Shown: positions 1 through 64,000 of the stretch, one piece after another | How positions within the stretch are numbered: position 1 is the first letter of the stretch | How the letters are laid out: every line of letters begins with the position of its first letter | Source: Telopea speciosissima | Taxonomy: Eukaryota; Streptophyta; Magnoliopsida; Proteales; Proteaceae | NCBI RefSeq assembly: GCF_018873765.1 | Contig: NC_057926.1 | Span: 49,715,043 to 49,779,042, forward strand | Direction: 5' to 3' | DNA length: 64,000 nt | The notes under the pieces: generated by a model | Told to the model about the DNA's origin: nothing | What the model saw: only the letters and a program-made list of their open reading frames with translations | Databases searched by the model: none | Position numbers and translations under genes: made by a program

Positions 1-12
1 TCATCTTTTGCC

Positions 13-230
13 TCATACTCTCCATTCACGATTCACCACAGTACGGGAGTCGCTCCGGGTGGATAGGTGTGTGACTTGGATGGCTTTGGCCACCCCGAGT
101 CCAGCTAGTAATGCCTCGTACTCTGCTTCATTATTGGATGCTTGGAAGGTGAACCGGAGAGCATATTGGATCTGAAATCCTCGGTCTTGGTTAATATGAG
201 CCCGGCCGCTTCCGCCGCATTGCTCGACCC
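13..230 (-). pseudogene. Tat-type archaeal-like RNase H (aRNH) fragment
   Basis: The minus strand encodes a VDGSSN-type strand followed, after a frame change, by AEYEALLAGL and SDSRTVVNR. These are the Asp, Glu and Asp active-site segments of the extra RNase H found in Tat-lineage gypsy elements. It follows directly on the RT/RNase H region. The frame shifts near 210-230, so the domain is broken. The downstream integrase is beyond the window edge. Confidence 0.75.
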
Positions 231-1915
231 GTCCACGAACATGTCCCACGATCCGTGATCCTTCTCTTCGGGCTCCCTGTTTGTGACTCGATCTCGCAGT
301 GGGTACACTCTGCAATGAAATCGTAAGAGCCTGGCCTTTGATGGCTGTCCTTGGTTGGAACCGATGTCATGCTCACTTAACTCCACCGCCCATGCTATCA
401 ATCGTCCGGAGGCGTCCGGCTTGTGCAATATCTTCTTCAAGGGTAGGTGCGTGAAATTGTGATGGTATGGGCTTGGAAGTATGGTCGACTTCTGGCTGCC
501 ATTACCAATGCATAGGCTACCTTCTCGATCCTAGTGTACCTGGTCTCGCATTGATCGGGACATGGGCGCGTAGTAGATAGGCCTCGGACTTTGTCTTCTT
601 CCTTGAAGATACTACGCTAACCGCGACGGGGTGGCGGCCAGTAGAGCGCAACTCTTCGTTAGGTTACAGTCGCCCAAGCAATGGTGGGCTCTCTAGGTAC
701 TCCTTCAATTCTTCAAACGCCTTCGGCACTCTTCCGTCCATGTGAAATCTTTAGGGCTTCGGAGGTTCTTCAACATTTTGAAGAATGGTAAGCATTTATC
801 ACCTGATCGTGACACGAACCTGGAAAGGGCGGCGACCCTTCCATTCAACCTCCGCACTTCCCGGCCGTTCGAGGAGGTGCCATTTCTTGGATGGCCTTGA
901 TCTTGGATGGGTTGGCTTCTATTCCACGATTTGAGACCATGAACCCAGGAATTTTTCGACGTTACGCCAAGCGCACTTTGCGGGTTTAGCTTCATCGGTT
1001 CCTCCTCGACCGCAAATGCCTCCTCTAGGTCGGTCGGTGTTGGTGGCGTGGATGCTCTTTACGAGCATGTCATCCACATACACCTCCATGTTGCGCCCGA
1101 TCTGCTCCTCGAACATCTTGTTGACCATTCTCACGATAGGTGGCCCCTGCGTTCTTTAACCCGAACGGCATGACGTTGTAGCAATAGTTCTCTTTGTCCG
1201 TCCAGAATGCGGTGTAAGACTCATCATCCTCATACATGAGGATCTGGTTGTATCCGGAGTAGGCGTCCATGAAACTCGGCATCTCATGGCCGGCGGTGGC
1301 GTCGATCGAGGTCGATCCGGGCGGTGGGTACTCATCTTTTGGGCATGCCTTGTTCAGGTCGGTGTAGTCGACACACATCCTCCACTTCCCATTTGGCTTT
1401 GGTACCATGACCACGTTGGCGAGCCAGGTTGGGAACTTCTCCTTTCTGATGAACCCGGATCGGCTTAACTTCTCGACCTCCTCCTTGATTGCTGCTTGTC
1501 GGTCGAGGGTGAAGTTACGCCGCTTCTGTTGAACGGGCTTCCTGGTAGGGTCGACATGTAGTCGGTGTTTCGCTATGGAACGTGGTATTCCTGGCATGTC
1601 GGAGGTCGACCATGCGAAGACATCCATGTTCGCTTGGAGGAGGTGTCCAAGCCCTTCTTTACGCTCCTTGCTTAGCGTGAGCCGACCTGAACGACCTTGG
1701 AGGGTCGTCTGGCTGAGGGGCCATGGGATGAGGTCTTCCACTGGCTTTCCCCTTCTCTCTGTCAATTCATCTCTTTGGTCATGATCATGCTCTCTAAGCG
1801 AGTGCCATTCCACGGTGTTGCCATTATTCTTTTTCATGAAGGTGGCGTAGCACTCCCTTGCTTTCTTCTGATCTCCTCGGACTTCGCCTACCCCGTTCTC
1901 GGTGGGGAACTTCAT
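230..1915 (-). pseudogene. gypsy pol: reverse transcriptase and RNase H, degenerate
   Basis: The longest open piece (1070-1915) contains the RT N-terminal blocks: WLANVVMVPKPNGKWRMC, DLNKACPKDEYP, a MDAYSGYNQI block and the VMPFGLKNAGATY block. The catalytic YVDD box follows in a shifted frame near 1065-1080 (VYVDDMLVKS). Beyond it, in several frames, are remnants of the RT thumb and first RNase H, including KPDASGRLIAWAVELSEHDI near 370-440. At least three frameshifts and several stops separate these blocks. In a living element this would be one gag-pol polyprotein; here it is a relic. Confidence 0.88.
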
Positions 1916-1919
1916 CTTC

Positions 1920-2220
1920 AGGTGAAGTGGTGATATGACTCCTCTAAGGGTGCATCGGTGATGGTCGCCCTAAGAGGCCGTTGAAGGACACCACGGACTT
2001 GACTACCATGAAATTTACCATGATGGTTACTTGTTGAGGGTGTACCCGAAGGTGACGGGTAGCTCTATGGTACCTCGATGGAGGTGGTGGCACCTGAGAA
2101 TCCATGGAGATAAGTGGGCTCTGGTTTGAGGTGGTCGTCCCGAACCCGAATTGTCGATAGGCGCCCAAGGAGAGTACGTCAACGGACGCCCCCTGTGTCT
2201 ATCGTACCTTGTGTACAAGT
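1920..2220 (-). pseudogene. gypsy aspartic protease remnant
   Basis: Minus-strand reading gives an active-site-like DTQG followed by SVDVLSLGAYRQFGF, then GTIELPVTFGY and VNFMVVKS...GLLGRPS, which is the usual layout of Tat-element protease. The normal D-T/S-G triad is altered and the pieces lie in two frames, so it is not functional. It sits correctly between gag and RT. Confidence 0.7.
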
Positions 2221-4350
2221 CGATTGGCTACCTCCACCTGTACTACCAGGGCATCTTCATGCGGGAAGTTTAGTCCTTCCAGGTCTTCATCCGAGAAGGA
2301 GATCACCGCCTCGATCTCGGCTATCTTCTTTGGGCTTCTCGCCACTCCCACGAACCTGGCATGAGCTTTAGCTTTTCTCGGTGGACTCTTGCCCTGGTCC
2401 TCCAAGTATGGTGAGGATAGGAGGTCCCTTGGTGCCACTAGGTTCTGTGGCATCTCTCCGCTCTTACGGGCGGTCTCTCTCTCGACTGTTCTTCTTTCTT
2501 CTCGTCTCGGCTCCACTCTGTCTCCGTCGCGACCTCTATCTCCTTGGCCCGAGCGGTTGTCACGTCTCCCCTTCACATACTTGTTCAAGCTTCTGCTTTT
2601 ACCAGTTGTTCTATCTCTCTCTTCAATTGATAGCACTCCTCGTGTCGTGCCCATTCTCTTTGTGGAAGAGACAATATTTGTTAGGGTTTCGCTTCTGCGC
2701 GGCTGCTAGCATGGGTCGTGGCCAATGGAGTAGGTCACGGTCCTGGATCTGCATGAGTATCGGGACTGGTGGTGTTCGATGGTGTGAACTCGGGGTGCTT
2801 GCCCTCTCGCTTCTCTCGGGCGGCGGTCTGTCCTCCTAGATGGGCGGTCGCTCTTCTCTTGTCGGCGCTCTGTCCTCGACCTCTTACTCTCGTTGCGGTC
2901 ATCAGTGCTGACCTCTTGTTGTCGTGGCTTGGCCTCGATTATTTTTGTTCTAGCTTGTAGTACCTCGGCCATATTTGCAAACTCGTTGCACCGCTCCAGG
3001 AGTTCTTTCATAGTCCTGGTCTCGTGACGTGCCAGGTCCTTGATCAAGTCCAGGTCCCTAATACCTCTGCTAGGGCTGCATGCGTGTCCGGTCATCCAAG
3101 TCTCGAACCTCCAAGGACTCCTTGGTGAACTGTAACGTATTCCCTGAGAGATTCCCCAGGGTTCGTACCACGTTTAGTAGATTGACGGTGGTCTTCTTAC
3201 GCTTGACGTTGCTTTGGAAACGGGTGACGAACTGTCGCATAGCTCTGCGAATGAGCATATAGATCTCGGTCGTAGCACGGAGAACCATGATGTGGCTGCT
3301 CCTTGAGGGACGCGGGGAATGCCCGACAGGATACCACATCCGACCCCATACATGCGTCATCATGCCATTAAAGTAGTTGATGTGGTCATTAGGGTCAAGT
3401 GGTACCATTGTAGAGTTCAAAGGTGGGTAGTCGAAACCTGGAAGGTAGTGTGGCGACATGATCTCTGCGAGAAGGGGTGTTGTCCGGGTATGGAATGTGT
3501 CTCGCCTTTGGTCTCGCTTCTTCAACCCTTCCAGACTTCTCATCCAGGTCGCGGAGTCTTTGATCGAGCTCCTCGTCCCTTGTCCGCCCCCACGCCTAGC
3601 CGGACGTTCGCTGCGACCCCGTTCACGCTCTCTCCTGGATGTGCCCTCCCGCCTTGAGTGTTGGCGGGATGGTGAATGGTCATGCCGTGATGAACCCTGT
3701 CGTGAAGGTGAGGGCTTTCTTCTCTCGTAGGTTCGGCTTCGTCGTGGTATGTGACTTTCTCCCGGTGAGTCCGTCAAACACGGACCTCCGGACCGATCTC
3801 TGCGGGCTAGACACCTCGCCTTGGGTGTTGGCGTCCTCCCACGTTCGACCGTGGGGAGAGGTCTCTTGTTCTCTCGGGATGCTGGGAAGGCTCCCGCTGC
3901 GGAGTGGGGGTTGCACGTCGCGCAAGTCTCTCGATCTCGCGCCCGGGAGATGATCTCCTAGGGTTTGGCTCTTGTTGAGGTATGGACTCCACCCTTCAGC
4001 TTGGTGAAGTCCTCCGACGGTGAGATGTCGCACGCTGCGTCCAGGTATTCTCGAAAGAGTCATTGTTCATCGAGGATCTGCTCGTTGCGGTTGTTGATCG
4101 ACCCACGTTGGCCTGGAGCATTGGGGTCGTGTCACCTCCACCACCACATCGTTGGCCTCGCCATTGTTGGGCTCGGCGATCACGAATCTGGTCATTAAGG
4201 GGGATCTCCTCCTCCGAGAGGGACATGGTCCTGGTCGTTGGCTCGCTGGCGAGAGCACTGCGGGGTGGTGATCCATTCCTTGCTCCGTTGTTGGTGGTGG
4301 TAGTCTTCCTTCGTGCCATTGAACGAGTATGGAAGCGAGCTAGTAGCTGT
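2200..4350 (-). pseudogene. gypsy gag region, degenerate
   Basis: A 235-codon stretch (3070-3777) has a very basic Arg/Ser/Pro-rich N-terminus followed by a gag core with PLLAEIMSPHYLPGFDYPP, LDPNDHINYFNGMM and a TVNLLNVVRTLGNLSGNTLQF block, typical of Tat/RIRE2-type gag. A second charged piece (2706-3095) and an Arg/Glu-rich tail (2199-2654) complete the region. Frameshifts divide it. The long readings on the opposite strand are shadows of this GC-rich, arginine-coding DNA. Confidence 0.75.
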
Positions 4351-4364
4351 AATGGCTAGCGTCG

Positions 4365-4382
4365 TTCCCACAGACGGCGCCA
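4365..4382 (-). other. Primer binding site of the gypsy element
   Basis: On the minus strand, three bases inside the LTR end, lies TGGCGCCGTCTGTGGGAA. This is the familiar start of the untranslated leader in Tat/RIRE2-type gypsy elements. Its first nine bases complement the 3' end of plant tRNA-Asp. The match to any tRNA beyond that is weak, so the primer identity is uncertain. Confidence 0.75.
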
Positions 4383-4385
4383 ATC

Positions 4386-5292
4386 TGTTGCGTCAAGAAA
4401 TCGTCGAGATGTCCTGCGAGTACCGTCACCTGCAAGTGGACCAAAGGGGTCAACAGAGAGAACCGGTGTGGTCCCGGCCTAGGGCTCTCCGATGCCAAAG
4501 TTAGATCTCCTGGCGCAAACAGATGAATAGCGATTATTCAGTATGAGTTTTTATGTCCCCTATGGGGTTGTGTACCTTTGTCTTTTATAGTAGCATATGG
4601 CGGTGTGGAGAGTCCCCGTTTGATTGACGATTGTGCCGTTGAGTGGATAGAGGCCCCGGGTGCGGGCTCTATCCTGATTGGTCATCTCCCCGTGGGAGGA
4701 GTGTCTGGTGGCATCGGGATCCTTGATGGATAGATACTGCGTGTGGTGATAACGCCCTTGGTGCTTGAATCCGTCTGGATGACGTGACCTCTAAGCGGCG
4801 GTTTAGAGTCCTGGTAGTGACATGAGTCTTAGCGATACGAAGGGTCGTAGATGGGTGGCCCCCACCTCACGTGCCACGATCTTGTGTCTAGGTGCGAGGC
4901 CCGCTGGGTGAGGCCGCGCTGGGTGAGGAGGCCGCGCCTGGTGAGGAGGCCGCGCTGGGTGAGGTGCGCTGGTGAGGAGGCCGCGCCCTGGTGAGGAGGC
5001 GCGCCCGGTGAGGAGGCGCGCTGGGTGAGGCCGCGCCTAGGTGAGGCGCGCTGGTGAGGAGGCCGCGCTGGGTGAGGCGTGCCTAGGTGAGGGGCCGCGC
5101 ACAGGTGAGGAGGCGCGCAGAGGGCTGAGGAGCCGCGCACAGGTGAGGAGGCCGCGCCCTGAGGAGGCCGCGCCCAAGTAGTGGCCGCCCCCAAGTGGGG
5201 CTGGGACTCCGGTTCGTTCCCCCTGGCTATGGGGCGGGTCGTCTGTGACACGTGGCGGTCGTTGGTAGGCCCGGTGAATATTGGATGTATCA
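4386..5292 (-). repeat. 5' LTR of the gypsy element
   Basis: The inner end is set by the primer binding site next to it and by the terminal CA of the LTR (minus strand ends GCAACA). The outer end is placed at a TG at 5291-5292 (TGATAC on the minus strand), but this choice is tentative. A TATA-box-like CTATAAAAG lies on the minus strand at 4582-4590. It is suitably placed to start genomic RNA running toward gag. Confidence 0.7.
4885..5190. repeat. GC-rich minisatellite inside the gypsy LTR
   Basis: About 300 bases consist of imperfect short units of the type GAGGAGGCCGCGC plus TGGGTGAG, in roughly 10-16 variants. The array lies upstream of the LTR TATA box. The long proline/alanine-rich minus-strand readings here are by-products of the repeat and should not be taken as genes. 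Confidence 0.85.
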
Positions 5293-7049
5293 AAATCTAT
5301 TTTTAATCTCTTGGAACAATGGATAAAGATCATGTAGTTAGTTTGATTGGTTCGATATATTATCGATCACTACCGAATAGAACTTTAACACTCATTACAT
5401 GAGGGGTAAGGGGAAAAGGAGTGTGTTATGGTACAAAGTGAAGATAGGAGAGTCGAACCCATGATCTCTTGAGAGTCTACACTCTACTAGAAATTAAAGG
5501 CACCAATTAATTGAGCAAGCAGTTGTCTTTTGTGGTAATTTAATTTACCTTCAAAATTTATTGACACTTAAGCTATGTTATGTTTTTATTCAGACAAAAT
5601 TTACCATGTGACAAAATGAATCTATGAATCTAATCTCTCTCATGGTTCGGTATATAGAAATGCCTTTTAAGGTGGTTCTAATATCTACAAAATGGTAAAA
5701 TAGGTGAGGCCCAAATTTTGTGGCAAGTAAGGCTCCAGATCTCCATTCACATGTCAAGTTCTAGGCAAAATGGAAGTGAACATGTGACAAGATAACAAGT
5801 AAAATATATTTTACCCAAAAAAAAAAAAAACACTCTTAGTGTTTAGTTGCAAGGGAAATATAAATATTTCTCTAAGAAGTAAAATATATTTTACACATAA
5901 TGCAAATATTTTCTTTCACTTTACTTCCCTTGCAACCAAACAGAGTTGGAAGTTTGTGATAAAAATGTTGAAATGCAACCCATAAAAAATGTCATTTTTT
6001 TGGACTGGTACATGATTGAATTTCAATCTCAAATTTAACAAGTGATTAATCTAAACATTACCTATCTATCCAGTGGTTAATTGCCACATCACCTTGCCAC
6101 ATGAAAAAAATTAATGGTCTTAATTGCAAGGGACCTTTAGCCATAATAAGTCAAGAGAATGGATAAATATCAAATGCATGGCAACATTTAGCAATTCAAA
6201 TCATACCATATGGCAGGACATGGGAGAGCCTAGACATTTATAAAATGTTTCCCAAAAAATTAGCAAAACTCAGCTCAAAACATAACAAGGTAAATAGGAC
6301 TCTAGCCGATAGTGTGGCTTTGAGCCTAGACACGGAATGGGTGAAATGATCGCACACCCCATGAAAGATAGAAATCCCGCCCTTGTTACAATGCTTCCGT
6401 GTGCAGTTCCATTAGCCCTCGCTCTAGAACAAGGGTCATGATCCCAAACAGAAAACCTCCACCCATATAACAATTCTATTCCTCAAGAGTTCACCTAGTT
6501 GTGCCATGTAGAAAGGTGATGTGGCCATTTCAACTAATGGATTGTAAGGAATGGTTGGATTAGTCACAAGTCGAATTTTAAAAGGAAAATCTTGTTGTAA
6601 TCAACCTTGTTGTAACCTCATTTTTTGCCCCTTATCTTATTCCTAGAATTTATTTAATGATGTATTTAATGCAGAAGTAAAAAAGGTTATTCAAAAAGTT
6701 GAAAACCGTTTTATACAGACAGAATTATCCATGCATTAAATAGTGTAATAAATGACTTTTAGAAATAAGACAAAGGGTAAAACAATAAAGTTACAACTTT
6801 TTAGTTCACCTAGTTAGTGACAACTAGATGCGCCGGATTTTAAAACCACCATTCAATCATTTATTCTTTGGTGTATTTGCATTTTTTTTTTTTCTTGAAT
6901 TTTCGATAATCGTTTATTTTCAATCATTTGGTAGGAGTTTCATTTTTCCTTTTATCAATCCTAGAGTATATCAATCTTAGAGGAAATATCTAGATTATCA
7001 ATCCTAGAGGATATATTTAGACCAACACAAACATCTACATTCAATCTTT
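5293..7049. other. AT-rich intergenic DNA without recognisable gene
   Basis: No coding signal is seen. At 6290-6480 there is a degraded copy of a repeat with wording like 'GCCTAGACACGGAATGGGTGAAATGATCGC', here only partly preserved, that resembles 7860-8015. A possible short inverted pair lies around 5865-5935. Homopolymer runs are common. Confidence 0.5.
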
Positions 7050-7611
7050 TATTGCTTAGCTCGGCCACCCCAAGATTGGATCGTTGTGAACTGTGATGGA
7101 TCGATAAAAGAGAATCGAGGTGGGTATGGGTCTATCGGACGTGATGAAGAAGGGAGCGTTCTATATATTTGCCTTGGCTGGTGCAACCGAAGACAACAAT
7201 ATCTTGAGAATGGAGCTCTATGCGATCAAGAGCGGCTTGCTTAAGGCCAAATCCATCGGCTGCACTTGAATCCAAATTTGATCCGATTCTCTCATAGCAA
7301 TTCAAGTGATTCTGGGCACCTATAAGATCCCTTGGTATGCCATAGGAATTGTTGAGGAGATTCACAACCTCAGCGATAGCCTTCAGTGGTGCTCTTTCAT
7401 CCACCATGTGCAAGAAGTGAACGCCTGTGTAGACTTCCTCGCCAGCCTTCTTGACTCCTCCAATGAGGTCCATTTTTATGCGAATGACCTTCCAGCTAGT
7501 CTGATTTCCCTTGTACAGGATGATGCCAGAGGGAAATTCTTCCATAAATTGTAAATTCTTCTATTCTTATTAATATAATTACTCCTTTTTCTCCACAAAA
7601 AAAAAAAAAAC
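7050..7611 (+). mobile_element. 5'-truncated L1-type LINE, RNase H end and poly(A)
   Basis: The first part encodes WIVVNCDGSIKENRGGYGSI, the first catalytic-Asp strand of a plant L1 RNase H. After a frame change, VNACVDFLASLLDSS matches the last catalytic segment (family form EANxxADxLA). The reading ends in a stop, a short 3' UTR with TTCTTATTAATATAATTACTCC, and a poly(A) run at 7597-7611. Only the RNase H tail remains, and at least one frameshift breaks it. Confidence 0.8.
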
Positions 7612-7859
7612 AATTTCTCATGTGAAGGCCCAGAACTTATAACTAGAAAAGAGAATCCCTCAATTCATTTGAGCATTAAAATTCCCTAGCTTAATGTTTT
7701 CTTTTTCATAACCTTATAAATTAATTATATTATCAAAAATAAAATTATAAATTAAGAAAATGACCTTCCAATCCCTGCATATACATTACTATTTATGCAT
7801 TTGTCCTAGATTACTCATATATAAGATACATATTATTTGTAATATTTTTATGGGAAAAT

Positions 7860-8015
7860 ATTCCTATCAGCCTGTGTAGCTTGCGCCTAGACACAGGACC
7901 GCAAGAAATGACCACCTCACTCTCCTAAAATGAAAAAATCTCACCTTGTTGATGCCCTTGCACACGCTCTCATTGGTCCTCGTGCTTGTTTAGGGGTCAC
8001 GTAGCCTGGCAACAA
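7860..8015. repeat. Short dispersed repeat (MITE-like)
   Basis: The block has alternating pieces such as GCGCCTAGACACAGG and CTCATTGGTCCTCGTGC that recur in altered form at 6290-6480, 12230-12390, 17830-18010 and 35560-35700. They resemble each other more than chance would suggest. The ends are not clear enough to define inverted termini. Confidence 0.4.
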
Positions 8016-8139
8016 TCTTCTACCCTATTTTTATGTATATGGAAATTAAATCAAACTGTTGTTAATCAGACCGGATACATTTAAATCCATTATTCATTCC
8101 GTTATTGATCAAATATGATCTAAATGAATGGTTTTGAAT

Positions 8140-8910
8140 ATTCTTTTTTTTTTTTTTTTTGGAAAATTACTTAGATCCACTAGATAAGAACCAAAATTAC
8201 AAGACAAGTAGGTTTTCAAAATTGTTTTACATCCACTAGTTTCTATTTTAAAAAGATTTACTTAATCCCCAAAGTTTGTTAGTACTCATGTCACGTTAGA
8301 ATAAAATAAAAGAAAACTTCCAAAATTGCCTCAGTTTTAAAAACTCTGAAATCAAATGAAAGTGCACCTTAATTGTAAAAGTAGAAATCAAGCTGTTATT
8401 ATTCCCTAAAAAATATATTAAAAAAAAAAAAGCTATAGCATCGAATCCAAAGGGAAGTAGTGAAGTACATCTTCATTGTTGAAATAGAAAACAATAGAAA
8501 CATATTAAAAATAAAATAAAATAAAAAAGAGGATGGTTCACCCACCATCCTAGGGTTCACCAACCCCTCCTAGGGTTTTAGTATGGTCCAAAATACCCTT
8601 CCAATACTTATTCCCGCTCTACTGTGAATGGGATCTCATTCACAGCTGGTGGAAGGAAACTCGGCCAACCAAAAAAAAAAAAACAAATAGAGAAATTTGT
8701 GCATCCCTTCCCTCATTTTTTTCCATTGTAGTTTAAAAGTTTAAAACAAATTTTTGGGGCAATTTTGAAAGTTTATTTTTATTTTATTCTTGCGTGGCAT
8801 TAGTAGTAACTAACTTTGGGGATTGAATAAATCTTTTCAAAATGGAAAATAGTGATGTAAAACAAATTTGAAACCTACTTTTTTTTTTTTTTAATCCCGA
8901 ATATTTTCTA
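8140..8910. repeat. Inverted-repeat DNA element with another repeat in its centre
   Basis: The left arm (about 8150-8340) is matched in reverse complement by the right arm (about 8750-8905). Examples are AAAGATTTACTTAATCCCC on the left against GGGGATTGAATAAATCTTT on the right, and TTGCCTCAGTTTT against a GGGGCAATTTTG on the right. The arms diverge by about 10-15 percent and flank about 400 bases. The centre (8528-8670) belongs to a different repeat family that is also found at 63100-63268. No transposase is present, so this is a non-autonomous element. Confidence 0.7.
8528..8670. repeat. Dispersed repeat, copy A (partner at 63100-63268)
   Basis: It begins with GGTTCACCCACCATCCTAGG and ends near GGTGGAAGGAAACTCGGCC. 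The copy at 63.1 kb has the same order of words: CACCCATCATCCTAGG, CCAAAATACCCTCTCG, GGTGGAGGGAAACTCGATC. Short inverted parts (GAATGGGATCTCATTC) suggest a small hairpin. Confidence 0.65.
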
Positions 8911-9035
8911 GGACCCGGGCTTAACTAACTTTGGGGATTGAATAAATCTTTTCAAAATGGAAAGTAGTGATGTAAAACAAATTTGAAACCTACTTTTTTT
9001 TTTTTTAAATCCCGAATATTTTCTAGGACCTAGGC
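8807..9035. repeat. 115-bp direct tandem duplication
   Basis: TAACTAACTTTGGGGATTG starts at 8807 and again at 8922. The two units then stay nearly identical through a poly(T) run to CTAGGACC. The first unit is the right arm of the inverted-repeat element, so the arm was duplicated after the element formed. Confidence 0.85.
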
Positions 9036-9039
9036 TGGC

Positions 9040-11110
9040 CCCTAGGATTTTATTAGAAAATCAATTCAAAACAAAAGTACATGGGGGGGACGTAGCCCGC
9101 CTTACCCCAAACCCAAGGGGACAAAACCTTTCAAGAGAAGACACTCCGCACAAAACCTTTCCCTTACAACTGAACCGGGAGAATTAAACCTCCCTAAAAT
9201 CGAAACACAGGAAGTCCCGCCTTATCTTCTCTAACAATGCTAGATAGATCATGCGGGACCTCCCCGTGTGACAAAAACACACTATTTACCTGTGTGCTAC
9301 AAGCCCAATTAGCCAAGAAATCCGCTGCCCGATTGCTCTCCCTAAATGAGAAAGTCACATTAGCCTGTAAGGTCTCTACCAGATGTAATACCTCCTCAAA
9401 CCAGTACCAGTATTTCCACACCTCACACCTTTTCGCAGCAACGTACCGCACAATAGTCATGGAATCTGAATTCACATGGCAGCCTGTAAATCCCAATCTT
9501 TCGCAATGGAGCAAGCCATCTAACAACGCCCTCAGCTCCGCTTCAGTGTTGGAGCAATGGCCATAAAAATTAAAGAAAGCCATGATCAGGTTGCCCTTAT
9601 GGCCGCGAATAATCCCACCCCCTCAGCTAAGGCCTGGGTTGCCTTTACTGGCGCCATCCACATTTACCTTCACACCATTGAAAGGGGGGCACCAGTACAC
9701 TGGCGGGGCAGTCTAGGCCTCGGCGAGGGGGGACTAACCTTCAACACTTGGAATGCCCACTCTTCCCTCCAACTCGTGACTACCGAAGTAAATGTGGGTA
9801 AAGGAACCTCCTGCACCCATTTGACTATCTTTGCAATAATCAAGTTCGCAGACCGCCCCCCTTTCCATGCCTCCTATTGTTTCTTTCCCTCCACAATTCC
9901 CAAATAATAAAAGAAGGGATCACTCCAATCACATACCCGAAGGCACTGCTTAGAGAGCCGCAAGATTGCCAAAAACACACTCTTGTCCTTGCATCTTGGG
10001 TGTGAATGATCTGTATATCAAGCAGCTTAGCAAAATATCACCACACTTTGACTGTCACCGTCCCACCCACAAGCACGTGGGTAGTCGTTTCCTGCTTGGG
10101 GTGCTAGTAATAGACGCATTTCGACGCCAAAGGAACCCCTGTACGCATCACTGAGTCATCCATGGCTATACTGCCACAAAGGACCTGCCATGAAAAAAAC
10201 CCGATCTTGGTAGGGACAGTCCCATTCCAAATCCAGCGTGCGAACTGTACAGCCGGGTTCCTCCTACGAACCAAATGCCAGGCCGACTTAAGGGTGAAAC
10301 GCCCATCATTTGCCGGGGACCACACCAAACGATCCTTCCTAGAAGAGAGCCGAACATTGCCACTGGTCACTCTCTGTTGAACCCCCTCATTGTCAATTCT
10401 TTCTATGACCTCCACATCCCATCTTCCCAGCTCCTGCATGGCATCCTTCACACGCAACTCAGTGTCAATATGAATTGCACCATCCACAAAATCAATCAAA
10501 GGGCCCTCACCACTCCAATTATCTAGCCAGAAGTGCACATTTCCTGGCCCCACAAGCTAGATAGAATTTTTCATCAATAGCTCCCTTAAAGCCAAAGCCG
10601 CCTTCCAAGTCTTAGTGCCTGCCCCTGGTTGTTGCACTAAAGCGATGTGCTCCCCCTTCATGAACTTTGCCTTAAAAAATCTGCTCCTCAGAGACGAGTC
10701 TGACAGCGCTCTCCAAAGCCCTTTAAGTCTCATGGCCGCACATATCTCATTAAGAGGCCTAATTCCCAGACCCCCCTCTTGTATAGGTGTAAACACTTTC
10801 TACCAGCTGACCCAATGCTTCTTAGTCCCAAAATCCGACTCACCCCACAAAAAGTTGGCACACAAAACATTAAACCGATGCACAATGGTTCGAGGGATGT
10901 CCAAACAAGCAATGATATGGATAGGAAGCAAAGAGAGAACATACTTTAGTAGAGTTACATGCCCCCCTGCCGAGAGCAGATTGCCCTTCCACCCTGCAAT
11001 TTTCTTTCTAACCTTGGCCAGGAAATCTTCAAAATATGACACTCTGATCCTTCCAATAAAAAGGGGTGCCCCCAAGTAGGTAAGAGGCAACGACTTCCTA
11101 TCTAGTAATT
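9040..11110 (-). mobile_element. 5'-truncated L1-type LINE: RT thumb region, zf-RVT-like and RNase H
   Basis: On the minus strand, PLTYLGAPLFIGR, AGWKGNLLSAGGHVTLLKYV and FLWGESD (10800-11090) mark the end of a plant L1 RT. Then KVFTPIQEGGLGIRPLNE and FWLDNWSGEGPL (10104-10796) give the connecting region, followed by VWSPANDGRFTLKSAW and a zinc-finger-like segment. RNase H follows: VNVDGASKGNPG near 9640, TEAELRALLDGL, VNSDSMTIV and ESNRAADFLA (9194-9583). The reading frame is broken by several stops, including a TGA within the RNase H just after GNPGLS. ORF1 and the catalytic RT part are missing (5' truncation). The 3' UTR ends near 9040 without a clear poly(A). Confidence 0.88.
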
Positions 11111-12190
11111 TCCGTTCTTAACTAATAGAGCTAAAAAATTATCCCTTTTTTTTTGTGGTTGACAAGATTTTGAATAGTCCACATCTACCTTTAACGAACC
11201 TGATATAGATCAGATCTAAAATAATTTCGGTACATTGATTGTCCTACAATCAAAATTGTCACGTCATCCTTCCATGTGATAAATTAATTTTTGGTGCGGT
11301 GCCAGAGATTCCCTCTAGACTTACCAATTAAAAAAAAAAAAAAAAAATTTTCCTTGTAATTGATTTTTAAGCTTTATTTTGCACTTTGTCAACTCTTTAT
11401 GGCCTAAAAATTAACTTGTAAGCAAGGACATTGGGGGTCTACTCTATTTATCTGATGATAGTAATAAGTAAATTAACTCTCTACATGGTGAAAAATAGAT
11501 CTCTTCAGCTAAATTTATTAGCTACAGGGACTTACAAGACCTTAATTTATTCTTTTTATTTGATTTCATCAACAAAGCCAACATTATTGCTTCCTCAATG
11601 CCATCTAAGGGTCCCAAAGAAATCACTCAAAAAGAAGTTCTTTTATTGATGACAAACAATACATTGGAATCTTATTGGCCCTAATTTCATTAATCATTTT
11701 GTGGTCCCAAATTCAAGTTGTGGATATATACTATATGGAATTGTTTATATTTGTTTCTGTTTATAATAACAATAATAATAGAAAATAATGATGATGGTGG
11801 TCACTATGTGAATTTCATATCTTATAAAAACAAGTATACCATGATGACCATCAATATTTGTTTTATGGCAATCATTATTATCTATATCTTCATTATCTAT
11901 TTATGTGCGAAGCTTCAATCCTCACAGAGCTCAGATCCTATAAAGCTTAAAGTAATGGTGGAATAATCAATTCAAAACAATTGATTTAATATCTAAAAAG
12001 ATAAAAAATATATATATATATATATTTAATAATACATGATTACCATATAGTTGAAGAGTTTAAATCTATAGCAATCGACATAGTGGTGTCCTCTTGCTCT
12101 GTATAATTTAGCTATATTGAAAGGTGGTGGTAGTTGGAGAGGGGGGGGGGGGGGCTTAGAGAGATCTAATTACCAAACCAAAGCAACATT
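11111..12190. other. AT-rich spacer with simple repeats
   Basis: I see no gene here. It contains poly(A) at 11331-11347, an (AT)n run at 12008-12026 and a 12-base G run near 12143. A few readings are open by chance only and are lysine/isoleucine-rich without domain features. Confidence 0.5.
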
Positions 12191-12390
12191 CTAGTGTATA
12201 AAAATAGGGAAAATGTTTTCTGTGGGGGCCAACAGGACATGCCCCAACACAATGGTGACCACTATGACCACCCCGCCCCGCTCCCTATAAAAGGTGAAAT
12301 TTCCAATCCTGAGATACCAGTGCATGCTCTCATTGGCTGCCACGCGTATGTGGCCCCTGCTCTCCCCCATAGAGAATGTTCTCCAATAAA
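12190..12390. repeat. MITE-like dispersed repeat
   Basis: Pieces such as GTGACCACTATGACCACCCC and CATGCTCTCATTGGCTGCCAC resemble the 7860, 17830 and 35560 repeats. Terminal words GAAAATGTTTTCTGTGGGGG and a complementary CTCTCCCCCATAGAGAATG near 12362-12380 suggest inverted ends. Confidence 0.45.
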
Positions 12391-13289
12391 AATATTAGTA
12401 GTTAAGAGAAGTAAGAAAGAGTCATAAACAAACAAATCATATGTGAACCACTCTCCTAATCAATCTAACATGAAAACAATATCCATAAGAAAGAAGGGAG
12501 CAAAAGACAATCATGCCAAGATTGTTGGGGGGTGGGGGAGGGGGGCTTTCCCTGGCAAGATTTAGGTTTTGCAGAGCCTGTTGATGCCAAAGAACATACA
12601 AACACACACCACTTCAAGGGGAGATGAAAGTTGGAGATAATACCCATTGGAATCAAGTGTCGGGCTCCTCTAATGCCGAGCTACCCGTATTGCCATGTGT
12701 ACCCCAGACACAGCAAAGCGTTAAAAAGACCGACTTACCCCTGCCCGAGTGGGGGTAAGATAGTCTTTTCCACCTTGTTGTATCTGAGGCATACGGAAGT
12801 AGAGGATCCAGATCCTTGGAACCAAACCTGGTCTAAATGGGTTTGGCTCCATTCATCTCAAGTCTCAACACTCTCAACACGTTTTGGAGGGCCCGGCCAG
12901 GAAATTGGACTTTAGTTTTTGGCAAGTGATGGGTTTTGATTCTTCTGAATTATACAAATAAAATTGAAAGGATGGTTTTTAAAGTTTGAACCTTTCTGAG
13001 TGTAATGATGGTGATCAAGAGTCTTAGCATTACCATGAATATGATAGCCCATTACTTTGCAATAACTTTTGCTCAACTTTATGTAATATTATATAAGAAA
13101 TATGCATATTATAATTAAGATTTTATAGAGTAATTAATAAAAGTAATAACATAATTAACAACCGAAATTAACAGAGTAACTAGTGGTAATAATGATAACA
13201 ATGGTTTCATTATTCATCCACACTTATTTACCAACATCATGTAACTAATATATTTCATATAAAAAAAAAAAAAAAGAAGCATGCATCAT

Positions 13290-13450
13290 GTAACTAAGGG
13301 TGCAAACGGTTGGTTCAGTCTGATTTTGGTCGGGTTTTTTTCCGGGTTTTTATGTATATTAGATCATATCGAAACTGGACCGATAAGGGTCAGTTGTTAG
13401 AGTCCAAACCCAACCAGTAGTTCGACCGTGTGGGTTTTGGTTTCTTATCA
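13290..13450. repeat. MITE-like repeat with 'GGGTGCAAACGGTTGGTTC' end
   Basis: The start word and the GACCGATAAGGGTCAG and AACCCAACC blocks resemble a dispersed non-autonomous repeat common in plant genomes. Only one copy is in this window, so its ends are not set. Confidence 0.35.
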
Positions 13451-13839
13451 ATTTCTCTTCACGGTCTCGTATATGTCCTTTATCGATTGGAATAATTATT
13501 AATGTATAAAAAAGAAAAAAAAAATCAAAATTTTCTATCGACGGTTTGGCCTACTCCACTCCATGGCTGCGAGAGTTGTGTTCACTCTCCAATCCATGAG
13601 ATGATGCATTTTTTTTTTTGGGGTGAGGGGTGATTTGTTTGGTGAAGCCACTTTTAGTTACAATGTGTCTATCACTATGACAATTTTGGCCACATATAAG
13701 ATAAACCGGAGAGCATTTTTTGCAATGAAAATATCAACTTCATAATGATCTATTGTTTTAGGGAAAAGTTTGGTCACGTTGTCGAGCTGCCCAGCCATGT
13801 GTTTGTCTCTCTCCTTACTCTTTATGAAATTACGCCCAT

Positions 13840-14215
13840 GCCCAACCCATTGTGCCTTTCCCATTGGTGCATAGTAGTTATAAGCTTCATATAACAGCAC
13901 TTGGTTGCATGAAGAATAACTTATCAGTTATCCAGATTCTGTCAGGCTCCTCTTCAGCTATGCCTTGGAGAATCGCTAACATCATTGCTGATTGTCGAGC
14001 TCTTAGTTCATCCTTCAACCAATTATCGTTTGTTCACTCGTTTAGGGAGGCAAACGCAGTGGCTGATTGTCTAGCCTTTATTGGGGCATCGACTCAATCT
14101 TCTTTGTTTTGGCAAGACTCCCCCCCCCCCCTCCCTGTATTTTCCTTCGCTTGTACTCTGATTCGTCTGGAATGTTTTTTTAGCGTTAATAAAGTATTTT
14201 CACAAAAACAAAAAA
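13840..14215 (+). mobile_element. 5'-truncated L1-type LINE 3' end
   Basis: A reading at 13900-14230 encodes NIIADCRALSSSF followed by FVHSFREANAVADCLA, the final RNase H segment of a plant L1 with its conserved EANxxAD motif. A short 3' UTR with GCGTTAATAAAGTATTTTC is followed by an A-rich tail at 14200-14217. Everything upstream of the RNase H C-terminus is absent. Confidence 0.78.
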
Positions 14216-14617
14216 AGTTACATGTAGATTAAGTCCCTTTTTTTTTTGGCCTTTTTCTTTTTTCTTTTTGCTTTTCTCTCATCTATACTTGGTCGATGGA
14301 CAATTTATACAGATAAGACAACCGATTTTCCATCCTAGTTATATGCAACTTACTAGACAAACAATATCCTCCAATTAAGATTTTTGTTTCATTATTAATG
14401 CTAAGGTCTCTTTCACTTATGTCACCTTGATTGTGAGAGAGTATTCTACCTTTCACCCCAAAAGTGGAGAAAAGGGAAACTCCTAGAAAACCAACAAAGA
14501 AATAAAATGGTGGGGGCTAAAAGGGGAAATATATTTGAATGGAGAATGATGGAACTCATTAATCTCTAATTAATCCATATAAATCCATTATGATTTTAAG
14601 ACAACATGTTATGTTCT

Positions 14618-14872
14618 TGGATCGGGCTCCTCTGTGGTTTGGGGTTGTGCGACCATCATGTTGTGCTCAACTCCCAGGTCACCACCATAGCACAGATGCT
14701 TATTCAATGGTTGGGCGTTGAGCTCATTTTAAATTTGAATTTTGGATAGTATTTTTGAAGAACTCGATGCCCAACCATTGGATGGTCATCTGTGCTGAAG
14801 TGATAACTTAGGAATTGCACGCAGCACGATGACCGCACAATCCCAAGCCACAGAAGATCCAAATCCTATGTT
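14618..14872. repeat. MITE with ~35-bp terminal inverted repeats
   Basis: The left end (GGATCGGGCTCCTCTGTGGT, then TTGGGGTTGTGCG) is complementary to the right end (CGCACAATCCCAAGCCACAG, then AAGATCC). Internally, TTCAATGGTTGGGCGTTGAG pairs with CTCGATGCCCAACCATTGG, so the whole element folds back. No coding capacity. The inverted termini and length are typical of hAT- or Mutator-derived MITEs; which of these is not clear. Confidence 0.75.
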
Positions 14873-15394
14873 CCCCTTCTATTTTTTTATTAAAATTAAT
14901 TTTCTATGAATTTTGTTGAAATTAATTTTGGGGTAATGGTTAATGGGGTTATTTCAGTTGATCGACTAGGGCTCTTTTTCTTTTGGGAAGAACAGTGGAG
15001 GAGATTTGATGGGGACTAATGGACTATTAGTGTAGGCACTAAAGGATACCTTTTTTATTTGAGTTTGTGACACTCTGTGTTCTAGTCCCTTCCGTCCTTC
15101 CTTCCAAATAAGTTCTCTTTAAAGAGCAAATGTGTCGGCCATGTGTTTGTTTATATTTCAAGGAAGAAGCTCCACCTCCATGTGTCAAAATTCAATTACT
15201 ACTTACTACTTCTGTAAAGAAAAATAGAAAATCATGTGGTGTTTATTTATTTATTTATTTATTTTTATATGCTATGGATGATAAGTCTGCCATGTCCATA
15301 TGGTGACATGGGTGCCCTGCCACTCACGCTGGCGTAGGGTTATGTAGATGCATCTTCTCATAAAACGAAAAATTCATCTCTCTCTCTCTCATGG

Positions 15395-15735
15395 TGTGAG
15401 ATATCTGTATCGTTAGCTACTAATTCCGATCAGTATCGGTATCGCTAACTACCAATCCTCATCCCTAATCAATATTGTATCGATGAAATGGTACAGTTAT
15501 ACTAATACAGATCGGTTATATTGGGTTTGAGTGGACCATTTTACCCCTCAAATTGAGACCGATATGACGATATCGATATTGATATAGATTGATTGTACTG
15601 AGTTAGATTGGACCATTTTGCCCCGAAAACACCAATACCTAAGTTGGGTTTTTTATTTATCATTTTACCCTCCCTTATTCCAATACCAACATCACAGTAT
15701 TAGTCAGGTATCGGTTCGATTATGATTGTTAACGC
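15395..15735. repeat. 'TATCGGTATCG' dispersed repeat, copy 1
   Basis: The block is rich in GTATCGGTATCG-like words and contains GGACCATTTTACCCCTCAAA twice in variant form. Related blocks occur at 17040-17200, 36050-36215, 40590-40780 and 45715-45905. They are probably non-autonomous copies of one family, strongly diverged. Confidence 0.55.
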
Positions 15736-15739
15736 AAAC

Positions 15740-16060
15740 ACCAAGTAACATGAAAAAATAAAACAGATTGAGACAAAGATGACACAAAGATTTAACGTGG
15801 TTCACACACCAATTTGGTGTGCTACATCCACAAGCGATATGGAAGATGATTCACTATGTAATGGAAGAAAAATATAGTGAAGATCTTTTAAGAACACCAA
15901 AAGTTACAGTGATCTCTCCTCAGAAAATGTCAACACAAAAATTCTTAGATCTCAGTTCTCTTTCTTACTCATACAACAAGACAATAAACACAAGGTAATA
16001 CTCCTCAAAGTCAGATTAATCCATCGAGTCGGGTCAGGTATCGGTCCAAGCCATCCGCTA
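15740..16060. repeat. Possible LTR-type remnant
   Basis: The words ACAAAGATTTAACGTGGTTC and CTACATCCACAAGCGATATG are typical of the internal or LTR region of short non-autonomous copia-like elements in plants. Ends are not visible. Confidence 0.3.
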
Positions 16061-16065
16061 CCATC

Positions 16066-16690
16066 ATACAACAACAACAACAACAACAACTAACTCTGCC
16101 TTATTCCAACTGAATGAGGTTGGTTACATGATCCTTGCCAAAACAAAGAATGGAAAATTGACTGAAAGTAAAACGAATGAAAAAATGAAGGCAAAAGAGA
16201 TGAGAAGTGTAACATAAGAAAAGAAAGTAAGAGAAAGGAGACAGTCCAGGAAGTCAAGAAAATCTCAGTTAAACGGGATCGGCAACGTGGATCCTTGTCC
16301 TCTAATAGGCTCTAACCGAAGTCATACTTGGTACAAGACCCAAACTACTCATGTCATTCTTCACAATCTCTCTTATGGTCATTCTCGGCCTAACCCTAGC
16401 TCTTTTAACTCTTTCAATCGGGACAAATCACTCCTCCGTACTAAGGCATCTTCAAGTCATCGTTGAACATGGTCATACCATCTCAAATGATATTCTCGAA
16501 GCTTGTCATAGATCTGGGCAACTCCCAAATCAACTCTTATTAAATCATTCCTTACTTTATATCCTTCTTAGTTTCTCCGCACATCTATATTAACATTCTC
16601 ATCTCTACTACACATAATTTTTCTGACACTTTTTAATTGTCCAACATTTTACCCCATACATCATAGACCTCACAAAATTTTCCCTTCGCA
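16066..16690 (-). mobile_element. RTE-type LINE, 3' portion
   Basis: In minus orientation the element ends in a (GTT)n tail (ACAACAACAACAAC at 16068-16090 on the plus strand), the hallmark of plant RTE elements. Upstream of it lies coding-derived sequence matching the C-terminal part of RTE ORF2 (the YGVECW and MLRWM region), here strongly diverged and frameshifted. The 3' UTR includes about 150 bases not present in the other two RTE copies of the window. Confidence 0.7.
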
Positions 16691-17039
16691 ACGCCACCAA
16701 AAATGTCAAAGCAGAAAATTGGACCATAACTTTTTTTTTTTTTTAATGTATTTTCTTGTCTTCACTGTTCATATCTAATAATCTAATATCATTCACTTTC
16801 AGTACTCATCACTATCAGACGGTATCTTCTGTTTTTTTAGATCTGATATCAGACTGGTGGCGATCAACGACTGCGATTTCACGTCAACTTTTCAATGATG
16901 TGTGCGTCACTACAGCTTGAGAAGATGATGAGGGGCTTTATGGGTGAGGAGGTTATTCTTCTATTGGGCCCCCATTACCAAATATGTTTGACTTTGACTC
17001 CAAATATTTTTGTCATTAAGGCCTTTCTTTTCTATATAG

Positions 17040-17205
17040 ATTCTAGAAGCATCGTGGTTTTGGGTATCATATCGGATCGTGGTATCAGAATAAGGGAGGG
17101 CAAAATAGTCTAAAAAACTTTTTGTATCGATATTTTGAGGAGCAAAACGGTCTGTTCTGTATTAGTATCAATATCAATATCGACAGGAACTGATATCATA
17201 CACTA
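17040..17205. repeat. 'TATCGGTATCG' dispersed repeat, copy 2
   Basis: Contains GGGTATCATATCGGATCG, GAGGAGCAAAACGGTC and ATCAATATCAATATCGAC, in the same order as parts of the 15.4 kb copy. Ends not defined. Confidence 0.45.
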
Positions 17206-17820
17206 AAACCCAAGACCTAAGGGGATAATGTGACATATTCACATTAACCATCAGATAAGCACCATGAAACAAAACAAATTGGTTCCAAGTGGAGATCTAA
17301 TTTCGATCAATTTTGATCTGATTCAGCTCTGTCAATTCATATTGGATTTTTAGGGTTTTGTTCTATTCTTGTTGACTCAAAATTGGAATTGATTCCATTT
17401 ACTTGAACCTTGCTTGTCTTTAATCGTTATATTTATTAGATTCACGATTTGTGTTGAAGATATGGGTGGAGTCAAATGACAAGAGGATTCCAAAGGGATT
17501 GAAGTGAATAGTTTGAATAGAGAATTGGAGAAAGCTAAAGGGTTTGGAATTATTGATGATGTTTTGATATATTCAGATTCTAGGGAGATAATACTTGCAA
17601 GGACCGAGTTTTTCTTCAGCTACGGTGAATGGGGGCTAGCTTTAAATGCGTGTGAGAGGTTATTTTGGGAAATATACTAAAGACATGGGCCTTGAGTGCC
17701 CAAAAGAGGTTCGATTCATCTCGGCCCAAAGGGCAAAAGATCAGTTTAAAAATGAAGCATGTCATGAGCAGAGATAACTCCCAAAACTCTGAGAGTAATA
17801 CCTAAAAGCTCACTTCACTA
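17206..17820. other. Spacer, no gene recognised
   Basis: Short readings resemble fragments of retroelement RNase H (YSDSREI near 17570), but the similarity is too small to call. Otherwise unremarkable AT-rich sequence. Confidence 0.4.
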
Positions 17821-18245
17821 TGTGGTAGGTATATTTAAAAATAGGGGGAGAGTTCTCTTTCCGAGAGTGCAACCACTATCTAGCAAGGAATGGGAGCACA
17901 CGCAAAAACATCAACAAGGGCATGATTTCCACCTTTCGTTGGGGGCACAGTGGTCATTTTGCAGGGGCTTCTGTCTAGCGCAAGACCTACACTCCCGGAC
18001 AAGCTCTCTTTTCCTTTAAAAATACATTTGTTCACGAACTATTTCGTTTTGAGATAAAGGCCTTGGGTTCGAAGTTTCAAACCATTGTAAAGAAACAGCA
18101 AAGTTTATTTCTTCCTTTTTCCTTCCTTCACAGCATATTTTAAGAACAGGCAAGAAGACTAGGGCTTAAAAAACTATGAAATGGCAAGAAATGAATTCCC
18201 TTCAACTAAAAGGCCATATTCAACAACATCAATAAACAAATGAAG

Positions 18246-18397
18246 GGAAAAGGTTTTCTGAGCCGCTGGAGTAGGGTACAAGAGTATCTGTATCTATCTC
18301 TCTCTCCTCATATGAAATGACCTCGCTTCGTTGCCCTCCTATGTACGATACCATTTTGTCGCATTTCATTGGGGTGCTCTAAACCATTTTCTCAAAA
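18246..18397. repeat. MITE, family of the 31.0-31.5 kb element
   Basis: GAGCCGCTGGAGTAGGGTAC, then TATCTATCTCTCTCTCCTC and ATTGGGGTGCTC are found in the same order, as reverse complement, in the split element at 31010-31490. Terminal words GGTTTTCTGAGC and its counterpart CTAAACCATTTTCTC indicate inverted ends. It lies just 3' of the RFT1 stop codon and could be part of its 3' UTR. Confidence 0.7.
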
Positions 18398-18663
18398 AAA
18401 TAGAGCTAGAACGCTTTATATCATCTATAACAGCTTCGGGATCACCGCCACATCATACATCAGATTTTAAGATGTTGATCTATGGAATGAAGCACTGCCT
18501 GATGGGAAACAAAAAGATGGTTCTATCTCCGCAGCCTCAACTGCACCAGAGAGAGTATGCCACATCAACCACAGGGAAGTGAAGAAGGAAAACAAGAATC
18601 GAAGCGAAGATAATAGAGAGGATAGGCATACCTTGAGGTTCAAAGAAGTACAGTTAGTTATTT

Positions 18664-21600
18664 CTATTCAACATGGTCCCGAAAACGGATGATTTTGTTG
18701 ATGAAAGGCCTCTCATGGTGATATCTATTTGCAAATAGTTCAATCAATTAATTCCAACGCATAACAAAAACACAAAGAATGGCTTAAAAGAGATCAATGA
18801 AATGTAACAGAGATGAAAATCCCAAAAAGAATTAGTTTCTAAAGGGATGAGGATACTCCACAGTTGTTCTTTAGCTGTTGTATAGCTACTATAGGAAATC
18901 AAGAAACAAGCATTTAGGCAGAAATTAATGATAACTAATTCTGCATCTCGTCCCCAAAATGCTTTATCCCTTCCTTTCATCATAGCTACATGAATCACAA
19001 CAGGTATGACAACTTTAGAGGATTCTCGTCCATCTTGAATTTGAATGGAAGTACAAGAGAGTACATACATTACAATGGTGGATATACATAAGCATGTCAA
19101 TCCAAAGGATGAATGAATGAACATGGTTGGCCAGAAATTTTCCCGATCTAGAAATATTCGCTCAGATATGAGAGTAGCAACACCTGAAAGAAGCAAAACT
19201 GTCCAACCAGATGGCAAGCACTGATTGAATGCGAATAAGCTAGAATCCTGTGGAAGGTAACAAATAAATCTGAAATAAGAACCAATTCAATATCAAAAGT
19301 TCAATAAACCATTCACGATCTCATGTTGAAAGCCCAGCAGACTTATATTGAAAGAATGTGACGGAGAAATTTTTTGCACCTGGAAATAATGCATAATGAA
19401 TACGGCAGAGTAAAAAATCCTGAAAATCATATCTTTTCATTGCAGTCAAGAAAGAAGCCAATGCTTTACTTTCAACCTGTTTTTTCCCAAAGAAAATAAG
19501 CCAATTTTTCAAAACTCAATAAAACATTAATAATCACACATTCTTTCATTAGTGTAACAATTGTATGGGAGGCCACATCACTATGGGTATTTCAGTCTCA
19601 TTTCTCAATAAATGAATAAGGGAATGTACCAACCAAACTTTGAAATACACAATCAATATAGAACCAATGAAATGAGACACAGAATTGCATAACCCCAAGA
19701 ATTAAAACCAATTTATTCTTTTGAACCAATGGAAAAGGCTGGGCATGCTGTCAGAGTGCCCAGCAGTCATCCTCTTTCCTCCCCCTTTGGAAAAGAACTC
19801 CTTGCCCTCCTCTGTCTAGCCCTGTGATGGTGCATGCCGCTAGCTTACCGAAAGCTGGCGGCATGCCCAACCGTCTCCTCCCCCAACCCCCCAACCCCCC
19901 CCCCCACACAAAAAAAAAAAAAAAAGGCTGAATAATTTCTTCGAAAAACCACATCCTTTTTGTGAGACTATTGAACAAATGGAGGAAAAGGAGAAGGGAG
20001 GGACCAAATCTTAGAAAGGATACTTAATGAATTAGCCGCAATTAACCCAACTGCACCAGCTGAGCGTATGAGCAGGACATTCAGTACAATGTAAATCCCT
20101 GAGAATATAAATAAGGAGCCGTTTGAATGCTTTAGTTGTTCCTCATTTGCCACTGCATGTAGAAACGCTTCAGATGTTCCTGAAGCATAATCAAGGGAGT
20201 CAATATTATTATTGGAGAAATGCATTTGTCATCATTTAGTACATGGAAGAAAGAAAATTCTCATCCTCATGATCACCGATATAATTTTCCAATTGCAGCA
20301 TTCCATGATATATTGAAAGATCAAAGGTGACTTACCATTCATAGCTAAAACAATGACATAAAGACAATAGTAACGGAGTGCAGTTGGAGCTTCTCCATCG
20401 CTCCACTTCCTACCATACAAGACTCTAATAAGAGCATAAGAGTAGCTTGGACCAAATGCCATAACAACCAGACCTACAGAAAATAAAGTCAAAATTTAAC
20501 CATCATATGGCTGTTGCAATAACCCCGGAATTCATTTACTCACACAGCTTTAAAAAAAATGTTTTTACTGAAAGTGTAAATAAGAAGCTAGGTTGTGCAA
20601 GCATACACAAAGTCACACATGTATTGTTTACATTCCATGTTCAATAATAGGAACAAAAAGGTCTTCACTTCATATCACACAAAATTCGGCAACTCTGCAC
20701 TCATTTTTTTCTTTACTGACTATGCACTAAACCTGAAAACTTTTATCGGTTTGTGGGCTCACATTTGGTAGAAACCCATCAAATGTCCTGAGGTGTGTTG
20801 CAGACTACCAGGGGGGAGGGTGGAAGAATATGAGTTCCTTTTGTGATATCACACCTGATCCATAATTTCCCAAGTTTATGTTACTTCAGAAATCCAGCTT
20901 GAAGTTCTTAACATACCTAGATTCTGAATGGGTTATTGATTTCATAGATTGGGGTTTCTTAACCAGTTCTCTGTTTCTCAATGTTCTCTCTTGAGAAGCA
21001 AGAAATTATTTGTCACATTCCAGCCAAAACTAAGAATGAACGTAGCACTCATATTGCAAAGATCTATAGAGATGGTTTGTCACCAGGCTTCTGGCAGATT
21101 CCAAAACTTATTAGGTGTTGACATAGATGCTATTCAGAAAGCATCAAACTTTCATGAGAACAATAAAACAGAGATTGCTATTATGGGCATTACAAATAAA
21201 TGGAATACCTAGTCTTCCATATCAAGCTCCATTTAGCCAATTTCTTTTCCAAATCACACTATAATGTTTATGTATTCCACATCATGCTGCATTTCTCAGA
21301 ACCTGAACTTGGATGGTGTGTGTGTGTGGCTTCTGGCAGATTCCAAAACTTATTAGGTGTTGACATAGATGCTATTCAGAAAGCATCAATCTTTCATGAG
21401 AATAATAAAACAGAGATTGCTATTACGAACATTACAAATAACTGGAATGATTAGTCTTCCATATCAAGCTCCATTTACCCAATTTCTTTTCCAAATCACA
21501 CTATAATGTTTATGTATTCCACATCATGCTGAATTTCTCAGAACCTGAACTTGGATGGTGTGTGTGTGTGCAATAAATTTGTTCTGGTTATAGATCTAGG

Positions 21601-24600
21601 CTTCTCATAGCTAGTGAGGTTAAGTATTTCGAGTTCTACCATTATAAGTTGCCATGGTAAGTTGGCAACATTAGTCAAAGAGTACGCCACCCTGTCGCAC
21701 AGCGCACGTCACCCCTGTGCCCTGACACAGGGGGGCGCGAAATGACCGCAGCACCCCCTCGAACCCCGGACATGACTAGGGGTGCGGTGGTCATTTTGCA
21801 TGCCCCTGTGTTAGGGCGCAGGGGTGGCATGTCTGGTGTGACCGGGTGGCGTTCTTTCTCCCTTAAACAACTTACTTTAAACTAATTGAGTTCAAATAAA
21901 TAAGAAGAAATACATACCAATTAAAAGAACAAGTTTTAGTGCATCAGAAAGGGAACTCCCTATTTTCATGTTTCTTTGAGGAGATTGCCCTGCCAAGAAA
22001 GAACAAACATTGAGTCCCTTAAAAGGATTGATCTTACATCTATACAGTGGCACAAAATGTATTTACATACATCACACATGAAGCTAGTAATGAAGTAAAG
22101 AGTCCGGAACCTCTGCCATACTGCACACCAGAGGCCACGTGTGCCAGCGTGGCACACATGACACACATGGCCTCTGCTGTGCCGCAGGGTGTGCAGTAGG
22201 ATGTGCACCGCACACCCTGCAGTACGGCAGAGGATTTTTATTATGAAGTAAAACTCAACAACCCTTTTGGACAATCAAACTACAAAGTAGCAAAAGAGGT
22301 TGGAAGGAGAAAATATGACATCAAAAGCCATCCCAATTCAACAAAGCCTTATCTCAACCATCTGGAGGTTAACTCATACAAACCCTGTTCCACTACCCAC
22401 TCTATCTAGGCCTATATCTTCTGTTAAATCATGAGCACCCACGTATATGCTAACTAGTTTAGCCCAATTAAACTTTTGAGATTTCCCTTCTTCTTCTAAC
22501 ACCCCCTCAACTTAGACCATCACTTCCAAAACTTGATTATTCAAACAAAAAAAACCAGGAAAATCAACATGGAATTTGAGAGAAAATAGGAATGTGGTAG
22601 GGAAAACAAATTGAGGAACACCATATATCAAACCAGAAGTTAGGAACAGTCCAGACAGAATTTAAATAAGAGCAAATAGTGGGTATCGATAATCTGGAAA
22701 ACAGGGTAGATTTAGGTATTATGGGAGAAAACTGATATCTATCAAGATATAGATCAGATAGAGACACCAAATCTGGATCAAGTTATCTTCAAAGTGTGAT
22801 CCATCAACAAGAATTGCCGGACTTTTACACTGATTTAGATGGTTCAACTATTGTAATCAGATTAAATGAAAACAGAGTACGGAATGGAAAGGTCCTAACA
22901 GTGAAGCGTCACCCCAATTTGAGTGATCCGATTCATATGGGAATAGCAGCAGAAAAATAGATAAAATCAGGAAACAGCAAATTTCTGCTGTACCCCGTTT
23001 TCCTAATTTATTTTTCTAAGCTTCAACTAATCATGTTTTCTGATTCAGAGATAATAGAACTAACCTGTGGGAGAGAGAACAGACCTGGAAAAAGAAGATT
23101 TGATAACCAAGAGTAGCAGGACAGAAACATAACAAACATCCAGGCCATGACCACCTTGGGATTAGCTCTACAAACACAACACTCGAGCAACCCAAACTCA
23201 AAATTGAATTCTCAATTCAATATCAAAATTGTCGGTTACATCCCTAAGGGTCCTCCCTTCGTAAAGAATTATAATTTTAACTTAGCTGCTAACTCAACTC
23301 TCCAAACGATACTAAAGTTAGACTGTCGAAGTAAGTTTCCTGATTGAACCTGGACTCAACAAAAGATATTTAACTAATCTCAGATAGAACCATATGCCCA
23401 AATTTAAATGAGGACATTACATAATATTTCTTATAGACACAATACCAATCATATATAACAAAGACCAAACTTAGAAAAAAGACTCTAATTAAGCCTAAAT
23501 CTCTTTAAATGAGGCTCAATCCCATGGCTTTTAAATCCAGGCCTCTTATAATGTAGAATACAAAGCACACAAGGTCCACTGCACAACAGCACTTGCTTGC
23601 CTGCATCACCAGTGCAGTTATTGATCTTTGTTGTACATGTCCAAACCAATTTGTTCACCCCTCTCACCATCCACATGCCCAAGGTTTCTGCTAATAAATC
23701 TATTACCAATTCTATCATTTCTAGTCCTGTCAACATCCATTCATTGGTCTCCACACTTAAATTTCAGCCAAAAGCAATTCTTGCTGCCTCTGGGTGGAAG
23801 GAACTTTTAAGTCTTTCAGTCGGCATTGAACTGAACAGGATCCACAAACAGGGCTTGTACAATTAAGAGTTGCCAACTCCCCCCCTCCTCCCCTCCAACG
23901 GGTTTCATTAAGATAAAAAAGACTCCCGCCACTGCGGCGTCTGAGGAGGGTCATAATGTACGCAGCCACCCCTGCTTTCGCAAAGAGGCTGTTTCCAGAC
24001 TCGAACCCGTGACCACTTGGTCACAATGGAGCAACCTTACCATTGCAACAGGTTTCATTAAGATAGATTCCAAAAATGTGCACTCTCGATGAAAGCAGAA
24101 AAAGTGACTGACAGACCATTCAACATTTCCCTTTAAAGGGATTGCTGGGATGTAATACAAAGACGTAAAATATATGCAGCTTCTCAGACCACTTCAATCA
24201 GAAGTTTCTGAAAGGTTATTTTAACATTTCAGCTATGGAAATTGGGAGGTCTACTGATGAAGATCCATCACCAAACTGGGCTTGTTTGCTTAGGAATAAG
24301 TCTAGGGTTGTATACATGTTGGGCCTTTGATCCTACGGCTTTTCAATGTAAAAGGTTGCATACAGGATTAGCTAGTTTGTTTCTTAGTTTATTTTTAAGT
24401 TGTTTTGGGTTAGTTCAATTGACCCGGTTCTATGTGGTTCAATTTAAGTTGCAAGTATTTGTTATTAAGTGTTTTAGTTAGGCTGGATAGGATTCTATTA
24501 GTCCAGTCCTGTTTTGAGTCTGTTTCATTTAATATTTCACTTTCCTAGTCAATTTACTATTTGGTTAAGGATTGAGTTAGGCCTTTCCTTTTTAGTGGTT

Positions 24601-27600
24601 GAGTCTATTTTTGAGTTTTCTATACAAGGTTGTAAAGGGGGAAAGCATTGTACACGAATTTGAAAATTAAAGGAGTTGCTTTTGCTGCTCTCTTCTCCAT
24701 TGAAGAACCCCTTGTGTGTGATCAAGGTTTAGGTTGGTGTTTGATCCAATCGAACCACCTTGCGGTGTGAAGCCTGGGTGTTTAATTTCTGTTTGTTCTT
24801 GCTATTCCATCTTTCTTTCCTTCCATTGATTCAAGTATTGATGTGATGAATTTCCTACAATTCATCTTCTAGTAACTATTGTTCTAGTTCAGAAATTCTG
24901 GTTCTAGTTGAGATTCATACGCATCACTTTTTTTGAGATTAAGCAAACCAGCTGTTAGATCTGACTGAAATTTGGATTGAATCTTAAGAACCCTAACTTG
25001 AGAACTCAATTAAGTTTCACCCAATTCTGACCAGCCGATTGACTGCTGGAGTGAAATCTCTGTTTTACCCTTTTGCCTTGTTAAAACCCTTTTTCAGATT
25101 TGATTTTATTTCTGATTTGCTGAACCTAATAAACTACTGTTTATAGGTAATTTTCATGTCTGAAAACCTGCAATCTTTCTTCAACCTCTGAACCCTATTC
25201 CAGTAACCTATTTACCATAATACCCTCACTCCTACCCCAATAAGGAATCAACCAATAAACCTATTTTCTGTCCCCTTATTAGGCTGCAACTTTCAACAGC
25301 CTCTCCTTTCCCAACTTCTAAGTTTTAAACCATCCTTCGATAAAAGATCTTGTTTGGCTACTGGTTTGAGCAATCAAATCCAGTACTTCAATATATACTA
25401 ATATTCTAACAGACATAACATTGCAGGTCACACTCATTCTCTTAAAAGGCTAAAACATCACAGCTTAACAGCCTATCCAATAAGCAATAAGTTGTAAACT
25501 GCAAAATTGATTGGAGAAGCAGAGCAGGGAAGAGAAAGTAAGGAACAAAAACATGTAACTCTTGATTACATGAAGAAAGATGCTTGTTAAATTTATGTAT
25601 ATTCTTGTATTTGGCAAATCTTTTAACCACCAGCTTATACACACACACAGGAGAATCATAAGACCTAGTTCTCTTACATTATAAGGTCACCTCTAAATGC
25701 AAGTCATAATATAAAAACATGCCTATGTGGTCAGCAACAAAACAAAAGAAATAAGGACCACAATTCTAATTTAATAATTCACCAAAGTGAAAGGATCCCT
25801 GATAATACAATCGATAGTAGAAATAAACTATGGCAGGTCATTTGCACTAAAGAACAATCCGGCACAACCAGGAATGAGAAGAAATAAACCTGACGCAAAC
25901 CTTGCAAATGTAGTGTAAGAACTTTCTTCAAAAGGAAGAAACACCAATCTCACAACTAAACTACCTGAAAAAAGAAATGAAAAGACTCATCTAAGTACAC
26001 TAACGAAACAAAAAAGGTAGGGAATGTAAATGATGCTTAATAGGATCCATTTCAAGTAAATTTCAGTAGGTGAAAGGAAAATTCCTTCCATTAAGTCAAT
26101 AGGATTTAGAGTGTATATTAACCTAATTTGTCTACTAGTCCATACACAGCCTGGTTGTAGGGTGTATCCAACCATACAAGTATCATCTTTTCTCCTTCTT
26201 GTAGGAGCAACTTCCAGAAGGATTGACCAGTAAACAATATACACATATTTTTAAGCTGCTGATCGTAATCCGTCATCTTTCCTTTTCTGCATTCAGAATA
26301 TATGCAAGTTGATTATATATATAAAGAAGGGGGAGGGGGGAATGCATGTGCAAATGAAAACAACAGGAATACCGAATACCCTTAAAAGTCTAACTTCAGA
26401 GGTGCACAATAAAAGAATGAAATGAGAAATAAATTAATCAAAACGGAGTAATAAGGTTATCAAATAAATATAATTTAAGGAAAATATCTAAAAGAGCCCC
26501 TCAAGGATCAGCTTTAAGCCCATACTTGTTTACGCTTATCATGGATGATTTAACTAGAGACATTCAAGATGAGGCTCCTTGGTGGATGCTTTTTGCTGAT
26601 GATTTTGTTTTGGTGGATGATACAAAAGCAGGGATTAACGCCAAGATGGAGTTATGGATATCAACCTTGGAATCAAAAGGTTTTAAGATAGCCGGAGTAT
26701 GTGGTGTGTAACTTTGGTTACACTAGGACGGATGATGAGGTGGTGAAAATTGATGAGAGGGAGATTCCATAAAGTGATTATTTTAGATATCTGACCTCAA
26801 TCATAATAAAGAAGGTGATATAGAGGATAATGTTTCATAGAGAATTAAAATAGGATGGATGAAGTGAAGAGATGCGTCCGCACTCTGTAGTGTTGTGTGA
26901 TAGGCTTATTCTTTTAAAACTTAAATGAAAATTTTATTGGACAGTCATACGACCGTCTATGATGTATGGTGTGGAATGTTGGGCCATTAAGAAGCATCAT
27001 ATAGATAAACTCAATGTAGCAAAGATGAGGATGTTGAGATGGATGAGTGGCAAAACTAAGAAGGATAAAGTAAGGAATGATCATATTAGAGCTGATTTGG
27101 GAGTAACTCCGATACATGACAAGCTACGAGAAGTCATTTGAGGTGGCATGGCCATGTTCAACGGAGGCCTTTGGATGCTCCAGTACGGAGGAGTGATTTG
27201 ATTTGGATTGAAGAAACTAAAAGAGCCAGAGGCAGACCTTAAATGACCTTAGAAGAAGTGGTGACGAAAGACATGCATAGCTTAGGCCTTGTATCAAGTA
27301 TGACCTCGAATAGAGCTGATTGGAGGGCAAAGATCCATGTAGCGGACCCCATTTAGTTGAGATAAGGCTGAGTTGTTGTCATTGTTGTAGTATCTAGAAA
27401 AGCCCCTCACAAAAAGGATCTCATCCAAAATAAGCATTAATCACCTTTAAATATGAAATAAATAGAAGACAAAATCCTATTTACCACATCCCTACAGTAG
27501 CCGTCATTTGCTAACATAAGCAAACTGAATCAGACAAACATATTCTCAAAAAAAGAATTTTAGGTATCTTTTTCACTTGACCAGTCTAACAACTAGACAA

Positions 27601-30600
27601 TATTTGGAAGAGAGAAAGATTTCCAACAAGCGTATTTGTGAAACTTGAAATACAAATTTAGGGGTATTTTATCATTTATAAACATTTCAGCAATCAGAGA
27701 GCTGTGAGAACTAAGAAAGAATGAAAATAGGTTGTCTTCATGGCTTTATCAGATATAAGAATTACAAACTGGACTTTTTGGATAATATTCTTTGTTTTGA
27801 GCAGGCATTTAAAATTTAAGAGGGTCTGAAAATGGGGGAGGGAGAAGTCTAAGAGAATAATGGGACTTCAAAAGAGAAGGTAGGGGCATAAAGAATAGGA
27901 TGTACTAATAGCACATACATCATGGTCAATTTTTTACTTGGAATAATATCTGCTTAGCAGGATGGCATTGGGGAACGTTAAATGCTTAGAGATACACAGG
28001 ACTTTCAGGGGTCTCCACCTCGTTTTACTCTTTGATGGTCAATGTAATAATAAGATGAGAGATTTTTAAAATAAAAAAGTAAAGGAACTAAGACTGTTAC
28101 CAAACTTGAAGCTTTTATCTGCTTTTGAGCTATGTTAATCTTTTGTGCCTTTTATTTTCTTCATTATAAACTAAAGCGCCATCATGTAATGGATGGCCGA
28201 GCTAAAAGATCCACATCATTATTGAAACGAGTAGTTTATAAATAGATATATACCTAAAGGGGAAAAGGTCAGAACTTCTCACCAGGCGAGTGAGAAGTTT
28301 ATCTACTTTTGACTGATGTTAATCGTATGTGCCTTTTATTTTCTTCATTATAAACTAAAGCATCATCATGTATTGGATGGTCAAGCTAAAAGATCCACAT
28401 TGTTATTGAAACGAGTAGTTTATAAATAGATATATACCTAAAGGGGAAAAGGTCAGAACTTCTCACCAGGCGAGTGAGAAAAAAATAGCCCCAATATCCT
28501 AAGAACAAGCAAGCTCCATATGCAGTCTGTGATAATGCAAATACAATAACTTTTTCCTGTAAAAAGATGGATTACCATTGTGAAACAGAAGCTTTATATA
28601 AATGAGGTCAATAGGCCATCAGAAGAAAATTCAAACTGTTCCAACCAACCTACATAAAAACAGATTAACAACAAGGTCTACCAACAACCTGAAAGGAAAT
28701 ATTCCTCTGGATCATGGGGTTTATGAATTCCTCTAGCTGACGCTGCAATTGAAGGAGCTGGTCTTTATCATGCAAGGACCAATGAGTTCATATTGGGACA
28801 ATAAATCCACTGTTAGTATGGGCTACAACCCTGTGGAACATGGCACTACTTAATCAAGGAGAAGCTGCATTAAAGACATGTTAGACCCCACATGTGAAGA
28901 TTACAGATCAGCGCAAACAACCGATTGGTCGGTTGGTTGGTAGCTTGCCAGTTGGAGTGCATGCCCCCCAAGAGGTCAAGGGATTGACTCTTTTGGTTTG
29001 CATATTCTGCCAAAAAAAGGCACCCCCTCCCCCCTTGGTAGTTGTAGGATTCTGTAGGCTTGTCTTAGCCTTTCCTTTGTAGCTTAGATTAGGATAGACC
29101 CCCCAAAAAAAAGGTTACAGATCAGCAGTTCAATATCTTAACAGAACAAATATATAATTCACAATTTCATGGTATCTTAGGCAAGCTGATGTAGATCAAG
29201 GGAGGTTTCAGCACAAGTATTCACGTCAGAACAAGCCCAAATCCTAGTCTTATGGGTTAAATAAGTAGCCTAATGGGTTATATGGGCCATGGCCTTTGTA
29301 TTTTTATGTTTTTCTATTGTAATGGGCCTATTTTGAAAGCCCATATATGAAGGATAAGTGGCCCATACGAATTTAACTAGTTAGTTGTATCTAGTCCTCT
29401 AAAGTTGTGAAGTCTTTGGGATATCAATAGTTTCTTAGGTATGTCAATAGGTTAGTTTCATTGTTAGTTGTGAAAGACCTTGAAAATGTAAAGTTCATTA
29501 AATATCTTGAAAATTCCCAATGTAAATCCTTGGAAATGTAAAGGCCATTAAGTCTAGGAGAAAGTCGCAATGAGAGGCTACTGACTAGAACCCTCCCTCT
29601 ATAAAAGGGCTGCTTGTAAGCATTTTGAAAAAAGTTTTTAAGAAATTTGAATGAAATTGAGTTATACAATTCTTCTCTGAAAAATAGAGCTGTAGTGAGA
29701 TTTTGTTCCTGGTGAGAGGCTGGGGTGGTTGGAAACGTGCTATGGATGTTGAAATGGATGCTCTGTTGGATCATCGGATTTGGACTCTTACTGACTTACC
29801 CTCAGGGAAGAAGCTTGTGAGGTGTCGTTGGGTGTACACAGTTAAATATCTTCCCGATGGTTCAGTTGAGCAACGCAAAGCTCGGTTCGTTGTAAAAGGC
29901 TTTACTCAGACCTATAGTATCGATTATTTTAAGACCACCTCTCCAGTGGTCTACTTAACTAGGTAATATTCAAACAAAGTTTGATTGCAATCCAACGGTC
30001 AGATTTTCAGATATTGAAGAATCCTACTAGAACTAGGATTTTAAAGAAGAAAATCCAAAACATTGATTAAGCAGAAATAATATACAAAATCAAAATAAGA
30101 ATGACTTAGTTCAGAAAATTCAGGTTTTGAATTGAATAAGGAAACTTGAAGATCAATTTCAACATAGAGTTCTAGAACAGAGTTTGAAATCAAACAAGAA
30201 GCTGAATTGATAGAAAAGTCTTCAAGGTCTAACCAGGAAATCAATTCATCAACTTAAGATGAAATTAAGCAGAAAATAGAAATTGAGACATTCCAGCAAA
30301 CAAGTAAATCAAAGAGTGCATAATTTAGGAATTTCTCACCTGAAACTTGAAAGAGAGTGGATAGAAGAAAGGATAGTAGAACCAGTTTCTCCTCCTAAAC
30401 CGAAGGTCTGAAATCCACCAGCAGCTCACCCAGAATCCCCTAGATTCTGCTACTATATCCACAGCAGTCTCACTCAGAATCCACTGAACACCACTCCTGA
30501 ATCCACAGAAGCACAGGTCTGAAATCCACAGAATCAGCAATGCAACAGCTTCTATTCACTAGAAAATTTGATTGGTAGAGCTAAAGCATAGTTGTCAAGG

Positions 30601-33600
30601 AGTCGCCGCCTAGGCGTCCAGGCGCCTTGGATCGCCTAGATGCCATGACAACTATGTTGTAGCCCATTACGTTTATTATAGAATTAAGTAAAGCTGTCTC
30701 AGACTCAGCACAGGAAAATCCTAATCCAATTCTGACCAGAAAAGTGAAAACAAATCGCACACTGAACCCCTCCCCATCAACCAGCTGCTTTGGAGGAGAC
30801 CTAAACTGACAAGGACTTTAAAAAATAAAAGAAACTTACTTAAAATAGGACTGAATTAATTGTTTCCTAATCCAGCCTGAACTAGAACAGAGAATAACAA
30901 TAAAAATGGGAAAATAGAACTCAAAAACAAGCTAGAAATTTGAATACAACAGGAACCATCCCAGTATCCAATAATAGTACAAATCAGATTGTAAAGGAAT
31001 TATGAGTTTAAAAAAAGAGAGGGTTCTCTGAGCAAGCAGCATAGAGGAACGCACCACTGAGGTGCAGCAAAATAGTATCGCACATTAGAGGGAAACAATG
31101 TCATTTCATATTTGGATGGAGAGGAATTTTAGGAGATGGACTTCCAAATCTAGATCTTTCGACTTGATTTGGAAGGACATCTCCTTCGAAGTTTCCTCTA
31201 AGATCAGCACTATTCCTCACCGGTCCCTCATGGATACCCCAAGGAACAGGCACATTGTTGTTCCCTTGGGTCTGGATAGTAGTATGTTGCAGTCCCCTTC
31301 TAGTTTAAGGAGGACTTGACTCTGGTTTTCTTTCTTCCCCCCCCCCCTCTTTTCTCCTTCCGGCCCCCTCCTGGGGTTTGGTAATACTTATTTATTCACC
31401 AAAAAAAATGTCATTTTATGTGAAGAGGAGAGAGATAGACACAGAGATGCTAGCGTACCCTACCCCAGCGGCTCAAAAAAAGCATTTCCCTTGAAAGAAA
31501 GGCTGCAGATTCTGTTGCTCATCTATCATATCAATCCATAATACCAGCACATAAAAAAGATTGATTACCAAATGCTTCGAGCTTACCATGTTAGTCTGCT
31601 TGGCAATGAGGAAGTAGAGTGTCATGCAACGCGAAAGAGTTGCCACAGTTTCAACAATTAGACGCAATTCAAGGAGTAGCAAATTCTGTGAAAGAATGTA
31701 TAAGGGTTCTGCCAGTGGCTCTAACATGCATGCAAATCCTGCCATATAAAATCTTAGATCTCATTTAGCAAGTTTGGACCTCAGGAAAAAAAATTACAAT
31801 AGTTCCCCAGAATGTACCAAAGTCCATAACGAGAAGAGGAGGGGCATAACACAATAGGACGGGGAAATTAGGAAGTACCATGAATCAAGATAGCTTGTCC
31901 GTAGGAATCAGTGAAGTTTAGTGCCTGCCACCAGAAGACAGATATGCATGCTACAAATGTAAAAAGAATTCCTATAGGGAAAGTCATCCATGCTACTTTC
32001 AATAGCTTTGCAGCATTTACTTCCATTTGTGCACTATCACTGAAAGAGAAGAGTAGTATCTTTTAAATGGTATATAATAGTACACAAATGGATAAATTTA
32101 TGAATATTTTATTTTAAAAAATGTCAGTAGTTTGCATAAAGGGAATAGCAGAGCAAATGATACAGATGCAGCGTAGGACAGTACAAAGTACAAACCGCCC
32201 AATGTCTCCTACCTAGCAAATATGTTAGAATAAGAATCAATTGACCCAGACACTCAAAAACATTAGCACTGTCAAAATTCTCATATGGCGATAAAAAGGT
32301 AAAAAAAATGGTCCAGAAAAGGTCTCTTTGTCCAGTATCTATGATCAAACAACAAGGTTTAATGTGACCTAAGAGCCAATCCTATCGGACCAGTCAAGTG
32401 GTAAACTGGTAGTTCATCTGTACCACAAATGATTCCCATTCAATTATGGGTTTTAGTAGGTGTAAAAATCAGCCAGTCGACTACCCTAAAATTGAAATAT
32501 CCAGCTGCAAAGAAAGGATAACTTGATGCCCTCTGAACTTATCATTAATGTGCCACATGAAGATTCACTAACACAAATGATGTATAACATGGTGAACCAG
32601 TAAAAAAGTAATTGATTATTAGCATATCAAAGCCATGTGAGCACTCCTTCAAATGGCATGACACTACCTATAAAATATTGATGTCTCTATATGCTTCTGC
32701 CAGCAGTGGTACACAATGTGCCAGGGAAAAAAAAGAACCAAGGACGGCAACTACACTACCTATGTTTGAGAATTTTAATTTTTGTTTGCATAGAGGTACC
32801 TGCACTTTAGATAAAGAACTAGGCATTATAATCTTTCCAAACCATAATTACAAAACTATAAAGGAAAAACAAATTTGTTCTTAAGGATTGGCTTTAAGAG
32901 AAGGAATCTCGGGAGACTTTTATTAATAGTATCTTCATCATCCTTTCCCTCCTGTCTTCATTATCATCTCCCTTTATTCATTCCAATGAGGTCCACTAGT
33001 TCATCTTTTATTTCTGTTCACAATGAAGGTTGTTTTTTCTAGTGTTAATATCTAATTTTTATGATAATTTAATATCTCTGTATTCCCACGCCATGATTTC
33101 CAGACATTAATTTGACGACACCGATACTAGGTACTTAAACTATGTACATGGGTAACACAGAAGCAGACAATTAAAACGTGGCAATTTATTATGAGATTGG
33201 ATTTATCATTGATGAGTTACACAATGGTCTCCTAATGGCAAGGGTTGCACAAATTTCCAAATCTATACAGAAGGAACTCAAGTTACTACCTGGCCAATTA
33301 AACTTTAATAATATTCTTTTTTCGGGTTTTCATGCTTGTTCACTAATTTCTAAACCGTTCACCCTGTTTCTAGTTTACTAAAAATCTAGCAGCTTTTACA
33401 TGTTAAATTTTAAACTTGAATCCTATAAGTTGGACTAAGTGCAATAAGTAGACCACTAGCAACCAACATCGATGATGATAAGGTGGGATATATGAATGCA
33501 TTGAGAAAAGAAATAAATTAAGTAAATGAACAAAACCAAAAGCAATAGCTCAGAAGTAAATATAAGAAACATGTCTGAACCAAAACTGTCAGAAAACCAA

Positions 33601-34567
33601 CAAGCATAAATAAATGGCATTACAATCGAAAAAGAAGATATAAATAATCACATAAATATATGCAGAAAGAAATTACCATCTAATATCTGCCCTCATGCAG
33701 GCTCACCGAAAGCCCTCCCTACTTAGAAACAAGATAGACGTGACAAAAAGATGAAATTGTACTGCATAAAGCTGTCATTATAAAGAAATGATTTAAGAAC
33801 CCAAAGCAAGTCCTAACTCATTAGGACCCAAATTAACAGGAGACAGAAAGCAAGAGAATCAATAGAAATGATGATTTAAGGTAAAGAAGTCAGAAGTACG
33901 CATCAGAGTATTCCATAGAACAATGGTAACCAATCAAAAAACTCCAACATTCATATAACGAAGCCAGGGCCAGTTCAATAAATTAGATAACTTTACCTCA
34001 AGACTATTAAAAAAATGAATACAAGGGCTCATGTTAGGGTTCCATCAATAAGAACAAAAAACTTACAAAGGGAGGGGAGGGGAAGTAGCCAATGAATAAG
34101 AATGCATGTCCCCTGTTTAGTTACGGTGAATATTACCCAAATGGACCACTGATATTCACTTTGAGCATTTATCAACACTGAGCGACAGATCAGGCTACTT
34201 CCCGGTTCCCACAGTGCAAAAACTGAAGAACTCCATATTTTGCTCAAACTGAATTACTGAGCTGTAATTGTACTTTCAAAACAACAAAGAGAGAAGAAAA
34301 AAAAAGATACTGAATTTGTACTGGTAGATGCATTGCTGTGATAGAACTAAATCAACCAAATCACTAATAAACAGAACTGAGAAGTAACAGAGGTTTTTTT
34401 CTTTTTTTCCTACCGCGTAGTCCTCTTCCGTTAGGTGTCTCACGATCCACGTATTGAAAATAAAAGGGATTCCTCTCGATAAGAACTGTGTGGCTGAGTT
34501 CCCAAACATGACAGAAAAAGATTAAACCTTGTGATTAGTAAAAGAAAGTTTTGAAATCATGCAAAAG

Positions 34568-34598
<31 letters not shown>

Positions 34599-34699
34599 AG
34601 ATTAATGCGAAACTAACCCAACAGATACTTGAAAGTCCGGGCAAGTGTGGTACCATCACCATTTCCGGGCTTTGAAGGTCTTAGAGATTCGTTCGACAT
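18664..34699 (-). CDS. RFT1: RFT1-like protein, dolichol-oligosaccharide pathway, 14 exons placed
   Basis: RFT1 is an ER multispanning protein needed for making the lipid-linked Man5GlcNAc2 donor of N-glycosylation; whether it is the flippase itself is disputed. Exons (minus): 34618-34699, 34414-34493, 33677-33771, 31879-32039, 31587-31738, 28467-28556, 26123-26286, 25890-25964, 21918-21989, 20336-20473, 20024-20179, 19380-19432, 19069-19247, 18664-18724. All joins are GT...AG and phase-consistent except exon 6 to 7. Recognised words, in order: [123 protein letters not shown] and C-terminal [12 protein letters not shown]. About 518 codons are found, near the family's usual length. Two defects are visible: an in-frame TGA at codon 77 (33703-33705), and a 3n+2 nt coding segment missing between exons 6 and 7. 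It may be a damaged allele, a recent pseudogene, or rescued by splicing. Confidence 0.9.
20790..21085. other. RFT1 intron 9 sequence, unremarkable
   Basis: Between exon 10 and exon 9 of RFT1. I see no coding or repeat signal apart from what is listed separately. Confidence 0.4.
21086..21570. repeat. 242-bp tandem duplication in an RFT1 intron
   Basis: GGCTTCTGGCAGATTCC starts at 21086 and again at 21328, and the two units remain about 97 percent alike to a (GT)n run at their ends (GATGGTGTGTGTGTG near 21313 and 21555). The GT run at the junction suggests slippage or unequal exchange as the cause. Confidence 0.9.
21681..21855. repeat. MITE family M1, copy A (partner at 63531)
   Basis: The ends GTACGCCACCCTGTCGCACA and TGTGACCGGGTGGCGTTC are inverted repeats, and internally GCACGTCACCCCTGTGCCC pairs with GGGCGCAGGGGTGGCATG. 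The whole 175 bases fold back. It is GC-rich within an AT-rich intron, so it stands out. The copy at 63531-63704 has the same ends and length. Confidence 0.82.
22107..22236. repeat. Fold-back MITE, 'CCTCTGCC...GGCAGAGG'
   Basis: ACCTCTGCCATACTGCACACC at the left end is matched by GGTGTGC...GTACGGCAGAGG at the right end, with inner GGCCACGTGTGCCAGCG and CATGACACACATGGCC also complementary. A related longer element occurs at 43832-43980. Confidence 0.78.
22240..23895. other. RFT1 intron 8 sequence without recognised feature
   Basis: This part of the large intron between exon 9 and exon 8 shows no conserved coding words on either strand. Short open readings (23147-23347, 23485-23754) have no domain features. 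Confidence 0.4.
23916..24050 (-). mobile_element. Au-like SINE with target-site duplication
   Basis: On the minus strand it starts GCAATGGTAAGGTTGCTCC, has a tRNA-type B box GGGTTCGAGTC, then the GGAAACAGCCTC, AGGGGTGGCTGCGTACATT and GACCCTCCTCAGACGCCGCAGTGG words typical of the plant Au SINE family. It is flanked by GGTTTCATTAAGATA on both sides (23901-23915 and 24051-24065), a clear target-site duplication. The last ~25 bases of the family consensus are missing. Confidence 0.9.
24190..25170 (+). repeat. LTR-like retroelement remnant in RFT1 intron
   Basis: The stretch has features of a plant LTR and adjoining leader: a long T-rich part, GAAAGCATTGTACACGAATT, AAATTAAAGGAGTTGC, then TCCATTGAAGAACCCCTTG and CGAACCACCTTGCGGTGTG. 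No coding domain is visible. Boundaries and a second LTR were not found. Confidence 0.35.
26486..27410 (+). mobile_element. 5'-truncated RTE-type LINE with target-site duplication
   Basis: It enters in the RT domain: [34 protein letters not shown] (catalytic ADD), LESKGFKI. The C-terminal part continues with [18 protein letters not shown] and [11 protein letters not shown]. The 3' UTR ends CCCATTTAGTTGAGATAAGG then CTGAGTTGTTGTCATTGTTG, the usual RTE tail. Flanks TATCTAAAAGAGCCCCTCA (left) and TATCTAGAAAAGCCCCTCA (right, about 27390-27408) form a slightly diverged target-site duplication, partly shared with the element's own PQG codons. Frameshifts make it inactive. It sits in the RFT1 intron between exons 7 and 6. 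Confidence 0.87.
28113..28484. repeat. ~186-bp tandem duplication covering the RFT1 exon 6 splice donor
   Basis: The unit running from TATCTGCTTTTGAGC (about 28115) to CACCAGGCGAGTGAGAAG is repeated from TATCTACTTTTGACTG (about 28301) to CACCAGGCGAGTGAGAA at 28481. It includes the words TTATAAACTAAAGC and AACGAGTAGTTTATAAATAG in both units. Each unit carries the last exon 6 codons (ACT CGC CTG) plus the donor GTGAGAAG, so a second identical donor lies 186 nt inside the intron. Confidence 0.9.
28895..29170. other. RFT1 intron 5 sequence, no feature recognised
   Basis: Poly(A)/C-rich pieces occur but no family was recognised. Short readings are chance. Confidence 0.3.
29182..29700 (+). repeat. 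LTR-like block upstream of copia RT fragment
   Basis: Contains GGGTTATATGGGCCATGGCC, a TATA box (CTCTATAAAAGGGC at 29597-29610) and a downstream T-rich leader, consistent with an LTR. A related block at 58889-59140 shares its first part. The copia RT fragment follows at once, implying an internal deletion. Confidence 0.5.
29700..29966 (+). pseudogene. Ty1/copia reverse transcriptase N-terminal fragment
   Basis: The reading contains W...[53 protein letters not shown] and [11 protein letters not shown], the first conserved blocks of copia RT. The catalytic YVDD part is missing, as are integrase and RNase H. It lies within an RFT1 intron. Confidence 0.9.
29970..31000. repeat. RFT1 intron 5, mixed retroelement-like sequence
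   Basis: Words such as CAATCCAACGGTCAGATTTT, and repeated 'GAAATCCACAGAATC'-type blocks around 30410-30540, suggest LTR-derived DNA. No coding domain. The fold-back element 30587-30656 lies inside it. Confidence 0.3.
30587..30656. repeat. Small fold-back element, CATAGTTGTCA...TGACAACTATG, copy 1
   Basis: The ends CATAGTTGTCAAGG and CCATGACAACTATG are inverted repeats, and the centre is GCCTAGGCG palindromic DNA. Two longer relatives lie at 38854-38975 and 50469-50587. Confidence 0.85.
31010..31490. repeat. MITE split by a LINE insertion
   Basis: The left part (31010-31106) and right part (31407-31490) together are the reverse complement of the element at 18246-18397, with words such as GGGTACGCTAGC, AGAGAGATAGACAC and GTTCTCTGAGC. 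The interruption is the L1 fragment 31107-31406. Confidence 0.78.
31107..31406 (+). mobile_element. Short 5'-truncated L1-type LINE with 10-bp target-site duplication
   Basis: The reading [19 protein letters not shown], then [13 protein letters not shown] is the last coding part of plant L1 elements lacking RNase H. It is followed by a T/C-rich 3' UTR ending GGTAATACTTATTTATTCACC and a poly(A). AATGTCATTT occurs directly before (31097-31106) and after (31407-31416), giving exact borders. Confidence 0.92.
32040..33676. other. RFT1 intron 3, no feature recognised
   Basis: This 1.6 kb AT-rich intron between exons 4 and 3 shows no transposon domain and no conserved exon words. Confidence 0.5.
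33677..33771 (-). CDS. RFT1: RFT1 exon 3 with in-frame TGA and overlapping new splice donor
   Basis: The exon reads [20 protein letters not shown], then FR, stop, ACMRADIR, joining in phase to exon 4. The stop TGA (33703-33705) stands where the family has Arg, most simply from CGA by one CpG transition. The same change turns CGGCGAGC into CGGTGAGC. This has a perfect GTGAG donor core at 33706-33702, better than the normal donor GTAATT at 33676. Use of the new donor would remove 33677-33706 (30 nt, 10 codons including the stop) and join CG to the T of exon 4, so the frame is kept. Confidence 0.85.
34567..34596. repeat. (TA)n microsatellite in RFT1 intron 1
   Basis: About 15 uninterrupted TA units lie 20 bases inside the first intron, close to the exon 1 donor. 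Likely length-polymorphic. Confidence 0.95.
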
Positions 34700-34971
34700 C
34701 TCGAATTGTTTAGAAACCTTCTCCCTCTGCAATGGCTGGCGATCAAAACCTTAAATTGAAAGCAACCCATAAACAGACAACCATTACATGCTCCCCAACT
34801 CCCTGATGGATCGACAGTTATTCTCCCGGGAAAAACCAGGGATAATTAATATAAAGGAATTTATTTTTGAGTCGTTTTGTAATTTCTTTTGGTTCCCCTT
34901 CCCTACTGTATTCAGCTCCCTCCCTCTGTTCTGTGACTGTCGAACTCATTGGGCGCTAGGAAAGTTGATAG

Positions 34972-35163
34972 AATTCTCTAATAGGGAAAAAATTCTCTGT
35001 CCGGGAGTGTGGCCTATACCAGCACTCCCATGAGTCTATCTCTCTCCTCCTTATGTGAAAAAACACATCTATCACCTTGTTTAAAGGAGAAGAGATATAG
35101 ACTTATGGGAATGCTGGCGTAGGCCACACTCCCATACAGAAAACTGCTTCCCTAAACAATCTG
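34972..35163. repeat. MITE with ~75-bp inverted arms
   Basis: The left arm (GGGAGTGTGGCCTATACCAG, then CACTCCCATGAGTCTAT and CTCTCTCCTCCTT) is complementary to the right arm (AAGGAGAAGAGATATAGAC, then TTATGGGAATGCTGGCGTAG and GCCACACTCCC). A fragment of the same family is at 35470-35515. It lies about 270 bases upstream of the RFT1 start codon. Confidence 0.85.
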
Positions 35164-35559
35164 TTGAACCTGAGTTTTACGTCGAAGAATGCCTTGCCCT
35201 GCAACTCTGCAAGTACTACCAAATCTTTCATAAGGCTTCCACTTTCGTTGTCTGGTCATGTATCCCCTACATCAGCATGGCCCAATGAGAGCTCGCAGGG
35301 ATCTATTTGGTTGGAATATTTTCTTTTATTAAGGGTTGAGTGGTAATTTCATGTGGTCTTGTGTCTAGGTGTAAGAACCATGCGACTAGTAGCACTATTT
35401 GTCCTATATATTTATGGGAAGTAGTTTTAGAATGTTGTATCTTCGTTGAGTTTATAATGTCATTTCATTAAAAGGGAAGAGAGATAGACACAAGAGAGGC
35501 TAGCATACACGTTTTCCTCTAGAGTTCATGTTCCCTATATTCATTGGAGGTACTTATTC

Positions 35560-35705
35560 TTTTTGGAGAGTATGGCCAATGAGAGCGCTCATTGGCATCT
35601 TGTGATGGGATTTTCATCTTTCATGGGTCTTTCATGGAAGTGGGGTAGTCATTTTGCTTCCCCTCTTTGTGTGGGTGTGGGCAGTACACTCCCACACAAA
35701 GAATC
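35560..35705. repeat. Dispersed repeat, MITE-like
   Basis: GGCCAATGAGAGCGCTCATTGGC is a perfect hairpin at 35574-35596, and GTGTGGGTGTGGGCAG/CACTCCCACAC closes the right end. Words are shared with the 7860, 12200 and 17830 blocks. Confidence 0.45.
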
Positions 35706-35829
35706 TTTCTTCATTTATTGTTGGAAAAAGGCTCTCTGAGGGTACACTAGCACTTTATGTTGACTACCTCTTTTATCTTTACTTGAAATGTTTTTGCTAC
35801 CCTTAAATGTTTGATGCTACTTTATCACA

Positions 35830-36005
35830 TCCCCTACAGGGTCGTCTCCAGGGAGCACAACACCTAGGGTGCTGCCAGGGGGCATCTAGTGGCTGAGCTA
35901 TGTCGCACACATCTCGGTGCATGCCTAGAGATGTGTGTGGCACAGCCCAACGACCGGTAGCACTCAAGGCATGCTGAGCTCCCAGGAGTCGAGATAAATT
36001 CAATG
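35830..36005. repeat. MITE family M2, copy A (partner at 63735)
   Basis: The left half GGGAGCACAACACCTAGGG and CACACATCTCGGTGCATGCC, and the right half GGCATGCTGAGCTCCCAGGAG, match the element at 63735-63925 in order and spacing. Inner CACATC...GATGTGTGTGGC pieces pair. Confidence 0.75.
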
Positions 36006-36049
36006 AGCTTCTCCATGCCACTTCAGATATCCTCTCTCTACATTGGTAG

Positions 36050-36215
36050 CAAGGTTTAAAAAATCAGTGAATCGGATTGGGAATCAACTGATTCATATGG
36101 GAATCGGCTGAGACGCAATCCCAATATCTATCATTTTTGAGTCAGAATATTCACTCAACCGGCAGGAACCGAGTTCATCACCGATTCCTAGTTTTAAAAC
36201 GGTGATTGGTAGACG
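36050..36215. repeat. 'TATCGG'-family repeat, copy 3, abutting the RPS21 promoter
   Basis: AAATCAGTGAATCGGATTGG, GGGAATCGGCTGAG and CACCGATTCC words mark a relative of the 40590 element. It ends about a dozen bases upstream of the RPS21 TATA box. Confidence 0.5.
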
Positions 36216-36227
36216 GTTGACCTTGTC

Positions 36228-36260
36228 TATATAAAGAACCTTTTTTTCGTTAGGGTTTTG
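36228..36260 (+). promoter_or_regulatory. RPS21: RPS21 core promoter: TATA box and telo-box
   Basis: TATATAAAG at 36228-36236 is followed by TTAGGGTTTT at 36250-36259, the reverse of the telo-box AAACCCTAA. Telo-boxes near the start site are a known mark of plant ribosomal protein and other translation genes. Transcription likely starts around 36258-36265. Confidence 0.72.
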
Positions 36261-36369
36261 TCCATCAGCTGCAGCGCATCTCATTCCTTCTCCCCTTCTC
36301 TGTCTGCGACTATTGCCATTGTTCCTTATCCTCTTCTCCGCCGGCGACTGTGTTTCCGTCACCAGACAG
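36260..36369 (+). other. RPS21: RPS21 5' UTR exon (non-coding)
   Basis: A pyrimidine-rich leader (CTCATTCCTTCTCCCCTTCTC) with the C/T-rich character of ribosomal protein mRNAs ends in CAGACAG followed by the donor GTACTCTC. The intron runs to an acceptor near 40162 (GAGATGCAG). That this exon joins RPS21 rather than another transcript is inferred from orientation, distance and promoter type. Confidence 0.6.
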
Positions 36370-38465
36370 GTACTCTCTCTCTCTCTCTCTGTATATATAA
36401 ACTTATTCACTGTATTTCACCAACAAAGACAAAAACCTTAACTCCAAACCCACCATTTCCAGTTTCCACTCTCTGCGAAATCTCTTCTATAGACACTGGC
36501 AATCCGATCTACCCCCACTCACTTGCTGCCCGTTTGCTCTGAACTCCACTCATCTTTTTCGTCAGTCTATCTCATTCCTATTCTTAAAACTGATGCGATG
36601 ACCAGTAGGACTCCAGTCCCTCACTCATCTCCTTCGCAAGTCTCTGGAGAATCAAACATGAATTTCATTTCATTCAATCTCTTGTGGTTCCTCTGGGCTG
36701 TAGAAGTTGACTGGTCTTTTCATTTCCTTGACTTTTATTGGGTGGAAACTTTTCCTTCTTCATGTGTTTTGGCCATTATCTGGATTTATATGTGTCGACC
36801 TGGTATAATTTGAAATTTGTTCGATCTAGAGTCACACTAATACGATTGTGCTGATTTGATTACATTATATCCATGTAAAAAATGTGATTTTTACCCCTTT
36901 TTTAGTTTCTTGTTTGGGATAAAAGTTTGTTTGGTATTTGGTTCTGTTTCTGTCTACATTATTTTATATACGCTGAATTAAGAATAATTGGACTATTTTC
37001 TGAATGCTTAACTGGGAACATGAGTACATGACTGCTCATAAGGCGGAGGGCCAGAGGCGGTGAGTTGCAAATTTAATTTGCTTGGGTTATAGCAATTCTC
37101 TATTCCTTTGATATGAACCTAGATATGAAGAAAACGTCAAGGTTGCAGCAAACTGAGCAACTTGCATTTCTTAAGAATGTAAATTTAGTTTTTTCATTTA
37201 GTGCAAATCTTCAAGCCTCTGAGTCTTTTCATTTAGTTCAATTCTTCAAGCCTTTGGAATATTAGTGTGAGATAGTTGGGGACTTCTCTCAGCTCTCCAA
37301 TCAATCAAAATCAAATTGAAAGGAGATATTTGTAGAATAAGAAAGAAGGATCTAATGATAATTCAGAGTGAGAGCTCTCACCCGAAAAGCAAGTATCAAT
37401 TTGAGGAAATTTTGTACTTTTTTTAATGGCTTTTATGGTCCAGGTTTCAATCGATAACTTCTTGCTTTGCAATAAGTTTTGTAAGGTATACTTGTGTTTT
37501 ATCGTGTCCTTAGAGTTTGCTTTTCTAGCAGTCATATTACACCTGGGTTGAATAGTGGGAAAGGGATAGAGTGATTTTTGAGTCTAGTTTATTGAACACG
37601 GCCAAACTGAGACCTGTATGGCTGGGTCTGGTCTAAGATATCACAGCCTGACATAGGACTGGACTGGGCTGAGCTGGGCTAAGAAAACCTAGGGTTGGGC
37701 AGAGGTTTTCCTGTTGCAGCCCTAATATTATTATTATTGGAGGTTACCCTTTTTACCTTCACTCTTACAGCCCAAGAGAAGAATAAAGCTATAGGGATTG
37801 AAATATGGACGGTTCAGAATTTAAAAGCAGAGGGAACAAGGTAACCAGAAAAGAACATGATTGTCCCATTAAGTTGTAGGGATATTGACGATTTTCATTC
37901 GGTCAAAGATTGCAAGTGCAAAATGTTGCATCCGAATAGAAAGTTGTATAGAGTATTGTGAGAAGACCTAAGAAAGTATTTACAAAACTCCTCATTTGAA
38001 ACATCAAACCCAAAATCGCAATCTCACAATCCCCCTAAGACCCCTAAAAATTGAGTTTGGAAAAAGCATCCTAATCATAGATCAACTTTGCAGAAGGAGG
38101 TATTAGAAAGAGAAGCGATTTACGTATACAAACTCACACACTCAACGACGCCTAACAACCAAGACCAAACAAACTGGGAAGATATCAAACCCGACAACGT
38201 TTGCAACCAAACAAAGTTGTCTTTACAAAGATGGGGGAGGGAAAGAAGAAATAGAGAGAGACCTACAATGGACGAGTGACTTCAATAAGAGGGAGATGGT
38301 GGTAGGGTGTAGAGAAAGAAAGGGGTTATAGGACTTTGGTTGTTTTTCGATAGAGAAAATTATTTGATTATAAAAAATAAATATAAATAAATAATAAGGG
38401 TACTTACAATCTGAGAAAAGTAAAAAGAAACAGAAAAAAAGACAATGAAAGATAAAAGGTGTTGA
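36370..38465. other. RPS21 leader intron, first part
   Basis: The intron starts with a (CT)n run. No coding domain. A repeat-like piece with 'GGACTGGGCTGAGCTGGGC' at 37590-37710 resembles a dispersed element but has only one copy here. Confidence 0.4.
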
Positions 38466-38467
38466 GT

Positions 38468-39187
38468 TTCTAGGGGTATTTTGGTCTTATTAGAATATGT
38501 TACAGCCTCCTACATTGTCAACAAAGGGAGGCTGCCTTCATTGTCAAAGCTAGGCGGCACCCTCCTCCATTGTCAAAGTTAGGTGGGGGGTGTAAATTTT
38601 AATATTCTTTTGAGAGTCCATATAAGATATACGAGGGTTGGTTCTTATAATAAGAAAATCTATTCTCCTTAACTCTATCATTTCTCTTCTTTTTTGTTGC
38701 AAGATTCTGGTATTGTAACATGGTATCAGAGTTGTAACCAGTAGTTGTTTTGAGAGTCGTTCATGTCTCTTCTTTCAGATGAAATCCTATTCATAGAAGA
38801 AGAAGAAGAAGATAAATGATAGTTGAGGAGAATAGATTTTCTTATTATAGTAACCATAGTTATCCATGGCATCCAAGCTCCTTGGTCCCGCCTTGGGCAC
38901 CTAGGTGGGCGCCTTGCTGCCTTGGTTTTTAACCTTCTAAAATGCCATGGTTGCCTTCCCGCTTTGATAACTATGATAAGAACCAACCCTCTCACATCTT
39001 ATATAGACTTTCAAAAGAACATTAAATTTTACCACCCACATAACTTTGACAATGGAGACTCCCACCCAACTTTCACAATAGAGCTCCATCGGCTACCACC
39101 TAGATTTGACAATGAAGGCAGCCTCCCTTTGTTGACGATGTAGGAGACTACCTTATGTTCTAATAAAACCAAAATACCCCTAGAAAT
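38468..39187. repeat. Large inverted repeat (arms ~190 bp) in the RPS21 leader intron
   Basis: The left arm (38468-38668) runs TAGGGGTATTTTGGTCTTAT, CAACAAAGGGAGGCTGCC, TTCATTGTCAAAG..., ending in AATAAGAAAATCTATTCTCC. It is matched in reverse by the right arm (38832-39187), ending ATAAAACCAAAATACCCCTA. Both arms contain variants of a CCTCCATTGTCAAAG unit. The right arm is interrupted by the fold-back element at 38854-38975. No transposase is present. Confidence 0.82.
38854..38975. repeat. Fold-back element CATAGTTATCC..., copy 2
   Basis: The ends CATAGTTATCCATGGCATCC and GCTTTGATAACTATG pair, and the centre carries CCTAGGTGGGCGCC. It is inserted in the right arm of the large inverted repeat, whose left arm lacks it, so the insertion is younger than the repeat. 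Confidence 0.82.
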
Positions 39188-39196
39188 TCAATAAAA

Positions 39197-39980
39197 GGGT
39201 ATTTAAATAAGAAAAAAATGATAAAAGTAGTCAAATGAAAAAGTAGCCACGAAATATGAGTTCGTACATTTATATTATAGTATGATAGTATGATATATAT
39301 ATCATATTATACTATACTATTATATAAAAGCACGTATTTGTGTTTCATGGTTAACTTTTCATTCAACTTCTTTATGCTTCTTATTTAAAATACTTATTTA
39401 CTCCATTATCTTTTTCCACATTCTTTTTTTTTTTTTGAAATTATTGATATAATTATTATTTAAACAAATTGTTCCAAATAATTCTTTGTATGAATAATTC
39501 CCGAATATGAATTAAATAACCATGCCCTAGTAGGCTTCCTGGTATGCCACCTCCCCAAATTGGCATCTGTCTATTGTTACATCCGATAGGGTATTTAAAT
39601 AAGAAAAAAATGGTAAAAGTAGTCAAATGAACAAGTAGCCACGAAACATGAGTTCGTGCATTTATATTATAGTATGATATATATATCATATTATACTATA
39701 CTATTATATAAAAGCACGTACTTGTGTTTCATGGTTAACTTTTCATTTAACTTCTTTATGCTTCTTATTTAAAATACTTATCTACTCCATTATCTTTTTC
39801 CTCATTTTTTTTTTTCTTCAAATTATTGATATCCTTATTATTTAAACAAATTGTTCCAAATAATTCTCTGTATGAATAATTCCCGAATATGAATTAAATA
39901 ACCATGCCCTAGCAGGCTTCTCTGTCTTCCTGGTATGCCACCTCCCCCAGATTGACATCTGTCTATTGTCACATCCGAGT
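39197..39980. repeat. 392-bp tandem duplication in the RPS21 leader intron
   Basis: GGGTATTTAAATAAG starts at 39197 and again at 39589. The units share the ATATATATCATATTATAC and ATAAAAGCACGTA parts, and the end word CTGTCTATTGT before ACATCCGA. Identity is above 95 percent; the copies differ mainly by small indels. Confidence 0.92.
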
Positions 39981-40206
39981 TGCAATGAAATTCCAAGAAG
40001 TTAAATGTTTTCTGTTAATCGTTAACGAATCTAAGGTTTCTAAGAATCGGTTTGCTTGAAACTTTTGAGCGATTGTTTCTGTTTTTAAATTCAGACTTTA
40101 ATCTTAAAAGAGTGACATTTTTTGTGTATACCGATGCATAACGATGATTTAATGAGATGCAGGTGTTTTTATTTTCCTGGTTTGAGAATTCAAAGCACTT
40201 GTCAAG

Positions 40207-42711
<2,505 letters not shown>

Positions 42712-43831
42712 AAGAGAAGGATTTTACTTTTTAGGTTGGCTTTTGCTACAAGAGTGGTTTGGGGGGGGGGGTTGGGAATAGAAACTTTTCTTCCATGACT
42801 TGTTTTGAGGCTACTTTCAGCTAATATCGGATGGTAAAAACTAGAGATATAGATGCCGAGATAGTACTTCATCATTGTGACTTTTATCTGTCTGAGGATT
42901 CAGATTTTTCTTATTAACAATTTAAACACCCGTAGTATCTATTAAATGCATGAAACAGCTTCAGGTGCAGGTTAGTGCTTGACAGTGAATCTTTGACCTG
43001 GAATTATGGTGGCAATTATGTGTCCTTTGTGGAAATTTGGGCAATATTGTTTGCTCACTTGTAATTGTGCCAAAGAATGATGGGACATTAGATTGATTTG
43101 GACCGGTTTATAAGGGTTTAGGTAGAGGGAAAAAGTGGTTTCTTAAAAGTCCTTGTCTATACTGGTTAATTTAAATCAATTTCCAACTCCTGTACACAAG
43201 AAAATGGAGTGGATCTGACCTTGAAGAATCCAGACTGGTTGAAAGTGATGATCTTACGTCTTTTGAGGGTTGATGAAGAAGGTGGTGATCTTACGTCTTT
43301 TGAGGAACCAACATAAACTTTCCTTTCCAGTTCCCATCCACGCCCAAAGTAATCTCTCCTCCAGAAGCTAGAATAAAGAGAGAGGAGAGAACAAAGGTGT
43401 AGCCATTAGACTTGAGAAACGATATTTTCAATTTAGAGACCTATCTGCAATCATCTTTATTTGCTACATTATGAAGAACTATCAGATAAGATCCCTTTAC
43501 AACTAACCAACCCACCCATCAATCTCTCTGGCAACAACGAAATTTGGTCATACCTCGTAGTAAGTTCCAATTATCCAAATCCTAGCCAACTCGTGGTTCA
43601 TTTGGCTTCTCAAGTTTAAGCTACTTTGATACGGGAACCAATACCAAGAATGGTCTGTCCACATAAGCCTCCCATAGTTGGTCCTATCCTAAATTCCTAA
43701 CTACTAATATATGTCACCATGTAGATCAGGTATGACCCAAACTTTGTTAACAAGTAGATTCTGGACCCTTGTCTAATAGGTTTCAGTGTCCAACACTTTT
43801 TTTTTGGGTGGGGAGGGTGGGGGAAGGAATT

Positions 43832-43980
43832 TTTATCCTCTCCTGTTATAGCACGGTGCTGTAATGCTCGTGCGCGCTGCAGATGCCATGTGGCAACGAG
43901 GCCCACATGGTGCACATGGCCTCTGCATCCGCCGCACGATGCGTTACAACACCGTGCTGTAACAGGACAGGAGAGGATAA
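43832..43980. repeat. Fold-back MITE between RPS21 and the WASH-like gene
   Basis: TTATCCTCTCCTGTTATAGC, then ACGGTGCTGTAATGC at the left pairs with GCGTTACAACACCGTGC, then TGTAACAGGACAGGAGAGGA at the right. Internal CAGATGCCATGTGG and CCACATGG...CATGGCCTCTGCAT also pair. It lies in the spacer between the two convergent genes. Confidence 0.85.
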
Positions 43981-44903
43981 CGATTCAGGGGGGAAGAGGG
44001 AGAGGGAGAGGTCTTGGGGGTTTAAGAGCCAAACAGAAATGGCTTCATAGCTAAAATGTCAAATAAAACTTCAAAAATTTAGTGATAGGAACAATTTTTA
44101 TAAAAAAAAAAAAGCAAGCCAATGTGAAAGACAAGGTAAGTGCCAAATACATAGGGTATTAAATGATAGATTTTGGCTCTCACTAAGTGGCTAATCCAAA
44201 TTATACCTTCCTATCCAACAATATTAACTGCAGATCATCCTATAAAAGTTTACATAGGGGGAAAAAAACTAGAGATCAGGCACGTCCATTGCACATGCAA
44301 GTTCAAGTATGTTGAGTTCTACTGGGTCTTGATCATCAGAAGGCCTGTATGCTAAGTTCTAATGTGTTTTCTGGAATATGAAATGAGATTGTCTGACAGT
44401 TCTGTGTTTCAGAGGATGTCACTCCACTTCCTGAAGACAGCATCACTAGAAGCTCTTTACATTACAGACCAGGAGAAACAATGAAAAAGCATAAATGAGA
44501 TCACCTGCCATCTGCAGTACATCTGTACCAAAAATGCTTTTGCATAAATTCATACTGCATAGTAGGAAAACAAAAATTTATATCACAGGCAGCAAGACAT
44601 TCTGCAATTGCTTCCACGTTTGTTTCACAGAAAAGGCTACAGCGGCCTGATCTATCACTGTAATCCACAATTGTGCACAGCCTTAGGCATTTTACAACAG
44701 CATTTGCATTGGCTAGGCACAATCTATCAGTCAGGGCATTGGTCTTGGTCTCCACTATAAGCTTATGTATTCCCGTATCCCTGGCCAGACTCACATATGG
44801 CTGTACAAGAGGGGAAATATAATGAGAAACCAACACCAATTTAAAGTATCACAAAGCGTCCAAAACTTCAGCATATATGGTCCTCACCTTTCTGTAAATA
44901 TAT

Positions 44904-47900
44904 CTAGTTATCTGGATCATTCTTTTCGACTTCACCAGGAGAGCTTTCCTGCAGAAGTGGACCAGACTGATTTTAATCATTCTTTCAACAAGCAGGGACA
45001 GTAAGCAAGACACTAAATGGACAACTGAGGTAGCATAACTTCACCTCAAGAGCAGATGGAGGTCTGCAAAGAATGCAAAGAGAGACATATCAGCTAGGAA
45101 TGACACTACATTCATGAATTTTTTACAACCTAAAGGCATAACTTCATTATCCAAATTCTCTTCCGTGTTCTGTGTTCTCTCTACGTAGTCTTCATAGCAC
45201 CTCTCTAGACTGCTGAGTTTCGTAAGATATATAACAATCTAAAGGCCCAACATCAGCTTATTGGAACAGAATGCAAAGAGAGAGCTATCAGCTAGGAATG
45301 ACACTACTTCATTATCCAAATTCTCTTGTGTTCTCTCTACGTAGTCTCCATAGCACCTCTCTTGACTGCTGAGTTTTGTAAGATACATTACAACCTAGAG
45401 GCCCAAATATCAGCTTATTGGAAGTTACTAATTTTCTCTTATTCTGCCTTAACATTGTTTGAGCCAACTTCTTTCATAATTCTGAAATTCGATTTTCTGT
45501 TTTCCCACATATTTAGCTCCAGATCATATAATTTCACAATTTTTACCCCTACTTTCTGCTAAAATTCATCTGTCCTATTTCCTATATTAACCCCTCTTGT
45601 GCTTGGAATTCCACCCCTTTGCAGATCCTATCTCCTCGTGCTAGGAATTCCACCCCTTTGCAGACCCTATCTCTTGAGATCCTATATCAGCGTTTAAGGA
45701 TACAGACAGGGCTTTAAATATCAGTGCATATTGTATCGTATCGGCCGATACATATCGGTATAGGAGGGTATCAATACAATATTTTTTTTTTCAAAAAATA
45801 GTTGTATCAATCAATCGGATCAATACAGCCTGTTATTGTTCGATACACAACCAATATGAGACCGATACAGTCTGACACAGTCCAATATGGATCAATAAAT
45901 TTAAGATACACGTGATATGCCTACTTTAAACCTGCAAAACAGAAACCGTGAGAGAGAAACGAAACAAGAGCAACTGAAAGCCCTGGAAACTTGTTTTTGT
46001 TTTTCATCTGAGTTGGGGGGAAAGCATCTAACATTAAAAAAAAAAAAAAAGATCCTAATCTTCTTCATTTCAACAAGTGTTGGGGATTTGGACGAAAAGG
46101 AGGTAAAGCTGGCAGATCTTTTTTTTTTTTTTTGGGAGCTCTCTCTCTCTCTCTCTTAGAATCACTACGTTAGGTAAAGATGACTCAAATCTTTGCTTCA
46201 AGCTGATTCACTTGCTATGCTTGCGTAACACCTCTATGCCAACATGTATCACTTCAAATGACCGTGTCGTAGTTGAAATTTTAGGATAGAGTTATTAACG
46301 CAATAGATGCATACAAAGCATCAAGGCCTCTTAGTGTCTGCAGTACAGTGAGTCATGTGCCCAACTTAACTGGGGCACAATTTTGTTAAAAAAAGAAAAA
46401 GAAAAAATGTACACGATAAATATCATTAAGAAATAAGGTAAATTATGCAGATCACAAAGAAAGTGTCAAATATTTTGTGACAACTAAGCATGTAATGACA
46501 ATAAACTCATAAGACCACACTAAATTACAAGCAATTCGTAACAAGTACATAACTAACATGATAACGAAGCCTAAGTTCTAAAGCATATAATCAATGTCTA
46601 AAATTGACAAAGCCTATAGATTAGATCCTAATCAATACCCAAAATTACAAAGGGCGCACTGTGGGTTCAAGCACAGAAAGATTCCAAGGCTACAATGGAT
46701 TAACTGAACAATGCTTGTGCTTTGTTTGCTAGAATAAGGTAGCCCAACCACTAAAGCATAAAAATAGCATACAAAGGTGAACAAAGGCATAAACCTAATA
46801 AACCAGTGCCATGTGCAATAGGCTAGAAGTCATTGATATGAAGCATAGAAATCAAATGAGCAACTAGCAGCCTAATGGACATATTTGTCATTCACCTTTC
46901 TTTGAGAATAATTATAAAATTACCTGTTTAAATGAATGAGAACTATTTACAGTTCTAGGAGGTGAGAGAGCGTTATGTAACTCAACTCAACTCAACTAGG
47001 CCTTATCTCAACTAAATGGGATCAACTACATGAATCTTCTCTCTCCAATTAACTCTATTCAAAGCAAATTGTTACCAGTCCTAAACTATGCATGTCTTTT
47101 CTCACCAACTCTTCTAATAGTCATTTGAGGCCTATCCCGGCTCTTTTAGCTCCTCCAATCTGAATCATATCACCCATCTGTACCAGAGCAATCAAAGGCC
47201 TCCGTTGCACATGTCCATATCATCTCAAATGACTCTCTCAACTTATCATGTATCAAAGCTACTCTTCCTTATTTTATCATTTCTAGTTTTACCACTAATC
47301 CATCTCAACATCCTCATTTCAGATACACTAAATTTGTTTATATGTTATTTCTTCAAGGCTCAACACTCAGGTCCATATGTCATTGTTGCTCGTATAACTG
47401 TCCTATAAAATATTCCTTAAGAGTTTTAAAGGAATACGTCAATCGCACAACACTCCCATCCACTTCATCCAAACTGCTCTAATTCTTTGTGCAGAATCAC
47501 CCTCTATTTCTCTTCCTTTATTTATGATTGAATCTGGGTATCTAAAATTATCACTTGGTGGTATCTCCCTATTAAATTTTCACTACCCCACTTTCAGTAC
47601 TACTGTTGCTAAAGTTACTCACCATATACTTTGTTTTTGCTCTACTTCATTCTACGGTAGATCTTCATTCCACAGTGTTAATTTGAATACTTTCGCCATG
47701 AGTCCCAAAAGGCTTAGAATTTTTCACACTTTTTCCAAAACCTATAACAGCTTCAATCTGGATGCAGTCCTCTTTCAATTTATTGTTTAGTTATTATTGC
47801 ATGAGAGTATCAGACAAAATTCTTATGTTTATATTAAGAGAATAATTGAAACTGTTAATAAGTTGTCAAACCTATCTACTGAAAAACTAAATGTGCTACA

Positions 47901-50900
47901 GCTAAAGTCAATATAAGCATCAAAGTGGAAAATCAAATTCTTGTTATGTAAACAAAAGGGGAAAAATGCCAATTTTATGAAAGACCAAGGAAAAGATAAT
48001 TAAATGAAAAGATGCATAAATATGGATAATCAGCAAAGTTATGGAAAGGATAAAGACATTCCAATGGACTCTTCATATGCGTGTCAGGTTAGGGTGGGGG
48101 TGCATTATAGAAGGAAGTGACAATGAAAGGTTGAATACTAACATTGTGTAATGGAGGGATGGAATTTTGATCATCAATGCTTGCTGTCATATCTTTGGTA
48201 TCTCTACTCAGTTGATTCTTCTGCACCATCGGTGTCTTAGCTAATGGAGGCAGTGAAGTAGGACCTGATGTCAAGTGTGGCCTGGTTTGACTAGATGCAC
48301 CTGTGGTTCCTTATTGACCATCAACACCTCAAGGTTATTGCATTTGCCAAAAATTTTAGAACAACTCCCAGAAGAGAATTTTGTTTCAAGTCAAAATCGA
48401 GAAATTGAATGCTTCATAAGCATATAACTTCACTGATATTATGAAGAAAGCCACTAGTAAAAAAAATCAACAAATTTTAAGAAATATGGCGCAATTTATG
48501 GTCAAACAACGATGAATCATATATATCTAGAAGAAATATGCTACCTTCACATTTGATAGAACATTAAAACAACTGATGTAAGAGCCAGTCATTTAGAGGA
48601 TTTCTAGACCTTGTCAAACTCAGATCTGAAGAAATATGAAATCCTAGAAGACACAATTCAGCATATAAACACTGTGTCATCAGATTAGGCCTCCTTCATA
48701 ATCCAAGTAAATAGTGTATGCCGGGATAGCTTTGAAAGAAAAAAAAAAAGAAAACCTGTCCTCAATAAACTATACCAGGACTAGCTAGTTTTGGAAGCCG
48801 TCTGTTGGTGATTTGGGTGCAAACTACTACTAATTCAGTTAATAACATTCAATAGTTTCCCCAATAGTTGTTTCTTTCTCGATGAATATGACCAGCACTA
48901 GAGGCCCAATACCCCTTCAGGGAAAAGTAGGAGAAAGGGTAGCAGACAACAAGAAGAAGAATGAAAACGAGGTGATAAAGTTGTCAACTTGCAACGGTAT
49001 CAACTTAGAAAGAGGTGGAAGTGCACTTTAAGATCTCAGTTTGCTCTCTCTCCGCAAAGTCTGGATGGTCATGTGTGGTCCCTAGAATCTATCAGCATTA
49101 ATGGATTAGCATGGCCTGATAACACTGAATCAAAGAAAAGAATGTTGGACTTTGCTATTAGCCTAAAACAAAGGCCTCAATTTGGTTTTTAGCAGGAGTA
49201 GGTGCATCTCCACAATCCAGACCTTGATTACCAGGTTTGTAGAGATTTTCCATCATACATCCTGTCATGGCCTCACTCAAAGCATAGTTCTAAGTTGTAC
49301 AACTCAAGTTGTATCAGACAGAAGTGACTTAAGAAGAGCATGAGATATACAAACTACCAGTGCATGTTAACTTAGTTGTCATGTTTTCACGATTTCAACT
49401 AAATGTCGCCATTCCAGTACAGAAGACCAGAAATTTGGTCATAGTCTTGACACTTCAACCACAACTAATCTATCTTGTCCACAAGACTTCCCAGCACATC
49501 TCACCTGCAATTTAACCAGAAAAGAAAAGAAAAAATATTTTTGACATTTGATTTAAAAATTGATCCTTCCTTCTGCACCTAATTTTCATCAAAGCCTTTC
49601 TTTTTCTTATCTTGAAGCTCCCAATACCCTAACTTTCTGAAAACAGATATCCCTCTAAATCACTTTTTCGACTGTTTATTTCTCCGAATTTGTAGTTTCA
49701 AAAATCTATTATAATGCAAAAAGCATCAATACTAGCAAGAATTGATGCATTTACTCACAGATTGAAGATTTAAATGGTTAATTTGCTAAAGAAATGTTGG
49801 ATAATTGACAAATTATCTGATTTCAGAAAAGAAAAGGAATATGAGATTTGTATGAATAGATGTAGTTTTTCATGCACTTCCCAGACCCCGCAGTGGCAGG
49901 AGCCTCGTGCACTGAGTATGGCCTTTTAGATGTAGTTTTTAATGTGGTAGAGATTGCCCTGATCTGCAGTTTCATTAAATTTGTACTTTAATTCCGTGGA
50001 CCTTTTTCAAATTATCTTGTATAAAATATTTAAAGATGAGAAGGCATCACCTAATGCAGCAAAGGGTGGAGTGAAGGAAAAAATATTAATGGTATATTTT
50101 GCAATTTCTGCAATGTGAACAAACTATGCCCCATAAACAGATTTGGAGACTTTGGGTGAAGATATCCAAGAATGGAAGCATTTCAATAATGTCAATCTGG
50201 GCAACCAAATAGTCACAAGCAAAATTTCACATTGATTACATGGTTCCAACCGTTCAATTAGCCTTCATCTAGTAGATCCCAACAGTCCAATTAGTTGCAA
50301 CATTGCTCCCCACCCCCTTCTTTGCAGATAGGATTGACAAAACTGTGTAAATTTTGGTTGTTTGAGTAATACAGGTACTTGCTAGTCTGCCAAAAATTCA
50401 AACACAGATTGATGACCATATGAATCACATTAGAGATGGGGAGATCTATTCTAGTGTTAAACGTAGAGCACAGTTGTCATGGCATCCAGACGACTCAAGG
50501 CATTGGAGGGGGCTTGGATGCAAGGCGACACCAACAAGGTGCCTACGAACCCACCTAGGCGACCAAGGCAAGACCTTGACAACTATGACATAGAGAACAG
50601 AGCTGCACCATTAATCCAGTCCTGATCCCATTCCCAATTCTACACCGAAAAGAAAATAACCCTTTCGGCTGATGAGGGCAGTGGATATAGCTAGTGTCAA
50701 ACCATTGCTGGAAAACCAGATTTTTCGACTCGACTTGCCCTCCTAAAAACCTGGTGACTCAGGCGAGTCAAACTGGTCAGGGCAAGTGACTTTTTTCCTA
50801 ATTTTTAAATACATGAAATATGCATAAATTACTAAAAACAGAAAAAAAGGGGGAAAATAATGGAAAATTTCAGGGAAAAAAAAAACAGAGAACCACATAT

Positions 50901-53900
50901 CAAATTATTTTGAGTATATATTATACTTACTCTGCTAACCTTAAACTGAAACTATTTGGACCATCAGACTGGACAGTCAGAGTGTCGTGCCACTGACCAC
51001 TTGACCAGAACAGTCTGACATCTCACCCACTTCTAGAAACATTTTCTATTACAGTCCTGTGATGAATCCACTGAGCAAGATATTGCATCTGAGAAACCCA
51101 GATCAGGTAAAAAAAACATAATTTATTGAAATGGAATAACACCAAAGACTGGATTCATTCCATTTGAGTACTAAGAACAAGCTGGACCAGATACTGTCAG
51201 GTCCTCATATGAATAGAGATTAAACAACTAGTGAAAAAAGACAACTCACCACTCAAGGCCATGTTTAAATCCATTGAAAGATTAGAAAGGGAGTGTTGTA
51301 GCTTCAAATGTTGTGTAACAGATGGTCTAAGGCTGAAACCCTCTGATCTTGGAGGCACCTGTAAATTTATAAATCGTTAAATCATAGATATTGACAAAGA
51401 TAAAGATCCTCATTCACGAAAAAAAAAACACAAAAAATCATGGAAATGTCTTGCAGATTGTTGAATGCTCAAGGTATTCACCAACCCTTACTTGTGAGCC
51501 ATGAAGTAAGCTTGGAGGTGGAGGTGGAAGATCTGGTTGCTTAGAGCTTGAGGAAGAATCTCTAGCAATGTAATCCTCCTTTATGAGGCTATACACCAGA
51601 GGGCAGCATAGTTACAAGAAAGTTCCATGGTAGAAAAATTACTGAAAAGCAAACCAATCAATTGAAGATATTATTTGACTACTGATATGAAAGGTATACT
51701 GCCATACAGAGTCAATCAACATTGGAAGAAAATAACATGGCTAACACATAACAGCAAAGAATATCCCATTGGTTCCCTGCAACACTCAATTTACTAAGAT
51801 AGCTCCAAACAAACCATATTTTTACAATAGCTTCACTAGCACTAATTACTAAAAGAAATAAGATCCAAAAATTTCATCATGATCAGAAACTAAGCACCTA
51901 TTATGTTGGCACCAAAACTAAACATCATAACTAAGCAGTGAACTTCCACCACTCCTATGGTATGCAAGAAGCACTGCATGCAGAAAGAGAGAAAGCAACT
52001 TAGCTAATTGCTCAATATTCAAGCTGAATCAACCGAAATGGCAAATCAGTACTGGAAGGATATAGTCTAACACCTAAGGGTCCCAACTGAATCGGTGACC
52101 TATACAATCGTTTGTTTGTGTGAGTGCGTGTTTTTTTTTTTTTTTGGGGGGGGGTGTGATGGTGGTCGGCCACTCTGGCCTGCCTGTCATGGTTTCATTC
52201 TCTAGCCAGGAAGCTTTCTAAAAAGATGAAAAAAAAGGACATTGATCAGAATGATGTGATATTCATATAGTTCTTCTTAAATCATGTTGTTTTGACTTAC
52301 CTAATTGCATGGTGCTTCCAATAGCAAAACCCAAATTCTGTATAGAAAATATCCTATATGTTCTAAATCACCCAGGAAAAACATTATATAACTAAAACTA
52401 TCCAGTTGGGTGTCCGCAGGTGTGTGTGTGTCCTTTCAATGAATATGTCCAATCACAATTTCAGTCATGAGATGCAAAGGTACCAAGATGTAATAGTTGG
52501 TTCCCTCTTCCCTTAAGAGTCAGGTTGTTTGAGCCATATAGTTCTTCTTAAAGCATATTGTTTTGACTATACCCAATAGTTGGACGTTAAAGGATGCAAG
52601 AGAACAAGGAGAGAAATGAAGGTACAAGGTTGAAGAAGAAGAAGGAGAAGAAGAGAATATGGTGCAATGCTGTGCATTGGAGAATAGACTCCAACCCACC
52701 TATACTACTTCACTAATGAGCTAAAAGAAATTACATACACCTCCCTAGGGAGGTAAAAGGTAAAACAGAAAAAATACAACTAGTTCCTAAAGTACCCTAC
52801 ATTAGAATATTGTACTCCAGAATACTGTGGGGGTATTCTGGTCCTTTTGGGGTTATTTTTATGTTATTAAGTGTAGTTAGCTTATGTCGGCTATGTGGGT
52901 TTTAGTCCCACATCGCCTAGCTTAGACTATTTGTAACTTCCCCTCTATTATAAATAGAGGGGCCTTTCTATCATTAATGCAAGCCATTCTATTATTTTAT
53001 TCCCTCTCTCTAACCCATGGTTCAACCAACATGGTATCAAAGCTGGTCTAATCTAGGTTAGAGAGAAAAACCCTATTTTCTCCCTTCTTTTCCTCCAATC
53101 GATCTCTCCTCCTCTTCTCCCTTTTCTCGGTTTTCTCCTACTCCTGTTCTTCTCCCTTTCAGCCCAAAAACAGGGGCAACACTAATGAGGTAAACATAAT
53201 ATCGATGATTTAGTGCTGCCCCCCTTTCTCTTCTATCGTTTTTTATTAAAAAACCTGCTGAAAGCCTCATCTGCGATTTGGAGTTCCTCTTCTTTGAGAT
53301 CAGATCTCTATAAACCTGATCCTCTAATTTAGGAACACCCTATGCAGCCTTTTTCCAGCCCTATTCTACCCTATTCCTAAACCTAACTTCCCTTTTTCTT
53401 TATCTCCATCAATTGTTTTTTTTTTTTCCAGCCTAAATCCCCAAATCGATTTCACCTTGTCAAGGTTTTTCAAAACCCTGACTCCAATCGATTTTGGGGT
53501 TTCCCTTGTCAGATGCAGCCACTATTTCAGGGATATTTCCCAACTAATGCAAGCCCTAATCGACCTCAGTTTGAACACAATTTGATGGCTGGATTTGTCC
53601 CTACAGCAAATTCTTCTCATCCTGCCTTTTATGGTTCCCTGTTAAAACCCTAACTCAAATCGACATTAGGGTTACAAGTTTGAATTCTTGCTGCCTTTTT
53701 TAAGGGATGATTACTCACCTATAGAGACCACTCGACCTCAGTATTTGCCTCTTTCCAAGTGTTTGAAGACCCCTAACCCCAATCGATCCATCTTTTCAGG
53801 GTTTTTTTTCAAAACCCTGACCCATATCGATTTTATGGTTAGGGTTGTTTGCTGCTATTGGAGTTTTTTGTTGATGTTTCTACCATCAAGAAGGACATTC

Positions 53901-56900
53901 TACTTCAACTATTTATGGCTTGACGAAGGTCTACTGGACAGGATAGCTGCTGCCCTCCTTTTCTGCAATTTTTTGGTATTTCTCCCACATGAAGATCCAG
54001 TCTCAATTACCAAGGAGATTGGTCATTCGAACTGGAGATCCATTTCAGCAGTTGTGGTCAGCATGTATTACAATAAGCCAACACCTTTGACAAGTCATCC
54101 TCACTTTTGTTGAAGCCCCCTTCCCTACAATCGATATTCACTTTCAAGGTTTTTTACAAAACCCTGGCTATAATCGATCTAAGGGTTAGGGCAGTTCACT
54201 ATTGCTGATTTTTTGAGGAGAGTTTTATAAACATCAGAGGAGTATTCAACCCATTATTCAGCATCATTCATCAGGTTTTTTTAGCAAAAATTACGATTCA
54301 TTCTGTTGGCTTGGTTTCTTCAATTTATAACCTATTTCACTTACTTATTCCACTATGGCGGGCTGCTTCAACTGCCTATGGATTTGTCTGGTTATTTATC
54401 TTGTCTTTGCTGGTTATTTTGAGCTTCACTACCTATCTGGCTGGTGTTATTGATTGGCTTCTGTAAGCATAACTGGTTGATGTGTTACTGCTGCCTTCAT
54501 GTGGCATACTGCTGCCCTATGATTGTGACTGAGTTTCCTCTTATTGGAGATCGAATTTCTTTCGTTATGGAAGACTCGAATCTGCTACCCTGGAGATCAG
54601 CTTCTTTGGGACTACAACAATGTGTTCTACGGTTATTGGCTGCACCTACGAACCTATTCAGTTATGTGGAGCTTTTCTGGTTCAAATCTAGCATACTTTG
54701 GAGCTTGAATCCTAGCATTGTTACTGATTCAGATCTGATCCAGTTTTTGTTTAAGCTTCTTCATTCAACTGCTGTTCGGATATCTTCGTTAGTACTGTTT
54801 AGCATGTGGGAGTTTCTACCTTGGAGTTTTTCGCACAATTGCTCCTCCCTGTTTGAAGATTAATCAAGCCTTGAAAAATGGAGCATTTCCTTACTTCAAA
54901 TCAGATCTGTATACTTCTCAGATTTGAACATTGGAGTTAGGAGTTTCTCCCCTGCAGGGGTTTCCATCAAAAGTGTTTGTTTGATCGATGGAAGATGGTT
55001 GGAACTTTATGTTGCATAATTTACTCCTCCTTCATTATCCCACTGCTATTTTTCCTTCACCACCTCCCGAAACATACCTTGGCATTACCCATAAACACTT
55101 TGGAAGATCATGGTATTCTATTGTTTGCCATTTCTTCTTTTTCCATTTCACCTGGCAGCCATTGAAAAACTCTGGAATGTTATGTTTTGCCCTATCTCTA
55201 AAATCATCTCTCTTATGTCCACGTGCACTACACGTGAGGGGGGATTATATATAGTATACTTGCGGCCATTGCAGAGAGCAGAACATGCAGGGACACTTGG
55301 TGCAAAACATAGAAGGTCAGAGGTTTCACCATTGCCAATGGGTATCTACTTTGTTATTGGGTTAAGTTTGTCGTAAGGGGGAGGCTGGTGTTAAAAGTTT
55401 TGAAGATGTTTGGTTATTTTTTAAGATGTTTGCTTATTACCTGCCTATATGAGGTTCTACAATTGGATTGATTTTTTCCGCTGTTTGTTTTTTACTGCTG
55501 TTTGACTCATCTGACGGCTACCCTAGTTACTTATCTTCAAGATTATAATTCAGAGATTCAGTATTGGACAAAGATTGGTGAGAGATGCCTTTTTGCTGAT
55601 CAAGTCTGTCCAAGTTTGAAGGTCTATTTAGGAGTTGCATTCATTTTGGAGCTGAATTCTACTACAACTTATTTTTCCCATTTTTCATTCAAGTTGGGCA
55701 TTAGTACCTTGTATGCGCCAACTTGAGGGGGAGTGTTAGCATTGTTATGGAGAGAGTTTTTTTCTTTTAGTCCAAGTTGGATCTTCCTTCTTTCATATTT
55801 GTACAATCCAGCTTGAGGGGAAGTGTTAGAATATTGTACTCCAGAATACCCCCACGGTATTCTGGTCCTTTTGGGGTTATGTTTATGTTATTAAGTGTAG
55901 TTAGCTTATGTCGGCTATATGGGTTTTAGTCCCACATCGCCTAGCTTAGACTATTTGTAACTTCCCCTCTATTATAAATAGAGGGGCCTTTCTATCATTA
56001 ATGCAAGCCATTCTATTATTTTATTCCCTCTCTCTAACCCATGGTTCAACCAACACCCTACAACATATAAACTCTAACACCAATTGCATGGTGAATAGAA
56101 GGAAATGGTTTCATATAACTACAATATACAGCCAAAAAGCATTTACAGAATTTGAAATAGTCAAGAAATGGCTCCATCCTCTAATTTTTTAAACAATAAT
56201 CTAGCTCAAACAACCTGACTCTTAAGGGAAGAGGAAACATACCATTACATCTATCTCAAGAGATCTAAATCATATAGCCTGTAGTGGAAGAGGCTCTGGT
56301 TCATCTCAAATTCTATAGGGTTTTAAGAAGTAATGATTTCAGTGAATAGGATAAGTGCTAGCTGTGGCTGTTGGTTGCAATAAAAGGAATCTAATGGAAG
56401 AATGCAGTCAATGAGTCAATGGCAGAACCAGATTCAGAAATATAGAATCAGAAAAGAATAGCATTCTTAAAGGAAAGAAACAGGTTCAGATTCAATAAAT
56501 TGAAAAGTAACACAGTATTGGATCGAAAAAGAAAGCAAAAAATTGATGAAGAATAGGAAAACACAAAACAGATTAAGAAGCAAAATAGGAGGAGAAATAA
56601 AATATTTAGACAAAGCTGCTTCATCCAAGGGATGATCTCTATTTTGGAGGGTACAGGAGATGCACAGTACGAGCTTACTCATCAATGAGCTTAATGGACC
56701 AGGTAATGCAAAGGGGAACTCAAATTAAGGGAGTGGTTGAGTTCTGGTGTCTCTTGTGATTACTGTTTTGTTTTTCTTTCTTTTTTAGTTTATGATCGTG
56801 TACCAATTCCAACAATTTCTTATCTAGATGAACCAAGAAGTCACTAATAATTTCATTGGCATAAAGTTTGTACGAAGAACCTCTTTGACCATCACCCTCC

Positions 56901-59900
56901 TCTCTATTTCCAAAGCGCACTGCTTTCAATGAGATAATTTTAACCTCAACCATTAACACTTCTACTAACCTTACCCTTCCTTTGCTTACCTGTCACTAAA
57001 AAAAGAAAATCCGAACTGCCTAAGAAAATAAAACTAAAAAGTAATTTTATCTATAAACCATTAAGTGGAAGTTTGCAACCATTAACTGAGTAATAACCAT
57101 TTAAAATCAAAGTTTGCCACATCCACATGGTTTGAGTAAAAGCAAAAAAAAAAAAAAAAAAAAAAAGTTGGAACTGAATAATTAGAGCATTTTCAAATAT
57201 TAGCACATCATTTTGCATCGAAATATAAATCTAATAAAAAGGCCTCACACTAATTACAGTTTCATGTTACCATCAAAGGGAGGAGACACAGATACAACCT
57301 TTTTTTTCCCCAGCATGCATATCAATTCTTCCTATTAATGAGCAGAGAACCTTCTGGTTATTTAAATACTAGCAGATTAAAAAGAACAACCCAGTGCACG
57401 AGGCTCCCGCTACTGCAGGGTCTGGGAGGGGCAAATGTACACAGTCTTACCCCCTGCTATGCAAGAGAGGATGTTTCCAAGTTTTGAACCAGCAACCAGC
57501 TCACCCACTACTAGGGCTAGCAGTTTACTACGGCAAAATAGGAGAAAAATTGTGAGAACATAGTGCTCAAACCAGATAAGTCATACCTGCCATAAGTAAA
57601 ATGTGGAGGTTTTAGAAGATTGTCAATAGATGTGTTTCCATCTGAACGGGCAACATGAGACCCTACCTACATATTAAAGAAAAAGAAATATTATGAATGC
57701 TTATACATGTATACAACTTTAACCCACGTCACTGGATTGAGTCACTAATATTTTTGGCAAAGATTTACTGACAAGTGATGGAGAGATTATGAGTGACTTG
57801 TTATAAATTCAGTCCATGTGTTTAGAAAAAAAAAATTAAGAAAAAGTAATGCAGCTTGATCAACTCAGAACACATCCACATAATATGTTGGCCCTTAAGC
57901 ACCTAATAGTCATCATGTCATCTATATATCATCATATACAATGAGTAAACAACTTCTGCACATCAATATATCAAAATGAGACACCATGAAAGCTGAACAA
58001 GTAACCATAGATTGTTCTCCACAGGTTAGAATTCATGCATAAGCATTCAAGCCATATCTGAAAGGGAAGGGAAGGTGGGGAAAAATCTGTATGGTTCATT
58101 GATCAATCATCTAAGGAACCAAAAACATACAACAGACAAGTAAAAATGAAAAAGAATACAAGCAAAAGTGGAGTCAAACTATTAGGTGTTATAAATATAA
58201 ACATGACTGCTTTTAATATTTACCGTTGGATGAACCTCCCTGAGTGGAAAGCCTGGAGTTGTTTCCGAGAAGAACTGAAAAAGCTCGAGTGTACCATCTA
58301 TTCCAAACTCCTGACATAGAAGCAAGTATAGGGAGATCTGAAAAGGTCAAAAGAATTCAGAAAAGGAAAATTAAGAGAGAGGAATAAAATAGATGCATAC
58401 CCTATTCAAACCTCCATTAACCAAGATCTTTGCTACTGGAAAATTGCCACCAGTTTCATCATCCTTATATCCAAATAAAGTTTGAAAGTCCTTGTCTCCA
58501 TCGGATTTTGATGGATATTTTGAAGGAGATCTAATTGTGATTGACTCCTTTTTATGAGATATCGCCTCAATCTTTGCCTGCACATTCAAATATCAATTGC
58601 AATTTGTAATGGTACAACAACAGGGACAAAGCAAAGTATGTTTCTAATCGAGTCTGTGCATACCTTACTCATAATATGAAAAGATGCTCATATACATCAC
58701 ACAATTACAAATAAATCTTGCAGTTTAATCAATAATGAAAATAAATGAAACAGAAATTTATACAGATAAATGATAGGGGGCATCTATATCTTCAAAGAAA
58801 CTGACAATTTTGAACAGTTTTGATGCAGTTCAAAAGAACGAGAAGGGCAGCAGCAAACCAGGCCATCAAACTGGACCAAGAATGGGTTAATAGGCTTAAT
58901 TTGAGTGCCCAATGGGTTATATGGGCCATGGGATTTATATTTAAGGTGGGCCTTGGGGCAATGGTAAGGTCATTGCAACTAAGTGGTCGCTGGTTCGAGT
59001 CAGGAAACAGCCTCTCCACGAAGCTGGGGTAAGGTATGACCCTTCCCAGACCACGCAGTGGCAGGAGCTTCGTGCACTGGGTACGCCCTTTTTTATTGTA
59101 GTGGACCAATTTTATAAGCCCAAATATTAGGGATTTAAGTCCTATACAGGATGAAAGTACTTAGTTTCTATTTGTAATGTTCTAGAATAGTTTCTATTTG
59201 TAATGTTCTAGAATAGCTTCTATTTTGAAGAGAGACTTAAGTTGTAAAGGATCCCTACTACCATACATAGGGGTTTCCTATTTTGCTTAGTTCCTAGAAA
59301 TAAAGAGTGCACCAGTGCAGCCTGCATATTCATGAATGTTCCAGTACCAATGGAAGATTCATAGTGGAGGATGAAGATTCACTTGCCTATTCAATAGCAA
59401 GGAATAAATATGGCTTCTGCAACTGATAGGGAATGGCAAAAAACAAAGCATGGTTCTGTAGATGCATCCTAGTGGGATTCTTGAAGAGATTGGTCGTTGT
59501 CTTCAGGATTTTGTTAGTTATGAATTAACAACAAGCTGAGTATACTTCAATCACAATCACTAAAGGTGCCCCCTTCAGTTTGTTTTGGTTCTGTGTGGTA
59601 GTTTTCACAGAATGCATATCCCATGTTTTCAAGAAGTTAGAATAATGGCTCTCTTGGTGAAACAAGTATCTGAAATGCCCCTTACTTGGAACTTGGAAGA
59701 TAATTAGTGAACCTTCTGCAAAAGTTAAATGAAAAAAAAATGGCAATTGATTTAAAGATGTAGCAAATATAATGGGTGGCGGCAAAAAAGGCTTCAAACA
59801 TAAAGAGATTAAAAATGTCAATAATCAAGGCTAGAGTGCTGCAATGTGTTTTCTTTACAATTGTCGGAGAAACTATTCATTGCCAAATTTAGGAAGATGT

Positions 59901-60982
59901 TTGGAAGCTAGTTTGGCATACCATGTTGTTCCTGACCCGAATTTACAGCAATATAGGGATCTCGAATCAAGGGCTTAATTGTGTCTCATTTCACTTATCG
60001 TAACTCCGACATAGTACCTTCCGTTAAGGTTTCTTTCAATGCAACATCTATATATCTAAGCAAGAGTTAAACATACTACCTATATAAAAATAAAAAATAA
60101 AAAAAGTGCATATTTTCGTTAATCCATGAACAGGATCTATATTCTTTTTATCGAGAAATAGAAGAAGCCATTCAAGGGTTTTGCCGGGCTTGCTCATATG
60201 GTACCTAAGCTAAGCAATTATATGATACCCCTCAAAATTCGGGTTTCTCCGGTTTCACTAGTAACATAGTTCCTGAATTTTTACACGAAACAAGATCAAG
60301 GAAAGGAAGTCTTTGAATGACTGACTCAAATCCATTGCCGAATTCTACTCAGCGGAATATGGAGGTGCTTATGGCAGAACGGGCTGATCTGGTCTTTCAC
60401 AATAAAGCGATAGATGGAACTGCAATGAAGTTACCACCATGAATTCGGAGAGCTTTTTTTATTACATCAGGTGTCATTGATTAACCATCAACAGAAGTAG
60501 TATGAACTGATTCTCTTGAAAATAAATTCTGGATTTTTTTTGGTGGGGGCATACTTTTCCTACTGATACCTCAGAGTCAATGTCCTTTCTCCCCGAGTGA
60601 ATCTACCTCAAAAGAGAAACAAAAACAAAAAGAAAATAGTCAAACTTTGTAGAATTACCTTGGCACTTTGAATCCTCTTCGACAATCCAATCAGTTTCTC
60701 ATTCTCTTTCGCAGTCTACAAACACAGAATCATCAACAGAGGTTAGTATATACAAGAATATGAGCAAAGCAAAACAAAAATTCAAGCTGAAGTAAGAGAA
60801 TTTCAAGTTTTAAAATCAAATCGGCGTACCCTTTGAGAAATTGTGTCGAAAATACGGTCGGCAGAGTGTTGAAGATTGATGAGCGAATCGCGAATTTGTT
60901 TGTAGCTCGCGAGGTAACCCTCTCGTCGACGGTTTTCGTCCTCGGACACGCGAAGCATTCCTCTGCTGCTAAACCCTGCCAT
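44904..60982 (-). CDS. WASH1: WASH1-like protein (Arp2/3 activator, WAHD domain), 3' end uncertain
   Basis: WASH drives Arp2/3 actin nucleation on endosomes within a five-subunit complex. Exons placed (minus, GT...AG, in phase): 60830-60982, 60659-60715, 58401-58577, 58224-58310, 57587-57666, 51492-51588, 51250-51358, 48143-48300; tentative 45045-45063 and 44904-44948. They give 306 residues plus a tentative tail. The start ATG at 60982 has an excellent context (CCACCATGGCA). Residues about 20-110 resemble the WAHD domain of [14 protein letters not shown], then a helix with [19 protein letters not shown] and SPSKYPS, followed by FQTLFG. Next come [34 protein letters not shown], and a proline-rich [16 protein letters not shown] find no convincing WH2 or acidic tryptophan (VCA) end; the tentative tail [16 protein letters not shown] is acidic but needs one more exon of 3n+2 nt. 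Identification rests on the N-terminal half. Confidence 0.68.
45070..45432. repeat. ~190-bp tandem duplication near the WASH-like 3' end
   Basis: AATGCAAAGAGAGACATATC, TCAGCTAGGAATGACACTAC, TCTCTACGTAGTCTTCATAG and AGGCCCAACATCAGCTTATT in the first unit recur in order in the second unit from about 45272, which lacks ~30 bases (TTCATGAATTTTTTACAACC...). The first unit begins right at the acceptor of the tentative exon 45045-45063. Confidence 0.88.
45715..45905. repeat. 'TATCGG'-family repeat, copy 5
   Basis: Contains GTATCGTATCGGCCGATAC, TATCGGTATAGGAGGG and GAGACCGATACAGTC. Same family as the copies at 15.4, 17.0, 36.1 and 40.6 kb. Palindromic around CGGCCG. Confidence 0.6.
46110..46970. other. 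Intron or spacer sequence, no feature recognised
   Basis: Between tentative WASH-like exons. A T run and a (CT)n run are at 46118-46160. Otherwise no coding or repeat signal. Confidence 0.4.
46978..47790 (-). mobile_element. RTE-type LINE 3' portion, second subfamily
   Basis: On the minus strand the element ends CCCATTTAGTTGAGATAAGG then CCTAGTTGAGTTGAGTTGAG, so its tail is built of GTTGA units instead of GTT. Coding-derived sequence upstream corresponds to the C-terminal region of RTE ORF2 (a GQVVRPAMLYGVECW-type segment, here frameshifted) and antisense words such as GCAACGGAGGCC shared with the 26.5-27.4 kb copy. 5' truncated. It lies in an intron of the WASH-like gene. Confidence 0.75.
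49871..49927 (+). mobile_element. Severely 5'-truncated Au-like SINE with target-site duplication
   Basis: Only the last 57 bases of the family remain: CTTCCCAGACCCCGCAGTGG, GGAGCCTCGTGCACTGAG and CCTTTT. AGATGTAGTTTTT occurs just before (49858-49870) and just after (49928-49940), which fixes the borders and shows that the short copy is an insertion product, not a later deletion. Confidence 0.9.
50469..50587. repeat. Fold-back element, copy 3
   Basis: Ends CAGTTGTCATGGCATCC and CCTTGACAACTATG pair, and CCACCTAGGCGACC is in the right half. In a WASH-like gene intron. Confidence 0.8.
52800..53031 (+). repeat. 5' LTR
   Basis: TATA-like TATTATAAATAGAGGGG lies at 52947-52963. A stem-loop at 52817-52841 (CCAGAATA, 9-nt loop, TATTCTGG) differs from the 3' LTR by inversion of the loop. 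Confidence 0.93.
55824..56055 (+). repeat. 3' LTR
   Basis: Begins TGTTAGAATATTG and ends TTCAACCAACA. The stem-loop (55841-55865) carries loop CCCCCACGG where the 5' LTR has CTGTGGGGG. Confidence 0.93.
57382..57516 (-). mobile_element. Au-like SINE, third copy
   Basis: In minus orientation: a diverged B box GGTTCAAAAC, GGAAACATCCTCTC, GCAGGGGGTAAGACTGTG, CCAGACCCTGCAGTAGCGGG and CCTCGTGCACTGGG. Flanks CTAGCAGATTA (57369-57379) and CTAGCAGTTTA (57517-57527) look like an aged target-site duplication. It lies just downstream of WASH-like exon 5. Confidence 0.8.
58889..59330 (+). repeat. LTR-like block related to 29182-29700, containing a SINE
   Basis: The first part (AATGGGTTATATGGGCCATG) and the part after the SINE (ATTGTAGTGGACC, ATAAGCCCAAATAT) align with 29265-29345, which lacks the SINE. 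The remainder, with a repeated TTTCTATTTGTAATGTTC, is different. Intronic. Confidence 0.5.
58945..59094 (+). mobile_element. Full-length Au-like SINE
   Basis: About 150 bases: GGGCCTTGGGGCAATGGTAA (A-box region), a B box GGTTCGAGTC at 58992-59001, GGAAACAGCCTCTCC, GGGGTAAGGTATGACCC, CCAGACCACGCAGTGGCAGG, TTCGTGCACTGGGTACGCCC and a T run. This is the structure of the tRNA-derived Au SINE family of flowering plants. Empty-site comparison with 29290-29330 supports the borders. Confidence 0.92.
59331..60655. other. WASH-like intron 2, remainder
   Basis: No domain seen on either strand. The piece 59990-60450 has short words reminiscent of plastid-type DNA (TATTTTCGTTAATCCATG, GGATCTATATTC, TCATATGGTACC) and could be an organelle-derived insertion. 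I could not confirm this from memory. Confidence 0.3.
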
Positions 60983-61149
60983 GGTGGAGAGTCTGGAGAC
61001 TGGAATTCTAAGCTTTTGCAGAGGCGCTGCAACAAAAATTTGCCACGTGTCTCGTGTTGAGATGCTGGATCCCACTAATCAACCAATTACTGTTAGAGAC
61101 TTACCTAAATGACCAATTATATGTTTGACTATAGGAAGACATGTTTTAA

Positions 61150-61325
61150 AGATTTTTATCCCTCCTCTACTCTGCCGTCCAGTTCCCCATTGCCCCTAAC
61201 AAGGGAGGCATAATGACCACTCTATCCCTGTCTAAACACTCTGCTCAGTGGAGTCTACTACCCCTATTAGAAGTACGGGGGAATTGTACCGGATAGGAAA
61301 TTGGAGGAGATAATTTTCCCATATT
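61150..61325. repeat. MITE-like element upstream of the WASH-like gene
   Basis: ATCCCTCCTCTACTCTGCCG and TTCCCCATTGCCCC on the left are roughly complementary to GGGGGAATTGTACCGGATAG and TTGGAGGAGATAA on the right. It resembles the general build of the other MITEs, with lower pairing quality. Confidence 0.4.
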
Positions 61326-63095
61326 TTAATGGATAATAACCATATCTTGTAGAAAGATATGGTGTGTGGGCATATCTTGGAGACAACCCTTAGTGCTGTC
61401 TTTTTGTCTCTAACATAAAGAGAGGGGGTTTTAGCCTATTATTCTAACAGTTTTGAGAGATAATCCCAAACTCACTTTTCTCATGATCCTGGCTTTCACT
61501 AGTCATGGTTTTATTATGTTCAATTGAACACAACTTTGAGGTGTTTTGACATGGCTCAGTAAGTGGCTATAACGACATTATTGTAGAGTCATGCAGGACT
61601 ATTTTGTCTTGGAGGCTGATTCATAAGAACCTAATTTGCACCATAGGACGTCTATAATCTTAATGAGAGTGACTGTGGCACAACTTAGCTCCATTGATTC
61701 CTTAAGTCTCTGCATATGTTTTTAGGTTTGTGACATTGTATATGGTGCTTGAGTGTGCCGTCATCAACCTAGCTTGTCTATAGTTTAGATAAGTATTCTA
61801 TCCCCTTGTTACATGCATTAGTATATATGATTTTGAATGAATATTACCAATACTCCGGTTAAAGAAAGTTATAAATGTTCTTCAATAGTCAACCAATGGA
61901 GCAATTGCAACCTACCTGACAGATAAGAAGTATGTATTGCTTATGATAACTAAAGATCCCGTCATCAAGTGATTAGATCTTGATCTCAAGATTCTATCCC
62001 TTAGCACATTAAAGAGAAAGGGGAGAGGGGTGAAGTGAGGGTGCAACGAAAGAGTGAGTAGAAATGGGTGGTTGAGGGGTGGAGCCATCATTTTTTTTTA
62101 GGTTAGAGGGGGAGACCTAGTTTTCCACCAGCCATGGCGAGAGTTAGAGGATCCAACCCAGCCAAAATAGGGGGTTTTGGTCATTTCATAGGGTGGGGCT
62201 TGCCTGTGAAATGGCCCAAACACCCTTGTTTTGGCTGGACTGGATCCTCCAGCTCCTGCCACTGTTGGAGGAGAGTTAAGTAAAGGGTCAAGAGAGGTAA
62301 GGTGAGTTCGGACATGGGAGGGATTTGCACAAAAGTTGGTTTGTGTTTTGGTGAAGAAAATAAAGAAAGGAGTTTCCTACCATTACAAAGTGCATCAACA
62401 TTCCATACTCTCAAGATTGCAAAATTTTTCAACTTTTGAACAAAGCTTAGGCTATGTTTGGTAACATTTTGGTGAAGTGTTTTTGGTGTTTTCATACTTC
62501 ACGAGAGCCAAAAACCAAAAAAACAAACATGCAAAACACATTTGGTGTACCGATATATTTTTGTATTTCTCGAAATAAAGTAGGCATTTAGAGTAGAAAT
62601 AGAGAAACAATTTAAGAAGTACTTTTTCCCTTTTGGAGAAAAATAACCTCAAAATAGCCCTCACCATAATTCCTTTCAGCATGATGGAATCTGAGTATAT
62701 CATGCCATGACTCCTAGTCCTCCTTCTGTCTCTCTTCTGTTGATTATTAAACGTGCTCTATTCTCTTAGAAGTGCTTTTGAGAGTAGAAATTGTAAAAAT
62801 GCTTTTATCACAAAAACATTCCATTAAAGCAAACAGTATTGCCAAATGAAGGCCAAGAGGGTAGGAATGGGAATGGAGCAGTTGCCCCATCAATCCCTAC
62901 CCCAATAATGGGGATAGTAACATTTGTAGTGGACTCTTTTCATAAAAATTAAAAAAAAATAAAAAAACATTTGTAGTGGACCCGCTAACCCTTTTTCTTT
63001 ATCCGAACTGTCATCTATGTTTGGTGAAAGTCAATGCACAGATCTTTATATTTCAAAGCATTCAATAGTCTATATGCATGATGGACATTTTTCTT
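61326..63095. other. Intergenic DNA, possible old LTR sequence
   Basis: AGAAAGATATGGTGTG, GAGAGGGGGTTTTAGCC and a T-rich run suggest LTR-derived DNA at 61330-61560, but no partner LTR or coding domain is visible. The remainder shows nothing. Confidence 0.3.
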
Positions 63096-63099
63096 TTAA

Positions 63100-63268
63100 C
63101 AAAGTTTTCCTCCACCCGTAGAGGACAGTTCACCCATCATCCTAGGATTCACAAATCCCTCTTAGAGCTTTTATGATTGTATGTTCCAAAATACCCTCTC
63201 GATAACTATTCCCGTCCCTTGATGAATGGGAACCCATTCACCGTGGGTGGAGGGAAACTCGATCTTCT
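63100..63268. repeat. Dispersed repeat, copy B (partner at 8528-8670)
   Basis: CCTCCACCCGTAGAGGACAG, then CACCCATCATCCTAGG, and at the end GTGGGTGGAGGGAAACTCG. The first and last words pair, which defines the two ends of the element better than in the 8.5 kb copy. Confidence 0.7.
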
Positions 63269-63530
63269 TTTTATTTTTTATTTTTTAATGTAATTTGTAA
63301 ATAAAGAAGTTTTCATTCACCATGTAGTGAAGGATCACTGCACCATCAATGACCATAAAAATCTACCTCCTTTTTTACGAATGATCGAACCTTTCTCTTA
63401 CTGTATGCAATCTCCTATGGACACTATTCAAAGGTCTCGGTCAATATGACTATGGTTGAAGGTAAACTCAGTCCATTTGTAAATAATCGTTTTTGTTTTG
63501 TATATTTTCATTAATTTTCAAAAGGGAAAG

Positions 63531-63704
63531 AGAACGCTACCCGATCGCACAGTGCACGCTGCCCCTGTGTCCCGACTTAGGGGCACATGAAATGATGACC
63601 ACACCCCTAGTCATTTCCATCTTTCCAGGAGATGCATCAGTCATTATGTGCGCCTGTGTGTCTGGGTGCAGGGGGAGTGTGCGCTGCACAATTGAATGGC
63701 GTTG
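63531..63704. repeat. MITE family M1, copy B
   Basis: Starts AGAACGCTACCCGATCGCAC and ends GCACAATTGAATGGCGTT. Shares CTGCCCCTGTGTCCCGAC and the AAATGATGACCACACCCC block with the copy at 21681-21855. Confidence 0.8.
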
Positions 63705-63734
63705 TTTTTTCCTTTTCAAAATTCAAACCCTGTG

Positions 63735-63925
63735 GGATCTGGCTCCTCTCTAGGGAGCTCAGAGCCTAGGGCATCCCCAGGGGGAATCCAAGGGTTGGGC
63801 TTTGCCACACACATCCCTAGACGTGCACACATCTTGGTGCATGCCTAGGGATGTGTGACACAGTCCAACGGCTGGATGCCTCCTGGGCATGCTGTGCTCC
63901 CCGGAGAGGAGCTCAATCCAACTTT
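63735..63925. repeat. MITE family M2, copy B
   Basis: GGCTCCTCTCTAGGGAGCTC and the right-hand GCTCCCCGGAGAGGAGCTC pair. CATCTTGGTGCATGCCTAGG and GGATGTGTGACACAG match the copy at 35830-36005. Confidence 0.78.
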
Positions 63926-64000
63926 GTAAGTCTGGGACTATGCTTGGCAAAAACCAATAAGAATAAAAGGATACAAGGGTCTTTTAATATCCACTTTCTT

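Follow-up and report, generated by a model that had tools for sequence, protein, structure and literature searches.

A single CpG transition in one of two RFT1 genes of Telopea speciosissima gives rise to a premature stop codon and a candidate in-frame splice donor

One of the two RFT1 genes in the Telopea speciosissima assembly carries a premature TGA at codon 77, where its partner has CGA, and alignment of the two copies indicates that one CpG C-to-T change produced both this stop and a putative GTGAGC splice donor at 33706, use of which would remove the stop in frame. We consider that this copy is probably a recently arisen null in a duplicated gene pair, and that its transcripts would go mostly to decay, perhaps with a minor leak through the created donor.

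The window, by which we mean the whole 64,000-nt stretch of DNA that was analysed, lies at C11:49715043-49779042 in an assembly of 822.9 Mb and 1287 contigs, in which C1 is 87.8 Mb and C11 is 57.3 Mb long. Its RFT1 gene is located on the minus strand (34699-18664) and comprises 14 exons with 1587 coding nt and 528 codons, in a frame that is open throughout except for a single premature TGA at 33705-33703 in exon 3. RFT1 (PF04506) is an ER membrane protein of N-glycosylation. The match to this Pfam profile spans positions 4-510 of 512, with scores of 459 bits for the window copy (with X at the stop) and 464.5 bits for the C1 copy, above the curated cut-off of 23.8. All 13 introns of the gene model are GT-AG, although partly by construction, as exon borders were placed by inspection with patterns that required GT and AG. 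On the minus strand, exon 3 is bordered by the acceptor ...GACAG, followed by CTTTAT, and by the donor at TAGATG, followed by GTAATT. The features of the gene are as follows.

34618..34699, minus strand: RFT1 exon 1 (ATG at 34699)
34414..34493, minus strand: RFT1 exon 2
33677..33771, minus strand: RFT1 exon 3, 95 nt, containing the premature stop
33703..33705, minus strand: premature TGA, codon 77, where the C1 copy has CGA
33701..33706, minus strand: candidate created donor GTGAGC (the exon end would be 33707)
33677..33706, minus strand: 30-nt segment that would be lost if the created donor were used, codons 77-86, the stop then ACMRADIRC
33671..33676, minus strand: normal intron 3 donor GTAATT, the same in the C1 copy
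31879..32039, minus strand: RFT1 exon 4 (acceptor AG at 32041-32040, usable by both donors)
31587..31738, minus strand: RFT1 exon 5
28438..28556, minus strand: RFT1 exon 6
26123..26286, minus strand: RFT1 exon 7
25890..25964, minus strand: RFT1 exon 8
21918..21989, minus strand: RFT1 exon 9
20336..20473, minus strand: RFT1 exon 10
20024..20179, minus strand: RFT1 exon 11
19380..19432, minus strand: RFT1 exon 12
19069..19247, minus strand: RFT1 exon 13
18664..18724, minus strand: RFT1 exon 14, carrying the normal stop

A TAA flagged in the Pfam match at 26118-26288 was rejected as a second stop in the window copy: exon 7 ends at 26123 and is followed by GTTAAT, the source of this TAA, which is the non-coding start of intron 7. 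Among solved structures, a 136-aa stretch used as the query returned no RFT1 relatives at an E value of 0.001, and the seven structure hits obtained up to E = 1 with the C1 protein were spike-protein chains, evidently by chance. Elsewhere in the window, long open reading frames at 1070-1969 and 3070-3957 on the minus strand resemble, by eye, a gag-pol-like LTR retrotransposon, and G+C is higher there.

The second RFT1 gene is located on C1 (C1:69128086 to 69158675), with a whole 528-codon frame and 14 exon lengths identical to those of the window copy. Scanning the assembly with the Pfam profile, with all 15 candidates scored, yielded nine exon matches at two RFT1 loci; exon 3 together with its flanking DNA, used as a nucleotide query, matched three times, at the same two loci. 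Neither search revealed a third RFT1 gene or a second haplotype of the window locus in the assembly, and no long intron-less match of the kind expected for a processed copy was among the matches listed. The original prediction had named, as the outcome that would speak against it, a second intact copy combined with silence of the window copy, and the first part of this combination, an intact second gene, is now established. The alignable introns of the two copies are approximately 89% identical, and intron 8 occupies approximately 11.9 kb in the C1 copy (C1:69141164-69153081) compared with 3.9 kb in the window copy. Similarity between the copies ends approximately 150-180 nt upstream of the ATG (about 34850-34880) and, on the 3′ side, approximately 508 nt past the stop codon (18156); the promoters of the C11 and C1 copies may differ. 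The upstream limit fell at 34847 in two of the comparisons and at 34882 in a third, whose query stopped at 34900; a fourth comparison gave no similarity from 34850 upwards. When the rest of the window was compared with C1:69040001-69280000 at the nucleotide level, with repeats unmasked, no collinear gene besides RFT1 was seen, the matches considered in the flanks (14 of 36 on one side and 13 of 13 on the other) being short or scattered and repeat-like. The corrected 4DTv of the pair is 0.069 (14 transversions at 217 sites), which is close to the value of about 0.10 at which the Macadamia duplication peaks (PMC8906886).

Repeats were also observed upstream of the genes. A palindromic MITE-like repeat is present at window positions 34983-35157, lying 284-458 nt 5′ of the RFT1 ATG, and when the 1401-nt sequence upstream of RFT1 was used as a query, the non-self matches listed among the best 40 of 4296 candidates were all on this repeat. 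On C1, a dispersed repeat (C1:69126500-69127142) is found approximately 0.9-1.6 kb upstream of the RFT1 copy and in at least 39 other places, as judged from the 40 of 1051 candidates that were scored.

At codon 77 the C1 copy reads CGGCGAGCATGC and the window copy CGGTGAGCCTGC, which bears out the proposal in the original prediction that the ancestral codon was CGA. The same base change gives the stop and the splice site, as seen when CGGCGAGC in the C1 copy is compared with CGGTGAGC in the window copy, and this alignment likewise supports the proposal that a single C-to-T change at a CpG site makes both. Splicing at the created donor would join ...TTTCG to the first base of exon 4, the T at 32039, giving CGT (Arg) and removing exactly 30 nt; the computed join yields, as anticipated, a 518-aa product in which the frame is kept and there are zero internal stops. 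The C1 coding sequence allows 222 single-base nonsense changes, of which 28 make a new GT and seven (3.2%) make an in-frame donor that removes their own stop. Only two of the 222 are CpG transitions (codons 77 and 479), and both make such a donor because CGA after G becomes GTGA, exon phase then deciding the outcome. The coincidence of stop and donor is modest: a nonsense change picked at random has a chance of approximately 3%, and for the most mutable changes the result is no surprise.

Methylated CpG sites are where a base-call error might be suspected, and a collapsed assembly might have chosen one allele of a heterozygous site; we regard either origin of the T, which would then be absent from the plant or confined to one haplotype, as unlikely. 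The CpG context is consistent with such an origin, as are the recovery of one copy of the locus, with no second haplotype, in the assembly search and a published heterozygosity of 0.76% for Telopea speciosissima (PMC13080361). However, the adjoining bases align without difficulty, and at the next codon the two copies show a synonymous difference (GCA, GCC), so that they are not confused with each other at this point.

It is distinctly unlikely, in our estimation, that the created donor serves as the main donor, with the stop cut out and selection keeping a 518-aa RFT1 that lacks ten codons. Such a product would be in frame and free of the stop, with the remaining frame intact, and the pairing of the donors with U1 argues in the same direction: with the U1 5′ end, the duplex energy is -8.3 kcal/mol for the created donor versus -5.1 for the normal donor, and, set against the modelled donors of the two genes, 26 in number, the created donor beats 24 and the normal donor nine. 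GTGAGC also ranks ninth among human hexamers, with a strength of 0.653 (PMC12480690). Base preference points the other way. A weight matrix of our own, derived from the 24 donors other than those of exon 3, which are paired between the two copies, gives the created donor a score of 1.38 versus 2.96 for the normal donor (beating 4/26 and 6/26, respectively), and a plant donor matrix gives 1.03 versus 3.53 (3/26 and 17/26). The gene contains 860 GT sites, of which 12 do as well as the created donor and 109 as well as the normal donor in U1 energy, whereas by the plant matrix 78 are as good as the created donor and 12 as good as the normal one. Plant introns are typically T-rich, and the 50 nt downstream of the normal donor are 78% A+T and 58% T, compared with 60% A+T and 34% T downstream of the created donor. 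Moreover, a published survey reports coupling between +3G and +5G in the donors of 12 animals and 0 plants, and assigns 0.27 and 0.21 bits to positions +5 and +6 of plant donors (PMC10599564). The original prediction that the created donor is the stronger of the two is therefore not clearly upheld, with U1 pairing in its favour and both base-preference matrices and the T content against it. The view, implicit in that prediction, that the normal donor GTAATT is not strong agrees with the U1 and own-matrix rankings, though not with the plant matrix. The stronger appearance of GTGAGC rests on an animal-type consensus and need not hold in a plant.

The cost of the deletion also weighs against the created donor as the main donor, and the presence of an intact C1 copy would make such a rescue unnecessary. 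By reading of the sequence, codons 77-86 cover the tail of the second membrane helix plus the loop that follows, and their removal lowers the Pfam score by 18.3 bits (from 459.0 to 440.7). We take human R67 and C70 to correspond to plant R76 and C79. Under this matching, the 518-aa product would keep the R67 counterpart (CGT) and lose the C70 counterpart. R67C and C70R are among the human RFT1 disease changes tabulated in the literature (PMC11365447); by our matching, the deletion adjoins counterparts of human disease sites. Nevertheless, the 518-aa protein could retain partial function. That the mutation erased itself, the stop becoming intron as it arose and the shortened RFT1 being selected, possibly with a gain of altered function, strikes us as improbable. 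Rescue by exon skipping was considered and rejected: exon 3 alone is 95 nt and out of frame, and to skip it with the frame preserved would cost at the least 112 codons if exons 2-4 were left out together, or 136 codons in the case of exons 3-5.

The remainder of the window copy shows little sign of decay. The RFT1 pair has a Ks of 0.125 and a Ka of 0.031, a ratio of 0.25, with 36 amino-acid differences, the stop being one among them, and 0 indels in 1587 coding nt. In the introns of the pair, 135 gap events were counted in 7020 bp, a figure limited to the stretches that BLAST aligned (17 blocks, with a small amount of flank included). If half of the gap events are assigned to each lineage, a copy that had escaped selection for 20% of the time that has passed since the duplication would be expected to have accumulated 3.1 coding indels, and the probability of none is 0.047; Ka sets a looser bound, giving a selection-free fraction that runs from approximately 0 to 0.42 as the assumed constrained ratio is lowered from 0.25 to 0.05. 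With X at codon 77 in both proteins, the window copy scores 459.0 bits and the C1 copy 463.1 bits against the Pfam profile, and the difference of 4.1 bits is the net difference of two lineages, not the loss of the window copy alone; polarising the two copies would require an outgroup. By comparison, three simulated proteins carrying random replacements in the C1 protein changed by -19.5 and -19.2 bits (18 changes) and by -38.8 bits (35 changes). Relaxed constraint in the window copy, in the form of coding indels, a Ka/Ks near 1 or a falling profile score, was not observed. Because there is no coding indel, Ka/Ks is 0.25 and the Pfam score is barely lowered, we infer that the stop is young or bypassed, and the same evidence sustains the earlier view that the gene is otherwise well kept and so not an old pseudogene. 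The frame appears to have been constrained until recently, or to be so still through the created donor, and the sequence fits both. An old RFT1 pseudogene can hardly be entertained, since the disabling stop, although early in the gene (TGA, codon 77), is the one lesion in a copy with these signs of constraint.

We therefore return to a young null in a duplicated gene as the preferred reading. A recent CpG C-to-T nonsense change would have hit codon 77 in one of two RFT1 duplicates, and the null would be tolerated because the C1 copy supplies RFT1. Most transcripts of the window copy would probably be spliced at the normal donor, keeping the stop and entering nonsense-mediated decay; we count the unchanged normal donor and the T-rich intron that follows it in favour of normal splicing. 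With normal splicing, 1295 nt separate the premature stop from the last exon junction downstream, a typical target of nonsense-mediated decay. A minority of transcripts may use the GTGAGC donor to yield the 518-aa protein without codons 77-86. U1 pairing, which favours the created donor, argues against this reading, and its recency is deduced from the lack of further lesions, which a working created donor would account for as well.

By analogy with CFTR E831X, in which a nonsense change generates the splice site that removes its own stop, there an acceptor, the RFT1 change would belong to a known kind. One base change in E831X likewise makes a stop and a usable splice site that removes the stop in frame, but the site is a NAGNAG acceptor, the segment is three nucleotides and the effect was proven in patient RNA and minigenes (PMC2951375), whereas the RFT1 site is a donor predicted from the sequence and would involve 30 nt. 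CFTR c.523A>G resembles the RFT1 change in that a base change within the exon brings an in-frame donor farther upstream into use, there trimming 57 nt from the exon end, and differs in that the change is a predicted missense rather than a nonsense change and was proven by transcript sequencing (PMC7605713). Self-rescue may occur at the RFT1 locus, yet it is not the first expectation in a plant whose second RFT1 gene is intact. If the created donor is used, the locus would offer a naturally occurring plant example of nonsense self-removal by splicing, with the intact twin as an internal control, and the conversion of CGA preceded by G into GTGA on mutation to TGA could buffer genes with the right exon phase; if it is unused, the locus represents the young loss of one RFT1 duplicate. 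As in a young pseudogene or null of a duplicated gene, there is a single disabling change, an intact partner and a frame otherwise constrained; unlike the usual examples, the disabling change in RFT1 also creates a candidate in-frame donor.
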